From: Candidatus Bathyarchaeota archaeon
Lineage (GTDB): Archaea > Thermoproteota > Bathyarchaeia > 40CM-2-53-6
Length of the DNA: 60,123 nt
NCBI GenBank assembly: GCA_005881695.1
Contig: VBBT01000107.1
Coordinates: forward strand, 1-60,123
Direction of reading: 5' to 3'
The notes under the pieces are model-generated. The model was not told where the DNA came from. It worked only from the letters and a program-made list of their open reading frames with translations, and did no database searches. Below, piece by piece: positions 1 through 60,123 of this stretch; within the stretch, counting starts at the first letter, position 1, and each line of letters begins with the position of its first letter. Both the position numbers and the translations under genes were made by a program.

Positions 1-920
1 CTAGAGCGGCTTCTCTAGATCGAGCCACAGACTCCCTTACTAGTCCATCAACATCCAACGAATCATTGCGAAGGACGAACAGTGTCAGAAGGTCGACGCT
101 CTCAAGGAAACGTTTCTGGTAATCCTTGAGTGATTGGCGTGGCAAGAGAGAGGCTGGGGAAACATCTCCTAGCAATAGGCCTACGCACTGACGCAAGAAG
201 AGTCTGGGTGGACATTCCGACAATCTATTCCAAACCAAGAATTTAGAGATATGGACTGGGTTAAGTAGACGAACAAGCCGCACCCATTGGCGTATGCCTT
301 TTTCTCCGGTGGTCCGTAGGCTAAAGCCCGTTGTTGGATGATCTCTGCTCATTGAGTGACTTACTGAAATTTCATCTGCCGTCGCGTCAAGCTCCCGCGC
401 CAGCTTCCAACTCGACGTCGTGATACGAACACATGGGCTGTTTCCGCAAACGAACGAACCGTCGGCGTATTGGAAGCCTTCGAGGAACCGAAGAACGGAA
501 TCTCGTCCTCTAGTCTTGATAAAAGATGGTATCGAAACGCTCCTGGAGCGCTCCCCAGTCGACAAACCAAGCGTTCGGCACTTGAAGAGAAGTACAGCCC
601 GGGAATTCAAATACACGCAGATACCGTTCCTTCGAGGTGAAGACCTACGGAATCTGGGACTAATTCCATAAACATTCGATAGGTGGGGGATATAGAACGA
701 ATCTCCCCCCGAACCACTCGTCTGGGTAGCGCTGGGATATGCTATAAATGTACGATGAGTGTCGCATCCCGGGCTTGAAGACAATATGCGCTCCATCACC
801 CAAATCGATTCCTGTTTCCAAACAGAGATCATCATCAATGGTGAGTGGGAGACGAGTCCCTCGATGCTTGTCTGAATTACTGAGAAACGAACCGGGGGAA
901 GGCTGGCTAATTTCGACCAT
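1..920 (-). pseudogene. LAGLIDADG-type homing endonuclease-like protein, frameshifted and truncated by window edge
   Basis: Minus ORF 660..920 carries LPLTIDDDLCLETGIDLGDGAHIVF (first LAGLIDADG-like motif). A second minus frame, open from about 690 to position 1, reads NVYGISPRFRRSSPRRNGICVYLNSRAVLLFKCRTLGLSTGERSRSVSIPSFIKTRGRDSVLRFLEGFQYADGSFVCGNSPCVRITTSSWKLARELD...LRTTGEKGIRQWVRLVRLLNPVHISKFLVWNRL, with FLEGFQYADGSF as the second motif. The frames join near 665-700. Confidence 0.65.
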
Positions 921-1193
921 ACTAGATGAGATCTCTGCGGGAGCCCTTCATAATCGAATAGAGCCAACCGAAAGTAACGCCATTATCACCGAGACTACCC
1001 TAAGGACAGGAGAGTGAGTTGCCCGGGCTCGGCGGGCCTCGGCAAGCACGACGCTTTTCTAGAGCAGAATTAAGCTTTCTAGATGGCGAGCGAGAGATTC
1101 GGGTATGAACGCAACAAAGCATGTCCGAGGTATCAAAAGGTCTTAACCGCTCACTCCGTCGACCCTGCTGAACCATAGAAACGTGTCCACCCG

Positions 1194-2495
1194 TTGACTG
1201 TTGAGTCTCAAGCGCAAGGCCCCGGCCAGAGTTCCGGTTGGCTGGCGAAGCTAGGAACATTATCTATTCTGTACCTGGCAGTCTTTCTAACTCGGATAGG
1301 GTTTGGTGTCATCTTGATCCTCTTCCCTCTCTATCTTCCGATACCAAAAACTGAATCTGCGCTCGCAGCCGGCGTAACTGCAATCTATCCAATTGTCGAG
1401 GGGTTTTCAGCTCTACCAGTTGGCGCTTATGTGGATCGCCGTGGGCGAAGAAAGGTGTTCGTAGCGGGGCTGGGGCTTATTGCAATCCTGAGCCTACTGA
1501 TCGGACTATCTAACAACCTTCTACTGGTCGGCGGTGCCCACGGCCTAGAAGGTTTGGCGGCGGCTATGGTAACAGTTGCTTCCCTGACAATGATTACAGA
1601 CCTGACCGTTGTAACGAACCGCGGCGTTGGGATGGGTGGATTTGATCTTGCTAACCTAGGAGGCTATGGAGTCGGCATAGTTCTCGGGGTTGCGTTCAGC
1701 AGCGTCTTCGCCGCGGACCTCGGCGCGAGCTTCCTAGTCGTCTCTGCCATCCTCGGTGTCTCTGCTGTTGCCGTATATTTCATCCTTCGAGAACCGGTGC
1801 ACATCACTCAAGCACGAAGAAGTCTGAAGGAAATGTATTCTAGCCTCACAAGCGATGTGGCGGCCATACTTCCGGTATGGTTCGCTCTCACGGTGGTACT
1901 CGGGTTCTACATCTTCTTGCCTAGGCTTGCCGCGAGGATGGGAAAGACCGATCTTTCCCAGGCTGCACTTCCCATCCTTCTCGGGCTGGCGCTGCTTGGC
2001 GCCGGAGCTCTCTTGTTCGGGCGGTTGTCCGACAAAATCGGCCGAACCAAGACAATGGCTGTTGGAGCCTTAGGTGAGATAGGGTTCCTTCTAGTTCTTC
2101 CAGAGGTTTTCGGGCCACTGATCAGCATTCCTCCCGGCACACCTTGGATCGACTCCTACAACATGGTCGGACCCATCATCATTGTTGCAGGGTCTCTGTT
2201 CTTTCTCGGGTCAGCACTGGTCCCCTCTATCCTGGCGTTCATCGGTGACAAGGCAGCCAAGGAATTTCGGGGCTCAGCTATGGGATTGTACAGTCTTATG
2301 CTAAGCGCAGGAATAGCCGCCGGCCTCGTACTGGCTGGAATAGCCGACGACCTAGGTGGTGTCCAGGCGGTCTTCTACTCTGCAGCCATTATTTTCTCAG
2401 GCCTGAGCCTGACTAGCGGATACCTCCTATACCGCAACAAGCAATTCGAGAACTCAGCTAGTTTCGTTAGCAAAGCTCCCAACGGTTCAGCCTAG
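1194..2495 (+). CDS. MFS transporter
   Basis: 433 aa, about 12 hydrophobic segments, MFS-like loop VGAYVDRRGRRK and second-half FGRLSDKIGRTK; TTG start. Confidence 0.85.
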   Translation: MTVESQAQGPGQSSGWLAKLGTLSILYLAVFLTRIGFGVILILFPLYLPIPKTESALAAGVTAIYPIVEGFSALPVGAYVDRRGRRKVFVAGLGLIAILSLLIGLSNNLLLVGGAHGLEGLAAAMVTVASLTMITDLTVVTNRGVGMGGFDLANLGGYGVGIVLGVAFSSVFAADLGASFLVVSAILGVSAVAVYFILREPVHITQARRSLKEMYSSLTSDVAAILPVWFALTVVLGFYIFLPRLAARMGKTDLSQAALPILLGLALLGAGALLFGRLSDKIGRTKTMAVGALGEIGFLLVLPEVFGPLISIPPGTPWIDSYNMVGPIIIVAGSLFFLGSALVPSILAFIGDKAAKEFRGSAMGLYSLMLSAGIAAGLVLAGIADDLGGVQAVFYSAAIIFSGLSLTSGYLLYRNKQFENSASFVSKAPNGSA

Positions 2496-2560
2496 GCTGT
2501 TCCCCGGCGGAATCTCGTAAGAGATAAGTCTCCTAGTTTCTAACTGCATTACGATCTTTC

Positions 2561-3307
2561 TTGACAGAGTATTCCGTCCACACTACTCGTGTGGCAAAGA
2601 AGTTCGAATGGTTTGGAATGACGGTAGTCAAACGTTATTTGACGAGGGACAAAGATAGCAGGGATCTTCGGGACGTTCATTCCAATCCGGAGTTTTACCA
2701 TAAGGGCATCGATCTTATTCTCAATCTGCCCAACGTCCAGAAGAGGACAATCGATCTAAAGGTCGACTCATACATCGGGTCTGATCCATCGCGCAAGATA
2801 CGAGGCTTATGCAATCCAGACAGTGGTTTCATTCTACTGGAAACAATCAGCCAACTCCAATATGATAGGTCAAGAAAGATTTCACCAAATGGTACTCTGC
2901 TCGTTAGCCAAAAGGCAGATGTCCCTGGTTGGTTCTTTACAAGCTCTGCCGATGAGGTCTATTACTACTTCCTGGCCCTGCTTAACACAGAAGATCAGCT
3001 AAACCCACTCTACGCGGAATACGTGGAACTTGCAAAGGGCAATCAACCAACTGATGAAGTTGAAAATCGTCTATTGCGAGAACTGCGCGTAGATAGGGAC
3101 TTGTTAGTGAGTTTTTCCCTATCAGAAGCGAGAGCCTGGTATGATACCGCTCCTGAGACAGTGTTTCATGGATACGCTCCCGCTCCTAACCCGAGTTATC
3201 TTACCCTGAGTAAGCGAGTTAAGCGTGATCTATTCATATCAAACGGAATTGGGAAGAGCCATGGTTCTATCTACTCCTTGGTCAAACCGAAATCGGTTTC
3301 CCGGTAG
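2561..3307 (+). CDS. Putative PD-(D/E)XK-type (restriction) endonuclease
   Basis: KGIDLILNLPNVQKRTIDLKVDSYIG resembles a D...(D/E)xK core; SADEVYYYFLAL; convergent with an adjacent DNA methyltransferase. Confidence 0.5.
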   Translation: MTEYSVHTTRVAKKFEWFGMTVVKRYLTRDKDSRDLRDVHSNPEFYHKGIDLILNLPNVQKRTIDLKVDSYIGSDPSRKIRGLCNPDSGFILLETISQLQYDRSRKISPNGTLLVSQKADVPGWFFTSSADEVYYYFLALLNTEDQLNPLYAEYVELAKGNQPTDEVENRLLRELRVDRDLLVSFSLSEARAWYDTAPETVFHGYAPAPNPSYLTLSKRVKRDLFISNGIGKSHGSIYSLVKPKSVSR

Positions 3308-3334
3308 TCCAAACGCGCAATCCTTTTCATCCAG

Positions 3335-4276
3335 TTACCACCATTTCTTACTGTACTTTAGCGGTGTTGTTTTTTCATCGAGGGCTGGCTTTCTGAATAC
3401 GTATAGATGTTCGTGAGCGATCTTATAGAAATCGTAGCTATGTCCCCGCCATCTCTGGCGAGTTGTCATCGTCTTGTGTTGAAGCTTGATTATGTCCTCT
3501 TTGAGGATGAATCCCACGCTCAGAAACGCTTGCAAGACTCCCAGCGAGATAGGAATGTAATGTCTTCCCTTCCGCGTGTCTCCAATGAGAACTCCGCAGT
3601 ATCGATTGTTTTTCAAAACTCGGTATGATTCTGCCGCAACTTTCCTCATCGCATCAATATAGTCAGGGAGCTTCAGGCGCGAGAGGTCGTCCAATATCCG
3701 TTTTCCACTGTATGATATTATTCCAGCGTAGGGTGGATGAGTGGCAATAAGGTCGATAGTCTCTTCACCGATCAAATCCAAATTTCGCGCGTCGCCAACA
3801 TAGGTTCGAGTCTCTACGCGGCGCGGTCTATCAAGGGTGTTGTAGTCAAAACTCAACCTGTCTTGCGTCACCATGATGGCGTCTGGATTGACATCTACTC
3901 CGATTCCGTCGCGGCCTAAGAGTTTGCTCTCTACGAGAGTGGTTCCGCTTCCACACATCTGGTCAAGAACAAGCTCTCCAGGTTTGGAATATTTCGTGAT
4001 CAAGTTTCGTGGTATGTAAGGGCTCCAATTTCCCCGATAATTTCCAGAATGGGTCGCCCAGTCGCCTCGACTAGGGAAGCTCCACACAGTGAATTCTTCT
4101 GACTTGTAATCCTTCGGAGGCGCGAATTCCTTGATTCGCCACGGTCTACCTATCTCTACGTCAACATTTTCTATTTTCACATGTTGCTTCTCAGTGACGA
4201 ACCTACGGTAGTCCTCTTCGGTTACGAGCTGCATTCCCATCAGTTTTGGGGGATTCGCCATCTGTTGTACTTGCAA
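3335..4276 (-). CDS. DNA methyltransferase (N4/N6 amino-MTase family)
   Basis: LVLDQMCGSGTTLVESKLLGRDGIGVDVNPDA (FxGxG-like SAM motif) and THPPYAGIISYS (D/H-PPY catalytic motif). Confidence 0.85.
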   Translation of the reverse strand: MQVQQMANPPKLMGMQLVTEEDYRRFVTEKQHVKIENVDVEIGRPWRIKEFAPPKDYKSEEFTVWSFPSRGDWATHSGNYRGNWSPYIPRNLITKYSKPGELVLDQMCGSGTTLVESKLLGRDGIGVDVNPDAIMVTQDRLSFDYNTLDRPRRVETRTYVGDARNLDLIGEETIDLIATHPPYAGIISYSGKRILDDLSRLKLPDYIDAMRKVAAESYRVLKNNRYCGVLIGDTRKGRHYIPISLGVLQAFLSVGFILKEDIIKLQHKTMTTRQRWRGHSYDFYKIAHEHLYVFRKPALDEKTTPLKYSKKWW

Positions 4277-4349
4277 AATACCAGCCCTAGCCTATTTGTT
4301 GGGCTAGATTAAACTTGATCAGACCATAGGAGCGATACCGAGCTGCTCT

Positions 4350-4871
4350 TCACTGAATCGTTTTCTTGAGGCCGGGTATTACTTCTCCCGTGACCCACTG
4401 GACCCCAGCTCCAGACAGAACGTAGGACCCTTTCTCGGCAATCAGCTTGCCCTCACGTTTCAACTCGCTTGCTCGTGCCCTCACGACTGCGCCGCTGGTT
4501 GTTTTCCATGAGGATCCAAGGAGACTGCTTAGCTCGTCGTCTCCGAACGTCTTGGGATGGGTTGCGTAGAGTACGAGAGCGAGAGCTTCTTTTGCTGACA
4601 GGGAATCCGCTGGGACAGTGAGATAGGGTCGTCCCTCTCCGCTAAACTGTACTATTCCCTCTAGCAAGTCCGAGGGTTCAGAGGTTTCCTGGGCCTGGAC
4701 CAGGTCCGGTTTTGTCGATGCAATTCCATCTTTGAGTCGAAAGCTCTCTACGAGGTTCTCGAATTTGTCTCGGACGTATTCGAAGTCTCCTTCAAGCTCG
4801 ACTTCTTGGTCACGGGTCCTGATTCGGAACCTAAGCCGTTTCTCCTGGGACATGATTACACGTCTCAGCAC
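4350..4871 (-). CDS. Hypothetical protein, possible winged-helix C-terminus
   Basis: 173 aa ORF with charged N-terminal beta region and helical C-terminal half (SSLLGSSWKTTSGAVVRARASELKREGKLIAEKG). Confidence 0.55.
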   Translation of the reverse strand: MLRRVIMSQEKRLRFRIRTRDQEVELEGDFEYVRDKFENLVESFRLKDGIASTKPDLVQAQETSEPSDLLEGIVQFSGEGRPYLTVPADSLSAKEALALVLYATHPKTFGDDELSSLLGSSWKTTSGAVVRARASELKREGKLIAEKGSYVLSGAGVQWVTGEVIPGLKKTIQ

Positions 4872-4950
4872 GCATATAGCGGTCTATTTCGAGCTTTCCA
4901 ATTCGAAGACTGAGATGGGTGAAACTAAAGCTGGCAGAATGTAGAAATTC

Positions 4951-5103
4951 CTACACCCATTTGCCGAGAATCTTCTTGCACTCTGGACAGAGTCCATGCC
5001 TTGAAACCACCGTAACATTGCCACATCTCGCGCACCTTCGAGGGCCACCTGCTTTATTCCGGCGAGGCTTGTAGAATTTCCCTCTGAATCCCGGCGGTTT
5101 CAC
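4951..5103 (-). CDS. Small zinc-ribbon protein (50 aa), not in supplied ORF track
   Basis: Minus-strand GTG-start ORF: MKPPGFRGKFYKPRRNKAGGPRRCARCGNVTVVSRHGLCPECKKILGKWV*; CxxC...CxxC spacing. Confidence 0.65.
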   Translation of the reverse strand: MKPPGFRGKFYKPRRNKAGGPRRCARCGNVTVVSRHGLCPECKKILGKWV

Positions 5104-5191
5104 TGTTTTTCGTCTTGTTCGAGACAATTCGCAAGCCCCTCATGTGACTCATTTTCTGGGGTGGGATCGGGCTCTAAGATTTTTCGCTGGC

Positions 5192-6817
5192 CTAGCTTAT
5201 TTTCATCTTTCTTAGGAAGGCAGCCCAGCGGGCATCGGAGTAAAGGGCTCGCAACGTCAGATCCGATCTGATCGTGCAGAGTTCCGGATCGTGATTCTCG
5301 AAAGCTCGATCAAGCATCTCAAACGCCAAGTCGACGTTTCCCACGGCGCAATAGTATCTGGCGAAATCGACCGCGGTGATGTAGTCTCTCCCTGGTATCG
5401 TTGCAGTCTCTTGGAATATCCGTTTGGCCTTTTCGATATTGCCGGACCAGGCGTAGATCCAAGCCGTTCCCATCTTCAGTTTCTTGTGAAGAAGGGGTTG
5501 CATGGAGTCAACCTTCTCCAGTAGCTCTATCGCTTCTTGATACGAACCGCGCAGGACCGCTAGGAGTACTAGCCCTTCGAAGCCCCCGGGAAGGCTCGGG
5601 TCCAGCTCAAGTGCCCTCCTGATGTGTTTCTCGGCGAGGTCGAGATCTCCTAATGCCAAGTATGCGTCTCCCAGGTTAACGTTGATTACTGGTGAGAGAG
5701 GGTCTAGTTCCAGCGACTTTTGCGCCTCAGTGATTCCTTCTGGCACGCGTCCAAGCGTTGCTCGGAGGAGGATCGAGTACCATTGATGAGCTGTGGCGTA
5801 GTTCGGGTTGAGCTCAATCGCCTTCTGATATTCTCGTTCTGCCGCGGGCCAGTCCCAGTCTGCATCAGATTTTAGCAGCCCGAGTGACGCATGCGCTTCC
5901 GCCAGACTATCGTCTAGCTCCAGAGCTCTTGCGATTGCTCGCTTCGCTTTCGGATACCCCTCGCTCGCTGTCAGGTATGCGTTAATGACTAGCAGGGAGT
6001 AGCAGTCTGCAATCCCGATGTGAGGAAGAGGGAATGAGGGGTCTTTTTGGGCGGCGGCTCTGAAGTATTCTATCGCTTCAGCCATCGAGTCTTTCGTGCG
6101 CTTGTTCCAGAGAAATCTGCCCTTCAAGTAAAGTTCGTACGCTTCGATGTTCTTTGTTCCCTGTTTCTCAATGCTCCGCTTGTCTCCTGGCAAGAGCTCT
6201 ACTTGCAGAGATTCTACGACGTTGTGCGCTATCTCTTTCTGGACCGCGAATACGTTCTCGACCTTTCTCTCGTAGTCCTGGGACCAAACATGTTCGTCGT
6301 TCTGAACATCGATCAGCTTGACGGTAATCCGGAGCTCGTTTGCGGCTTTTCTTACGCTCCCTTCTAGAATACTGCCAACGTTCAGCTCCTTCGCTATCTC
6401 TTCCACGCTTTTGGCAGTCTGCTTGTAGCGCATGATGGAGGTTCTCGATATCACCTTTAATCGATGTATCTTTGAGAGAGTTGAGATCAACTCCTCGGTC
6501 ATGCCATCGGCAAAATACTCGTCCTTTGGATCAGGGCTAATATTTACAAAGGGTAGAATTGCAACTCGGTCCCTTCTTGTGGAGCGCTCGCCAACTCTCT
6601 CTTTCGCGGCATCGTCCTTCTGTTTAGGGCCCCTTAGCCATCGCTTGATTCCAAGGCCCTCTTCTACAGGTTTCAATGAACCAGCTTTCAAGATCATTCT
6701 CTTGGCTTTGACCATTTGGGCTTGATCCTGGATGTGCCCGGAAGTAGTAGAGGACGAGGCGGCCGCCATAGAGAAGCCTATGCTCCAGGAGGGCCTAAGA
6801 ATACTGACTGAACTCAA
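5192..6817 (-). CDS. TolB/FlgO-like N-domain + TPR repeat protein
   Basis: VAILPFVNISPDPKDEYFADGMTEELISTLSKI...ILEGSVRKAANELRITVKLIDVQNDEHVWSQDYER followed by several TPR units (ELNPNYATAHQWYSILL, LELDPLSPVINVNLGDAYLALGDLDLAEKHIRRALELDPS). Confidence 0.85.
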   Translation of the reverse strand: MSSVSILRPSWSIGFSMAAASSSTTSGHIQDQAQMVKAKRMILKAGSLKPVEEGLGIKRWLRGPKQKDDAAKERVGERSTRRDRVAILPFVNISPDPKDEYFADGMTEELISTLSKIHRLKVISRTSIMRYKQTAKSVEEIAKELNVGSILEGSVRKAANELRITVKLIDVQNDEHVWSQDYERKVENVFAVQKEIAHNVVESLQVELLPGDKRSIEKQGTKNIEAYELYLKGRFLWNKRTKDSMAEAIEYFRAAAQKDPSFPLPHIGIADCYSLLVINAYLTASEGYPKAKRAIARALELDDSLAEAHASLGLLKSDADWDWPAAEREYQKAIELNPNYATAHQWYSILLRATLGRVPEGITEAQKSLELDPLSPVINVNLGDAYLALGDLDLAEKHIRRALELDPSLPGGFEGLVLLAVLRGSYQEAIELLEKVDSMQPLLHKKLKMGTAWIYAWSGNIEKAKRIFQETATIPGRDYITAVDFARYYCAVGNVDLAFEMLDRAFENHDPELCTIRSDLTLRALYSDARWAAFLRKMKIS

Positions 6818-6819
6818 TC

Positions 6820-7413
6820 TTGGAGAGCTTTATGGTTATTAGGAATCGATGTTTTAGGCGGGTGATCATGAAGGCTAAGAGGGCTCGTGAAAATGTCGAG
6901 GACTACGAGCTGATTGGTTGGGGAAACAAGAGAGTTCGCCTTTCGAGTCTGTTTGGCGAGAAAGATGAGTTGATCCTAATCCACAACATGGGACGAGGAT
7001 GCCCCTACTGTACGATGTGGGCCGATGGTTTCAACGGGGTGCTACCACACCTCGAGGATAGAGCGGCTTTTGCCGTCGTTTCTCCAGACCCTCCTTCGGT
7101 CCAGCAGAAGTTCGCGACTGGCCGAGGTTGGAGGTTCCAAATGTTCTCCAGCAAAGAAACCCCGTTCTCTACGGACATGGGCTACGAGAAGAGAAACGGA
7201 ATGAAGGTCCCAGGAGTCTCGGTCTTCAAGCGCGACAAGAACGGCAAGATATTTCGCATCTCAAAGGATGTCTTCGGACCCGGCGATGATTACAATGTCG
7301 TCTGGCATTTCTTCGACCTCCTACCCGCGGTAGCAAGGGCTGGGAGCCACAGTTCACCTATCGATAGAAACGGTTCGATGTGTCCTGAGAATGGAAGGCT
7401 GACATCGGTTTAG
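6820..7413 (+). CDS. Thioredoxin-fold DUF899-like protein
   Basis: LFGEKDELILIHNMGRGCPYCTMWADGFNGVLPHLEDRAAFAVVSPDPP; CPYC motif. Confidence 0.75.
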   Translation: MESFMVIRNRCFRRVIMKAKRARENVEDYELIGWGNKRVRLSSLFGEKDELILIHNMGRGCPYCTMWADGFNGVLPHLEDRAAFAVVSPDPPSVQQKFATGRGWRFQMFSSKETPFSTDMGYEKRNGMKVPGVSVFKRDKNGKIFRISKDVFGPGDDYNVVWHFFDLLPAVARAGSHSSPIDRNGSMCPENGRLTSV

Positions 7414-7521
7414 CACGGCTAACGCTCGGGTCGATGAGAAAACTGGAACGGATATGGAAAGAAATATTGGAGGTTTGTAACTTCAGCAGTAATGCGCCGG
7501 TCGTATCTTCGTTAGCTGGCC

Positions 7522-8040
7522 TTAGAACTGGTCTCTGGTGACGGTTTGTTTGTGGGCGTTCGGGCCTTCCAGTGCGTGTACAACTGTCACCACAACTCTG
7601 ACGGTCGGTATGAGAGCCATTGCGAGGAAGATGAGTGGGTACGCCCATGGCGTGTTTGCGAAGAAGCCGCTGACTAGTGTCTTGCTGACGGTGTAAAGGA
7701 TGTACAGTGCCATGAGCTGGAAGATCCAAGCGAGAATGGGCGCGTATGCCCTGTAAGCCTTGTAAGTGTCTGAAACTGCGCTGGCCAGTTGGGTCCCATA
7801 TTTCAACACGACCGCGGCAACTACCAGCCCGACTGTGAAGAGTGTAAGGCTCACGACACTGTACGATGTTCCCGGCACTGTTTGGGTGATTCCTGGGAAG
7901 CCCAGGATGATGCTCTGGACCACGATGAGGACGATGATTCCCGCGAGCAGTCGTATGAGTGACGGCATTAAGGGCCGAAAGTCGCCAAACGAGTCATGAG
8001 TATTGGTTGGCATCTCAAGACCACTTTTTCCAAGAATCAA
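7522..8040 (-). CDS. Integral membrane protein
   Basis: 172 aa with four predicted hydrophobic segments. Confidence 0.6.
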   Translation of the reverse strand: MILGKSGLEMPTNTHDSFGDFRPLMPSLIRLLAGIIVLIVVQSIILGFPGITQTVPGTSYSVVSLTLFTVGLVVAAVVLKYGTQLASAVSDTYKAYRAYAPILAWIFQLMALYILYTVSKTLVSGFFANTPWAYPLIFLAMALIPTVRVVVTVVHALEGPNAHKQTVTRDQF

Positions 8041-8152
8041 CTAGCCCCGCCGCTGATTAGCCGGTGGCGGAACCCTTCGCTGACTCTCCGCGTTACACTC
8101 GATGCTTAGCCATGTCCCTTTGTCCCTATAGTGAGAAGGAGATGATTGCCCG

Positions 8153-8431
8153 ATGGCCGAACTGAAAGTCTACCTGTCTGGGGAACTTGACAAGAGATTC
8201 AGGATGCTGGCTATGGGCGTCTTTGGCTATGGTCGGGGTTCTCTAAGCGAAGCCGCTGTCGAAGCGCTCACGAAGTGGTGCGAGGAACATGAGGCTCACA
8301 TGCCGGACCCGGAACCGAAGCAAGAGACTTCACGCTCGAACTCGGACCCTGTCGCACGCGCTGAGGAGCGACCCGGAGTCGTCTCGCCCGGAAAGGGAGA
8401 AAGCCGTAGCTCCACTCTTTCAATTAGCTAA
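8153..8431 (+). CDS. Small ribbon-helix-helix-like protein
   Basis: MAELKVYLSGELDKRFRMLAMGVFGYGRGSLSEAAVEALTKWCEEHE. Confidence 0.5.
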   Translation: MAELKVYLSGELDKRFRMLAMGVFGYGRGSLSEAAVEALTKWCEEHEAHMPDPEPKQETSRSNSDPVARAEERPGVVSPGKGESRSSTLSIS

Positions 8432-8517
8432 AGGCCTATTCCCTGTCTTTTATCGTCTGAGACAGTCGAACCTGTTTCTCTGAAGGTTGGACGCGCACGC
8501 CTACTAAGATCGAGACA

Positions 8518-9282
8518 TTGGATTTTTCATCCCGAAGAAAGTGGCGAGCTTGGCTTGCAAAGAACCACCGAATTGACAAGGAAATCTGGCTAGTCTATGA
8601 CAAGATATTTTTCCAAACGCGGGCAATCTCATACAGAGATTTCATCAGCTACGCGGTCGAAGAAGCGATATGCTACGGCTGGATTGATAGTAGAGTCAAG
8701 CGAATCGGCGAAACAAAACTTGGAGTACGCTTTACCCCACGTAGGTCGAGAGGCAACTGGTCGAAGTACAACGGGGCTCGCGCGTTGAATCTACTTCACA
8801 AGGGCAAGATGACAAAGGCAGGCATAGATGCTCTCCCACCAGAATGGACAAACAAGAATGTGGACAGACACCAAACTCATAGAAGAGCGATCGCTGACTG
8901 TGTGGATGGAATTCTCGTGGAGAGCAGGAAGTTCCTAGTCGAGAAAAGGCGAGATGACGACGTTGCGGATCCGGGACTGATAGAGATCCCTGGCGGTCAT
9001 GTGGACCCCGGCGAGACCTTGGAGGATGCTTTGAGAAGAGAGATGAAAGAAGAACTCGGAATCAACGTCGAGAAGGCTAGACTCGTGCAGAAGAGCTTGT
9101 ACACAGCGACCAGTGGCGAGAGACAGAGAATTCACTATTTCCACGTGGAGAAGTGGAACGGTAGAATCCGGTCTACAGAGGCAGAACGGGTTTATTGGGA
9201 TTCTGAGGTTTCCAATCTCAGCATTATCCCAGACAGAAGAGCCGTTCAGAAAATCTTGAGGGTCCAACACCACAGAAAATAG
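8518..9282 (+). CDS. YdeI/OmpD-associated-like domain fused to Nudix hydrolase
   Basis: N-term WLVYDKI...ISYRDFISYAVEEAICYGWIDSRVKRIGETKLGVRFTPRRSRGNWSKYN; C-term Nudix box GGHVDPGETLEDALRREMKEELGI. Confidence 0.8.
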   Translation: MDFSSRRKWRAWLAKNHRIDKEIWLVYDKIFFQTRAISYRDFISYAVEEAICYGWIDSRVKRIGETKLGVRFTPRRSRGNWSKYNGARALNLLHKGKMTKAGIDALPPEWTNKNVDRHQTHRRAIADCVDGILVESRKFLVEKRRDDDVADPGLIEIPGGHVDPGETLEDALRREMKEELGINVEKARLVQKSLYTATSGERQRIHYFHVEKWNGRIRSTEAERVYWDSEVSNLSIIPDRRAVQKILRVQHHRK

Positions 9283-9579
9283 ATAGGAGGGCCTCTGCGA
9301 AGCCGGCCAGTCGCAGGCAGCGAGTCCAGACCTGAGAGCCACCGTGAGGCTCTGGAGTTTACGGAGGACAGCTGTTTAGAGGGGGGTACTGGGGAACTCT
9401 AGTTTTGAGGCTCAGTTAGTTTATGAGGCCCGAGTCCCGAAAATCCTCTTTCCCGACGTTCCCAGGGCAGCCAATGGTTAGAGGAGTTACGATATCTGCG
9501 AAGCCAGGTAAGGGCCGAAATTCGGTACTACATAGATGCTCACAAGGCTCAGAGATTCAAGGTTAGCCTCTTCGAGCTA

Positions 9580-10782
9580 ATGAGCCTGAACAGTTTTCCC
9601 AACCCCGTCAACCAGACGCTTTACTTCAACAATGAGGAACACGAAGTCCCCTTCACGTACTCGATCAGAGGAAGGAGATACGAGCAAAAGCCGTTCAAAG
9701 AATGGTTCAAGCTCAAGCTGAGCGACAAGTGGATTTTCGAAGTGAAGAACACCCGGTCAGAACACGGTCGCTTCATCAGGCACAAACGACGAAACGAGAT
9801 GCTACCTCTTCGAGAAATCTTGTCGAGAGTAAAACGAATGGGCCAGCTCGGCCGTGTCCGAATTCCCCATAAACTCGGAATCTATGCGGCAGCCAGTTAT
9901 TCTAGAAATCACTTTCTTGAAAGCGATCGAGGAGTGAGGGTCACGATGGACGAAGATGTCCGGTACTTCACTTTCGATGGGCTTGCAGGGACAATGCTTG
10001 GCGCCTCGAACCGGGCCATTGTGGAGTTAAAGATTCCACCGGGCAGAACAAGTTCTCCACTAGTCAGAAAAATCCACAGTCTGCTTAGGAAAGAGAACGC
10101 GGAACAGGGAATTTCCAAGAAGGCCACGATCTTCAATCTCATCGAGGACCGAGCAAGGAAATCAGGCGAAGCCTACAAAGAACCGAGCCACAACACAGAG
10201 ATCAAAGCAAAAGTTGCGCTTGACGCAGAGGACCAGGACATTTTCCCCAGGATCAGGAGCGATCTAGCAAAAGGAAAAATCGAAGGCTTCAGACTCTCCG
10301 ACTCTTACCCAAGTGTTATGGAGACTGGTAAGCTCTACCACTACGTTCAGATGCCCACGCACGAGTACGTCAGGTTCGAAACCAGTGGGCAGTCAAGGTC
10401 CGCGACGATCAAGGAGAACTTTCAGGTCGTAGAGGATCCCTACAGACTCGGTAACGTGATCAAGAGGCGAGAGATTGAGGAGCCTATTCAGCCAGATATG
10501 CTGAAGATGCCCTACAAGATTCTCACCAGGAGGAGGAAGTACTTCATGGTTGAACGGGATGGGGGGAGAAGGGAGTACGCGGTGATGATGGATAGGAGCA
10601 CTCATCGAGGCCACGAACTCTACCAGCTGGAGGTTGAGGACGTTCTGAATTCTCCTTCTTCGAGGACAGAGACCCGGAGCATCAACGATGTGGCATCCAT
10701 GGCTAATTATCTCATAGAAGAGTATTCACTGGAACCTACGACATTGACGAAAAATCAGTGGCTGATGAGTCTGCCGAACTAG
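9580..10782 (+). CDS. Putative tandem triphosphate-tunnel (VTC-like + CYTH-like) protein
   Basis: First half: WIFEVKNTRSEHGRFIRHKR...YSRNHFLESDRGVRVTMDEDVRYF...AIVELKIPP. Second half: NTEIKAKVAL...LYHYVQMPTHEYVRFET...VIKRREIEEP...YKILTRRRKYFMVERD...MDRSTHRGHELYQLEVEDV. Adjacent to CHAD/Ppx/SixA/CYTH genes. Confidence 0.6.
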   Translation: MSLNSFPNPVNQTLYFNNEEHEVPFTYSIRGRRYEQKPFKEWFKLKLSDKWIFEVKNTRSEHGRFIRHKRRNEMLPLREILSRVKRMGQLGRVRIPHKLGIYAAASYSRNHFLESDRGVRVTMDEDVRYFTFDGLAGTMLGASNRAIVELKIPPGRTSSPLVRKIHSLLRKENAEQGISKKATIFNLIEDRARKSGEAYKEPSHNTEIKAKVALDAEDQDIFPRIRSDLAKGKIEGFRLSDSYPSVMETGKLYHYVQMPTHEYVRFETSGQSRSATIKENFQVVEDPYRLGNVIKRREIEEPIQPDMLKMPYKILTRRRKYFMVERDGGRREYAVMMDRSTHRGHELYQLEVEDVLNSPSSRTETRSINDVASMANYLIEEYSLEPTTLTKNQWLMSLPN

Positions 10783-10789
10783 GGTATCT

Positions 10790-11584
10790 TCAAGGTTTGG
10801 AGGCGATTCGCGAAACCGGATTCTCTCTGGAGACTTCGACGAATTTCCGATAGTTCTTATTCCGATTCTCGATCTCAATGTTCAGCGCTACTAGAATCTC
10901 CGCCGATCTTCTTAGCCCCTGAAGATACTCGATCATCACGTCATGGTCGCGTATTGTGCCAAGTAGGTCTTGCCACGATCGGAGGGTCGCTAGAGGTTTT
11001 GGAGGCCTTGAGAACTCTGACATTTCCAGAACATAACGAAGTTGTTTACAGTCTCTCCTTACGACGTGCAGTCCCTCCACTTTTGAAGGGTCCTCCCTTA
11101 CTAGCGGGAGTTCGCTGGTGATCTTCGAGCCTAGTTTTCTCACGACTTTGTTGTATCTTCTCTGGAGTATGGGGTCGGAAAGGTCTCTCGGTTTTACACG
11201 GGGTCCTGGGTCTTTCTGAACGGACAAAGCTAGCTCTTTCGCTTGCTCGAGGTGGGACTTGCGTGATTTCCTCAAATCCTCTATGAGCCGTTCGTACGCG
11301 GGATTCTGCTTGTACTCTGACAGCTTCGAGAGAATAATATCTTGGTCTCTCACACTAGCGTTTACTTTCATCAACTTCTTGATACGAGCCATGGCTTTCT
11401 GTGCCTTGTTCTGGTTCCTCGTGGCCTTTGGAAGCAATGCGAAGGCTGACTGCAGTCGACGGGTCGCGGTCCGAAGCCTGTGAACGTTCTCGGCGTTTGG
11501 GTCTCTGAGGTAGGCCTTGACTCTCCGAGTCAGCGCTTTCGCGAATCTGGTGTACTCCTTCGCAAAAGACTCGCGGGTAATCAA
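10790..11584 (-). CDS. CHAD domain protein
   Basis: NVHRLRTATRRLQSAFALL...ASVRDQDIILSKL...EGLHVVRRDCKQLRYVLEM...TIRDHDVMIEYL; conserved His/Arg helices typical of CHAD. Confidence 0.85.
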   Translation of the reverse strand: MITRESFAKEYTRFAKALTRRVKAYLRDPNAENVHRLRTATRRLQSAFALLPKATRNQNKAQKAMARIKKLMKVNASVRDQDIILSKLSEYKQNPAYERLIEDLRKSRKSHLEQAKELALSVQKDPGPRVKPRDLSDPILQRRYNKVVRKLGSKITSELPLVREDPSKVEGLHVVRRDCKQLRYVLEMSEFSRPPKPLATLRSWQDLLGTIRDHDVMIEYLQGLRRSAEILVALNIEIENRNKNYRKFVEVSRENPVSRIASKP

Positions 11585-11632
11585 GGGAAGGCTGGGTTCG
11601 AGAAGTGAGACTACTTAGGTTTTCTTCGGCGG

Positions 11633-13096
11633 CTACAGGGCGAGCTGAAGATTGAAAGCGCCTTCAAGGTCCTCGAGGTCTCTCAGGATATTCTTCATGA
11701 GCACCTTTGGGATGTGTTGCTTGCCTTGGACTATGTGAAGGCGGGGGACCCCGCGCTCAGAACTCATGGTTAGATCGATGTCCGTCTTCTGTTGGAGTTG
11801 AGCGAGTTGTATCAGGACTGAGATCTTCTTCACCATCTCCATGCTTTTCTTGTCAAGCAGGCGCTTGTAGCTAGTCTCTACCCAATCTGTCCTTCTCATC
11901 CCATTTGCTCTTGCAACAGACAGGGCCATAATGAGCTGGTCCACGTGTGACAGGACACTATCCGCCTCCAATACTATGTAGAAAAGGGTCTCGGGATTGT
12001 AGATGGGAAGGTCCGGCAAGACGTGATCGAGGGCTTCGGAAAGAATCGCGTACTCCCTCTTTGTCAGGTTTCTATGTGATAAGAGAGACTTGGCCAGTTT
12101 TTCTTGGGCGGAAGCTTTCACGTGCGCTTGTGCCCCTTCGCGCATCAGAACTCTGTCTACGAGTCCTTGGCGGTACGAGCTAGGGCTTTCGAGGAAACCT
12201 GAGAGCACCCCGTCCCTAAGACCATGGGTACTAACAATGAGTTTGCGGAAACCAATCTTCTCCATCAAGAGGTGAACTACTAGGGACCCGGCGATGATTG
12301 ATTGGCTTCTCTCTTGACCTATGGCTGGATTCTTTCTGATTGCTCTTAGACTCATTCTGCGAAGGGCGCGGTGTACTGATTCCACGGCGTTCCTCTTCAT
12401 CGAGTAATTGTGCAGCTTGTTGAGCGGGTACTTGCGACGCATCTGGTCATACCTGGCTAATGCGCGCACGGAGCCTCCGACCCCTACGAGGTCGAGGCTT
12501 TTCGAAGTTGGAAGATGTTTCTTCTCCGGCAGGAGTTCAAGTATCCGTTTTCTCATCCGTGCATAGTTTTTCTTTGTGTAAGACCCATTTGGTTTAGCGT
12601 AGAGGTCTGTTAGCCTTAATCCTCCTAGAGGGACTGAGAGGATTTTTCTGATAGTCGGCTCCGAGTAGATGACCATCTCAAGGCTTCCTCCTCCAAGGTC
12701 GAAGAACAAGCCGGCATGAACGCTGGTCGCGCTCTTCGCTCCTTCGAACGCGTATACCGCTTCTTCTTTTTCGGAGAGAACTTTGAACTTGAACCCAGTC
12801 TCCTGGTAGGCTTGTTTGAGGAACTCCTCTCGGTTCCCAGCCTCCCTAACGGCGCTGGTAGCGACAGGGAGGACGTAGCTTGATCGCTCAAGGTCAACAA
12901 TCGCGCGGAACTGTTTCAGAGCTTTGAGAGTACGTCGGATGGGTTTGTCTCCGAGAAAGCCCGTTTGATCAAGCCCTTCTCCAACCTTCGCGAGGACCGA
13001 ATGCTGTCCATACGCGACGAACGACTTGTCCCGCCTAACTTTGTAGTTCACCAGTTTTAGCGAGTTGTAGCCTAGGTCTATCACGGAGACTTTCAA
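11633..13096 (-). CDS. Exopolyphosphatase / Ppx-GppA family
   Basis: MKVSVIDLGYNSLKLVNYKV...LPVATSAVREAGNREEFL...VLSEKEEAVYAFEGAKSA...GLFFDLGGGSLEMV, plus C-terminal helical domain. Confidence 0.9.
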   Translation of the reverse strand: MKVSVIDLGYNSLKLVNYKVRRDKSFVAYGQHSVLAKVGEGLDQTGFLGDKPIRRTLKALKQFRAIVDLERSSYVLPVATSAVREAGNREEFLKQAYQETGFKFKVLSEKEEAVYAFEGAKSATSVHAGLFFDLGGGSLEMVIYSEPTIRKILSVPLGGLRLTDLYAKPNGSYTKKNYARMRKRILELLPEKKHLPTSKSLDLVGVGGSVRALARYDQMRRKYPLNKLHNYSMKRNAVESVHRALRRMSLRAIRKNPAIGQERSQSIIAGSLVVHLLMEKIGFRKLIVSTHGLRDGVLSGFLESPSSYRQGLVDRVLMREGAQAHVKASAQEKLAKSLLSHRNLTKREYAILSEALDHVLPDLPIYNPETLFYIVLEADSVLSHVDQLIMALSVARANGMRRTDWVETSYKRLLDKKSMEMVKKISVLIQLAQLQQKTDIDLTMSSERGVPRLHIVQGKQHIPKVLMKNILRDLEDLEGAFNLQLAL

Positions 13097-13164
13097 ACTT
13101 GGCTAGGCCCGCCCGTCGTTTACGTTTCACTTCGGCGGGTTCAAGGGTATTCGTCTTGGACTTA

Positions 13165-13782
13165 TCAAGACATCTTAGCGATAATTTTCGGCGTGAGAAG
13201 CCAACGGAGTTCGCCGGAGATTCGAGGTGAAAACGATGTTATTCGGACTTTTGCGACCCCTCCCTTTTTCAGAACGATTTTGGCGCTCGTGGTCCCGATG
13301 ATCTCTCCTATCATGGAAGTCAGGTAAGGTTCGTGGCCTACAAGGATTGGTCTGAGGTTTTGTTCGAGTCGTGCAAGTTTGCGATAGAGTCCTGTTTTGC
13401 TTCCGTCTGGTTTCAATTCGTCCCATTCTTCCAATGTCGGGATCTCGAGGATCTTGGCCGCAATTTCAGCGGTCTCTCGAGCTCTTCTCAACGGACTTGT
13501 ATAGATCCGGTCGGTTTGCAATCCGATTGCCTTCAATGACTTTGCTATTTTCTGCATCTCGGTTCGGCCTTCTGGTGTTAGGGGTCGTTCGGAATCCTTC
13601 TCCACAACTGTCATTCGGTTCCCAGCCTCCCCATGCCTGAGTATGAAGAGGTCGATTTTCGCAGAGCCCGCCTTCTTTGATGGAGTCGGAACGGGCGTTA
13701 GTGAGGGTGCTCTCTTTATTTCGACCTCTTTTTTGTCCGAGAAGGCGCGCCGTTGTCTCCTTGCTCTCTTGGGCTCTGTCAA
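13165..13782 (-). CDS. Histidine phosphatase, SixA-like
   Basis: IDLFILRHGEAGNR...RPLTPEGRTEMQKIAKSL...IYTSPLRRARETAEIAA...ILVGHEPYLTSMIG. Confidence 0.88.
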   Translation of the reverse strand: MTEPKRARRQRRAFSDKKEVEIKRAPSLTPVPTPSKKAGSAKIDLFILRHGEAGNRMTVVEKDSERPLTPEGRTEMQKIAKSLKAIGLQTDRIYTSPLRRARETAEIAAKILEIPTLEEWDELKPDGSKTGLYRKLARLEQNLRPILVGHEPYLTSMIGEIIGTTSAKIVLKKGGVAKVRITSFSPRISGELRWLLTPKIIAKMS

Positions 13783-13849
13783 CTGTCCCTATGGCAAGTT
13801 TCGGTGAGTCAGATAAAGTTCAGTAACCGCACCTTCTCCGTTCAAAACC

Positions 13850-14656
13850 ATGAGTTGGACTAGGATGGTCAAGCTACCGCGGGCTCTCGGTTTCGGCCGG
13901 GAGATCGAATCGATCCTCCTCATACTGTCAGACCATCCTGAGGAAATTGTTAGAAAGATTGCTGATAAGAAAAGTGTCGGAGATTATCGTCTGGTTGGAG
14001 AGAAGACTAAGTTTCTTGCCGACACATACTTCGACACTCTCAACCACTTTCTTTCGCATCGCAAGTTGAATCTGAGAATACGGGCAGACAACCAGGATCG
14101 TTGGATCACCATGAAGACGCATCCTAGACGAACTCTGTGGGGTGGAATGGTCCGAGCTGAAATGGAGGTTCCCTGGTCACAGGAGATTGTTGAAAAAGTG
14201 GTTTCCGAGCTGAAAATCCCGCATCAGCCCCCTAGTTCTGCCGGCCAGATCAATCCTTCAGACCCGATTGAACTATTGAAGAGTAAAGGCCTTGTTCCTA
14301 TCCAGCATAGAGAGACCCAACGGCAGGTACGAGATGTGACGTCCAGCCCTGAAGGGTCCCCCGTCCTAGCCGAACTAGACATTGACTCAGTGCTTTACGA
14401 CTTCGACGATCAAAAGATACGCCTTTTCGAGGTCGAAGTGGAGAGTAAGTCCGAAAAAGGTCAGAACGTAGTCAAGAGCGTTACCAGGAGCCTGAAGGGA
14501 GAGTACGGCCATATCTTACGAAGCTGGCGTCACGGAAAACTCGCGACTGGAACGGGGATCGCTAAGCTGTTGAAATCGGGAGAGCTGAAACCTCTCATCG
14601 ATGCTGAAAACCGGCTTCTACCGGCCGCCTACGACAGGCTCAACCGAATACTCTGA
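13850..14656 (+). CDS. CYTH domain (triphosphate tunnel) protein
   Basis: GREIESILLIL...FLADTYFDTLNHFLSHRKLNLRIRADNQDRWITMKTHPRR...RAEMEV...AELDIDSVLYDFDDQKIRLFEVEVESKS. Confidence 0.75.
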   Translation: MSWTRMVKLPRALGFGREIESILLILSDHPEEIVRKIADKKSVGDYRLVGEKTKFLADTYFDTLNHFLSHRKLNLRIRADNQDRWITMKTHPRRTLWGGMVRAEMEVPWSQEIVEKVVSELKIPHQPPSSAGQINPSDPIELLKSKGLVPIQHRETQRQVRDVTSSPEGSPVLAELDIDSVLYDFDDQKIRLFEVEVESKSEKGQNVVKSVTRSLKGEYGHILRSWRHGKLATGTGIAKLLKSGELKPLIDAENRLLPAAYDRLNRIL

Positions 14657-14717
14657 CGCCCCGTATCGGACAAGATATGTCCAGGTAATCTTCTTAGCAT
14701 CGAGGGCCCACGTCATA

Positions 14718-15059
14718 GTGGGGAGAGTATTGCTCCGCCCTAAGAGAGGCGAGGCTATCGCGTCCGTTCTCTTCGCTTTCACAGCCACCGGCTTAATCGC
14801 CCTCTTGTACAACCTTAACCCGTTCAATAGCTGGGCGCTCTTGGTCGGAGTCTGGGCGAGTTCGGAAGCACTCATGCTCTATCTCTTTCAGAACCAGCGT
14901 AGGAATGAAAAAAAATTCCAAAAGCGTCCAGTCAGCTTTCCCAACCCCGAAGGCGGCGGAATTCTCGGCGAATACGTGAACCGTCCTTGGCATAACGAGC
15001 TTGCCGAGCTTGGCCGACGATACCCGAGCAAGAAGGCGAAGAAAAAAAAGAAGGATTAG
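14718..15059 (+). CDS. Small membrane protein with Lys-rich tail
   Basis: In-frame internal start of ORF 14601..15059; two hydrophobic segments and C-term SKKAKKKKKD. The longer ORF overlaps the CYTH gene. Confidence 0.45.
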   Translation: MGRVLLRPKRGEAIASVLFAFTATGLIALLYNLNPFNSWALLVGVWASSEALMLYLFQNQRRNEKKFQKRPVSFPNPEGGGILGEYVNRPWHNELAELGRRYPSKKAKKKKKD

Positions 15060-15578
15060 ATGGTGGTCTCCCACGACACCAAGAGGATACTAGGTATCTC
15101 AAGCCTGGTGCTAATACTTGTCCTTCTTCTGGCGAGAGGCCTGCCCTTCCCTTTTCCCGGTTCACAACCATCAGCATCTCCCCGTATCCGGTACGCGCCG
15201 AGTCTAATCTTCCATGACAATGTTTCGTTCAACGGTCCGGCTCCAACTTTCAATTTGACCCTGATTCACTCCCACTCTTACATGTGGACGTTCAACGTCA
15301 CGGCCGGTTCTGTTAAGATCAATTTGACTGACCCTAAGACTGGCAATGTCTTTTGGACGGTCGGACCTCGTTCACTAGGGCAATGGCACCTGAATGGTAC
15401 TGGTTCTGTTAGTTTCAACTGGACGGCCCCGGCCTCGACATACTATTCAATGGTTCTCGAAAACCTGAACATCACCCGATCCCCGTGGTCATCGACTTGG
15501 TTCGTGGGCGGCTCTCTATATTTTTCGTGCGACATGCATGTGTGGGACCTGGATACCCCCGAGGTCCACTTCTTATGA
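15060..15578 (+). CDS. Predicted exported/membrane-anchored beta-rich protein
   Basis: N-terminal TM (ILGISSLVLILVLLLARGLPF) followed by a beta-rich domain with several NxS/T sites. Confidence 0.55.
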   Translation: MVVSHDTKRILGISSLVLILVLLLARGLPFPFPGSQPSASPRIRYAPSLIFHDNVSFNGPAPTFNLTLIHSHSYMWTFNVTAGSVKINLTDPKTGNVFWTVGPRSLGQWHLNGTGSVSFNWTAPASTYYSMVLENLNITRSPWSSTWFVGGSLYFSCDMHVWDLDTPEVHFL

Positions 15579-15658
15579 TCTGGTGACCTGCGCGTGGACT
15601 CCGACGAGCGAATAGCTCTATTAGGCTCATTAGCCACTATGAACTTTGGTCGAAGCGT

Positions 15659-16282
15659 TTGAGCGAGGGTCTTTCCGTCGACCGAGTAATGGATGTTCTA
15701 AGGAACTGCTACGATCCCGAGATACCCGTCAACATTGTTGATCTCGGTCTGGTCTACGGTGTCGCCATAGACAACGACACGGTGAAGGTTCGAATGACTC
15801 TTACAGCCGTGGGCTGCCCAGCCAGTGCCTACCTGAGTCATCAGGTCAAGGAACTGATCGAGAAGATACCAGGGGTCAAGAATGCCGACGTCGACATCGT
15901 CTGGGACCCGCCTTGGACCCCTGACAAGATGAGTGCTGCCGCGCGAGAACGTCTCCAGCAGAACCAAGAACCGGTCACTATCGAGTTCGACCCTGCCAGT
16001 TTTAAGCCTAGGAAGAAGGGGCACATCGCCAAGAACCCTGATGGGACAATTGTCCTAATCAACGAGGCGAACTCGCGTTACCTTGGGAACGAAGACATCG
16101 CCAGCCTCTGGGAGAAGAGCGATGGAAGCAAGACAATCGACGAGTTAACATCAGAACTCGCGGTGGAGAAGAAAGTCTCACCCACTGAAATTCGGATGCA
16201 GATACTAGAAGTCGTTACTCAGCTAGTCGCAATCGGATTGATCGCGCCTGAGGACGCGATGGTTCTCCCTCTTCATCCCTAG
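15659..16282 (+). CDS. MIP18/DUF59 (SufT-like) domain fused to PqqD-like domain
   Basis: VMDVLRNCYDPEIPVNIVDLGLVYGVAIDNDTVKVRMTLTAVGCPASAYL...ADVDIVWDPPWTPDKMS, then AKNPDGTIVLINEANSRYLGNEDIASLWEKSDGSKTIDELTSELA. TTG start. Confidence 0.85.
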   Translation: MSEGLSVDRVMDVLRNCYDPEIPVNIVDLGLVYGVAIDNDTVKVRMTLTAVGCPASAYLSHQVKELIEKIPGVKNADVDIVWDPPWTPDKMSAAARERLQQNQEPVTIEFDPASFKPRKKGHIAKNPDGTIVLINEANSRYLGNEDIASLWEKSDGSKTIDELTSELAVEKKVSPTEIRMQILEVVTQLVAIGLIAPEDAMVLPLHP

Positions 16283-16342
16283 ATAGTATAGCTAGGCCAT
16301 ATCTGTCCCTTACAATCCCATCAGCTTCATCAGGCATTGTAA

Positions 16343-17053
16343 GATTGCCTAGCCGAACTCTATGACGCCAATTACTCTTTCAAGAACTACGAGAAAGAAA
16401 CAGCAAAACTTCACCAATTAATCCAAGAACACAAACGCTCCCCCGGTAACGATCTGCTCGACGTCGCATGCGGGACCGGCGGCCACATCACATACCTGAA
16501 AAGAAACTATTCGGTTGAGGGCCTGGATATTAGTGAGCCAATGCTGAGACTCGCTAAGAAGAAACACCCGGATGTCGTCTTCCACCGTGGTGAGATGACT
16601 AGCTTCAAGCTAGGGAAACAATTCGATGCGGTCACCTGCCTGTTTAGCGCCATTGGCCACGTGAAAACAAAGCGCAGATTGGATCTCGCTGTTCGATGCG
16701 TGGCCCGCCACCTCAAGCCGGGCGGGGTATTAGTCGTGGAGCCCTGGCCCATGCCCAAACAGTGGCAAGTCGGGCGGATAGGGGCCAACTTTGTGGATCA
16801 GCCCAACCTCAGGGTTGCACGGTTCAGCATTAGCAAAGCTCGGGGGAACCTATCGGTTCAAGACCTCCACCATCTGGTGGCCACATCTAATGGCATCGAA
16901 CATTTTGTGGAAAGGTTGGAAATGGGGCTTTTTACCCAAGACGAATATCTCGACGCGTTCAGATCAGCACGACTTGAGGTCGAATTTGACTCGGAGGGGT
17001 TGATGGGGCGAGGACTCTACTTGGCAACCAGCGCGCTCGCACCCGTAGTTTAG
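16343..17053 (+). CDS. Class I SAM-dependent methyltransferase; 5' end ambiguous
   Basis: In-frame reading from 16343: DCLAELYDANYSFKNYEKETAKLHQLIQEHKRSPGNDLLDVACGTGGHITYLKRNYSVEGLDISEPMLRLA. The track ORF starting at 16541 omits SAM motif I. No ATG/GTG/TTG between the upstream TAA (16340-16342) and motif I. Confidence 0.7.
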   Translation, partial: DCLAELYDANYSFKNYEKETAKLHQLIQEHKRSPGNDLLDVACGTGGHITYLKRNYSVEGLDISEPMLRLAKKKHPDVVFHRGEMTSFKLGKQFDAVTCLFSAIGHVKTKRRLDLAVRCVARHLKPGGVLVVEPWPMPKQWQVGRIGANFVDQPNLRVARFSISKARGNLSVQDLHHLVATSNGIEHFVERLEMGLFTQDEYLDAFRSARLEVEFDSEGLMGRGLYLATSALAPVV

Positions 17054-17673
17054 CTCTCTCTTTGTAGCTTCGCTATTCTCTGATTGAGACTAGGAGCGAA
17101 TCCATACCCTCGGATTCGTCTTTGAGTATTCGCTTCTTGCGCAAGGTTGCGGATCCTCGTAAGGGATTGGAGCATGGAGTCCTTGCCAACAATTCTCGCC
17201 GCTTCTCGATCCGCTTTGAGCCGGCCACCTTGGGACCACTGGTTCAGATAGGGCATCATCAACACAAGCGTCGCGGTAAACACCGAACCGATCAGAGTGA
17301 TTTCCAAGAGGCCATTAGATCTTCCCGGACCTAGTATCCCGATGAGGACCAGTGTCAAGGCGACTGCTCCAGCGAGCGGGAGCGCAATCATAGGTAACGC
17401 GGCCCAATTCTGTCGTCGGATAATAGTGTACTGGAAGATTATCGATGAAGCGACTAATGGTCTCCACTCCTCGGGAGTAAGCCTTCCCACCATTTGTGTC
17501 GGTAAAATTATCTCTCCATACAGCACGATCACAAAATCCGCAGGCAATCCATCAGTTGACGAAACGGCGTCGGGCTCTGGTTTCTGGATTCCAATCTGTT
17601 TGAACAGGCTTCCCGCGTCTTCTAGAATCCTGCCTACATCTGGGCCGTGAAGCTCGGTCTTCTCGCTGAACAT
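17050..17673 (-). CDS. Two-TM membrane protein of unknown function
   Basis: 207 aa with hydrophobic segments (ALPMIALPLAGAVALTLVLIGIL; LLEITLIGSVFTATLVLMMPYL) and HxxxE-like context near VASSIIFQYTIIRR. Confidence 0.55.
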   Translation of the reverse strand: MFSEKTELHGPDVGRILEDAGSLFKQIGIQKPEPDAVSSTDGLPADFVIVLYGEIILPTQMVGRLTPEEWRPLVASSIIFQYTIIRRQNWAALPMIALPLAGAVALTLVLIGILGPGRSNGLLEITLIGSVFTATLVLMMPYLNQWSQGGRLKADREAARIVGKDSMLQSLTRIRNLAQEANTQRRIRGYGFAPSLNQRIAKLQRES

Positions 17674-17681
17674 GCCGTTTC

Positions 17682-18113
17682 CTAGAGGGTTATTCCCATC
17701 TGTACCTCGTCGTGGTAGCGCTCGTCGTCGCCGTAGAAAGTGTCCCGTGCAGTTCCTTCTTTCTTGAAGCCGACCTTCTCGTAGACCTTGATCGCTCTGT
17801 GATTATCGGCGACTACAGTTAGTCCGAATCGATGGAGTCCCTGGTCTTTTGCCAGCTCGATTGCTCTCATCATCATCGCGGTTCCGAGGCCAGCATTCTG
17901 GAAGTCTTGGTGGATATAGATGAAGAGTTCCGCGACGCCCTTGCGTCGGTCAAATGGGAATTGGAATACCTGCAAGTGTCCAACCACTGTTTCTTCTAAT
18001 CGTGCGATCAGAATGATGCTGTTCGTAGGGTTGGATGTCCAGCGCTCGATCCGGGCGCGGTCGTAGGGAGGAAGGCCCCACTTGATGGCCTCCGGTGATA
18101 GACTAGCATACAT
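17682..18113 (-). CDS. GNAT family N-acetyltransferase (homology appears to continue upstream past an in-frame TGA)
   Basis: LFIYIHQDFQNAGLGTAMMMRAIELAKDQGLHRFGLTVVADNHRAIKVYEKVGFKKEGTARD. Upstream in-frame: MSDNLVELKGGRAVRLETYRPEHKEALV-(TGA)-MYASLSPEAIKWGLP. Confidence 0.8.
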   Translation of the reverse strand: MYASLSPEAIKWGLPPYDRARIERWTSNPTNSIILIARLEETVVGHLQVFQFPFDRRKGVAELFIYIHQDFQNAGLGTAMMMRAIELAKDQGLHRFGLTVVADNHRAIKVYEKVGFKKEGTARDTFYGDDERYHDEVQMGITL

Positions 18114-18276
18114 TCAGACAAGGGCCTCCTTATGTTCGGGTCGGTATGTTTCGAGTCTTACCGCTCTTCCGCCTTTCAACTCGACAAGGTTGTCGGACAC
18201 CCGTGTAGTTGACGATTCCACTAAGGCCTTCTATCGGTGAGAGTAACGGCGGTCTGCTTTGGTCGAAGATGCCGGC

Positions 18277-18684
18277 TTAGCTGACGGGTGCCTCGGCCCG
18301 CATTGGCTGTTTCACGGTTTCCGATATGGAAATCTCCAAGCCGTCCGGGTCAAGGCACACAGCTAGTTTGATTCCCTCCTCTTCCCGCATCTTTGGTTCC
18401 ATAACGAATCTCACGTTTCTCGCCTTGAGGTCGCGGTATGTCTTGTTAAGATCAGTCACGTTGAATCCTATTGTTGATGTTCCTGCGATAATCTCTCTCT
18501 GCGCGGGCGTCGAGGCAGTGCGGGGCTTTGATATGTGAAGCGCGAGAGTAGTAGCACCTGTCTGGAACTCAGTCCACTCATTCGTCTTGTACTTGAGAGG
18601 CATACCGAGGATGTTCTTGTAGAATTCCACTGATTGCTCCATGTTCGATACTCCGATCATAACATAGTCAATCTGTTTGAACAT
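18277..18684 (-). CDS. Glyoxalase/VOC superfamily protein
   Basis: MFKQIDYVMIGVSNMEQSVEFYKNILGMPLKYKTNEWTEFQTG...CLDPDGLEISISE. Internal ATG preferred over track start 18741. Confidence 0.85.
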   Translation of the reverse strand: MFKQIDYVMIGVSNMEQSVEFYKNILGMPLKYKTNEWTEFQTGATTLALHISKPRTASTPAQREIIAGTSTIGFNVTDLNKTYRDLKARNVRFVMEPKMREEEGIKLAVCLDPDGLEISISETVKQPMRAEAPVS

Positions 18685-18826
18685 ACAGGTCGCTGTTCGT
18701 AGAGGCTGGTTACGAGGTAAAAGAGTTCCTATCGCTGACAAGAAGTCCTGTCACCATCCAATGCATGGTTTATCCGGGTCGTCACAGCCGCCGCTCTCCG
18801 CAGGTCTAGCATTGCCGGTCTTGACG

Positions 18827-19744
18827 ATGCGATTACGCATCGCGCTTGCATTCCTCTCGATCTACACAATCTGGGGGTCTACCTACTTGGCGATTCGTTT
18901 TGCTATCGAAACATTTCCGCCGTTTCTGATGGCCGCAATTCGTTTTCTGATTGCCGGGGGAGTACTCTACGCCTGGATGCTTCTTAGAGGCGCCCCGCGT
19001 CCAACACGGGCTAACTGGAAGTCCGCAACGATCATCGGGGGATTACTGTTGCTCGGAGGCAACGGTGGGGTGACGAAGGCCGAACTGGTGATTCCCTCCA
19101 GCTTGGCTGCGGTATTGATCACAATCGTTCCAATCTGGATGGCTCTTTTGGAGCTGTTGCGAAAGGACCGCGTTGTCCCAACTCTACATGTCGTTATCGG
19201 CCTGGTCGTGGGGTTCGGAGGAGTTATTCTGCTGGTAGGACCTGGCGAGCTCGGTGGTAGTGGTGGATTGAACCCTCTCTGGGCTGGAGTCTTGATATTC
19301 GCCGCGCTCTCATGGGCAATCGGTTCAGTCTATTCTAGAAACGCACCTCTCCCAAAGACGCCGTTGCTAGGTAGTGGAATGGAGATGTTAGCCGGTGGAG
19401 CCCTCCTATTCGTGGCGTCATTAGTCTTTCGAGAATGGGCTGGTTTTCAGCCCGGTAACGTATCGTTTCTATCTCTTGTCTCGTTCATCTATCTGATAGT
19501 ATTCGGTTCCCTGATAGGCTTCTCATCCTATGTCTGGCTCCTAACAAAGACGACGACTGCGAGAGTCTCCACTTACGCGTACGTCAACCCAGTCGTGGCC
19601 GTCTTTCTCGGCTATTTCCTTGCCGCCGAGCAGTTGACTCTTCGGACCCTCCTAGCTTCCTCGGTCATAGTCATCGCAGTAGTTGTGATTACCACCTTCA
19701 AGTCGAGACAGACTGTTCCAGACGACGACGAGTCGAAGGGCTGA
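18827..19744 (+). CDS. DMT superfamily (EamA) transporter
   Basis: MRLRIALAFLSIYTIWGSTYLAIRFAIETFPPFLMAAIRFLIAGGVLY...; about 10 TM. Internal ATG chosen. Confidence 0.87.
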   Translation: MRLRIALAFLSIYTIWGSTYLAIRFAIETFPPFLMAAIRFLIAGGVLYAWMLLRGAPRPTRANWKSATIIGGLLLLGGNGGVTKAELVIPSSLAAVLITIVPIWMALLELLRKDRVVPTLHVVIGLVVGFGGVILLVGPGELGGSGGLNPLWAGVLIFAALSWAIGSVYSRNAPLPKTPLLGSGMEMLAGGALLFVASLVFREWAGFQPGNVSFLSLVSFIYLIVFGSLIGFSSYVWLLTKTTTARVSTYAYVNPVVAVFLGYFLAAEQLTLRTLLASSVIVIAVVVITTFKSRQTVPDDDESKG

Positions 19745-19811
19745 TTCTCTATTTTTCCAAAAAGTCCTCAAAGACGGCTCTTATACTTTCACAGCGGTCC
19801 ATGATTTAGAT

Positions 19812-20414
19812 ATGAGCCGGGCGCTGAAGGTTGAAGTTCGAGAGCTATCACCGGAACTGCTTGACGACTACTTCAGGTTCTTTGACCGGGACGCCTTCAC
19901 CGATTTTCCCGAGTGGTCCGGGTGCTACTGCGGATTCTACGACACGCCCGGAGATAGTTGGGACTCTACCGCCAAAGCTGGGCCTGCTCATCGAGAAGCT
20001 CGGGTCGAACGAATCAGATCAGGCAGAGCCCACGGTTTGCTAGCCATAGCAGATGGAAGAGTGGTTGGTTGGTGCAACGCACAGCCACGGTCTAACTTCG
20101 TAAATATGCGGAGGTATGCTACCGTCGTAGACGATCCCTCCGAGCCAGTTGGCTCGATCATGTGCTTCCTTGTAGCCCCCGGACATCGAGCAAAGGGTGT
20201 AGGCACCGCACTTCTGAATGCTGCTTGCGACAAGTTCCGCCGAGACAAGTTACGCGTCGCTGAGGGTTATCCCACAACAAATCCGGTCAAGAGGGCCTGG
20301 GAGACTCCGTGGGCCGAAGAGAACTACAAGGGATCCTTGAGCATGTATCTCAAAGCCGGCTTCAAGGTCCATCGCCAGCTAGAACGTTTCGCAATTGTGA
20401 GAAAGCAGCTCTGA
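19812..20414 (+). CDS. GNAT family N-acetyltransferase
   Basis: GCYCGFYDTPGD...GLLAIADGRVVGWCNAQPRSNF...FLVAPGHRAKGVGTALLNAACDKFR. Confidence 0.8.
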   Translation: MSRALKVEVRELSPELLDDYFRFFDRDAFTDFPEWSGCYCGFYDTPGDSWDSTAKAGPAHREARVERIRSGRAHGLLAIADGRVVGWCNAQPRSNFVNMRRYATVVDDPSEPVGSIMCFLVAPGHRAKGVGTALLNAACDKFRRDKLRVAEGYPTTNPVKRAWETPWAEENYKGSLSMYLKAGFKVHRQLERFAIVRKQL

Positions 20415-20417
20415 GTC

Positions 20418-20981
20418 CTACAGTTCTCTGGCCATAACGATACTGTCGATGAATTTCCCGTTTCTCAGCATCTTCTTCGGTATCCTGCCGGCTTCCCTGA
20501 AGCCAGTCCTCTCGTACACGTGGATCGCACGTGGGTTGTTTGCGAAGACTTCTAATTCGATCGTTTTCAGTCCTGCTTTCCGAGACTCCTTGATCAGGGT
20601 GCGCATCATCTCCAAGCCTATTCCCCGATCCCTATGTTTCTTTGAGATGGCTATTCCAAGGTATCCGTGATGTTTTGTGTCTTCGTAGGACCCTCGCGTT
20701 ACTGAGCTGTTTCCTGCTAATCTTCCACCCAGTTCCGCGACAACGCCCACGATGCTCCCTCTTTCTATTCCAGTAAGCTGGTTGGCGAGCCACTTCGCCT
20801 CTTCCTCCCGTGTCTGTTTTCTGTCAGCTATAATTCCGAGGTTCGGCTCAGTATTCTTCTCACCGACCAGATCGTTGATGAAAGCTACACAATCGTCGAG
20901 GTCTTCCCACCTCAACGCTCGCAGAGTCACGCTCTCACCGTTGGACGATTTGAAACGTCGGTAGATTCTGCCCGTTTTCAT
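20418..20981 (-). CDS. GNAT family N-acetyltransferase
   Basis: SVTLRALRWEDLDDCVAFINDLV...LGIAISKKHRDRGIGLEMMRTLIKESRKAGLKTIELEVFANNPRAIHVYERTGFREAGR. Confidence 0.87.
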   Translation of the reverse strand: MKTGRIYRRFKSSNGESVTLRALRWEDLDDCVAFINDLVGEKNTEPNLGIIADRKQTREEEAKWLANQLTGIERGSIVGVVAELGGRLAGNSSVTRGSYEDTKHHGYLGIAISKKHRDRGIGLEMMRTLIKESRKAGLKTIELEVFANNPRAIHVYERTGFREAGRIPKKMLRNGKFIDSIVMAREL

Positions 20982-21000
20982 CCTCGGTTTGGACGCTTGT

Positions 21001-22320
21001 CTATTCCACCTTCCAGGTTGATCCCTTGATAGGCTGGTGGACCTTGCACAGGTCTTTGATGAAGAGTTCGTAGAGGTGCGGCTGCTCCGTATGGATCGGG
21101 ACAAGTGTCTTGGGACTGATCTTGGCGATTGTCTCTCGCAGTTCCGTGGGCATCATGTGTCCCGAGCTGTGAATCTGATACATCGGCAGTCCGAAATGGT
21201 TGAGCCAGTTCACGAAGCGATCATGGTCAATTTCCATCTCCTCGTTGAACGGTTCCGAGCTACTGTTGATGAACGCTCCGCCTGCATCAGGCTTGATGTC
21301 CAAGACCTCGTTCATATCATAGGAGCTGGCAGCTAGAATGAACTTTCCCTGCGCTTCCTTAACATCCTTCGATGTCCTCACCGTGCTAGTCTTCATGACT
21401 TCTTTTTCCCAGTTGTAGTAGGTCTTCTTCGATCGCTGGTAGACAACGACGCTGGGGTCGTGAGAGATATCTGGAATAGCCAGGTGCTTGTCTCTGACCA
21501 GTGCTTGCAGCAGATGAGCTTGCCTCAACGAGACCGCTAGGACCCTGTTGTTCTTCTTGGCAATCTCGTAAAACGTTCTCAATCTATCCACGTCTGCGGT
21601 CGAAAAATTTGCGAGAACCAGCCCGTTCGTTTTCCGAACCACATGATCAACTTTGTCAACCACTTCTGCTTCAGACTGCAAGTCACCACGGACCAGGTTT
21701 GTACCTTCGCAAAGAAAAAGCTCTGGATTCGACTTCTCCGCTTTCTCCGAAAAATCCTGTGTCAGGTCGGACCTCGGCCCGTGAGCTCTGAAATCGCCGC
21801 TGTACGCCAGGGTCCCTATCGAAGTGTGAAGTACGAACCCGTAGGATCCGGGCATGCTATGGTCTACATGAACCGGCTCCACCTCTATCCCTCCCATTTT
21901 CATCCGGTCCCCAGTTCGGAAAGTCTTGAACTGGATTCCATCAAGATCGTTCTCGAAACCTCCCGGACGAGCTGTCGAGAGGGCCTCTAGAATCATCTTC
22001 GTGGTCTCGCCGCAGTAAACCGGTATCTGGCGGTTGAGGAGGGAGACAGACATTGAATGGTCGATGTGGGCGTGGCTAAGGAACACAGCATCCGCAGGCA
22101 CTTCCCCTTCTCCCTTGTAGAGACCAGCGACGTCGGGGATGATTCCGAGACTGATTAGCCCGCTTTCGTTTCTGGGCGACAGGAAGGGTTCGGAGAAGAA
22201 TCGTCCCCTTTCTCCAAGGCTCATGCCGAAATCAAGCATGATTCTTGAGTCTCCGTCACGAACGAGGATCATGTTTCCTCCGATTTCGCCGGCCCCGCCG
22301 TAGAAAGTGATCTCGACCAT
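21001..22320 (-). CDS. RNase J-like beta-CASP metallo-beta-lactamase ribonuclease
   Basis: MVEITFYGGAGEIGGNMILVRDGDSRIMLDFGMSLGERG...VFLSHAHIDHSMSVSLL...HVDHSMPGSYGFVLHTSIGTLAYSGDFRAHG. Confidence 0.9.
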   Translation of the reverse strand: MVEITFYGGAGEIGGNMILVRDGDSRIMLDFGMSLGERGRFFSEPFLSPRNESGLISLGIIPDVAGLYKGEGEVPADAVFLSHAHIDHSMSVSLLNRQIPVYCGETTKMILEALSTARPGGFENDLDGIQFKTFRTGDRMKMGGIEVEPVHVDHSMPGSYGFVLHTSIGTLAYSGDFRAHGPRSDLTQDFSEKAEKSNPELFLCEGTNLVRGDLQSEAEVVDKVDHVVRKTNGLVLANFSTADVDRLRTFYEIAKKNNRVLAVSLRQAHLLQALVRDKHLAIPDISHDPSVVVYQRSKKTYYNWEKEVMKTSTVRTSKDVKEAQGKFILAASSYDMNEVLDIKPDAGGAFINSSSEPFNEEMEIDHDRFVNWLNHFGLPMYQIHSSGHMMPTELRETIAKISPKTLVPIHTEQPHLYELFIKDLCKVHQPIKGSTWKVE

Positions 22321-22367
22321 GAACGTACTATCCTCGGGCTACTTCCTATTCTTCTGATTATAGAGCT

Positions 22368-22703
22368 TCAGACGTTTCTTCGAGGATGGGCTTGGACCTG
22401 GAGGAGATAACGGGGTCCGCTCTTCGAATCCTTCCGAATCGTAACCCTGTCCCCCGACCTCAACGCCTTGACCCTGATGAAAAAATGTGAGTGGGGAAGC
22501 TCGGGTCCTCTGCAAGAACAGGGGTAGGACTCGACCATGGCTCTTCGCGAACGGCCGTTCTGTAACATCTGAAATCTTCGGCCCAACGCTGGGAAGAAGG
22601 AGAGCCGGTCTTTCAGGACAATCACGTAACCACCCTGTTCCTCCTCTGAGGTGATCTTTTTCGAGTAGACGTCCTTCATCCTCATTTTGTTAGACCCTTC
22701 CAC
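22368..22703 (-). CDS. Hypothetical protein
   Basis: 111 aa ORF, no recognised family. Confidence 0.4.
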   Translation of the reverse strand: MEGSNKMRMKDVYSKKITSEEEQGGYVIVLKDRLSFFPALGRRFQMLQNGRSRRAMVESYPCSCRGPELPHSHFFIRVKALRSGDRVTIRKDSKSGPRYLLQVQAHPRRNV

Positions 22704-22828
22704 GAACGGTTACCTGAGATGATGATTCCGTTCAGAAGAAACTTTCTCTCCTCGCGAGTTCACTTTCAAGTGTCCCGCCAGATAGCTTTTCAACCCCCAG
22801 CCTGATACAACGTGATTGATCTGGCATC

Positions 22829-23527
22829 TTGGTCGATCTGATTGGATGGGTAATCGGGTTTTTCTCTGCCCACCCTTCCGGTCTAGTCGCCACACTTCTA
22901 TTCGTCTTTGTTGTTAGTATTCTTGGTAATCTCATTCCCTTCTTTCCAACACCCTACCTGGTAGTGGTAATCGGGGTCGTTCTGGATGAAAGCTATCTGG
23001 GAATCATTCAGATCGCGGCCATCGCGGCCCTTGGAGCGGCTACCGGAAAACTTGTCAGCTATGCTCTCGGATATGGGGCTCGACGAGCGATTCGTAAACA
23101 GGAGAGATTTGACTCTCTTCGAAAACTCTTGGGCGGAAGTACTTTCCTAGTCGGAGTCCTCTTCGCAGCCTCCCCACTTGTTGACGCGGCTTTCATTCCC
23201 ATGGGAATTATTCGATACAGCCCCCTGAAATCTTACCTAGCTCTCTATACTGGAAAATTCGTCTGGATTCTGTCTGTCCTCTACGTCGCGAGGCAATTGA
23301 GGCAACCCGTCGACCAGTTCTTCGGAGAAAACGTCTACGCATCGATCGTGTCAGCAGCACTAGTCATCTCCACCGCGTACCTCATCATCAGAGTTGATTG
23401 GGAGAGAAGGCTATTGGGACACAAGGATAGTCTTCGAAGCAGACTGCTAGGGAGGCTTCGAAACTTCTTGTCGAGAGGGCAAAGAAACGATGGACAAAGA
23501 CCCTCGCAACAAGACCCGGCCACATAG
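22829..23527 (+). CDS. VTT/SNARE-associated (DedA-like) membrane protein
   Basis: LGNLIPFFPTPYLVVVIGVVL...ALGAATGKLVSYALGYGARRAIRKQERF...SPLVDAAFIPMGIIRYSPLKSYLALYTGKF. Confidence 0.65.
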   Translation: MVDLIGWVIGFFSAHPSGLVATLLFVFVVSILGNLIPFFPTPYLVVVIGVVLDESYLGIIQIAAIAALGAATGKLVSYALGYGARRAIRKQERFDSLRKLLGGSTFLVGVLFAASPLVDAAFIPMGIIRYSPLKSYLALYTGKFVWILSVLYVARQLRQPVDQFFGENVYASIVSAALVISTAYLIIRVDWERRLLGHKDSLRSRLLGRLRNFLSRGQRNDGQRPSQQDPAT

Positions 23528-23591
23528 GAACCCGAAGTGCATGGTTTTTCGCAAGGCAATTTAAGCGGGACCACCGCTCGAATCTCGGGAA

Positions 23592-24180
23592 ATGCCTCTG
23601 GGCACTGCTACCAAGCCTGATCGCCTCCGCAATGTATTGCAGGCCTTAGACATTGATGAGGCCAAGGGAATAATCACAGCCTACAACGAACGATTCCTCT
23701 TCATCCCCGTCGCTTTGATTCACTCTATCGAGGACCGGTTGACTGAGAGTTTCGGACCTATCACCGCCACTAGCTTCCAGTACAGTATCGGAAAGCAAGG
23801 TGGGGCACAATACATGAGCATGGCGAAAAAAATCCGGCCTGGATATTAAGAGTCAAGGTGATATCCAGAAGATTGCCGAGCGCCTAGGTACGCTCGGCGG
23901 ATGGGGAAAACTCACGATTGTCGATGTTGATCTCGCCAAAAAGATGGCTAGAATACGCTGGACAAACGGGGTCTCCGTAAGAAACAGAAAAGGCAAGACT
24001 CCAGTATGCCATTTCGGCCGCGGGATTCTCACCGGCGCAATGGAGCAGACGTTCGGCAGAAAATGCGAGTCCCTCGAAGTCTCCTGTCAAGGCAAAGGGG
24101 ATCGGGTCTGCGAGGCGATAATCGGTGAACCCGCCGAGATTACTCGAATTGCAGAACAGTCGAAGAGAGTGTCCGATTAG
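23592..24180 (+). pseudogene. V4R-domain protein interrupted by a one-nt frameshift at an A7 run
   Basis: Frame A ends ...YMSMAKKIRPGY*. The other frame continues KSGLDIKSQGDIQKIAERLGTLGGWGKLTIVDVDLAKKMARIRWTNGVSVRNRKGKTPVCHFGRGILTGAMEQTFGRKCESLEVSCQGKGDRVCEAIIG. Removing one A from 23826-23832 restores MAKKSGLDIKSQG. Confidence 0.75.
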
Positions 24181-24500
24181 TGGTTCGAGTTCGAAACCGA
24201 AGATCTAAGCAGTTTGTCTATTCCGTAGAAGGACTGGTCGCGATACTTTTCGCCCTGATCAGTAATTTTATACACTCTCCTGCTTCTTCGTGTTGGCGAC
24301 ATCCATTCGCCCGCGACGAGCCGGCGTTCCTCTAGCTCGTATAGTAGCGGGTAGAGTGTGCCTGCGCCGATATGGGCGCCGGTCTTAGTCTTCAGTTCTC
24401 GCATGATCTCGTATCCGTGCTTTCCGCCGTTGTCAAGGAGTGATAGCACAAAGAGGTCTAGAAAGCTCTTCACCATTCGCTCGTTGACGGCTCTGGTCAT
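24177..24500 (-). CDS. PadR family transcriptional regulator
   Basis: FLDLFVLSLLDNGGKHGYEIMRELKTKTGAHIGAGTLYPLLYELEERRLVAGEW. Confidence 0.88.
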   Translation of the reverse strand: MTRAVNERMVKSFLDLFVLSLLDNGGKHGYEIMRELKTKTGAHIGAGTLYPLLYELEERRLVAGEWMSPTRRSRRVYKITDQGEKYRDQSFYGIDKLLRSSVSNSNH

Positions 24501-24525
24501 ACTTTCACAGGGAACTATCGAAGTA

Positions 24526-24549
24526 CGATATTATCGAGTTTCAATATAA
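24526..24549 (-). promoter_or_regulatory. Putative PadR operator (CGATA-A-TATCG on minus strand) next to archaeal TATA element
   Basis: 24526-24536 reads CGATATTATCG (inverted repeat CGATA/TATCG); TATA-like ATATAA at 24544-24549, upstream of the PadR start. Confidence 0.4.
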
Positions 24550-24598
24550 GCACCCCTCTTAAGAGGCTATCGCGCACAGGCTCTCGGTTGGACAGAAG

Positions 24599-25753
24599 TT
24601 GAGCCGCGAGACCGCCTTTCAGGGGTTGCAGTGCATCGGATGCCACTCCTCCTATTCGAAAGGCGAAATCCTCCAGAAGTGCCCAAAGTGCGGTGGGCTT
24701 CTGGATACAATAATCAATCCAGAGATTCTCAGCGGGAAGTCGAAAGACGATATCGACCGTACTCGATCCATGTGGAAATTCAGAGACTTCCTTCCAGTTG
24801 ATCCGACGGACAAGATTGTCTCTGCTGGAGAGGGAGATACTCCTCTCAGAAGGCTGAGCTCCTTTCAAGGAAACGTGTGGGTAAAAGATGAAACGAAAAA
24901 CCCGACAGGGACGTTCAAGGACAGGGGCGCTTCGTGTGCAATCACAGCTCTAACTCAAACTCAATTAGGCATCAAGGATCTCGTCCTATCATCTGAAGGC
25001 AACGCAGGATGCTCGTTCGCCCTCTACTCGCACATTGCAGATCTACGTTGCCAAGTGTTTCTGCCCCGGCAGGCGAATCCGGCAAAGGTCGAACTTTCCC
25101 GGAAACTAGGAGCAAAGGTTACCCTAGTTGACGGTACGATCGCAGACGCCGGACGCAGAGCGGAAGCTGTTGCAAAAGGGGAGGGGAGCTACAATGCCTC
25201 GACTTTCGTCACACCCTACCGTCATGACGGTAAAGGAACTATGGCCCTGGAGATGTGTGAACAGCTTGATTGGAGAGTTCCAGACTACGTTGTATACCCT
25301 GTTGGGGGTGGAGTCGGTCTCGTTGGGATGTGGAAGATGTTCTCTATTCTGGAAAAAATAGGATGGGTCAAAAAGAGACCCCGTTTCGCCGCGGTCCAGC
25401 CTGCCGGCTGCGCGCCAGTGGTCAAGGCCTACAATTCCAAGAAAGATGACGTGGACGAATGGAATAATCCCGAAACGATCGCCTTCGGTCTAAGAATACC
25501 TAAGCCACTTGCGGGAAAGTGGATTCTTCGCTGCCTCAGAGAATCAGACAGCATAGCTTTGTCCGTCACAGACAAGGAGATCCGCAAGTCCATGGGTCAA
25601 GCTCTCAAGGATGAAGGTCTGCTCCTCGAGCCCTCCAGTGCTTCAACAATCGCTGCACTACCCTATCTCTACGGGGAGAAGATGATCGATAAGTCAGAAG
25701 AAGTCGTTCTCATAGCGACTGGGTCCGGGCTCAAGACTCTAGAACAGTTCTAG
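24599..25753 (+). CDS. thrC: Threonine synthase
   Basis: FQGLQCIGCHSSYS...GEGDTPLRRLSSFQGNVWVKDETKNPTGTFKDRGASCAITAL...SSEGNAGCSFALYSHIADLRCQVFLP. Confidence 0.88.
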   Translation: MSRETAFQGLQCIGCHSSYSKGEILQKCPKCGGLLDTIINPEILSGKSKDDIDRTRSMWKFRDFLPVDPTDKIVSAGEGDTPLRRLSSFQGNVWVKDETKNPTGTFKDRGASCAITALTQTQLGIKDLVLSSEGNAGCSFALYSHIADLRCQVFLPRQANPAKVELSRKLGAKVTLVDGTIADAGRRAEAVAKGEGSYNASTFVTPYRHDGKGTMALEMCEQLDWRVPDYVVYPVGGGVGLVGMWKMFSILEKIGWVKKRPRFAAVQPAGCAPVVKAYNSKKDDVDEWNNPETIAFGLRIPKPLAGKWILRCLRESDSIALSVTDKEIRKSMGQALKDEGLLLEPSSASTIAALPYLYGEKMIDKSEEVVLIATGSGLKTLEQF

Positions 25754-25861
25754 GGTCTTAATTCTCTAGCGCGGGGCTCCCTCATGAACTGTTTTTCGGC
25801 TTGGCATGGGCGACCCGGGCTCTGGGCCGAGCTAATCTGTCCCGGTCAGGGCTATCCTGAA

Positions 25862-26281
25862 TTATTTGACCAGTGCTGACAGTCTATCTGTTATGGTTCG
25901 CATTTTGTCGGAGTAGGATTCAAGTTTCGATTTGTCGGTTTTGTTCATGTCTTCAAAGTAGGAGACGTAGCCGCTGATCTCGTTCAGCATATCGTCGATC
26001 GACCGGGGACCGGCGAAATGGGACCCGAATGGCCACTCGTCTTCATCTCTCGTCTTCGCGGTGAGTTCGTACTTGCCATCCTCTCCTTTCTTGACGAGAC
26101 CGTCTTTCACCATTTCCTCAAGCATCGGGTACACTGAACCTGGTGAAGGTCTCCACCATCCCTGTGTCATGTTCTCTATTGCGTCCATTATCTCCATCCC
26201 GTTCTTTGGGGAGCGTCCCAGGATCGTGAGAATCAATGGCCTGAGCCCGCGTTTGCGGAAGTGTCCAAATCCACGAAACAT
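25862..26281 (-). CDS. PadR family transcriptional regulator
   Basis: FRKRGLRPLILTILGRSPKNGMEIMDAIENMTQGWWRPSPGSVYPMLEEMVKDGLVKKGEDGKYELT. Confidence 0.9.
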   Translation of the reverse strand: MFRGFGHFRKRGLRPLILTILGRSPKNGMEIMDAIENMTQGWWRPSPGSVYPMLEEMVKDGLVKKGEDGKYELTAKTRDEDEWPFGSHFAGPRSIDDMLNEISGYVSYFEDMNKTDKSKLESYSDKMRTITDRLSALVK

Positions 26282-26282
26282 T

Positions 26283-26329
26283 CGATATCGCTTTTCCGAT
26301 ATTGGATATCCGATATCAGCATATAAGGA
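26283..26329 (-). promoter_or_regulatory. PadR autoregulatory promoter/operator cluster
   Basis: Repeated CGATAT(C) motifs and palindromes: CGATATCG...CCGATATTGGATATCCGATATC, with TATA-like element CCTTATATGC (minus strand) directly upstream of the PadR start. Confidence 0.5.
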
Positions 26330-26640
26330 TTCCCCACCCTAACCATGCAACCCGCAGGAATCAACGAATCTACGGGGAAATCGTCCGTTTCCAGCCCTGA
26401 TCCGCGATCTGGGACCTCCCTAAAGACTCTCCCGAGATTCGTTCGAGATTGTCGCGATCTTTCCAATGCCATCCCAGCCTGGATTGCGCCCTGATCGCTT
26501 GGACTCGCCCGGTATCCACCCCAAACAGGAAATGGTTTTTGGAAAATAGGGGGTCTTAGCGACTGCATCTCGCGAGACAGAAGAGCGGTTCCGGAAAATC
26601 ACGCTTATGTCCGAGTCGAGACACAACTATTCTTGCAGAT

Positions 26641-27153
26641 TTGACGGTCCAGATCGACGATGCGGGCGTCGGCGACCTCCTCCACGGAGTCATAGTCGGA
26701 GCGCACCGGAAAGAAACTGGCGAGTTTCACTACGATATCATACCCGTTTCATTTTTCCAGAGCCCGAGTTTTGGGCGGAAGATGTACCAGAAAAAAGCCA
26801 CAGAGCTCGCGCTCCAGCTCCTCTACCAGATGAAACTAGGCGAGAATGAGGACATCGAGATATGCAGTAGCTTCCTCTTCGACGAGACCAGACCCCATCT
26901 AGCCGAGAAATATGGAAAAACAAGGGTCAAGACCGCCGTGATTACGGGAGATGCCCAGAATAACGTGGAGACAGCCTACCTGGACGAGATCAGGAATCTG
27001 GGCTACGAGCCGATTCCTGAACGGGACGACAAGCGTGCGAGGAGCTTCTTTCACATGCTCAGATGGGTCAAGAATAACCCTGAACGGCTCAGATACGCAA
27101 AGACAGGCTGGCCGCGACTCAGGAGATACATCAACCTGCCAAGAAAGAAATAA
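26641..27153 (+). CDS. Conserved hypothetical protein
   Basis: VQIDDAGVGDLLHGVIVGAHRKETGEFHYDIIPVSFFQ...AVITGDAQNNVETAYLDEIRNLGYEP; coherent globular sequence. Confidence 0.65.
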   Translation: MTVQIDDAGVGDLLHGVIVGAHRKETGEFHYDIIPVSFFQSPSFGRKMYQKKATELALQLLYQMKLGENEDIEICSSFLFDETRPHLAEKYGKTRVKTAVITGDAQNNVETAYLDEIRNLGYEPIPERDDKRARSFFHMLRWVKNNPERLRYAKTGWPRLRRYINLPRKK

Positions 27154-27180
27154 GTCGCGTCCCTGGTCATCCCGCTTGCT

Positions 27181-27495
27181 ATGAGCTTACTGGATATGAT
27201 CACTGGCGAGATGCTTCTTGTTCCTGGTGTCGAGATGAAGGACCATGGAGATGAAGAGGTCGAGCTGCATGTCCGTGGCAAATCTTTCGCGCACATACAC
27301 AGCCCCGACCGGATAGAGCTCCGGTTGCCACCCGACCTCAAAGAGGTCATGATCAGCCAAGGAACGGTTTCCCGATCCCCCGAGGTTCACGACCGAGAAG
27401 GATGGGTCATCCTCAAGCTCGGACCTAGACCGGATCTCCGCCGCATAATGAGGATTCTGCAACAGTCCTACCAGTTTGCCTCCTCCACAATCTAG
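27181..27495 (+). CDS. Hypothetical protein
   Basis: 104 aa ORF, mixed alpha/beta composition. Confidence 0.45.
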   Translation: MSLLDMITGEMLLVPGVEMKDHGDEEVELHVRGKSFAHIHSPDRIELRLPPDLKEVMISQGTVSRSPEVHDREGWVILKLGPRPDLRRIMRILQQSYQFASSTI

Positions 27496-27538
27496 CCGGA
27501 TGCGAGGAAGCGCCCTCTCAACGCTTATACTGTAACCA

Positions 27539-28981
27539 ATGTCAGGCGAAATCATGCCGCTTGATCGTGGAAAGGTCTTCGCCCACATCGACAAGAACCT
27601 CCCACAACACATAGCCAAACTCCAGGAGCTCGTCCGCCAACCCTCCATCTCCCCGGAGAACAAGGGAGTGAGAGATTGCGCCAGCCTCATCCTCAGCTAT
27701 CTCACGAGTCTCGGTGCCAAAGCAAGCCTGGAGGAGACCAGCGGAAACCCAGTAGTCTACGGCAATTACGACGCAGGAGCAGACAGGACAATCGTTGTCT
27801 ACATGATGTACGATACCATGCCAGTCGACGAGCCCGGCTGGCGCGTAGACCCGCTAGCGGGAACGCTGACGGATGTTCCACCGTTCGGTCGATGCCTTGT
27901 TGCAAGAGGCGCGTTCAACACGAAGGGAGAACTGCGCGGGTTCCTGAATGCCTGCGAGTCGATCAAAGCCACAAAGCAAAAGTTCCCTGTCAATCTTCTA
28001 TTCATTGTTGAGGGAGAGGAAGAACTCGGAAGCCGCCACCTCCCCGAGTTCATTTCGAAACACGAAAAAGAGCTACAAGCAGCCAAGGCAGTCTTCTTTC
28101 CGTTCTGCTCACAAGACAGGACCGGAAAAGTGGTAATGTACCTCGGCGTCAAGGGGATCGTATACTTCGAACTCGAACTCGACGGAGCCACCTGGGGAAA
28201 AGGTCCCAAGGAGTTTGGAATACATGGAAGCAACAAGAGCTGGGTAGACAGCCCGGTCTGGAGAATGATCCAGGCACTATCCACGATGACCGGTCCTGAT
28301 GGCAACAAGGTGACCATCCAGGACTTTTACCGTCACGCCCAGGTTCCTAACAAGGAAGACCGCGAGCTCCTACCGAAGCTCGAGAAGACCTTCAATGATG
28401 CCTCCGTCAAGGAGGAGATGAAGGTCGACAGGTTCATCGGCGACACCCATGGTATTGAAGCGTTGAAGAAGTATCTTTTTGATCCCACCCTCAACATCAA
28501 CGGCATATCAGCCGGCTACACGGGACCGGAGACAAAGACTCTGCTCCCGCACAAGATTACGGTCAAGATGGATGTTCGCCTGGTTCCGAACATGAGGAAA
28601 GACGACGTAATGCCGATGATCAGAAACCATCTAGACCAGTATGGCTTCAAGGATATCCAGATACGCGTAATGGAATCGGGATACGGATCGTCGCGGACAA
28701 GCTATCAGAGCCCGCCTGCCCAAGCCGTTATCAAGTCCTACAAGGAGCTGGGAAAAGATCCGGAGCTATGGCCTACGATCGCGGGCAGCGCGCCCTTTGC
28801 AATGTTCAACAGAAAACCCCTCAACCTCCCGGTGGTGATAGGAGGGCTCGGCCACGGAGCCCTGGCGCACTCGCCGAACGAGTATATCGTCATAGACGAA
28901 CATGGGCCGACGGGTGGTTTGGCTTCGATGGAGAAATCCTTCGTTACTATTCTGGACAATTTTGGCAAGATGGCTAGCTAG
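27539..28981 (+). CDS. M20 family metallopeptidase (DapE/ArgE/carboxypeptidase-like)
   Basis: VVYMMYDTMPVDEPGWRVDPLAGTL...GRCLVARGAFNTKGELRGFLNACESI...LLFIVEGEEELGSRHLPEF...MDVRLVPNM. Confidence 0.88.
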   Translation: MSGEIMPLDRGKVFAHIDKNLPQHIAKLQELVRQPSISPENKGVRDCASLILSYLTSLGAKASLEETSGNPVVYGNYDAGADRTIVVYMMYDTMPVDEPGWRVDPLAGTLTDVPPFGRCLVARGAFNTKGELRGFLNACESIKATKQKFPVNLLFIVEGEEELGSRHLPEFISKHEKELQAAKAVFFPFCSQDRTGKVVMYLGVKGIVYFELELDGATWGKGPKEFGIHGSNKSWVDSPVWRMIQALSTMTGPDGNKVTIQDFYRHAQVPNKEDRELLPKLEKTFNDASVKEEMKVDRFIGDTHGIEALKKYLFDPTLNINGISAGYTGPETKTLLPHKITVKMDVRLVPNMRKDDVMPMIRNHLDQYGFKDIQIRVMESGYGSSRTSYQSPPAQAVIKSYKELGKDPELWPTIAGSAPFAMFNRKPLNLPVVIGGLGHGALAHSPNEYIVIDEHGPTGGLASMEKSFVTILDNFGKMAS

Positions 28982-29213
28982 CACATTCGTATCGTTCTTG
29001 CCAGAAGACTGCTTCCCGGGCTAATGTTTGCTCTTGAAAGGGTTGCTTATTTTTCGGCTCGAACCCGTACGCTTTCTGGACCTGTTCGTCTTTTTCTGTC
29101 GAGTCCTAATACGAAAAGTCCTTGACTGACGCGGCAACCCTATTCAATATGGTCCGCCGTTGCGACTGGTATATCTACGTTGGATCTTGGTTCTGATCTG
29201 CCGGAGTTTGTAC

Positions 29214-29411
29214 TTAGGCTAACTGCGGAGCTTGTTGATCTAATGTTGGTTTCGCTGCTGGATCTGGACCTGTTTTCGGTTCCTTCCAGGTTGAGCCGCA
29301 GACGTGACAGTTGTGAACTCTGAAGTCGTCTCGGTCGTCCCAACCAGCATAGATGCAGGGCCCGATTTGCCCACAGACAGGACAGATGTGCCTGTCTCCT
29401 TGAACAGCCAT
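29214..29411 (-). CDS. Small Zn-ribbon protein (paralogue of 41176..41355)
   Basis: MAVQGDRHICPVCGQIGPCIYAGWDDRDDFRVHNCHVCGSTWKEPK... Confidence 0.65.
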   Translation of the reverse strand: MAVQGDRHICPVCGQIGPCIYAGWDDRDDFRVHNCHVCGSTWKEPKTGPDPAAKPTLDQQAPQLA

Positions 29412-29543
29412 CAGGCCGTATACTTGTCTTCCAGCTATTTGAACAAGGAGGTCAAAGTCTCATTAGATCCCAATTCCCTACTTTGTTATCAATATCATCG
29501 GTAACCTTCTTAGCTTGAGAGATAACTGGGTGAGGAGACGAAC

Positions 29544-29939
29544 TTGGAACTAGGACCAGAAGCCGAAGAAGAAGAAATCGATGTAATATGGGACGAGAAC
29601 GGGACAGCAAGGTACAGACTACTCAAGGACCATAGAATCGTTGACTTCGATGGCCAAAACGTCGCTTGGATGGACGACGACGGATTCATCTACGATTACA
29701 ATGGACACTACAAGGCCTTCTACGAGAACGGTATTCTGCGAGATCCGGAGGGCGCCGTCATCGGACAAGGTCAAGACCCAGCAGGACCCAAACCTGTTCT
29801 CCCCAACAAGGGCCTGATTCCCGAAGCGACTAGGCCAGAGAAACCTCCTACGAAGCCCAAAGTGAAAAAGGACAAGGATTCCCCGAAGAAACCGGAAGCT
29901 TCACCTCTCTGGTCCAAGAAGATGCTCGAAGAACTATAG
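29544..29939 (+). CDS. Four-fold beta-flower-like repeat protein with basic/Pro-rich tail
   Basis: Short D/N-G-centred repeats: IDVIWDENGTARYRLLKDHRIVDFDGQNVAWMDDDGFIYDYNGHYKAFYENGILRDPEGAVIG; tail PPTKPKVKKDKDSPKKPEASPLWSKKMLEEL. Confidence 0.55.
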   Translation: MELGPEAEEEEIDVIWDENGTARYRLLKDHRIVDFDGQNVAWMDDDGFIYDYNGHYKAFYENGILRDPEGAVIGQGQDPAGPKPVLPNKGLIPEATRPEKPPTKPKVKKDKDSPKKPEASPLWSKKMLEEL

Positions 29940-30087
29940 GGCATCAGTAGGAAGAGTGGAGTCTGGCCTGCTAGGAGCCTAGATCTGGCCCCTACCTGTC
30001 CGTCCGGAGAGGTCATATTCAGGAGAAATCCGGAATTTCTCCAAGCTGTTTGGAACTGAAAGGAATCGCTTCGGGTCTCTACACAAA

Positions 30088-31371
30088 TTGACCCTGTACT
30101 ATCTTCCAATCGCTATCTTCGTAGCGGTCTACGTGCTGATAATTCTGCGAAACCTCCGATGGTTTCGCATTCCAGTCTGGACCATTATGATGGCAGGAGC
30201 TGTCGCAATGATCTTCTCAGGTGCTATCCCGCTGGGAGATGCTTACGCGTCAATTAACCTCAACGTGATTTTCTTCCTTCTTGGGATGTTTTCTGTGGTT
30301 GCTGGGATGGATCTTTCCGGTCTCCTAGAGTACCTAACGTTGAAGCTTCTACGCGTTGCCAAGTCGCCGCAGAAAGCCTTCGGTCTGGTTCTGATTGGAA
30401 TAAGCATGATGTCGGCGTTCTTGGTTAACGACACATTGGCACTTATGGCCACACCTATCATGTTGAGTGTCGCCAAGCAGCTGCGGATCAGGCCCGGAGT
30501 CTTTCTCATCACACTCGCGTTGGGAGTGACCATTGGCAGCACAATGACGGCCATTGGTAACCCGCAGAACCTTCTGATCGCACTATCAACAGGAATCCCA
30601 AACCCGATGCTGGATTTTCTTTACTATCTTGCCCCTCCGACATTAGCAGGGCTCGGAGTCACATACCTAATTCTCAGATGGTACTACAGGAAGGAATTCG
30701 CGAACTCGACACTAGCGCAACTCCAAGTTAATCCTCGAGAAGCAATCAAAGATCGAAAGCTAGCAAAGCTATCTGGCTGGGCTGCTGGAATAGTTGTGCT
30801 AGGTTTCTTCCTCGTCGGAATCGCCGAACTGTTTGGGATACAGGGAAACTTCAACCTCGGAACAATCTCTCTACTGGGCGCAACAATTGTTTTTCTAGGT
30901 AGCGGGCGACGGAGAGAGATTCTCCGATCTGTCGACTGGGGGATAATCCTCTTCTTCATCTCACTCTTCATCGTCATGCAAGCGTTCTGGGAGTCAAACG
31001 CTCTCCAGAGCCTCATGATCTACTTGCCCGTTCTCAACAGGTCGGACCCTGGACTCTCGCTTGTAACGATAATTTTGGCCAGCGCATTCTTCAGCCAACT
31101 CCTGAGCAACGTTCCATTTGTTGCAGTCTACATCAAGGCGATGCAGGCGGCAGGCTTCACCGGGGCCGATGTCAAAGCATGGATGGCTCTAGCCGGCGCC
31201 AGCACACTCGCTGGAGGTATCAGTCTCTTGGGCGCAGCGAGTAATGTCATTGTACTGGAAGAGGCTGAGAGCCGGGGGTCAGGATTTGGATTTGTTGAGT
31301 TCTCGAAAATCGGCCTTCTCGTAACCATTCCCAACCTTCTCATCCTGTACCTCTTTCTGCGAGTCCTATAG
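30088..31371 (+). CDS. ArsB/NhaD/SLC13-type ion transporter
   Basis: INLNVIFFLLGMFSVVAGMDLSGLLEYL...AFLVNDTLALMATPIMLSVAKQL...GSTMTAIGNPQNLLIAL...LSNVPFVAVYIK. Confidence 0.85.
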   Translation: MTLYYLPIAIFVAVYVLIILRNLRWFRIPVWTIMMAGAVAMIFSGAIPLGDAYASINLNVIFFLLGMFSVVAGMDLSGLLEYLTLKLLRVAKSPQKAFGLVLIGISMMSAFLVNDTLALMATPIMLSVAKQLRIRPGVFLITLALGVTIGSTMTAIGNPQNLLIALSTGIPNPMLDFLYYLAPPTLAGLGVTYLILRWYYRKEFANSTLAQLQVNPREAIKDRKLAKLSGWAAGIVVLGFFLVGIAELFGIQGNFNLGTISLLGATIVFLGSGRRREILRSVDWGIILFFISLFIVMQAFWESNALQSLMIYLPVLNRSDPGLSLVTIILASAFFSQLLSNVPFVAVYIKAMQAAGFTGADVKAWMALAGASTLAGGISLLGAASNVIVLEEAESRGSGFGFVEFSKIGLLVTIPNLLILYLFLRVL

Positions 31372-31523
31372 CTCGAAATCACACACTCTAAGACACTCAA
31401 AGATCAATCGGAAAACAGGCTCGATTTGACACCTTTCTGGCTGTTCAAATCGTTGTATCATATACCCAGCCCTCTCAAACCGGGGGATTCAACTCCAAGA
31501 AAAGGGAGAAAGGAAAAACAAGA

Positions 31524-32012
31524 ATGGATTCATCAGCCAAACGCAAAGTGGGCGCCATCGCCCTGATCGTTGCAGGAATCGGCGCTTTCCTCGTGCCCTT
31601 CCTTCTTCACAGCCCTGCGCTACAGGCCTCCAGCAACAACAATAACAACAATGGCAGAACGCCAACTAGCCCAAGTTGTACTAGTAACTGCACTCCCTCG
31701 ACAGACACCAACCCGACAACGTGCGCTTCTGACCAGACGAGCACTGACTCAAGTAGCCATAGTAACGAAGGTAAGCACCTTGCAAAGGGACATGACAAGC
31801 AGGACACGTCAATAGTGGGCAAGGCACACGGGTTCATGGCCGCTCTGGCCAAGCACACCCCGCAGCATGACGCAACTCACTCCACCAAGATCGACAACGA
31901 TACAACCAACACTCACGGGCTTCACTCTAACGGCAACAACACCAACGACGCTAATGCTTGCGCGGACAACAAAGACAACGACAACTCCGACGACCAAAGC
32001 AACGACGACTAG
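31524..32012 (+). CDS. Predicted exported low-complexity Asn/Thr/Ser/Asp-rich protein
   Basis: N-terminal hydrophobic segment (VGAIALIVAGIGAFLVPFLL), then SSNNNNNNGRTPTSPSCTSNC...DNKDNDNSDDQSNDD. Confidence 0.6.
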   Translation: MDSSAKRKVGAIALIVAGIGAFLVPFLLHSPALQASSNNNNNNGRTPTSPSCTSNCTPSTDTNPTTCASDQTSTDSSSHSNEGKHLAKGHDKQDTSIVGKAHGFMAALAKHTPQHDATHSTKIDNDTTNTHGLHSNGNNTNDANACADNKDNDNSDDQSNDD

Positions 32013-32155
32013 TGGGCCTAGAAAACACTCCTAGGCTCCCCAACTTTATTTTTCGAACTCACCAGACCCTCTTGATCTTTCAGGACCTGGTCTTCGCGAC
32101 CGGAAGGCTGTAAAGTTTAGAAACATCCTCAACCCCTCGCCTGACTCGATTGACA

Positions 32156-32632
32156 ATGGTCAACCAGGGCGAAAAAGCTCCGAACTTCACGCTCCCCGAC
32201 ACGGACCGGAAACCTCGCAGCGTTCAAGAGTTTCTGAAACCCAACGGTGCAACGCTTCTCGCGTTCTTCCCAGGAGCGTTCACGACCGTATGCACTCGTG
32301 AAATGTGCACTTTGCGGGATAGCATGCAGGAGCTGAACAAGATCAATGCCCAGGTCGTAGGAATAAGCGTCAACGATCCGTTCACGAACAAGGCTTTCGC
32401 GCAGAACAACAATCTCAACTTCCCGATTCTCAGCGATTACAACAGAGAGGTTGTGAAACTGTACAACGTGTACCATGAAAACTTTGGCAACCTGAAGGGT
32501 TACACGGTTGCGAAGAGAGCTGTCTTCATACTGGATCACAATGGAGTCGTGGTCTACAAATGGGTCACCGACGACCCGACCAAGGAACCGAACTACGACG
32601 AGCTAAAGAAAGCGGCCGCAAAAACGACATAG
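32156..32632 (+). CDS. Peroxiredoxin (AhpC/TSA, Bcp-like)
   Basis: GEKAPNFTLPDTDRKPRSVQEFLKPNGATLLAFFPGAFTTVCTREMCTLRD; PxxxTxxC catalytic motif. Confidence 0.92.
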   Translation: MVNQGEKAPNFTLPDTDRKPRSVQEFLKPNGATLLAFFPGAFTTVCTREMCTLRDSMQELNKINAQVVGISVNDPFTNKAFAQNNNLNFPILSDYNREVVKLYNVYHENFGNLKGYTVAKRAVFILDHNGVVVYKWVTDDPTKEPNYDELKKAAAKTT

Positions 32633-32673
32633 GATAATCCTTCACGACCGCCGATTCGAGTTGGCTTCTCTTA

Positions 32674-33384
32674 TCAAGCAAACGATTCTAGAATCTTCAA
32701 CGCCCTAGCAGCGTTGTCTCCGTTCTCGTCGTGGCGCAGGTAGACGTAGACAGACTCTCTTCCCCTACTCGTTTCTTTGATCCTCCCGGTCCAGTCATCA
32801 ATCATTTTTGCATCGTATGATTCTCTTCGGAGTCTGAAATATGGCGTCTTTCCAGTCACTTTGAAGACGGGTTTCATGTCCTCTGTTTCTGCGATGCAAA
32901 AGTCAGCATCGTGTTTCTCCAGAGTAGTATAGGTGGGATCGTTCAGCCAAGATTCATGTCTGAACTCGAACACTCTTTCTCCAATCTTGGAAGTGCTCGT
33001 GAGGAAGTCTTCTAGGAGTTTCAAGTCCTGTTTCGAGTAGGGTGGGAGTTGAAAGAGAATGGGACCATTCTTCTCTCCGAGAGATCTGAGTGTGATTCCG
33101 AGTCTCTCGGTAGCTTCGACCGATCCCTTCCCGAGTTTCAAGATGTGAGTAATCTGTCTCGGTGCTTTGAACGAGAACCTGAAATTATCGCCGGTCTTGC
33201 TGGCCCATGATTTTACCATTGCGAGGCTTGGAGGGGCGTAGAAGGAGCTGTTGATTTCTACGCTGTTGAGCCGTTGAGAATAATAGGATAGGAATTCTTC
33301 ACTTTTCAGGTTCTTCGGGTAGAAGTTTCCTTTCCATCCCGCGTAGCTGAACCCTGAGATGCCTACCATTGCTCTTGTCTTCAA
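32674..33384 (-). CDS. DUF72 family protein
   Basis: VGISGFSYAGWKGNFYPKNLKSEEFLSYYSQRLNSVEINSSFY...FRFSFKAPRQITH...FEFRHESW. Confidence 0.9.
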   Translation of the reverse strand: MKTRAMVGISGFSYAGWKGNFYPKNLKSEEFLSYYSQRLNSVEINSSFYAPPSLAMVKSWASKTGDNFRFSFKAPRQITHILKLGKGSVEATERLGITLRSLGEKNGPILFQLPPYSKQDLKLLEDFLTSTSKIGERVFEFRHESWLNDPTYTTLEKHDADFCIAETEDMKPVFKVTGKTPYFRLRRESYDAKMIDDWTGRIKETSRGRESVYVYLRHDENGDNAARALKILESFA

Positions 33385-33448
33385 TCCAACCTGCTCATGA
33401 GATCAAGGCCGGAAAGGTTTCTAAGGCCTTCCTCATGCGGATTCGACT

Positions 33449-34009
33449 ATGCCTACCTCACCGACAACCCTAGACTCAGTCGGTCTTCCATTGGGTGCAT
33501 CTGCGGTCGATTTTCAACTGAAAGGAATCGATGGCAAGACTCACAGTCTGAAGAGCTTGTCTGACAAGAAAGCATTAGTGGTTGTTTTCAGTTGTAATCA
33601 CTGCCCTTACGTCCAAGCCTACGAAGACCGGATGGTTCAGATTCAGAAGGATTATTCAGCGAAAGGAGTTACCCTGGTGGCGATAAACAGCAACGATGAC
33701 AGCGGCTATCCAGAAGACAGCTATCCAAACATGATCAAGAGAGCCAAGGAACGCGGATTCAACTTTCCATACCTGAGAGATGATACGCAGGAGATCGCCA
33801 AGAAATATGGCGCAATTTGTACGCCCCACGTTTTCGCGTTTGACCAGCAACGTCGGCTTCAGTACAAGGGTAGAATCGACGATAATCGAAACCCTGAGTC
33901 AGTGAAAACCAAAGATCTGAGAGACGCTTTGGACGCGATCCTCGCAGGTCACAAGCCTTCTGTCCAAGATACAAGACCCTTCGGTTGCTCAGTTAAGTGG
34001 AAGAACTAA
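33449..34009 (+). CDS. Thioredoxin-family peroxiredoxin-like protein
   Basis: FSCNHCPYVQAYEDRMVQIQKDYSAKGVTLVAINSNDD...YGAICTPHVFAFDQQRRLQYKGRIDDN. Confidence 0.88.
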   Translation: MPTSPTTLDSVGLPLGASAVDFQLKGIDGKTHSLKSLSDKKALVVVFSCNHCPYVQAYEDRMVQIQKDYSAKGVTLVAINSNDDSGYPEDSYPNMIKRAKERGFNFPYLRDDTQEIAKKYGAICTPHVFAFDQQRRLQYKGRIDDNRNPESVKTKDLRDALDAILAGHKPSVQDTRPFGCSVKWKN

Positions 34010-34078
34010 ACCGTCGTAGGATTACGGTTCTGTGTTTTGGCCTTTAATATCACCGCCATACTCCAGTAGGATGATAGT

Positions 34079-34381
34079 ATGGGTAAGCGAAAGGTCCTCA
34101 GCGAGGCCAACCTCAGCGAGATGCTCACACCTGGTCCAGGCCAGCTTTACGGGACCGTCAAAAATCTCCTTGGCTACGACAGAGTACTGGTCGAGTGCGC
34201 TGACGGCGTCACCCGGGTGTGTCGAATTCGGGGAAAAATGAAACGCCGCGTTTGGATCAAGATGGGCGATACGGTACTAGTCGCTCCTTGGGACTTCCAG
34301 CCAGAGCGCGGTGACATTATGTTCCGGTACACTCAGGGACAGGTTGAATCCTTGCGAAGATCGGGCCAGCTCAAAGTCTAG
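34079..34381 (+). CDS. eif1a: Translation initiation factor aIF1A
   Basis: LYGTVKNLLGYDRVLVECADGVTRVCRIRGKMKRRVWIKMGDTVLVAPWDFQPERGDIMFRYTQGQVESLRRSG; S1-like OB fold. Confidence 0.92.
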   Translation: MGKRKVLSEANLSEMLTPGPGQLYGTVKNLLGYDRVLVECADGVTRVCRIRGKMKRRVWIKMGDTVLVAPWDFQPERGDIMFRYTQGQVESLRRSGQLKV

Positions 34382-34553
34382 CAATAAACCAAGGCCTCAC
34401 GAATCCCTTACCTCTGAGCACTCCTAGCTGGGATTCGTCAAATCCTGGGAAAAGAAATCCTGACGATAAGAAACCGGGAAAAATTTGAGGGGAGCACAAC
34501 ACGGAAGTTTACTGGAGTGTTTGTCTCTTTCAGAGGAAAGATGGTTGAGCGAG

Positions 34554-34868
34554 CTACATTCCGTGTTTGTCTTTGGTGTGCTGGTTCAAAGCCGCTTCAG
34601 AGTTGAACTTAGCGCCGCACTTCGCACAGGCGAACTGTCCAGCACTTGTGGTAGCACCTACACTGACCGTCTTCATCATAGCGCCTCCAGCAGCGATAAT
34701 AGCGCCTAAGACCGCCAGTCCAATGCCTCCGAGCTGAATTGTATGGTGTATGTTCATGGAGTAAAGGTAGCCCCAGGTTCCGAGACCTGCAACGAGTACT
34801 ACCACTCCCAGTACGAGTATTGGCATTTTCATTTTTCGATCAGAAGGATTCGGGTTAATGTTTCCCAT
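34554..34868 (-). CDS. Two-TM protein with C-terminal C2H2-type zinc finger
   Basis: TM segments (MPILVLGVVVLVAGLGTWGYL; LGGIGLAVLGAIIAAGG) and FACAKCGAKFNSEAALNQHTKDKHGM. Confidence 0.7.
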   Translation of the reverse strand: MGNINPNPSDRKMKMPILVLGVVVLVAGLGTWGYLYSMNIHHTIQLGGIGLAVLGAIIAAGGAMMKTVSVGATTSAGQFACAKCGAKFNSEAALNQHTKDKHGM

Positions 34869-35070
34869 TTAAGCCATATTAAACGAGGAATTGAGAACGA
34901 TAGGACCAGCCTCGCTTCTTTGGATGTCCCTGTTAGCGCAAGAAAGCCGCCTTCTGATGAATCAGAGTTTACTTTTCGTACAATGAATCAGTAAAAAATG
35001 GTTCCGAAGGAGTAATCTGCCGGGAATCGGTCTTTTCTGGCTGAAAAGTTCGTAAATCACTGTCCAAGTC

Positions 35071-35580
35071 TTGAACAAAAACAGGTTTTCATACCCGATT
35101 CTGACTCGCGCCCGACTTCGAAGAAAAATGGCAACAGAAACGTATAGGCATGCAATGACCACAGCCTTCAAGAACTGGCACAGCCTCGCCGTTGGCGCTG
35201 TACTACTCGCTTTCAGCGTCTTCCTCACCTCCACTGCATTCACCTCTCTCAAAACGGCTCAGACGGCTCTCCAAGGATGGGCGATGCTTGTCATCGCAGG
35301 ATACGCATTCGTATCTGCAATATTCCTCGGCGCATCACCACTATCGGAGAACAGTACCCTGACAGAGAGCTTCCCTGGCGTCTTCGACCACTTCAAGAGC
35401 TTCATAGTAGGTGGACTATTCTACGCTATCGGTAACTTTCTAGTGACGGTCGAAGCAGCCAGCCTCGGAGCACCAGAGCAAGTGTTGGCTCTTGCGGCAG
35501 CCCTCATTGTAGGGGGAGCCCTGACACTTGTCGCTGTGCTCGTGGCCGTAGCCGCAGCCTTCGTAAGGCCAAGAAAGTAG
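35071..35580 (+). CDS. Integral membrane protein
   Basis: 169 aa with four hydrophobic helices. Confidence 0.6.
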   Translation: MNKNRFSYPILTRARLRRKMATETYRHAMTTAFKNWHSLAVGAVLLAFSVFLTSTAFTSLKTAQTALQGWAMLVIAGYAFVSAIFLGASPLSENSTLTESFPGVFDHFKSFIVGGLFYAIGNFLVTVEAASLGAPEQVLALAAALIVGGALTLVAVLVAVAAAFVRPRK

Positions 35581-35704
35581 ACCAGGGAAGAAAGATGACT
35601 ATGAACATCCCCTTTTTTTGGAGATTAGATCCGTATGGAGACGAGTCGTATCATCAAGGCTTAACTAATATCACGCTTGATGAAGGAGCCGGCGAAACAG
35701 ACCG

Positions 35705-35968
35705 ATGCCTATTGAGAAAAAGCAGCTTTCCAAGAAAGACGTTCAGAAGTTCGATCCGAGTCCTCTCTATCTCTACACAGCGAAGGACGCACTGAACCGA
35801 GTCACTGTACTGAAAGAAGCGAATAGGGACGCATACCTCATAGCCGGCCGATACTCAGGCAACGACAGCGAGAACCGTCTCTACACACCCCTCAACGAGG
35901 AAGAGAGCAAAGAGATCGAGAAACTGGTCCGAATCGGCAGAAAGGACGCGACGATCAGCTTCCTTTGA
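35705..35968 (+). CDS. Hypothetical protein
   Basis: 87 aa, MPIEKKQLSKKDVQKFDPSPLYLYTAKDALNRVTVLKEANRDAYLIAGRY. Confidence 0.5.
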   Translation: MPIEKKQLSKKDVQKFDPSPLYLYTAKDALNRVTVLKEANRDAYLIAGRYSGNDSENRLYTPLNEEESKEIEKLVRIGRKDATISFL

Positions 35969-36013
35969 CCCTCGGCATAGATATTTCCACACGACGAAGC
36001 GGTTCGGAATAAC

Positions 36014-36391
36014 ATGACCCCTCTCGAAGAACTCTCCCTGCTTGTCTCCGAAAAAGGCCGTCGGATACTAGTCGCGCAAAGCCCGGTTGACCTGAAAACC
36101 CTTCAAGGAGAAAACTCCGTCTATATTCTCCAACTACCTGAGGACTCTCACGCTGCCGGAGGTCGAGCCGGCGGATTTGGAGAAAGACGTGTCGAGAAAA
36201 TCTACTGCTTTCACTACCAAAACGGGACCTGCCGCAAGCTCTTCGAAGTTGAATCTCCTGAGAAGTTGGAGAGATTCGAGCTCCCCTACCATGCTGCAGG
36301 CACGCCGGTAATTCTTCCCGACGGTTCTGAAAGAGTCATTTCAGGAGTAATTGACCCAGACTTCGTCGAATCCTACAAGCAAGTAGCATAG
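36014..36391 (+). CDS. Hypothetical protein
   Basis: 125 aa coherent ORF. Confidence 0.5.
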   Translation: MTPLEELSLLVSEKGRRILVAQSPVDLKTLQGENSVYILQLPEDSHAAGGRAGGFGERRVEKIYCFHYQNGTCRKLFEVESPEKLERFELPYHAAGTPVILPDGSERVISGVIDPDFVESYKQVA

Positions 36392-36415
36392 ACTTTCTGC
36401 CTTGGATAAATATCG

Positions 36416-37141
36416 CTACAGATGCGCGGTTCCCTCGGCTTTCGACAACATGATGTAAATCGTAGACTGCGTCGACGGACGGGTCAGTCTCTTCTCTAAC
36501 GCCGCCTTCTCCTCCGGAAGCAAGTCTCGGGCAACGTAGATGTCGATTATCTGATGCTCCAGTTCGGCAAGCTGTTTCAGGCGGATTTCTAAGTAGCCAA
36601 CAGCGGAACGAAAGAAGTTGTCCGAAAGTTCTGGAAGCTCGACATCTACGAGTGTAGTCGGGTCAGCTCTAGAGCGAAGCATCTCATAGAGTTCAGGAAC
36701 AGCAGGTATTTCGATCTTCAAGTGCTCGTGGTGAAATTCCTCGAGGTCGAAGTTCATTCGTCCCCATTTCCGTCGATTCCATAGTCTCTGGTGATCATCG
36801 GGCGAGAGGCCGCTGCCAAAATCCGCATACTCCAGTGTCACGTTCGAGTTTTCTAGGTACTCTGAACGAACGACTCTTCCGCGATGAATGTACTTGGCGG
36901 TCCCGGCAATGTCAGGCGATTTCCCAACGTTATCAGAGGGTGAAATATCGTCTGTTATCTGATAGATTGCAACCTGGTTGCTAGCGAGATGTGGCGATAT
37001 GAGAAATCGTCGGACAGCGTTCTTCTGGTCTTCGAAGATTGCGGGGTCGGCGAAGAGACGTTTGAATCGAAGCCGGACCCTGTAGAAATCAGATTCAACC
37101 ACCACGTTTCCATCAGCTAAACGGTGTATCTTGGAAAACAA
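36416..37141 (-). CDS. Hypothetical protein
   Basis: 241 aa ORF, coherent charged/hydrophobic pattern. Confidence 0.55.
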   Translation of the reverse strand: MFSKIHRLADGNVVVESDFYRVRLRFKRLFADPAIFEDQKNAVRRFLISPHLASNQVAIYQITDDISPSDNVGKSPDIAGTAKYIHRGRVVRSEYLENSNVTLEYADFGSGLSPDDHQRLWNRRKWGRMNFDLEEFHHEHLKIEIPAVPELYEMLRSRADPTTLVDVELPELSDNFFRSAVGYLEIRLKQLAELEHQIIDIYVARDLLPEEKAALEKRLTRPSTQSTIYIMLSKAEGTAHL

Positions 37142-37185
37142 TGTACGCTGCGCATTCTTTAACTGATTCCAGCGGTACGATTTAG

Positions 37186-37815
37186 ATGTCCATGTCGCGC
37201 AAAGTGCGAGATTACTTCGAACTCGTTTCTCCTCAATGGGACGTGATGAGAAAGAGCTTCTATGGCGAAGAGGTACGGGACGCTGTGTTAAACGCGGCTC
37301 GAATCAGTCCCGACGACACCGTTCTAGACGTAGGCGCTGGAACAGGGTTTCTGACGGAAGCAGCTGCTATGGTCGCACGAAAAGTCATCGCCCTCGACTT
37401 CTCAAGGGGGATGAGTGATGAAGCAATTGCGAAACTGGGGAAAGGAAAAGTGGAATTTCGGATTGGAAATGTGGAACGTATGCAGTTGCAAGATTCATCT
37501 GTCAATGTTGTAATCGGCAACATGGTATTGCACCACTGCCCACACCCAAGGGCGGCGGTCGGGGAGATGTCGAGAGTGCTCAAACCGGGAGGGAGAATCG
37601 CGTTCTCCGACCTCCAAGAACATAGCCACGAGTGGCTTCGGAAAGAACACGCGGACCTGTGGCTTGGGTTCAAGATGGAGGACATTGCTGTCATGTTGAA
37701 AGACAACGGACTAGAGAAGGTAAGCGTTGACGCGTTGTCTTCCTGCTGCTCCAGCACGCAAGAAGAAGCGGTAAAGATTCCTATGTTTCTAGCGTCCGCT
37801 CAGAAACGAGATTGA
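37186..37815 (+). CDS. SAM-dependent methyltransferase (UbiE-like)
   Basis: DTVLDVGAGTGFLTEAAAMVARKVIALDFSRGMSDEA...IGNMVLHHCPHPRAAVGEMSRVLKPGGRIAFSDL. Confidence 0.88.
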   Translation: MSMSRKVRDYFELVSPQWDVMRKSFYGEEVRDAVLNAARISPDDTVLDVGAGTGFLTEAAAMVARKVIALDFSRGMSDEAIAKLGKGKVEFRIGNVERMQLQDSSVNVVIGNMVLHHCPHPRAAVGEMSRVLKPGGRIAFSDLQEHSHEWLRKEHADLWLGFKMEDIAVMLKDNGLEKVSVDALSSCCSSTQEEAVKIPMFLASAQKRD

Positions 37816-37851
37816 TGGAGCGGGAGTCTTTCGGCTGCCTGTTCGACGGCC

Positions 37852-38250
37852 TTAGTGGGCTAGTTTTCGTGGATGGGCTAGCGTTCTAGGAGCATGGGTA
37901 AGAGGTTTGAACCTGTTCTTCTCGTCGACAAAGACGATTTTCGGATTCCATTGTTCGGCCTCTTTCTCATTCATCGATACGAATGCTGTGATGATGATCT
38001 CGTCCCCCGGCTGTACTTTGCGGGCAGCCGCTCCGTTGAGCGCGATAGTTCCGCTTCGCGGGTCAGCAGGGAGTGCGTAGGTGGAGAACCTCTCGCCGGT
38101 TGTAATACTCCAGATATCGACCTTCTCGAAGGGGAGAATGCCAGCAGCCTCCATCAGGGACGAGTCTATCTCGATGCTTCCCTCGTAGTTGAGATCGGAG
38201 CCCGTCACTCGCGCCCTGTGAATCTTGCCCTTGAGCATTCTCAGTTGCAA
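37852..38250 (-). CDS. panD: Aspartate 1-decarboxylase (pyruvoyl type)
   Basis: MLKGKIHRARVTGSDLNYEGSIEIDSSLMEAAGILPFEKVDIWSITTGERFSTYAL...GTIALNGAAARKVQPGDEIIITAF; G-S self-cleavage site. Confidence 0.9.
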   Translation of the reverse strand: MQLRMLKGKIHRARVTGSDLNYEGSIEIDSSLMEAAGILPFEKVDIWSITTGERFSTYALPADPRSGTIALNGAAARKVQPGDEIIITAFVSMNEKEAEQWNPKIVFVDEKNRFKPLTHAPRTLAHPRKLAH

Positions 38251-38412
38251 TCCTGCTCTTTTCCTGCCTTTTTCCTACTAAGACCCCTGTGACTCGCTAG
38301 ATTTGAACCGGGGCTACTGTCTCTCTAGAGAACTAAAGAGAAACACGTGTGCACTCGACTTTACGTGTTCTCGTTAAGTATAGATGACTAAGTTGATGGT
38401 AGAGTTAAGGCA

Positions 38413-39000
38413 ATGAAGATGCCACGGGACCCCGCGGACATCGTCCTCAAAGAAATCGAGGCTATCGGCGAGCGTTCGTTTATCCCATCTATCGGACCCG
38501 TCAAGGGAAAGATACTCGCGGAAATAGTCAAGAAGACTAAGCCAAAGCGAATTCTAGAAGTCGGAGCCCTCTATGGTTACTCGGCCATACTGATGGCCAA
38601 GAACTCGCCCCCTGGAGTTGAGATCGTCTCGGTCGAGAAGGACCCGGAACATGTGCGCATAGCCAAGAAGAACATCAAGCGGGCAAACATGGAAGAGAAG
38701 ATCACGATGGTAGAAGGAGATGGAAGAACAGAATTGCAGAAGCTCTCTGGAAGCTTTGATCTGGTCTTCTTAGACGCGGAGAAGACGCAATACCTCGCCT
38801 ATCTGAAAGCGGTCGAGAGGAATCTTCACAAGGGCAGCGTCGTCGTCGCCGACAACGTGGGCATATTCAAGGATCAGATGCAAGACTATCTGGAGTATGT
38901 TCGGAACAAGGGTCCCTACAAGAGCCGGACAGTGGAAACCCTCCTGGAATTCTCAGACAATACAAAAGACGCTATGGAGATAAGCGAGAAACTAGTCTAG
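38413..39000 (+). CDS. O-methyltransferase (COMT-like)
   Basis: ILEVGALYGYSAILMAKNSPPGVEIVSVEKDPEHVRIAKKNIKRANM...FDLVFLDAEKTQYLAYLKAVERNLHKGSVVVADNV. Confidence 0.88.
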   Translation: MKMPRDPADIVLKEIEAIGERSFIPSIGPVKGKILAEIVKKTKPKRILEVGALYGYSAILMAKNSPPGVEIVSVEKDPEHVRIAKKNIKRANMEEKITMVEGDGRTELQKLSGSFDLVFLDAEKTQYLAYLKAVERNLHKGSVVVADNVGIFKDQMQDYLEYVRNKGPYKSRTVETLLEFSDNTKDAMEISEKLV

Positions 39001-39232
39001 TCTTCCTGGGACCTAGGGGCGATGGTGAGGAGCTAACGGGATTTGTCTTCTCGTTCAGCTGGGCACTATTCATCGTATTTGAAAAGGTGACACTGCTGAT
39101 GCCATGGCCACTCAAGCATTTTCTGATCGGCCAGTTCCCTGGCGAGTTTGAGGCACAACGTCGAGTTATGAGGCTGAGAAACGAAGAAGCGTTGGTTTGA
39201 ACGAGTTGGGGTCCGCGGAGGACTGCTTTCTT

Positions 39233-39973
39233 CTAGAATCGTTCTTTGTCTCGGAGGACGTTGCAGTATCTGGACACGAACCTGCTTATTTCTCCGGTAA
39301 CTGGGTCGTAGCTGTGTCGTTCCGCATGGCCAATATCACGGCCATAGACGTGAATGCTCGTTGTTGGTTTCCCCGAAATATTGTCGACTCTATGGATGCC
39401 ACGGTTGCCTAGAACTGTCACGTGTCCCTTCGTGTTGATCTTCTCGCTGACCTTCTCGATTTTCGCGATCTTGGGATTCGATCCATCATTTGTTCTGCGG
39501 AACAGTGCTTCCCTCTCTTCGCCATCATAGACCCCGATAAGCGCCCATGTCAGATGGTCGTGGATTGGAGTCGTCTGGCCAGGATGCCAGACTCCTCCGA
39601 CCATGGAGAACCTCTCGTCCCTTGGCATATGGATCAGGTTCATCGCGAACCTGTCCTTTCTAGGGGCGAACGCCTCGGCCGGAACTGATCCGGGGCTCCG
39701 AACGAGCTTCTCGAGGAGCGGTTTGATCCATCTCAGAACTTCTGACTCATTTGGGCATTTCCGGACGCAGGTGTCAACGTCCCTGGCGAACTGGCTGGTC
39801 GAGTATTGCTCTGTTTGCATCAATGGAGATTTCAGGAATCGATTACTAATAGCCTTGGTGTCCAATCGGCTTGATGAGACGGCAAATGGTGTTCCTAATG
39901 GTCGGAGCGCAATTCTACGGGTGACGTTCTCGGAAGTCGTCTGGAACAGAAAGCAATAAGTCAATTCCCGCAT
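39233..39973 (-). CDS. Cysteine dioxygenase-like cupin
   Basis: GGVWHPGQTTPIHDHLTWALIGVYDGEEREALF...GNRGIHRVDNISGKPTTSIHVYGRDIG. Confidence 0.75.
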   Translation of the reverse strand: MRELTYCFLFQTTSENVTRRIALRPLGTPFAVSSSRLDTKAISNRFLKSPLMQTEQYSTSQFARDVDTCVRKCPNESEVLRWIKPLLEKLVRSPGSVPAEAFAPRKDRFAMNLIHMPRDERFSMVGGVWHPGQTTPIHDHLTWALIGVYDGEEREALFRRTNDGSNPKIAKIEKVSEKINTKGHVTVLGNRGIHRVDNISGKPTTSIHVYGRDIGHAERHSYDPVTGEISRFVSRYCNVLRDKERF

Positions 39974-39984
39974 GGTTATTCTCC

Positions 39985-41175
39985 GTGAAGCTCGACAAAG
40001 TCCCCCTAAAGATGGAATTTCTCAGGAAGAAGCTGAAGTGGATTCAGCAGACGATGAGGGAACAGGGAATAGACATCTGGATTACATTCACGCGGGAAGG
40101 GAACGAAGATCCACTAGCTCAGGATCTGAGATTCAGTGATCTAACGTGGAGGTCCGCAGCAATAATCGACCAAGATGGAACGAAGACCGCTGTAGTCGGA
40201 AGCCTGGAAGTCGATACGATCAAACAGAACAAGTTCTACGACGAGGTAGTTGGCTACACGACCGAAGGTGCAGCTCCTAAGCTGAAACAGATCATCGGAA
40301 GAAGGAAACCGAAGAGCATCGCAGTTAACACAAGTTACGACGAGGGTGCTGCAGATGGCCTGACGAGCGGCATGGAAGCGTATCTCAAACGGGCTATGAA
40401 GGGATATTCCAAACGGTTCGTATCAGGGGAGGACTTGGCTATTGCGTTGCGTGCGAGGCTCGTTCCTGAGGAAGTAGAACTGGTAAAGAAGGCGATTGTT
40501 GAGTGCGAAAAGATCTACGATGGTGTTGAAGATGCTATCAGGCCGGGTAAGAGGGATAAGTATGTCCACGAGTTCGCCCACAAACTTGTCGCTGAAAAGG
40601 GCCTATCCACAGCTTGGGCCTATGACCGCTGTCCGTCGGTGAATGTCGCTGGCAATCCGATGGGACATATAGGCTATCACAACGCAATTATTAGAAACGG
40701 TGATTTCGTCAAGCTCGACTTCGGAGTCAACTATGAGGGCTACTGCAGCGACATCCAGCGAGTCTATTTCGTCGGGCCTGGAAACATTCCGAACTCTGTG
40801 AAACGAATGTTCGAGACCGCAAGGGCTGCAAACGATGCCGCTCTCGCAGCGCTAAAGCCCGGAACCATAGGATACCAAGTCGATAGTGCTGGCAGAAAGC
40901 TGATAGTCAAGAAAGGGTATCCTGAGTACAAGCATGCCTTGGGACACGTTTTGGGCCGGAGCACCCATGAGATCGGGCCCCTGCTCGGTCCCAGATGGCC
41001 GAACCGGTATGGTAAGCAGGTGGAGAAGTCGGTTCAGAAAGACATGGTCTTCACGATCGAACCTTCAGTAACAAGCAAGCTCGGGACTTGCAACCTGGAG
41101 CAGGATGTCTTAGTCACTGCAGGCGGCTACCAACAACTATCTAAGCCACAGGAAGACATAATCAGGGTGGGATGA
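39985..41175 (+). CDS. M24 family aminopeptidase (Xaa-Pro/creatinase-like)
   Basis: GHIGYHNAIIRNGDFVKLDFGVNYEGYCSDIQRVYFVG...HALGHVLGRSTHEIGPLLGPRW...MVFTIEPSV. Ends with TGA at 41173-41175. Confidence 0.88.
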   Translation: MKLDKVPLKMEFLRKKLKWIQQTMREQGIDIWITFTREGNEDPLAQDLRFSDLTWRSAAIIDQDGTKTAVVGSLEVDTIKQNKFYDEVVGYTTEGAAPKLKQIIGRRKPKSIAVNTSYDEGAADGLTSGMEAYLKRAMKGYSKRFVSGEDLAIALRARLVPEEVELVKKAIVECEKIYDGVEDAIRPGKRDKYVHEFAHKLVAEKGLSTAWAYDRCPSVNVAGNPMGHIGYHNAIIRNGDFVKLDFGVNYEGYCSDIQRVYFVGPGNIPNSVKRMFETARAANDAALAALKPGTIGYQVDSAGRKLIVKKGYPEYKHALGHVLGRSTHEIGPLLGPRWPNRYGKQVEKSVQKDMVFTIEPSVTSKLGTCNLEQDVLVTAGGYQQLSKPQEDIIRVG

Positions 41176-41355
41176 CGCTCGGAACCGATTAAGACGTTAG
41201 AGCAGACAACTCACACCTGTCCGGTCTGTGGGACTACGGGACCCTGTACTCGTTCATCTGGGGAAACGGACGAGTTTAGGTATCACAACTGCCACGTCTG
41301 CGGGTCCACTTGGAAGGAGCAGAAAAGCTCGTCTAAGCCCAAATCAGACAAGTAA
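41176..41355 (+). CDS. Zn-ribbon ORF in frame directly after the M24 peptidase TGA; no canonical start
   Basis: RSEPIKTLEQTTHTCPVCGTTGPCTRSSGETDEFRYHNCHVCGSTWKEQKSSSKPKSDK*; strongly similar to minus ORF 29214..29411. Confidence 0.6.
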   Translation, partial: RSEPIKTLEQTTHTCPVCGTTGPCTRSSGETDEFRYHNCHVCGSTWKEQKSSSKPKSDK

Positions 41356-41398
41356 CGATTGACTGGCCCGTCTCCTACTCTTCACGTCTTGATGCAGG

Positions 41399-42073
41399 CT
41401 ATAGCTTCCAGAAGTCTCCTTTCAGACCCATTGAATTCATGTAAATGTTGAGTTCATCCTTAGTCGGCCTCGCGTAATCAAGCTTCATCTTGTATTGGTA
41501 CAGGGGGATGCTCAGCTTTATCGCCTGATCAATGCTGAGCGTCTTTCCGGTTTGTCCCGGATGTTTCTCCTGCCACTCCTCCTGGTCTCTCTTTGAGCTG
41601 AAGAAGATCATGTTGTTTGAACACGTGTTGACCACGTTCTCCCACCACTTTGAGGCAGGTACACCGATGAATATGATCGGCTCTTTTGGTTTTGATGATA
41701 CAATCTTGTTCTTGCTCAATTGTATCTTGATCTTCTCTGCGCAGTGGTGGCAGAATGAATCAACTGTCGTGTCTTCGCCTAGCATCACATGAAAAGCGAT
41801 AGCGTCCCAGGCACAATTGGCGAAGTACTTCTTGTTGGATACGAATACCCCGAACGGAGAGGCGATACTCGAGAAAGGGTGAGCCATTAGTATCCTCTGG
41901 GACCCAGCCAACAGAACCAGTAGATGACTGTCATGGAGCTCCTTCAAGACCCCGAAGGCAGCCACTCTGTCCAGCTCAAACCGTGCCATTATTTCCTCTA
42001 GAACTGGTGGACGCGAATATTCTAGAAACCGATCGAAAACAAATTTCCTTACTGTCTTAGAGAGGGCCGACAA
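41399..42073 (-). CDS. Alkylmercury lyase (MerB)-like protein
   Basis: RPPVLEEIMARFELDRVAAFGVLKELHDSHLLVLLAGSQRILMAHPFSSIASPFGVF...FANCAWDAIAF...VPASKWWENVVNTCSNNMIFFSS; CxxD and downstream Cys match the MerB catalytic pattern. Confidence 0.75.
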   Translation of the reverse strand: MSALSKTVRKFVFDRFLEYSRPPVLEEIMARFELDRVAAFGVLKELHDSHLLVLLAGSQRILMAHPFSSIASPFGVFVSNKKYFANCAWDAIAFHVMLGEDTTVDSFCHHCAEKIKIQLSKNKIVSSKPKEPIIFIGVPASKWWENVVNTCSNNMIFFSSKRDQEEWQEKHPGQTGKTLSIDQAIKLSIPLYQYKMKLDYARPTKDELNIYMNSMGLKGDFWKL

Positions 42074-42230
42074 GTCTGGCCCGTCTCATCTTCGGGGGTT
42101 AATTAGACATGCAAACTATGTCGGAAGTCGTTGTCTACTCGGACTGTGGAGGATATTCTCTTTCCTAAGAAAACGAGAGCGTAATGGAGAAGCTCGTTTT
42201 TAACTCGTTTTGATGCTAGCCTGTCTGGAT

Positions 42231-42563
42231 CTAGTTCGGGTCTGCTACGGCTGCGGGCGGATGCTTGCCTTTGGCGTGGAGGAAGAGGTGCTTGGCGGAC
42301 TTGTACGTATGACCCGCCGACAATGAGACCAGGCTGGTAAAGACCCAGAAGAAGGGGACGCCTTGAATGGTAATGTTCTTGACCTGATACTGGTAAACGC
42401 CTTGGACCCCAACACTTGTTTCCGTGATACTTGTTACTGGAGGCGTGGTAAGGAAGACGAAGAGAAGGAGGAGCGTACTGGCAAAGCCTACGAGCGATAC
42501 GAGGCTCATCAATGACTCGACCACTCTCTCGAACCTTACCAGAAAGCCCATGGCAGAGCCCAC
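42231..42563 (-). CDS. Small membrane protein
   Basis: Two hydrophobic segments; 110 aa. Confidence 0.45.
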   Translation of the reverse strand: MGSAMGFLVRFERVVESLMSLVSLVGFASTLLLLFVFLTTPPVTSITETSVGVQGVYQYQVKNITIQGVPFFWVFTSLVSLSAGHTYKSAKHLFLHAKGKHPPAAVADPN

Positions 42564-42702
42564 TTGGAGCCGTCCCAGAAATAATCGAGATGTTACCCAA
42601 CAGGGTTAGTCGGATGCACTCCTCCATACCTATGCTTGGACATATTTGATGGAGGTACGGAGTTGACAGGACCAGACAGCACGATCTTCAAACACTTCTT
42701 TT

Positions 42703-42764
42703 CTGTAACTTTTGTTCTTACGTAACTTTTCTTTTTCTGTAACTATTTTCTTCTGCTAACTATT
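42703..42764. repeat. T-rich degenerate tandem repeat (TAACTnTTnTTCT-like)
   Basis: ctgtaacttttgttcttacgtaacttttctttttctgtaactattttcttctgctaactatt: four copies of TAACT(T/A)TT about 16-21 nt apart. Confidence 0.6.
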
Positions 42765-42768
42765 ATGT

Positions 42769-42785
42769 GACCACCCGGGGTGGTC
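42769..42785. promoter_or_regulatory. Perfect GC-rich palindrome GACCACCC-G-GGGTGGTC
   Basis: 17-nt inverted repeat directly after the T-rich repeat tract. Confidence 0.5.
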
Positions 42786-42856
42786 GATTTTCGCGCGCCC
42801 CGCCCTCCATGAAAACGCCCAGGTCCACCCAGATACCCGTGCGCGAGGAGACCCCT

Positions 42857-43966
42857 TCAGTCGTGTCCTCTAAGCACCCTAAGGGCATTCAGGGTCACCC
42901 AAGGGTTGGCCTTGCCGACCTCGCCTAGGCTTGCGTATATGTTCGGAACCTCCACTACCTTTCCTGCGCTCTTGTAGATGTTGGAGAGGTCAACGCCTTC
43001 TTCCTGCACAGAATGCCATTGTCCCGTCTTCTGATCTTTCACGAAATTCCGTCGTAAAGCGCGAAGGTATGTGGCTTCCATCGGCCAGGTCCCGTCCGGC
43101 AACCGTTTCGACAATAACAACTCCCGAGCATCCTTCGTCCTTTCATCTCGACCGAAACCCAGCGCTGTGACTACGCGCAAGCCCTGCAGGACGTCGTAGA
43201 AGTAGAACAGAGGAAAATGCAGTTGCGTCCATTCCGGGCGAATCACCTTGTCGGACGTATCGCTCTTGAATAGCCGGTGCATAAGCATGAATTCCACGCC
43301 TCTTTCCACCGCTTCCCGTCCGCCACGCGGCCACTTCTGGGGATCAAGAGAAGAAAACGCCCACAACGGCTCTATCGTCGACATGAACGAACTATGGTGA
43401 ACAGCCCCGCCATCTCGTTTCTCAGTCTCGCAGTTCCATCCTCCATCATCGCGCTGGTACTTCACAAGCCAGTCAAACATCTCTCGCACGCGGGGATCAT
43501 TCTCAAACCCGAACTCTGCAAGCGTCCGTGCCATGTTGCCGGTTACACAGGGCTCCCAGACCAAACGCCAACCTCGCAAATCCTCATCAGGATACTTTGG
43601 CGCCGGCCAAGAACGATCCTGCTCGTCCATGACTTTTAGGAAATACTCGCACCCTCTCTTGATCGAGGGATTCGACCCTGGAACACCCAGTTCAGCCAAC
43701 AATATCAGCGCCCAGACCGTTGCACTCCACTTGGGCCAGTACACGTCTTCCCCATCACCCCAGTACCCTGCCGGGTGTTGTTCTTTCAAGTACTCGGCTA
43801 CCGGACTCCAAGTTGCAATATCATTCAAGGCTGAGACAACTTCGGTATCGCTCCCGGACCCTCCAAGAATATCCTTGAGCGTCCAGTATCGAATGCCTGG
43901 ATTCTCATTCTTTAGGAGCAAGGCGACAGCCTGGTCCCACTTTGCGACCTCGACAGTACTAGCCAA
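42857..43966 (-). CDS. Prenyltransferase/terpene-cyclase-like alpha-toroid repeat protein
   Basis: QHPAGYWGDGEDVYWPKWSATVWALILLAELG...WLVKYQRDDGGWNCETEKRDGG...RLPDGTWPMEATY. Confidence 0.75.
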   Translation of the reverse strand: MASTVEVAKWDQAVALLLKNENPGIRYWTLKDILGGSGSDTEVVSALNDIATWSPVAEYLKEQHPAGYWGDGEDVYWPKWSATVWALILLAELGVPGSNPSIKRGCEYFLKVMDEQDRSWPAPKYPDEDLRGWRLVWEPCVTGNMARTLAEFGFENDPRVREMFDWLVKYQRDDGGWNCETEKRDGGAVHHSSFMSTIEPLWAFSSLDPQKWPRGGREAVERGVEFMLMHRLFKSDTSDKVIRPEWTQLHFPLFYFYDVLQGLRVVTALGFGRDERTKDARELLLSKRLPDGTWPMEATYLRALRRNFVKDQKTGQWHSVQEEGVDLSNIYKSAGKVVEVPNIYASLGEVGKANPWVTLNALRVLRGHD

Positions 43967-44081
43967 TAAGGTGAAACTCCGTTAGAGGGAACGGTTAGCG
44001 TCCCACCAATTAAAGCGAACTCTACAAACTCTTGTCGGAGCTAACGATGCAATCAGGAACTAGCCAAATGATGTAAGGGGG

Positions 44082-45029
44082 TTAGGCCGAGTATTTCTGG
44101 TAGAACTCTTCAAGTTCCTTCCGGGTTGGGCTTCCTCTGGTCTCTGGCCTACCGGCCTTGAAGGCTGCTGCCATGTTTCCATGCTTGAGCGCCTCGATGT
44201 CGGCAAGACCTAGGACCTTGTAGGCTGCGAACGCCCCGACAAATGCATCTCCGCACCCGGTCGTGTTAACGATCTTCCGTCCCATCTTTGCCAGGTTGAC
44301 ACTCTTCATCTTCAACTGCTTCCCCTTATCATAAAACGCGAACCCTTTACTTCCTAATGTGACGAGAATCTTCATCTTTGGCGCGACCTTGTTGAAGGCG
44401 ACGACAGACTCCGCTAGAGAGCGAGTACCAGCAAAGGCCAGCGCCTCATGCTCGTTCAAGACTAGATAGTCCAAGCCCTCCATTTCCCCTCTGAATTCTT
44501 CCATTCCGAATCTTGTCAAAACACCTGGATGCCAGAGAACCGTTCGTCGGAGGCGGCGTCCTTCCGACAGGATTCTTCCGGCTACATGGCGTGGCGGGTC
44601 AATGACGACCATCATCTGGCAATTGCCGAAGAGATTCTGGACCTCTGGGAGCATGATGTGGTCCCGTTTCAGCCCGGCATTCGCGCCGAAATGCGTCTCG
44701 ATATTGTTCCTGCCCTTCTCGTCAACCGTAATGTACGCCTGTCCCGACTCGAGATTGATCAGCGTCTGGACCGCGGAAGTGTCCACCCCATCCTGTTTGA
44801 GAATCGACAGCTGCTTCTTGCCGATCTCATCCTTCCCGATACAGGCTAGCAGGGCCACCTTTCCGTGGCCGAGGATTCGGGATGCGGCAACCGAAACATT
44901 CCCGCCTTTTCCGCCAGGAACTCGGTCGATCTTTTCTACAACCACCTCTTCGCCCGGTCGGGGGAGTCGTTTGACGAAGAGGTTGATGTCCCAGTTGAGG
45001 GCACCTGTCACAACAAGGTCTAGCGGCAA
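44082..45029 (-). CDS. PfkB family carbohydrate/nucleoside kinase
   Basis: VTGALNWDINLFVKRLPRPGEEVVVEKIDRVPGGKGGNVSVAASRIL...VNTTGCGDAFVGAFAAY. Confidence 0.92.
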   Translation of the reverse strand: MPLDLVVTGALNWDINLFVKRLPRPGEEVVVEKIDRVPGGKGGNVSVAASRILGHGKVALLACIGKDEIGKKQLSILKQDGVDTSAVQTLINLESGQAYITVDEKGRNNIETHFGANAGLKRDHIMLPEVQNLFGNCQMMVVIDPPRHVAGRILSEGRRLRRTVLWHPGVLTRFGMEEFRGEMEGLDYLVLNEHEALAFAGTRSLAESVVAFNKVAPKMKILVTLGSKGFAFYDKGKQLKMKSVNLAKMGRKIVNTTGCGDAFVGAFAAYKVLGLADIEALKHGNMAAAFKAGRPETRGSPTRKELEEFYQKYSA

Positions 45030-45090
45030 ACTAAGCCTGCCTCCCTGTTAGACCGGTCAACTCTGCATCTTCGGAATCGAAATTTGCTTT

Positions 45091-45987
45091 TTAGCTCTTC
45101 AACGCAGCCGCTATGACTGGAGCGACAGTCACCTTGCTGATTGGACCGGGATAAGTGTCTGTTCCGATCACCTTTAGCACTCCAGCGGCTTTGATCCGTT
45201 TCAGTGCCCCCTCGGCGAGGACTGGGTGGGTGCAGACCACAAAAATGCGTTTCGCGCCTCCCTTCTTGCAGGCATTCGCAGCCTCCGCGATAGTTCCGCC
45301 TGTGCTGATGATGTCGTCGGCGAAGACCACATCTCGTCCTTTCAACTCAATGTCACCAGCGTCGACTTCAACCTTGGACGAGGTCATCCCTTCTTTTCGG
45401 ACTCGTACCTTACGAAACGCCACATGCTCTGAGTCCAGCTCCTTTGCCACTACGGTAGCCCATTGCTCTGCTTCCTCGTCGGGACCGATCACGATCGGGT
45501 TGCGCGGTTTGAAGTGTTCTCTAGCGTACTTTCCGAGTTCATGCATCGCGGTGAGGTTGTGAGCAGGGATCTTGAAGACTTTGGCGACGTCTCCGAGTCG
45601 GTGAAGGTGACAGTCTATTGTAAAGAACGATGTCGTGCCGGCGGATTCTAGGAGACGGGCTACTGATGCAGAACTGACTGCTTCTCCCGGGTAGAATCGT
45701 GAGTCTTGTCTCGCATATGCGAGGTAGGGTATTACGGCGGTGATGGAGCGGGCTCCCAGGTCCCTGAGTGTATCCGTTAGCAAGAGAAGTTCGAATATGT
45801 TCTCGTCAGGTGTTCGATAGAGAGACTGAATTGCGACAACGTCTTGGTCCTTGACGTTATCGTGGATTCGGAGATATTTTTCGCCGTCAGGAAAACGCTT
45901 CACTTCCAATTGGCCGGCTTCTTGGCCGAGTTCTTTTGCGACTTTCTCTGCGAGGGGTTGGCTTGCGGACCCGCCTAGTATGAGCAT
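45091..45987 (-). CDS. prs: Ribose-phosphate pyrophosphokinase
   Basis: LILGGSASQPLAEKVAKELGQEAGQLEVKRFPDGEKYLRI...YLAYARQDSRFYPGEAVSS...RDVVFADDIISTGGTIAEAANACKKGGA. Confidence 0.95.
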   Translation of the reverse strand: MLILGGSASQPLAEKVAKELGQEAGQLEVKRFPDGEKYLRIHDNVKDQDVVAIQSLYRTPDENIFELLLLTDTLRDLGARSITAVIPYLAYARQDSRFYPGEAVSSASVARLLESAGTTSFFTIDCHLHRLGDVAKVFKIPAHNLTAMHELGKYAREHFKPRNPIVIGPDEEAEQWATVVAKELDSEHVAFRKVRVRKEGMTSSKVEVDAGDIELKGRDVVFADDIISTGGTIAEAANACKKGGAKRIFVVCTHPVLAEGALKRIKAAGVLKVIGTDTYPGPISKVTVAPVIAAALKS

Positions 45988-46075
45988 GGAAGAACCAGAC
46001 CGACCGTGGCGTGCTAATAAAAGTGAGGGCTCAAGCCAATCACATTATAACTGCTGATCAACTCGGTCCTTCCAG

Positions 46076-46726
46076 ATGTCTCTACTAGGAAGGGCAGGAC
46101 TCGACCTACGATCATGGGCGAAGAGCCTGCGACTTGCAAAACAGATCATCCTGATATGCATAGCAGGATTCGTGCTTGCACTGCTTGGTCTGCGGATACT
46201 CGGAACCTCAACAGACACCTCCATCGCCATTTCCCTCTACCGTTCCATATCCGGTGATACCCTTGTCCCTCTAGTCTTTGGGGTAGCGACGGTGGGAGAT
46301 CTCATCTGGGCCCCTCTAATTTTCTGGCTCTACGTCTTCCGCAAGGACAGCAATGAATGGAACAGCTCGCTAATACTGGCCGTGGCGATGGTGACTGCAA
46401 TGAGTCTCACGGACGTGTTGAAAGCATCTTTCAACCTTCCAAGACCGTTCCAGATGCCTTCGCTCGGAATAGTCGCTCGTGGTGAAATCCCCACTAACCC
46501 CGGATTCCCATCCGGACACACGACAAACGCGTTCACAGTCGCCACAGTGATATGGTCCAGGTATAACGCCTGGCGTGTTCCCTTCGTTCTTCTCGCGATC
46601 GCCACCGGTATCTCCATGATCATTCTGGGTTTGCACTTTCCGAGTGATGCTATCGGCGGCGCTTTTCTTGGAATCTTCTGCGGTACATTCGCTCTGGGAT
46701 TGGCGAAACTCCGGTCGACCAAGTGA
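46076..46726 (+). CDS. PAP2-family phosphatase
   Basis: KASFNLPRPFQMP...NPGFPSGHTTNAFTVATVIW...IILGLHFPSDAIGGAFLG. Confidence 0.88.
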   Translation: MSLLGRAGLDLRSWAKSLRLAKQIILICIAGFVLALLGLRILGTSTDTSIAISLYRSISGDTLVPLVFGVATVGDLIWAPLIFWLYVFRKDSNEWNSSLILAVAMVTAMSLTDVLKASFNLPRPFQMPSLGIVARGEIPTNPGFPSGHTTNAFTVATVIWSRYNAWRVPFVLLAIATGISMIILGLHFPSDAIGGAFLGIFCGTFALGLAKLRSTK

Positions 46727-47583
46727 TATTGTCACTTTCGGATACTGGTCCAAGTTACATGGCCCCTTTCGAACTAGAGCACTTGTCTGGTGGACAGAGA
46801 AAACGGCTACCGTTGAAACCATCTCCAGTTGATCATAGAGTAGAGGCGGTGCAGCCGACAGGAATTCCTATTCTCGACAAGGTCAGCGGAGGAGGTATTC
46901 CTCGACCGTCCAGTGTTGCACTGATGGGTCCGATAGGGAGTGGGAAATCCTCTCTTGTCCGTGAGCTAGTGGCGAATTTTCTTCGTCAGGGGTGTCAGCT
47001 TCTCTACTACTGCATAGATGATCCGGCTGATGTAGTCAGGCTAGGGCTCGAGGACCATCACATTGCAGTGACGAGGATCGAGGAGGAAGGCCGTCTCGAG
47101 TTTGTCGACATGTTCTCGCTCGGAGCTCAGAAGCTTGCCGAGTCGCTTCCCAAGATGGACCCCGGTGATATCTTGGAGGAGACGTTGAGGTTTCAGGACC
47201 TCCTCTCCTACGGCAGGAGCTTTGCAATGAAGCCGACCGTTGGACCAAAGGTGATCGTGATGGACTCCATCACACCATTTTTCCTGTTAGCAGAAGCAAG
47301 GCGTGTCTACCAGTATGTTCAGGTCATGCGCTTTGCAACACAGATCGCTCGGGCGGTAACGATCTCCGTCTTGCACACCGAGGTTGTGGATGTGAACGTG
47401 GAAAACGCCACCGCGAACCTAGCGGACGGGGTCATCGAGATGAGAAAACGACAGGGGGAGGTCTTGTTGAAGGGTGGCACGTTGAAGGTGTTGAGAATCG
47501 GGCGTAACCCGACGCCGTCACGGGGATATTTCTACCAGATCACGCAGCAGGGAATCGTGTTTTCCAACACGCCAATGTTCTGA
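46723..47583 (+). CDS. RadA/KaiC-like ATPase
   Basis: TGIPILDKVSGGGIPRPSSVALMGPIGSGKSSLVRELVANFLRQGCQLLYYCIDDPADVV...KVIVMDSITPFFLL; Walker A/B. Confidence 0.85.
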   Translation: MILSLSDTGPSYMAPFELEHLSGGQRKRLPLKPSPVDHRVEAVQPTGIPILDKVSGGGIPRPSSVALMGPIGSGKSSLVRELVANFLRQGCQLLYYCIDDPADVVRLGLEDHHIAVTRIEEEGRLEFVDMFSLGAQKLAESLPKMDPGDILEETLRFQDLLSYGRSFAMKPTVGPKVIVMDSITPFFLLAEARRVYQYVQVMRFATQIARAVTISVLHTEVVDVNVENATANLADGVIEMRKRQGEVLLKGGTLKVLRIGRNPTPSRGYFYQITQQGIVFSNTPMF

Positions 47584-47636
47584 TTATGACTGGGTGAGAA
47601 TTCTTTAACAACCGAATGGCATATTTCTAAGGGACT

Positions 47637-48464
47637 TTGTCTGCCAGCGCGAAGAATCTGAGGATTGGGTGCAGCGGCTGGTCCTACCAGGACTGGGTCG
47701 GCCCATTCTATCCGAGAGACGCTAAGCCCGCTGATTATCTTCGGATGTACTCAAAGGTCTTCGACGCGGTAGAGATTGATTCCAGCTACTATCGAACGCC
47801 TTCGCCGTTCATGGTGTCCAATTGGAAGCGTGGTACTCCCGAAGGTTTTCTTTTCACCGCGAAGTTTCCGAAGAAGATAACGCACGAGCTGAAACTGCGG
47901 GACAGTCAGGCACAGCTAGAACGGTTTTACAAGGCCATGTCGGAGTTGAGAGAGAAGCTTGGGGCCTTGGTTATCCAGCTTCCGCCGTCGTTCAACTACA
48001 AGAAAGACAAAGAAGCGCTGGAGACATTTCTTGCACAGACGGACAAGAAATACGTCCACGCCATCGAATTCCGCAACAAGTCATGGTTCAAACCCGACAT
48101 CTACAAACTTCTAGAGGCGAACAATATCAGTCTGGCTTGGTCCGAGAACCAGTACGCTTCAACTCCGCCCGAGGCCACGTCTGATGTGGCCTATCTTCGA
48201 ATGGTGGGCGACCGTTCAATCACAAATTTTGGGGGGAAGCAACGGGATCAGGGTGAAGTCATGCGAAAATGGTATACCGCTCTAGAGGAGAAGTCTAACC
48301 TGTTCAAGCAGGGCTTCATCTTCTTCAACAATCACTTTGCCGGTTTCGGGCCAGGGTCGGTGAACGAGTTCCGACGGCTCGCAGGACTGGCCGAGCTTGA
48401 TTGGAAAGAGTTGTCGAGGGAACCGGGACCTTTGCAGAGTAGCATGGCAGAGTTTCAGAAGTGA
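47637..48464 (+). CDS. DUF72 family protein (second copy)
   Basis: LRIGCSGWSYQDWVGPFYPRDAKPADYLRMYSKVFDAVEIDSSYYRTPSPFMVSNWKRGTPEGFLFTAKFPKKITHELKL...IEFRNKSW. Confidence 0.9.
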   Translation: MSASAKNLRIGCSGWSYQDWVGPFYPRDAKPADYLRMYSKVFDAVEIDSSYYRTPSPFMVSNWKRGTPEGFLFTAKFPKKITHELKLRDSQAQLERFYKAMSELREKLGALVIQLPPSFNYKKDKEALETFLAQTDKKYVHAIEFRNKSWFKPDIYKLLEANNISLAWSENQYASTPPEATSDVAYLRMVGDRSITNFGGKQRDQGEVMRKWYTALEEKSNLFKQGFIFFNNHFAGFGPGSVNEFRRLAGLAELDWKELSREPGPLQSSMAEFQK

Positions 48465-48619
48465 GTCCGTGACCCCTGTCTGTCGGATGCGGGTCACCAG
48501 AGCCTGAAACCTCAATCTAGAGTTAGCGCTGTATATCTTGTACAGAATTGGGCCCGAAACTGTTAAAAATTCTTCCCCAAGCAACCACCCTTCTACGGTC
48601 TTTCTAGGAGAATAGAATA

Positions 48620-50434
48620 TTGACAGACGAAACCGAAAACAGCAATCATGAGACAACCACGAGGAAGAAGGTTTCAAGACGAGACTTTCTCAAGTACGGT
48701 GCAGGCGTGGCAGCTGTAGCCGCCGGAGCCACCGGTTTACTGGGGAAATTCCCGTCCCTCCCATCACTCACAACAACACCCACTCTGATACACCAGGTCG
48801 CGCCTGACCCAGGCATCGAGGAGGTTACCATAGCACAACTTGAAGCACAATACGCGGCGGGAACATTAAACGCAACCTCCATCGTGAACATGTACGAGAC
48901 CCGGATTAGCGCTCTAGACCAGAGCGGCCCGAGGCTCAACTCACTTCTACAAGTGAACCCAGACGCATCGACAATAGCGCAGCAGCTCGACGCGCAAGCC
49001 CCTCCATTCGCTGGAATACTTCACGGCATACCTATCCTGCTAAAAGACAATATTGACACGCACGACCAAATGCAGACAGCAGCAGGCTCACTAGCCCTTG
49101 TCGGGACGCCCGCCCTACGGGATTCAACCGTTGCCGCACATCTTCGTGCCGCCGGCGCAATAATCTTAGGCAAAACCAATTTGAGCGAGTGGGCCAACTT
49201 CCGCTCATTCTTCTCCACCAGCGGCTGGTCCGGCCGTGGGGGCCAGTGCAACAACCCCTACGCAATCGACCGCAACCCGTGCGGCTCAAGTTCGGGATCC
49301 GGGGCAGCAACTTCCGGAAACCTGACCACTGTTTCCATCGGCACTGAGACTGACGGCAGCATCGTCTGCCCAGCGAACGCCAACGGAGTCGTAGGTATCA
49401 AACCGACTGTTGGCCTGGTTAGCCGAGCTGGCGTCATCCCCATCTCGCACACACAGGACACCGTTGGCCCCCACGCTCGAACAGTTGCAGACGCAGCAAC
49501 CGTATTGACAGCTATCGTCCAAAGGACCCCTGACCCGCGCGACCCTGCTACCGGCACTAGCCCCCTTGGCATGTTGGGCCAACCGAGGCCTGCTCTGCCA
49601 GCCGACTATAGAGCATTCTTGAACCCCAAAGGCCTCCAAGGTGCCAGAATAGGAGTTGTTCGAGACTTCGAAGGGTTCAGCCCCCATGCCGATGCAATCT
49701 TCGACTCGGCAGTTACCGCAATAGGGAGCGCCGGAGCGACCCTCGTAGACCCTGTATCCTTCCCGCACCTCGCCGATATCAACAGCGGCCTCGCGGAGTT
49801 CACGGTGCTTCTATTCGACTTCAAGATAGACATAGCAAACTATCTCAAGACCAGAACAGGCGTACCCATCGCCAGCCCGACACTTCAAGCCCTGATCGAC
49901 TTCAACAATGCCAACGCCACCCAAGAGATGCCCTTCTTCGCACAGGAAATATTCGACCTGGCCAATCTGTTCAGCTCGAACCCGAACGCCACACAACCCC
50001 TCGGCTTGTCATACAACGACTCGCTAGCCATTGACCAGAAGATTGGAGCGACGGAGGGAATAGACCAGCTGTTGAAAGCCAACAACCTTGACGCACTAAT
50101 CGCCGGAACCGACAGCCCAGCCTGGCCCACCGACCTAATCAATAGCGACCATTTCACCTTCGGAACCTCATCGCCTTGCGCAATCGTAGGCTATCCTATC
50201 ATCAACGTACCAGCAGGAATGAGCTTCGGCGTCCCGGTCGGCATCTCGTTCATGGGCACCGCATTCAGTGAACCTACGCTGATCAAGCTCGCCTCAGGCT
50301 TCGAAGCTGTCACACAGGCACGGCAGAAGCCACAATTCCTGCAGACCCTGCCCTTCAGCGGCCCATCCCCATTCAAAGTGAGAGGACGCGGACTCCTGCC
50401 GAAAAGAAATACCCCACTAGTCAGCCAACTTTAA
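48620..50434 (+). CDS. Amidase (amidase signature family) with Tat signal
   Basis: Tat motif SRRDFLKYGAGVAAVAAG; ILHGIPILLKDNIDT...GKTNLSEWANFRS...NPCGSSSGSGAATSGNLTTVSIGTETDGSIVCPA. Confidence 0.92.
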   Translation: MTDETENSNHETTTRKKVSRRDFLKYGAGVAAVAAGATGLLGKFPSLPSLTTTPTLIHQVAPDPGIEEVTIAQLEAQYAAGTLNATSIVNMYETRISALDQSGPRLNSLLQVNPDASTIAQQLDAQAPPFAGILHGIPILLKDNIDTHDQMQTAAGSLALVGTPALRDSTVAAHLRAAGAIILGKTNLSEWANFRSFFSTSGWSGRGGQCNNPYAIDRNPCGSSSGSGAATSGNLTTVSIGTETDGSIVCPANANGVVGIKPTVGLVSRAGVIPISHTQDTVGPHARTVADAATVLTAIVQRTPDPRDPATGTSPLGMLGQPRPALPADYRAFLNPKGLQGARIGVVRDFEGFSPHADAIFDSAVTAIGSAGATLVDPVSFPHLADINSGLAEFTVLLFDFKIDIANYLKTRTGVPIASPTLQALIDFNNANATQEMPFFAQEIFDLANLFSSNPNATQPLGLSYNDSLAIDQKIGATEGIDQLLKANNLDALIAGTDSPAWPTDLINSDHFTFGTSSPCAIVGYPIINVPAGMSFGVPVGISFMGTAFSEPTLIKLASGFEAVTQARQKPQFLQTLPFSGPSPFKVRGRGLLPKRNTPLVSQL

Positions 50435-50599
50435 GCACCCGTTCACCAACCCCCTTTTTCTATTGTCAATCAGCGGAGCTTATCGAGCCCATCCAGTCTC
50501 TGACCGGCAAAACTCTGCCCACGCTTCCAACTAGACGAGTCGAAGCGGAGAGAACTGATATAGTCCGGAGATGGATCTCTGCGAACGAGTCGTGAGTAA

Positions 50600-50944
50600 T
50601 TGTTCTCCGAGAAAGAATTGGCCTACCTGAAATCTCAGCCCCTGGCTAGAATCGGGACCTCGTCCAAATCCGGAAGGCCGGATGTTGCCCCGGTGAGCTT
50701 CGATACGGACGGCGAGTACATCTACGTGAGCGGCCGGGACGTCACGAACACCATGAAATACAAGAATGTCATGGAGAATCCTAGAGCCTCATTCGTTGTT
50801 GACGATCTGAAGACAATGAAACCTTGGGCTCCGCGGGGGATCAAGTTACAAGGAAAAGCCGAGATCGTCAAGCACACTGGGTACATGGGTCCTGGAACTT
50901 ACATTCGAATAAAACCTGTGAATAAACGAAGCTGGAATATCTAG
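50600..50944 (+). CDS. PPOX-class pyridoxamine 5'-phosphate oxidase-like (possibly F420-dependent) protein
   Basis: LAYLKSQPLARIGTSSKSGRPDVAPVSFDTDGEYIYVSGRDVTNTMKYKNVMENPRASFVVDD...YIRIKPVNKRSWNI. Confidence 0.82.
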   Translation: MFSEKELAYLKSQPLARIGTSSKSGRPDVAPVSFDTDGEYIYVSGRDVTNTMKYKNVMENPRASFVVDDLKTMKPWAPRGIKLQGKAEIVKHTGYMGPGTYIRIKPVNKRSWNI

Positions 50945-51062
50945 CAGCTCAACTCTTTCTTCCAGCCCATGCCGTGCCGTCTGGGGGCTTGAGAGTCTGG
51001 TCTAGATAGGATGAAAGAGAAGAAAGAACGGGGGATTTCTTGGGGTGGGTTCGTTTGTTCTG

Positions 51063-52958
51063 TTATGCGAGGCTGACCGAGCCTACTTCTGAGAGGTCTG
51101 TGAGGTTGTTCATTTTGACCGTGTTGTTCGAGATAGTGTATAGCACGTTTCCGATGTAGAGTGTTCTGGTGATGAAGAGGTTGTTGTCTTGCCATGTTGG
51201 TAGTTGGCCGTTTTGCAGTTGTGTTATTCCGCCCTTGAAGATGATTCCGTTGTCGGGTGTGATGTTGAAGACGTAGGCTCCTTGCCAGATCGGCTGGTAC
51301 GAGTACCAGTACGTTGTATCCTGGGGTTGTGCGGTTATCTCGACCGGGATCACCAGAAGGTTGAGTGTCTTGTCGAAGAGGACTGCTTTGTGATCGTTGA
51401 TTGCGGGTGAGCTGGATCCGGGACCGCCGATCAAGTATCTGTTAGTCTCCGTTGGCCGGTTGGGGTCGGTTACGTTGAAGAGGCTGATCTTGAGGCCTGT
51501 GAAACGGACCGCGTTCTCCCACGCTACATCGGTGCCCGCCTGGCCGATGCCGATAAGATGTGTCTCATCGTATGGTTGTAGGTAGTCTGAAACGCCTGTT
51601 ACGTTGAGCTGGCCAAGCACCTTGGGCCGAGCGGGGTCTTGGAGACCGATGACAAAGAGCGGATCCGTTCGCTTGTATGTAACAAGGTAGGCTTTGTCGC
51701 CCATGAACCGAGCAGAATAGATCTGTTCGCCAGGCGATAATCCCTCTAGCTTTCCGGTTATGTGGAGGCTCTTGTCGAGAACATACACGTTTGTCTCTTG
51801 CTGGCTGACTTGTGCGTATGCGAGTGGCATGGGACCGCCGCTCTGGCTGCAGCAGTTGGTTGTTGCAATCCGGAGGTATTCGTTGTACTCGTCCATCGAG
51901 AACTGGTTCAGAACGTGTCCCGGTACCGCTCCCGTAGCCTGGTAGGTGATTGCGAGACCATCGATGCTAATACGGTGCACTATCGTCTGCTGGCTCTGAC
52001 TCCATACCGGCTGTGTGAGATAAATGTCGTGCAGAGACACGTAGATCGTGCTAGTCGTTCCGATCAAATAGATCTTCGCGGAAGGACTGGGGTTGCTCTG
52101 TGTCGTATCGAACCCGACGATCGTGGTGAAGCTGTAGCCTTGGTCGACAACGTCCGAGTGATAGACTTGTGTGGGCGTGGCCTTTACCACTTGGCCATTG
52201 ACGATTTGCTCTGGGAGCAAGATCTCGCCGTAGCAGAAGACTGGCTCTGTTGCGACAAGATAGACATCGTTTCCGATTAGACGAGCACCGGCCAAGGTCC
52301 CGTTTACGTCGACCCTTGTCGTGATCACCGGGTTGGCATGGTTGCTGATGTCAAATACGAAGAGCGAAGTGGTCCCTGAGAATTGAATAGGGTATATCTT
52401 TGAAATGTTGCCGGGTTGAGAAGCACCTGTGCCTAGTGCAGGAAGCGGTGCGCCTCCGTTATAGTACGGATATGAGTATCCTGGAATCTCGTTTACGATG
52501 ACAAGCCTGTTGCCGACCACAAATATTCCTTGCAAAGTCCCACTAACATTTACTCTGGAGAGAAGTCTGGCATCTGTTGCCGGATAGGCTTGGACGATGG
52601 CGACGGTGTTGTTTGTTATCGTGTAGATGTACTGGCCGTCGTTCTTGACATTGTCGAGTTCATCAACGCCAGACACCTGCTGATTCGTTTCAGAATGGGT
52701 GGGACTTTGACTTGAAGCACTGTTCGAATTGGCGCCGAAGACTGATGTTGTTGGGCCAGTAGTAAGAGCGCCCCGATTGTACAGCATAGGGATCGAGTTG
52801 CTGCAGCCATTCGCGTGAATGAACTCTCTCAGGTCTTGGTATGAGGTGAACGGGATCATTGCATGGGCTGTCGGGGTTGTGAGGTAGACTGAGACTGGGA
52901 TGAGGGTGAGGCTGGTTAGGATGAGCAGGTATGCTGTTGTCGTTTTGCGGAGTATCAT
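51063..52958 (-). CDS. Secreted beta-propeller domain protein
   Basis: N-terminal signal-like TM; QQVSGVDELDNVKNDGQYIYTITNNTVAIVQAYPA...GNRLVIVNEIPG...GDKAYLVTYKRTDPLFVIGLQDPARPKVLGQLNVTGVSDYLQPYDETHLIGIG. Confidence 0.85.
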   Translation of the reverse strand: MILRKTTTAYLLILTSLTLIPVSVYLTTPTAHAMIPFTSYQDLREFIHANGCSNSIPMLYNRGALTTGPTTSVFGANSNSASSQSPTHSETNQQVSGVDELDNVKNDGQYIYTITNNTVAIVQAYPATDARLLSRVNVSGTLQGIFVVGNRLVIVNEIPGYSYPYYNGGAPLPALGTGASQPGNISKIYPIQFSGTTSLFVFDISNHANPVITTRVDVNGTLAGARLIGNDVYLVATEPVFCYGEILLPEQIVNGQVVKATPTQVYHSDVVDQGYSFTTIVGFDTTQSNPSPSAKIYLIGTTSTIYVSLHDIYLTQPVWSQSQQTIVHRISIDGLAITYQATGAVPGHVLNQFSMDEYNEYLRIATTNCCSQSGGPMPLAYAQVSQQETNVYVLDKSLHITGKLEGLSPGEQIYSARFMGDKAYLVTYKRTDPLFVIGLQDPARPKVLGQLNVTGVSDYLQPYDETHLIGIGQAGTDVAWENAVRFTGLKISLFNVTDPNRPTETNRYLIGGPGSSSPAINDHKAVLFDKTLNLLVIPVEITAQPQDTTYWYSYQPIWQGAYVFNITPDNGIIFKGGITQLQNGQLPTWQDNNLFITRTLYIGNVLYTISNNTVKMNNLTDLSEVGSVSLA

Positions 52959-53011
52959 ACTTGTTCGTCATATGGTAGGTGGCACGTGGGCTTAATCCCA
53001 GCGTTTAGAAC

Positions 53012-53548
53012 ATGGTGTTCGGAAATCCGAACGCCTCGTTGCCGAAGAGTAAGCTTGTATCGAACCAAGGCTTCCCTCACGCTCTGGAGATCTGGTATAT
53101 TTTGGCAGAGGAACGAGAGAGGGTTATCGAGTCCGAGTTGAAGGGCGTGACTTTGCGTGTCTACTGGCACATTCTCGGATCTAAGAGACAGGCTGTCGGC
53201 GTCAGACCCGTCCAGAGAGCCTTGGGGTTGAGTAGTCCGAGTGTCGCCTTGCATCATCTAGAGAAGTTAAGGGGTCTGGGCCTATTGGAGAAGGACTCGA
53301 GCGGCGAATATCATCTGATCGAGCAGGTGAAGGTCGGAGTCTTGCAGAACTTTGTCGGAGTCTTGGGATTCATGCTTCCACGATACTTGTTCTACTCGAC
53401 CATGTTCACTGTAATGCTCGCACTCTACCCGATCATCTACCGGCCAGATTTCTCCACGCACAATATCATGGCATTCGTCTTTGGCATATCAGCGGTTGCG
53501 GTCTCGTGGAGTGAAACCTGGCGGGCGTGGAGGTTGAAGCCGTTCTGA
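53012..53548 (+). CDS. Winged-helix regulator with C-terminal transmembrane segments
   Basis: TLRVYWHILGSKRQAVGVRPVQRALGLSSPSVALHHLEKLRGLGLLEKDSSGEYHLIEQ followed by two TM segments. Confidence 0.75.
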   Translation: MVFGNPNASLPKSKLVSNQGFPHALEIWYILAEERERVIESELKGVTLRVYWHILGSKRQAVGVRPVQRALGLSSPSVALHHLEKLRGLGLLEKDSSGEYHLIEQVKVGVLQNFVGVLGFMLPRYLFYSTMFTVMLALYPIIYRPDFSTHNIMAFVFGISAVAVSWSETWRAWRLKPF

Positions 53549-53635
53549 TAATGGATCGGGCTGTTCTAACCTGTGGGATTATGCGGAGCATAGGCCCATG
53601 AGTATTATGAGAAGGGCTGCGGAGAGGGTTCGATA

Positions 53636-53953
53636 TTGAGACTTGGGAGTAGAAGTAGAGCCGGATTTAGCCTGACGCTGGGCGTGCTTATCGGCCTCGG
53701 CCTCGTCCTTCTGCCTGGGATTTTGGCACCTCAGACTCAGACTTCGGCAACATCCGGATCCAATTCTAGATGGACTTTCTCAACTCAATCAGCGCAACCA
53801 AGTAACCTTGGGAATCAGACCGCTGGGACCTCCATCAGTATTACAGTGGGTTCAATGCTGATCCTCGTCAGCCTGGTTCTGTTTCCTGCTATCGCCCTGT
53901 CCTTTCTGGCACGATACTGGACCTTGAAACAGGCGAAAGACCGATTAGGTTGA
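53636..53953 (+). CDS. Small two-TM membrane protein
   Basis: TM-like ends (LTLGVLIGLGLVLLPGIL; VGSMLILVSLVLFPAIALSFLARY) flanking a Ser/Thr-rich loop. Confidence 0.5.
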   Translation: MRLGSRSRAGFSLTLGVLIGLGLVLLPGILAPQTQTSATSGSNSRWTFSTQSAQPSNLGNQTAGTSISITVGSMLILVSLVLFPAIALSFLARYWTLKQAKDRLG

Positions 53954-54008
53954 GAGAATCAGTAGCTAGCATCGAATGGGCAACGCCTGTGGCTTCGAGG
54001 CCAGAGAA

Positions 54009-54164
54009 TTAGTTGAGTCGTTTGGTCCTGGCGCATTCGGGACAGATGGGAATGTTCGCGTACATGTTGGTGGTTGGTTTTCCGCAGAATCTGCACGGCT
54101 GGGCGCTGGTCTCAGTGGGTGTGTGTGTCGTTTTCTCGCCTTTGTCGATCTGTCGGCTCAACAC
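54009..54164 (-). CDS. Small Zn-ribbon protein (about 51 aa), not in supplied ORF track
   Basis: Minus-strand GTG/TTG start: MLSRQIDKGEKTTHTPTETSAQPCRFCGKPTTNMYANIPICPECARTKRLN*; CxxC...CxxC. Confidence 0.55.
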   Translation of the reverse strand: MLSRQIDKGEKTTHTPTETSAQPCRFCGKPTTNMYANIPICPECARTKRLN

Positions 54165-54513
54165 TCTTCGGTTCCCAGGCTCATTATTTGGCCGTCGTAA
54201 CGTAAAAATCGCATGTGTACAAGTGAATACCTGATCATACTATTTTTCTTGGAAAAGATAGTTGGGTGAATGCTTAGGCTTCGGGGGTAACGTATGATAG
54301 TCCATCAAGGGTGGGAGGCGGAAGAATCGGCCGCCGTCGGGGTCACCATGAACAAGAATCTTTAAAAAAGGAAAATTATACCGGAGTTAGAAGGATGTTC
54401 GTAAAGCAATAACGTCTGGGTCTTCCTATGCTTCGTGGGTAGGGGATGTCTGCCGCAAAACGTCGCAATCCGAAGAAGAGTGTAACCCTCTTCTTGAGCT
54501 CTCCCGGTTACAA

Positions 54514-55323
54514 TTGCGTTTTCTGCCAGCAAAGTCGATCTCCCTGACATCATTAGTAGTTGATGCGATGTCGTCCAGACCTTTGCTGCTTCTCGGCAAC
54601 ATAGCCGCGATAATCGTGACCACAGCCGCCTTTCTCCAGGCATTATCATGGCCCATCGCGGGCGTGCTGATACTTGTCTCTCTCGTATTTCCATTGCTGG
54701 CCAACATCAGCCCGCCTAGAGGATCTATGACTTCAGACCCAGCTTCGAAGATTCCAGCGACAACACGTCACTCACAAATGGAGACCAGGACTCCTCAACA
54801 TCAGCCCCCTGAGAAACACACCACTCCAAACCATCAATCGTCGACAAAAATCGATCAAAGACTATCATCGAAACCGGATCCAGTCAGAACACTCGGACCG
54901 AAAGCTGGCCCTAACCTAACCGCTTCTACGATCTCCGCACCCAAACCTGGGGTACCAAATGTTGAACTCACTCTAAGACCCCCGGCTGTAAAGCTGGGAC
55001 CTGATTTCAGCCCGACGATTGCAAAGGGCGACTATACAGAGTACGAGGTTGAACTGGACGCAGGAAAGGATTTTACAGGCGAGGTCACGGCGTCTGGCCT
55101 CGTAAATGTCTATCTCCTTGATGACGACAATCTGGACAACCTAGATCAGGGCGAAGAATTCTGGAGCGAGACAGGCGAGGAAGGCGTTGAAAATGCGAAA
55201 CTGGAATTTACGGCACCCTCGAAGGGAAAATGGTTCTTCGTCGTGGAGAATGCAGACGACCGAGCCGTCTCTGCCACAGTGAACATCCAAAAGGGATCCC
55301 CTCCGACTCCTGCGTCAGCCTAG
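54514..55323 (+). CDS. Membrane-anchored protein with Pro/Thr linker and C-terminal PPC-like beta domain
   Basis: N-terminal TMs, low-complexity linker, then DYTEYEVELDAGKDFTGEVTASGLVNVYLLDDDNLDNLDQGEEFWSETGEEGVENAKLEFTAPSKGKWFFVVEN. Confidence 0.6.
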   Translation: MRFLPAKSISLTSLVVDAMSSRPLLLLGNIAAIIVTTAAFLQALSWPIAGVLILVSLVFPLLANISPPRGSMTSDPASKIPATTRHSQMETRTPQHQPPEKHTTPNHQSSTKIDQRLSSKPDPVRTLGPKAGPNLTASTISAPKPGVPNVELTLRPPAVKLGPDFSPTIAKGDYTEYEVELDAGKDFTGEVTASGLVNVYLLDDDNLDNLDQGEEFWSETGEEGVENAKLEFTAPSKGKWFFVVENADDRAVSATVNIQKGSPPTPASA

Positions 55324-55578
55324 TTTTTCCTGCCCGTACTTTGTCAAGGTCCACCTGTTTCCCCGTCCAATGGACGTGGAGGAGACGACCTTTTGCTTGA
55401 GAAGCAGTCTCAGGTGATGGCTCACACAGCTCTCGGTGAGACCGGCTTTCTCGCCAATCTCAACGATTCGTGTCTTCCCCTTCTCCATGGCCTCGATGAT
55501 TTTAGACCTCGATGCCAACCCTCGGTTGACGTTTCTCATTCCAGAAATGTAGGCTCGTGGATGGTAGGGCGGCGTCAC
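55315..55578 (-). CDS. ArsR-like winged-helix regulator
   Basis: RGLASRSKIIEAMEKGKTRIVEIGEKAGLTESCVSHHLRLLLKQKVVSSTSIGRGNRWTLTKYGQ. Confidence 0.78.
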   Translation of the reverse strand: MTPPYHPRAYISGMRNVNRGLASRSKIIEAMEKGKTRIVEIGEKAGLTESCVSHHLRLLLKQKVVSSTSIGRGNRWTLTKYGQEKLG

Positions 55579-55593
55579 GCTTGAGGCCCTTTT

Positions 55594-58500
55594 CTAGGCG
55601 AAATCTCCCACCAAGAGCTTCGTTTGCGTCCTGTCCTCCTCAGCCGGTCTGAACGTCTCGTCGAGCTCAACTTTGATCAAGTCAAGTCTCTGTCGGTAGT
55701 ATTCGCCAACATTGTACCGTTTGACCATGTCAAAGGCAACTTGGAGATATTTCTCGACGCCCGCTTTGAATACGGTAGGCCCCAACTTGCCTCCGCATTT
55801 GACGCAAACTCCTTTCAAAGGTGCTCGGCGTGGTTTCCAATTGCACTTTGAGCATCTCGATCTCTGAGACGTGAACGTTCGCAGGTTTCCTACCAGGTCT
55901 CGTAGAATGTGGGTTCCGAGGACTTTTCTAGCAACTTCTTCTCCTCTGACCGCGACGATCTTGTCCGCAAGATCGAGTTGTTCCTTGACTTTATCCAGCA
56001 TCGTCGGTAGTTCCTTGTAGGCGCTGGTCAATCGCGCGTGGTCTATGTCTTCCGTTGGGTGTGTAAACCCGATGTTCCAGTTGTCCGACGATGATTCTCG
56101 TGCATTGTTGAGGGTCGGGACAAGATCCTCGATCTCCTTGGGGTTCGCTCCCAATAGCGTTTTGTCATAGAAAGAGAGAGGGAATGCAGTGACTGTTTCG
56201 ATGTTGAATGCTTGTCGTGCCACCTCGGTCGCGTTTAGTAGTGGAGCGAGCAACAGCGGGGCGTCCATCAAACCCCCAATCCTATCTGGGAGGTATTCTC
56301 TAGAGAAGTTCAATAGCACATCGAGCAATAGCGATACCGAGTCTTCGTCTCCATCGCAGTCTCGCCGTTTTGCTGCGTGGTATAACGGGTGGGCATAACA
56401 AACGCTCGCTTTGGTGAATCCGACGATTCTTGCCACTGCGCCGACGGACGTATGGGGCGATAACCCGACGACCAGATGCCCGATTAGGTCTTCTTTTTTC
56501 GATGCCTTGTAGAGCTTGTCCATTCCATAGTACGAGGCGAGTAGGTCGTCCAAGAACCTGGTTACTTTCAACAGGTACTCGCCGCAAGCTTCCGAGACGA
56601 CAAGGTCCTGTATCTCCAGAGCGCACAACTGTCTCGGGTCAGAGAGCTCGCGCCCATCCATGTCATGTGTGTACCCTATCTCGTGGGCTTTCTCCAGGCT
56701 CAGTCCGATTTCTCCTGGTCTGAACTGGGTTAGGACGGCGTTCGACGCGTCAAACCGGAGGGTTCCGTCTTTGAACACGGAGACATCTGATTTCGCCCGT
56801 AACAAGGCCTTCTCTAAGGGCTCGGGCATTCGGGTTTTGTTGATCAAACCTTTCACTCCTTTCACCGACCCTTCGATTTTTCCCAGCTTGAGCCTCCCAA
56901 CTGCCTCTTCCAGCATTTCGACCAGGTTTACGTTGACACTCCGATAGGCGACGAGAGAACCATTGCAAGTGGACGACGAATCGTGCGATGTTTGGCCGCA
57001 CTTGGGACAGTTCGTGCTCATTTTCGTCTCTCGTCCGCAGACTGGACACTTGAGTTTCGATTCCCAGCGACCGCATTGTTGACATGATCGATCCACCAGG
57101 TCCAATGTTACCACGGATTTCCTCGATGCCTCTATCAAGTCACGGCGTGGGCCGCCGGATTGGCCGGTTGGAAATAGCCCGTGGACCCGTGGGGTCATGA
57201 TTCTCTCCTTGGCCTTTTCTGGGCGGCCCATGCGTGCCCCGACAAAGATCGGCGCCTTGTTCTTTATCGGAAATCCTGCCAGCAAGCTCAGCGCTTCAAG
57301 AGAGCTTTCTCCCTTGACCTGGGTCGCTGGGGCTTCGAGATTCAGAATCGTCCGAAGAACCAGTGCATCATCATCTCGGAGTTGGATGGCACCGGCCACC
57401 ATCTTGTGCGGCATTCGAGCCTGTTCCAGAATGTCCTTCAACTTCTCATCGTAGGGCAGAACGCAGGAATCGTCAAGGTAGTGGATGAGTTTCTCGCGGA
57501 GATAGTATACATCTTGGACCGTCACAAGGCTCCAGAAGTGCGTGTAAGCTGGATGCAGAGGAATTCCGAGGCTCTGGGATAATCCAATTGCCTCGCTTGC
57601 TCGCGGTTTGACAGAGAACGGGTTGGAAACGAATTCATGCAATCGTTCTGCCGAGACATTCAGCAATTGCCGTGCTTTGCTGCTGTTTTCTGGGTCGAGG
57701 AGCTTCTCCTTCAGTAACTGCGCCCACCACGACTCGACAAACCCCGACGGAACTAGCGCCCGATTGTTCTCGAGAAACTCCCCATATCCCACCAGCAGGT
57801 CACCGAGGAACAGTATCTTCTGAATCTTGTCCCGCAATGCCTTTGCTTCTTGAGGCGAGTCTATCCTCATTACTGAGCCATCGATGAGCTTCACGACAGG
57901 AGGCTCGATGCTATCGACCGCATTGACGATCCCAGCCTTCCCTGGCCTTTCTAGTCTCATCTGGACGCCTACCGCAAGAAAGCCACCCAGAATTTCCATG
58001 GTAGCCGGGTGAACACCGACCGATGCCATGCCAGTGTTTCGTGAGCGGCCGTATCGTATTCTGAAACCTCCGGCTGCTCCCGGGAAAGCGAATATTGGGC
58101 GTCCGCCGACAACGTCTTCCATGAACATGAACTCTTTCGCCTCTTCTCCTTCAGAAGACGAGGTCTTCATCATAGCGAGCCATCCCCAGCCCTCCAATCC
58201 AAGCTTCTCAACGATCTTCAGAACCTTGGTTGATCGTCCGAGTAGCCCATCATTTACCACTCGAAGTGCTCCGCCTCGGACCCTGTTAGTCTCGATCCGC
58301 ATCAGATTCCGGTTGACCGCTACCTCGTCGGGGTCTGTTTCCACACCGTTCGGCTCAACGGTTAGACGCATGATCGCGTCTTTGAGGACGCTGTCCGGGT
58401 TCCGGTATTGAAAGCGGGCGATCGATCGCTCGTAGAGGCGTAGTTCTTCGACGAATCTCATCGCTTCCTGTTCCGATGCATGATAAGGGGGAATGTTCAG

Positions 58501-59046
58501 CTGCCGACGGACATAGTCGGCAACGATCATCGTTAAGCCCATCTCGGTGCCGCCTGCCGATCTCATAGGCCCCGCAAAATACACTGCCAGATGCTTTGAC
58601 CCATCGACGTTTGTTCTGATCTTCACGTCATGGATTCCCTGTATCGGAGCGACGGTTACCGCCTCATCAAGCACGGCTAGCGCTGTGCGAATTGCTTGTT
58701 CGGCGGCATCTTCAGGTTCAAGGCTTCCGAAATGGTCCAGAACGATGTCCTCGCTGATCTTCAGAGCGGTTTCTTCGCGGGAAATCAGCTTACTGAGTTC
58801 GCGAATCCTCGCGGCAACCCCGACTGGTCCAACCGATTTCTCGACGCGCTCAGCCAGATCATAGGTGGTTTGTGATTCGACTTTCCATGAAGGGTCAAGT
58901 CCCTTCGACCGGGCCTCCGAGGCTATCGAGTACTGCCGGTTGTATTCTCCCTCTATTCTCTTCGCATAAACATGGTTGGGCCGGTTCTCTAGAACTTGCA
59001 CAGCGAGCCTTCGACTACCCGCCACCGTAAAAGGGTTAATGGTCAA
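55594..59046 (-). CDS. polC: DNA polymerase II (PolD) large subunit DP2
   Basis: 1150 aa; VYFAGPMRSAGGTEMGLTMIVADYVRRQLNI, KEFMFMEDVVGGRPIFAFPGAAGGFRIRYGRSRNTGMASVGVHPATM, HPLYHAAKRRDCDGDEDSVSLLLDVLLNFSREYLPDRIGGLMDAPLLL, C-terminal zinc motifs. Confidence 0.97.
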   Translation of the reverse strand: MTINPFTVAGSRRLAVQVLENRPNHVYAKRIEGEYNRQYSIASEARSKGLDPSWKVESQTTYDLAERVEKSVGPVGVAARIRELSKLISREETALKISEDIVLDHFGSLEPEDAAEQAIRTALAVLDEAVTVAPIQGIHDVKIRTNVDGSKHLAVYFAGPMRSAGGTEMGLTMIVADYVRRQLNIPPYHASEQEAMRFVEELRLYERSIARFQYRNPDSVLKDAIMRLTVEPNGVETDPDEVAVNRNLMRIETNRVRGGALRVVNDGLLGRSTKVLKIVEKLGLEGWGWLAMMKTSSSEGEEAKEFMFMEDVVGGRPIFAFPGAAGGFRIRYGRSRNTGMASVGVHPATMEILGGFLAVGVQMRLERPGKAGIVNAVDSIEPPVVKLIDGSVMRIDSPQEAKALRDKIQKILFLGDLLVGYGEFLENNRALVPSGFVESWWAQLLKEKLLDPENSSKARQLLNVSAERLHEFVSNPFSVKPRASEAIGLSQSLGIPLHPAYTHFWSLVTVQDVYYLREKLIHYLDDSCVLPYDEKLKDILEQARMPHKMVAGAIQLRDDDALVLRTILNLEAPATQVKGESSLEALSLLAGFPIKNKAPIFVGARMGRPEKAKERIMTPRVHGLFPTGQSGGPRRDLIEASRKSVVTLDLVDRSCQQCGRWESKLKCPVCGRETKMSTNCPKCGQTSHDSSSTCNGSLVAYRSVNVNLVEMLEEAVGRLKLGKIEGSVKGVKGLINKTRMPEPLEKALLRAKSDVSVFKDGTLRFDASNAVLTQFRPGEIGLSLEKAHEIGYTHDMDGRELSDPRQLCALEIQDLVVSEACGEYLLKVTRFLDDLLASYYGMDKLYKASKKEDLIGHLVVGLSPHTSVGAVARIVGFTKASVCYAHPLYHAAKRRDCDGDEDSVSLLLDVLLNFSREYLPDRIGGLMDAPLLLAPLLNATEVARQAFNIETVTAFPLSFYDKTLLGANPKEIEDLVPTLNNARESSSDNWNIGFTHPTEDIDHARLTSAYKELPTMLDKVKEQLDLADKIVAVRGEEVARKVLGTHILRDLVGNLRTFTSQRSRCSKCNWKPRRAPLKGVCVKCGGKLGPTVFKAGVEKYLQVAFDMVKRYNVGEYYRQRLDLIKVELDETFRPAEEDRTQTKLLVGDFA

Positions 59047-59139
59047 TTTCTTGTTGAGACGACCGAAACTGTTTCTGAGCCTCGGCGGCCGCTCACTGTT
59101 CTATGGAGGAGCGAGTCTTAAGAGTGAGATGCGAATAGT

Positions 59140-59658
59140 TTGAGGAGGCGACGCGCGATGAGCGACAGTTCGCGAGTCGGAAACACAGGGAGACGCTCTG
59201 TTTGGGATAACAGAACCACGGTACGTCGGCTTCACGGTATCGAATATCGAATGCTCGAGGATTCCGATGACATCCACGATTTCATCAACACCGAGGTACG
59301 GAAGGAGCTGGAAGAAGATTTCGAGAGCATGGGCGAAGATCCGCAACATGACGCTCTGCTCAACTCGCTGCCGAAGCGGAAATGGAAGTTGGAAATTGTT
59401 GGCGTTGACGAGGTCCGGATGAATCCTTTGATCCTCAACTCGGCTGACCTCAAGACCGGTCGAAAGTTCATGGAGCGACTGACAGAACGTCGATCAGAGC
59501 TTCGTAAGTCGTTGGAGACAGGTGGAACGGTCATCTGGCCAATAGTCCTCCTGCGGGAACAGAAGCTACTTGTCGATGGATACTGTCGCCATTCAACCCT
59601 TCAAGAAATGAATATTCCCGAGGCTTACGGCTACGTAGGACGCTTCGTTGTCAAGTGA
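59140..59658 (+). CDS. ParB/sulfiredoxin-like domain protein
   Basis: KWKLEIVGVDEVRMNPLILNSADLKTGRKFMERLTERRSELRKSLETGGTVIWPIVLLREQKLLVDGYCRHSTLQEMNIPEAYGYVGRF. Confidence 0.6.
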   Translation: MRRRRAMSDSSRVGNTGRRSVWDNRTTVRRLHGIEYRMLEDSDDIHDFINTEVRKELEEDFESMGEDPQHDALLNSLPKRKWKLEIVGVDEVRMNPLILNSADLKTGRKFMERLTERRSELRKSLETGGTVIWPIVLLREQKLLVDGYCRHSTLQEMNIPEAYGYVGRFVVK

Positions 59659-59745
59659 ACCGATCCATCCGAATAGGATTTGGTCGCACACTCGAACCTG
59701 AATCGTACAACTCATGTCTGCACGAATCGATTTCAAGGTATCAAC

Positions 59746-60123
59746 ATGCCGCCACGTGTTGCTCTGAAGCTTATTTGCCAGGAACCCCCCATTCTATTGT
59801 TGGTTCAAGCCGTGTCCACTGCGTTCACCAGGGCTCTGGTCAAAGGCGAAAAGGGACAGAAGGACATGCAAAGAATTCCAATTGATACCGGTGCTTTCTT
59901 CACGATTCTGCCCTCCGAAGTCCTCTTCGAGATAGGAGCATACCCCTGGGACTTGAAAGTAAGGCTCGAACTTGACCGGGGAGATTCTTTGGAAGCCCGG
60001 GTCTATTCTGTCGTCGTCGCCGCTCAGGGACGAGAGGACGTAACCCTCGCCGTCACCTTCGAAGGTGCCCAGCCAGTCCTGGGCGCAAAGTTTCTGGAAG
60101 ATCTTGGCCTGGACGTCGATTCT
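59746..60123 (+). CDS. Retropepsin-like (clan AA) aspartic protease fold protein, truncated at window end
   Basis: Open frame to the edge: ...QKDMQRIPIDTGAFFTILPSEVLFEIGAYPWDLKVRLELDRGDSLEARVYSVVVAAQGREDVTLAVTFEGAQPVLGAKFLEDLGLDVDS; DTGA motif and late G-x-x-F-L-E. Confidence 0.6.
   Translation, partial: MPPRVALKLICQEPPILLLVQAVSTAFTRALVKGEKGQKDMQRIPIDTGAFFTILPSEVLFEIGAYPWDLKVRLELDRGDSLEARVYSVVVAAQGREDVTLAVTFEGAQPVLGAKFLEDLGLDVDS

Follow-up and report, generated by a model that had tools for sequence, protein, structure and literature searches.

A divergent VTC-domain protein in place of a kinase pair at an archaeal SixA–PPX–CHAD locus

A divergent VTC-domain protein was identified beside genes for a SixA-type phosphatase, an exopolyphosphatase (PPX) and a CHAD protein in a 60,123-nucleotide stretch of DNA from Candidatus Bathyarchaeota archaeon (assembly GCA_005881695.1, contig VBBT01000107.1; hereafter the window). 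We see about an even chance that this is a variant of an archaeal polyphosphate (polyP) locus, one in which a VTC-type protein, standing where related archaea have a kinase pair, probably uses ATP to make polyP. The SixA–PPX–CHAD part is a known archaeal cluster; the novelty lies in a VTC protein standing where the kinase genes would be. The route of polyP synthesis in Thermoproteota has long been unclear. VTC-type synthesis is known from eukaryotes, and to our knowledge no polyP role has been demonstrated for a prokaryotic VTC-domain protein; if the reading is true, VTC-type synthesis would occur outside eukaryotes, by a route not yet described in archaea.

Gene content and order at the locus

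With the start of the VTC gene revised (see below), the feature spans positions 9496–14656 of the window. The VTC-domain protein (428 amino acids, 9496–10782) is encoded on the plus strand. Genes for a CHAD domain protein (264 amino acids, 10790–11584), a PPX/GppA exopolyphosphatase (487 amino acids, 11633–13096) and a SixA-type histidine phosphatase (205 amino acids, 13165–13782) follow on the minus strand, and a stand-alone CYTH protein (268 amino acids, 13850–14656) is encoded on the plus strand. The first-pass annotation had described five adjacent genes with these domains, and this was confirmed, as all of the open reading frames were present and exceeded the Pfam gathering cut-offs for VTC, CHAD, Ppx-GppA, His_Phos_1 and CYTH. 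A 7-bp gap separates the VTC gene from CHAD, on which it converges. CYTH and SixA are divergent, with a 67-bp intergenic region (13783–13849) between them in which both promoters likely lie. A single operon of five genes was ruled out by the strands on which they are encoded.

CHAD is a specific polyP-binding domain, for which His29, Arg32 and Arg36 of Sulfolobus SsCHAD are the binding residues (PMC6537752). The CHAD protein of the window (Pfam CHAD, E = 7.6e-23, 82.1 bits) carries H35, R38 and R42 with the same HxxRxxxR spacing. PPX was assigned by its match to Pfam Ppx-GppA (E = 3.4e-43, 148.6 bits), by the presence of the phosphate-loop motifs DLGYNS, SEKEEA and DLGGGS, by its position in a PPX tree (see below) and by the NCBIfam model exo_poly_only (TIGR03706; E = 5.4e-73), against which it scored 245.9 bits, under the model cut-off of 307. 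For the SixA-type protein, the match to NCBIfam SixA (TIGR00249, 88.9 bits) exceeded the model cut-off; Pfam His_Phos_1 gave 54.4 bits, and RHG and GHE motifs are present.

The CYTH protein scored 55.7 bits (E = 7.3e-15) against a Pfam cut-off of 23.2, and its sole match in the PDB, a weak one, was YgiF. It belongs to the same family as the CYTH triphosphatases E. coli YgiF, which joins CYTH with CHAD in its architecture, and Sulfolobus SaTTM. In contrast to these enzymes, the position of the ExExK motif reads EIESI in all nine orthologs aligned, with both glutamates kept and the lysine absent. Because the PPX/GppA and CYTH families include enzymes acting on nucleotides, the cluster could in principle serve these rather than polyP, with PPX/GppA acting on (p)ppGpp-like molecules and CYTH on NTPs or a cyclic nucleotide. 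NCBIfam GppA models do match PPX, but weakly, and exo_poly_only far outscores them; the specificity of CHAD for polyP also speaks against this reading, as does the absence from the CYTH protein, in the alignment of nine orthologs, of HFxxxxExExK, the signature of class IV cyclases (PMC8233210). We regard it as very unlikely.

The VTC-domain protein

The VTC gene had been placed at 9580–10782, and comparison of orthologs moved its start to approximately position 9496. The frame is open for 51 codons 5' of the ATG at 9580, and in relatives conserved protein sequence (RAEIRYY) extends upstream of the position of this ATG. Across twelve sequences compared, the shared start position is occupied by CTG in six and by TTG or GTG in others, with one genome (G002) having an ATG one codon upstream; in another (G004) a TAG lies directly 5' of the TTG start codon, so translation there cannot begin further upstream. 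The corresponding codon in the window is the probable CTG start at 9496–9498, which is preceded by a GAGGAG stretch. The conserved upstream sequence and the start codons of relatives rule out the ATG at 9580, which lies 84 bases too late. The stretch regained is the first tunnel strand, and its inclusion improved the Pfam VTC E-value from 3.7e-6 to 3.7e-8.

With the 9496 start, the protein scored 33.6 bits against Pfam VTC (PF09359, cut-off 23), a modest similarity to the family. An N-terminal triphosphate tunnel metalloenzyme (TTM) domain covers approximately residues 6–205, and a conserved C-terminal domain approximately residues 229–428. An AF2 model, built on 11 similar sequences, was usable for approximately residues 7–205 (mostly pLDDT 70–90) and unreliable in its C-terminal half. 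In a Foldseek search with this model, the best eight matches were VTC chains (Vtc4, Vtc2 and Vtc3; probability 1.00), above every CYTH enzyme, with TM-scores that were modest because half of the model is unreliable. The earlier suggestion of a TTM fold was thus borne out by the predicted structure, to which the nearest solved structures are those of the VTC family.

For comparison of the active site, the protein was aligned with yeast Vtc4, using a sequence that agreed with PDB chains, and with the VTC proteins of archaeal relatives. Vtc4 residues K200, K281, R361, R373, E426 and K458 aligned with R10, K84, R137, R148, E177 and K209. Across 11 orthologs none of these residues varies, and the first is a conservative K-to-R change. 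Vtc4 R264 and R266 are essential in yeast; these two and E426 are altered in the yeast mutant constructs from which structures were obtained (PDB chains). The sequence alignment is gapped at R264/R266 and their placement is insecure; by strand order, an invariant RxRRY at residues 58–62 is a candidate equivalent. The protein therefore shares with yeast Vtc4 (PDB 3G3Q) the Pfam family, the best Foldseek matches and most catalytic tunnel positions, and differs in the R10 substitution, in an extra C-terminal domain and in the lack of SPX and membrane domains. VTC was its sole Pfam match, with no SPX domain found, and no likely transmembrane segment was detected (maximum 19-residue hydropathy 0.75).

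The C-terminal domain of about 200 residues is probably a CYTH-like barrel on motif evidence, and the C-terminal part of the protein may thus form a second, partly degenerate tunnel domain. In G002 and G011, two congeners, its opening sequence is TEIEAK, within which the CYTH hallmark ExExK is found as EIEAK; in the clade of the window the same position reads TEIKAK (EIKAK). Assignment as a firm CYTH domain was not accepted, as the region had no Pfam match, no match in a PDB profile search and an AF2 pLDDT of 35. Profile–profile comparisons of the two halves of the protein with each other gave no significant match, nor did comparisons with the CYTH protein; shallow alignments account for this at least in part.

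Conservation within the genus and the kinase pair

The host belongs to a genus of soil-dwelling archaea; metagenome-assembled genomes of relatives have been deposited under the names Candidatus Bathyarchaeota or Crenarchaeota. In close relatives the syntenic stretch is much longer than the locus and says little on linkage. G002 and G011 were more informative: their VTC proteins are 58% identical, yet VTC still abuts CHAD. G002 has the order SixA–PPX–CHAD–VTC on one contig, and in G011 the gene set is spread over two contigs with the break inside CHAD. Beyond SixA, G002 carries a DEAD-box helicase and G011 a different, unrelated gene, neither of them CYTH. From the VTC–CHAD linkage and the differing genes beyond SixA, the conserved core is SixA–PPX–CHAD plus VTC, with the stand-alone CYTH outside it. 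Of the neighbourhood expected to be conserved in relatives, the SixA–PPX–CHAD–VTC part was indeed kept, whereas CYTH was not beside the core in these two genomes. The gene set is not a chance grouping, since the core is retained in congeners at this level of VTC divergence.

No relatives of the VTC protein were found beyond the genus in 400 genomes of the phylum searched with a family profile, nor were any found in plasmids. Matches to PF09359 as such occur in Methanosarcina and in members of the window phylum. Among the latter, VTC genes of class members (L142–L151) share with the window protein the Pfam family and an RxExK/R-type first strand; they differ in encoding single-domain proteins of approximately 245 amino acids that score 99–134 bits against PF09359. 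One of them, L143, the other VTC locus read in the class, lies beside DUF4956-like and CotH-like genes (neighbours assigned by eye) and not beside PPX or CHAD. By this analogy the VTC protein would have a surface or modification role and its adjacency to polyP genes would be accidental, and the protein does match, marginally, a model built from those other VTC proteins, so marginally that the match counts against the analogy. Neither the window nor relatives showed a DUF4956-like or CotH-like neighbour, and the CHAD/PPX linkage has outlasted the divergence noted above; we regard a surface role as very unlikely.

In two further members of the genus, the place of VTC is taken by kinase genes matching Pfam thymidylate kinase. 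G010 has the order SixA–PPX–kinase–kinase–CHAD, and G009 has SixA–PPX–kinase, after which the contig ends within a second kinase. Both genomes are incomplete, and neither gave a VTC match. G009 carries a further, separate thymidylate kinase elsewhere, which is weakly similar, and the VTC-bearing genomes have either a weakly similar thymidylate kinase (approximately 30%) or none; the window has no thymidylate-kinase-like pair by PPX/SixA. Across the phylum, thymidylate-kinase-like genes adjoin PPX in 18 of 30 PPX loci examined, and the pair was confirmed in 9 of the 16 loci with longer stretches. All six VTC-linked copies tested group as a single clade in the PPX tree (support 98/98), sister to those of G009 and G010 (100/99), and both are nested within a larger kinase-linked group (85/97). 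The simplest history is one in which the kinase pair was lost and VTC gained within the genus, in a tree whose root is not fixed.

A cluster of SixA, PPX, dTMP kinase and CHAD has been described in biomining archaea and Sulfolobales (PMC10892726). As in that cluster, SixA, PPX and CHAD lie side by side here, and the nearest relatives of the PPX in this genus are kinase-linked PPX genes; the window locus differs in lacking the thymidylate-kinase-like pair and in having VTC and CYTH genes instead. A family-3 polyP kinase was reported from S. acidocaldarius in 2024, as cited in PMC11677633. A caution for a synthase role of the pair is that 2plr, the nearest solved structure to one of its members, carries the annotation of a probable thymidylate kinase. 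The S. acidocaldarius enzyme is said to belong to the thymidylate-kinase family, and on that account the kinase pair would be the ancestral synthase. SixA–PPX–CHAD clusters, archaeal VTC domains and CYTH–CHAD links are each separately known; the literature searched gave no instance of a VTC gene within a polyP locus, swapped with a kinase pair inside one genus. That members of one genus carry either VTC or the kinase pair amounts to a specific natural exchange, and the locus lends itself to asking whether polymerases of the VTC type occur beyond eukaryotes.

Proposed polyphosphate chemistry and PPK2

In its fuller form the proposal is more tentative, at rather less than even odds: a soluble VTC-type polymerase with two tunnel domains would make polyP and would have displaced the ancestral kinase pair in one genus, a non-orthologous replacement. 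On the main reading, the VTC domain would most likely move phosphate from ATP onto the growing polyP chain within its basic tunnel. As the protein has no membrane helix or SPX domain, its site of action would be the cytoplasm, with no coupling to membrane transport or inositol-pyrophosphate sensing. CHAD would bind the chain, PPX would shorten it with release of phosphate, and CYTH, if active, might remove tripolyphosphate. A PPK2 encoded elsewhere in the genome would convert polyP back to nucleoside di- or triphosphates, a presumed direction of flux. Counter to the synthase reading, VTC does not share a transcript with PPX and CHAD.

Earlier work failed to find PPK1 or PPK2 in Crenarchaeota (PMC6864096). 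We likewise found no PPK1 in any of 18 genomes of the genus, in a search in which seven control genomes matched as expected. The first-pass annotation had seen no PPK-type kinase in the window and proposed a self-contained polyP system. A PPK2 gene lies outside the window on another contig of the same genome; this rules out a self-contained set lacking any PPK. The PPK2 of the genus belongs to the PPK2_rel_1 group, which we take to consist mainly of polyP-consuming enzymes favouring nucleotide phosphorylation. It was present in 11 of 12 genomes with VTC and in none of six without (Fisher p = 4e-4, a value inflated because most genomes are closely related and several are incomplete).

This co-occurrence also suits a different division of labour, in which PPK2 works in the direction of synthesis, is the source of polyP and took over from the kinase pair, while the VTC protein is a tri- or polyphosphatase or a non-catalytic polyP binder and the role of the locus is confined to binding, sensing and degradation. 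Yeast Vtc2 and Vtc3 are such non-catalytic, polyP-binding proteins. The unsettled placement of R264/R266 in the VTC protein would fit this division too, and most known prokaryotic TTM enzymes hydrolyse their substrates, archaeal SaTTM being a triphosphatase (PMC8233210). We nevertheless hold this main rival to be less likely than synthesis by the VTC protein. The presumed preference of PPK2_rel_1 for nucleotide phosphorylation points away from it and towards the VTC protein as the synthase. The PPK2 frame of the window genome also speaks against this rival, having one in-frame TAG not seen in relatives, which reflects a genuine lesion or else an error of assembly. Moreover, VTC is linked to the locus and PPK2 is not.

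Genes flanking the locus

The gene at 8518-9282, whose product is bipartite and includes a NUDIX domain, lies on the same strand as the VTC-domain gene (9496-10782), and in close relatives it stands immediately upstream of VTC on that strand. No such gene was found adjoining VTC in the congener G002. Polyphosphate (polyP) is reported to be a substrate of some NUDIX enzymes (PMC6522730). At the other end, two short ORFs (14601-15578) overlap the stand-alone CYTH gene or come after it; these are kept in some close relatives and absent from others (G007 and G017), and were therefore placed outside the core.

Interrupted reading frames

The polyP kinase gene PPK2 of the window's own genome (L001:1453-2112, contig C144) carries an in-frame TAG close to its 5' end, which relatives lack; this is either a lesion or an assembly error. 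The VTC gene of the congener G006 (L011/L014, contig C10) is split over two frames with stops present, so that it is a pseudogene unless the assembly is at fault here.

VTC and CHAD genes in other settings

In the stretch L143 (35-2220), a canonical archaeal VTC gene adjoins genes assigned by eye to a DUF4956-like membrane protein and CotH-like/lamin-tail-like proteins, surroundings that do not look polyP-related. In another family of the same class, a CHAD-fusion gene immediately precedes PPX (L126:3627-5951 and L127:3463-5775). The encoded protein, combining CHAD with a calcineurin-like phosphoesterase and an HD/Ppx-GppA domain III region, is polyP-related and of unusual architecture.
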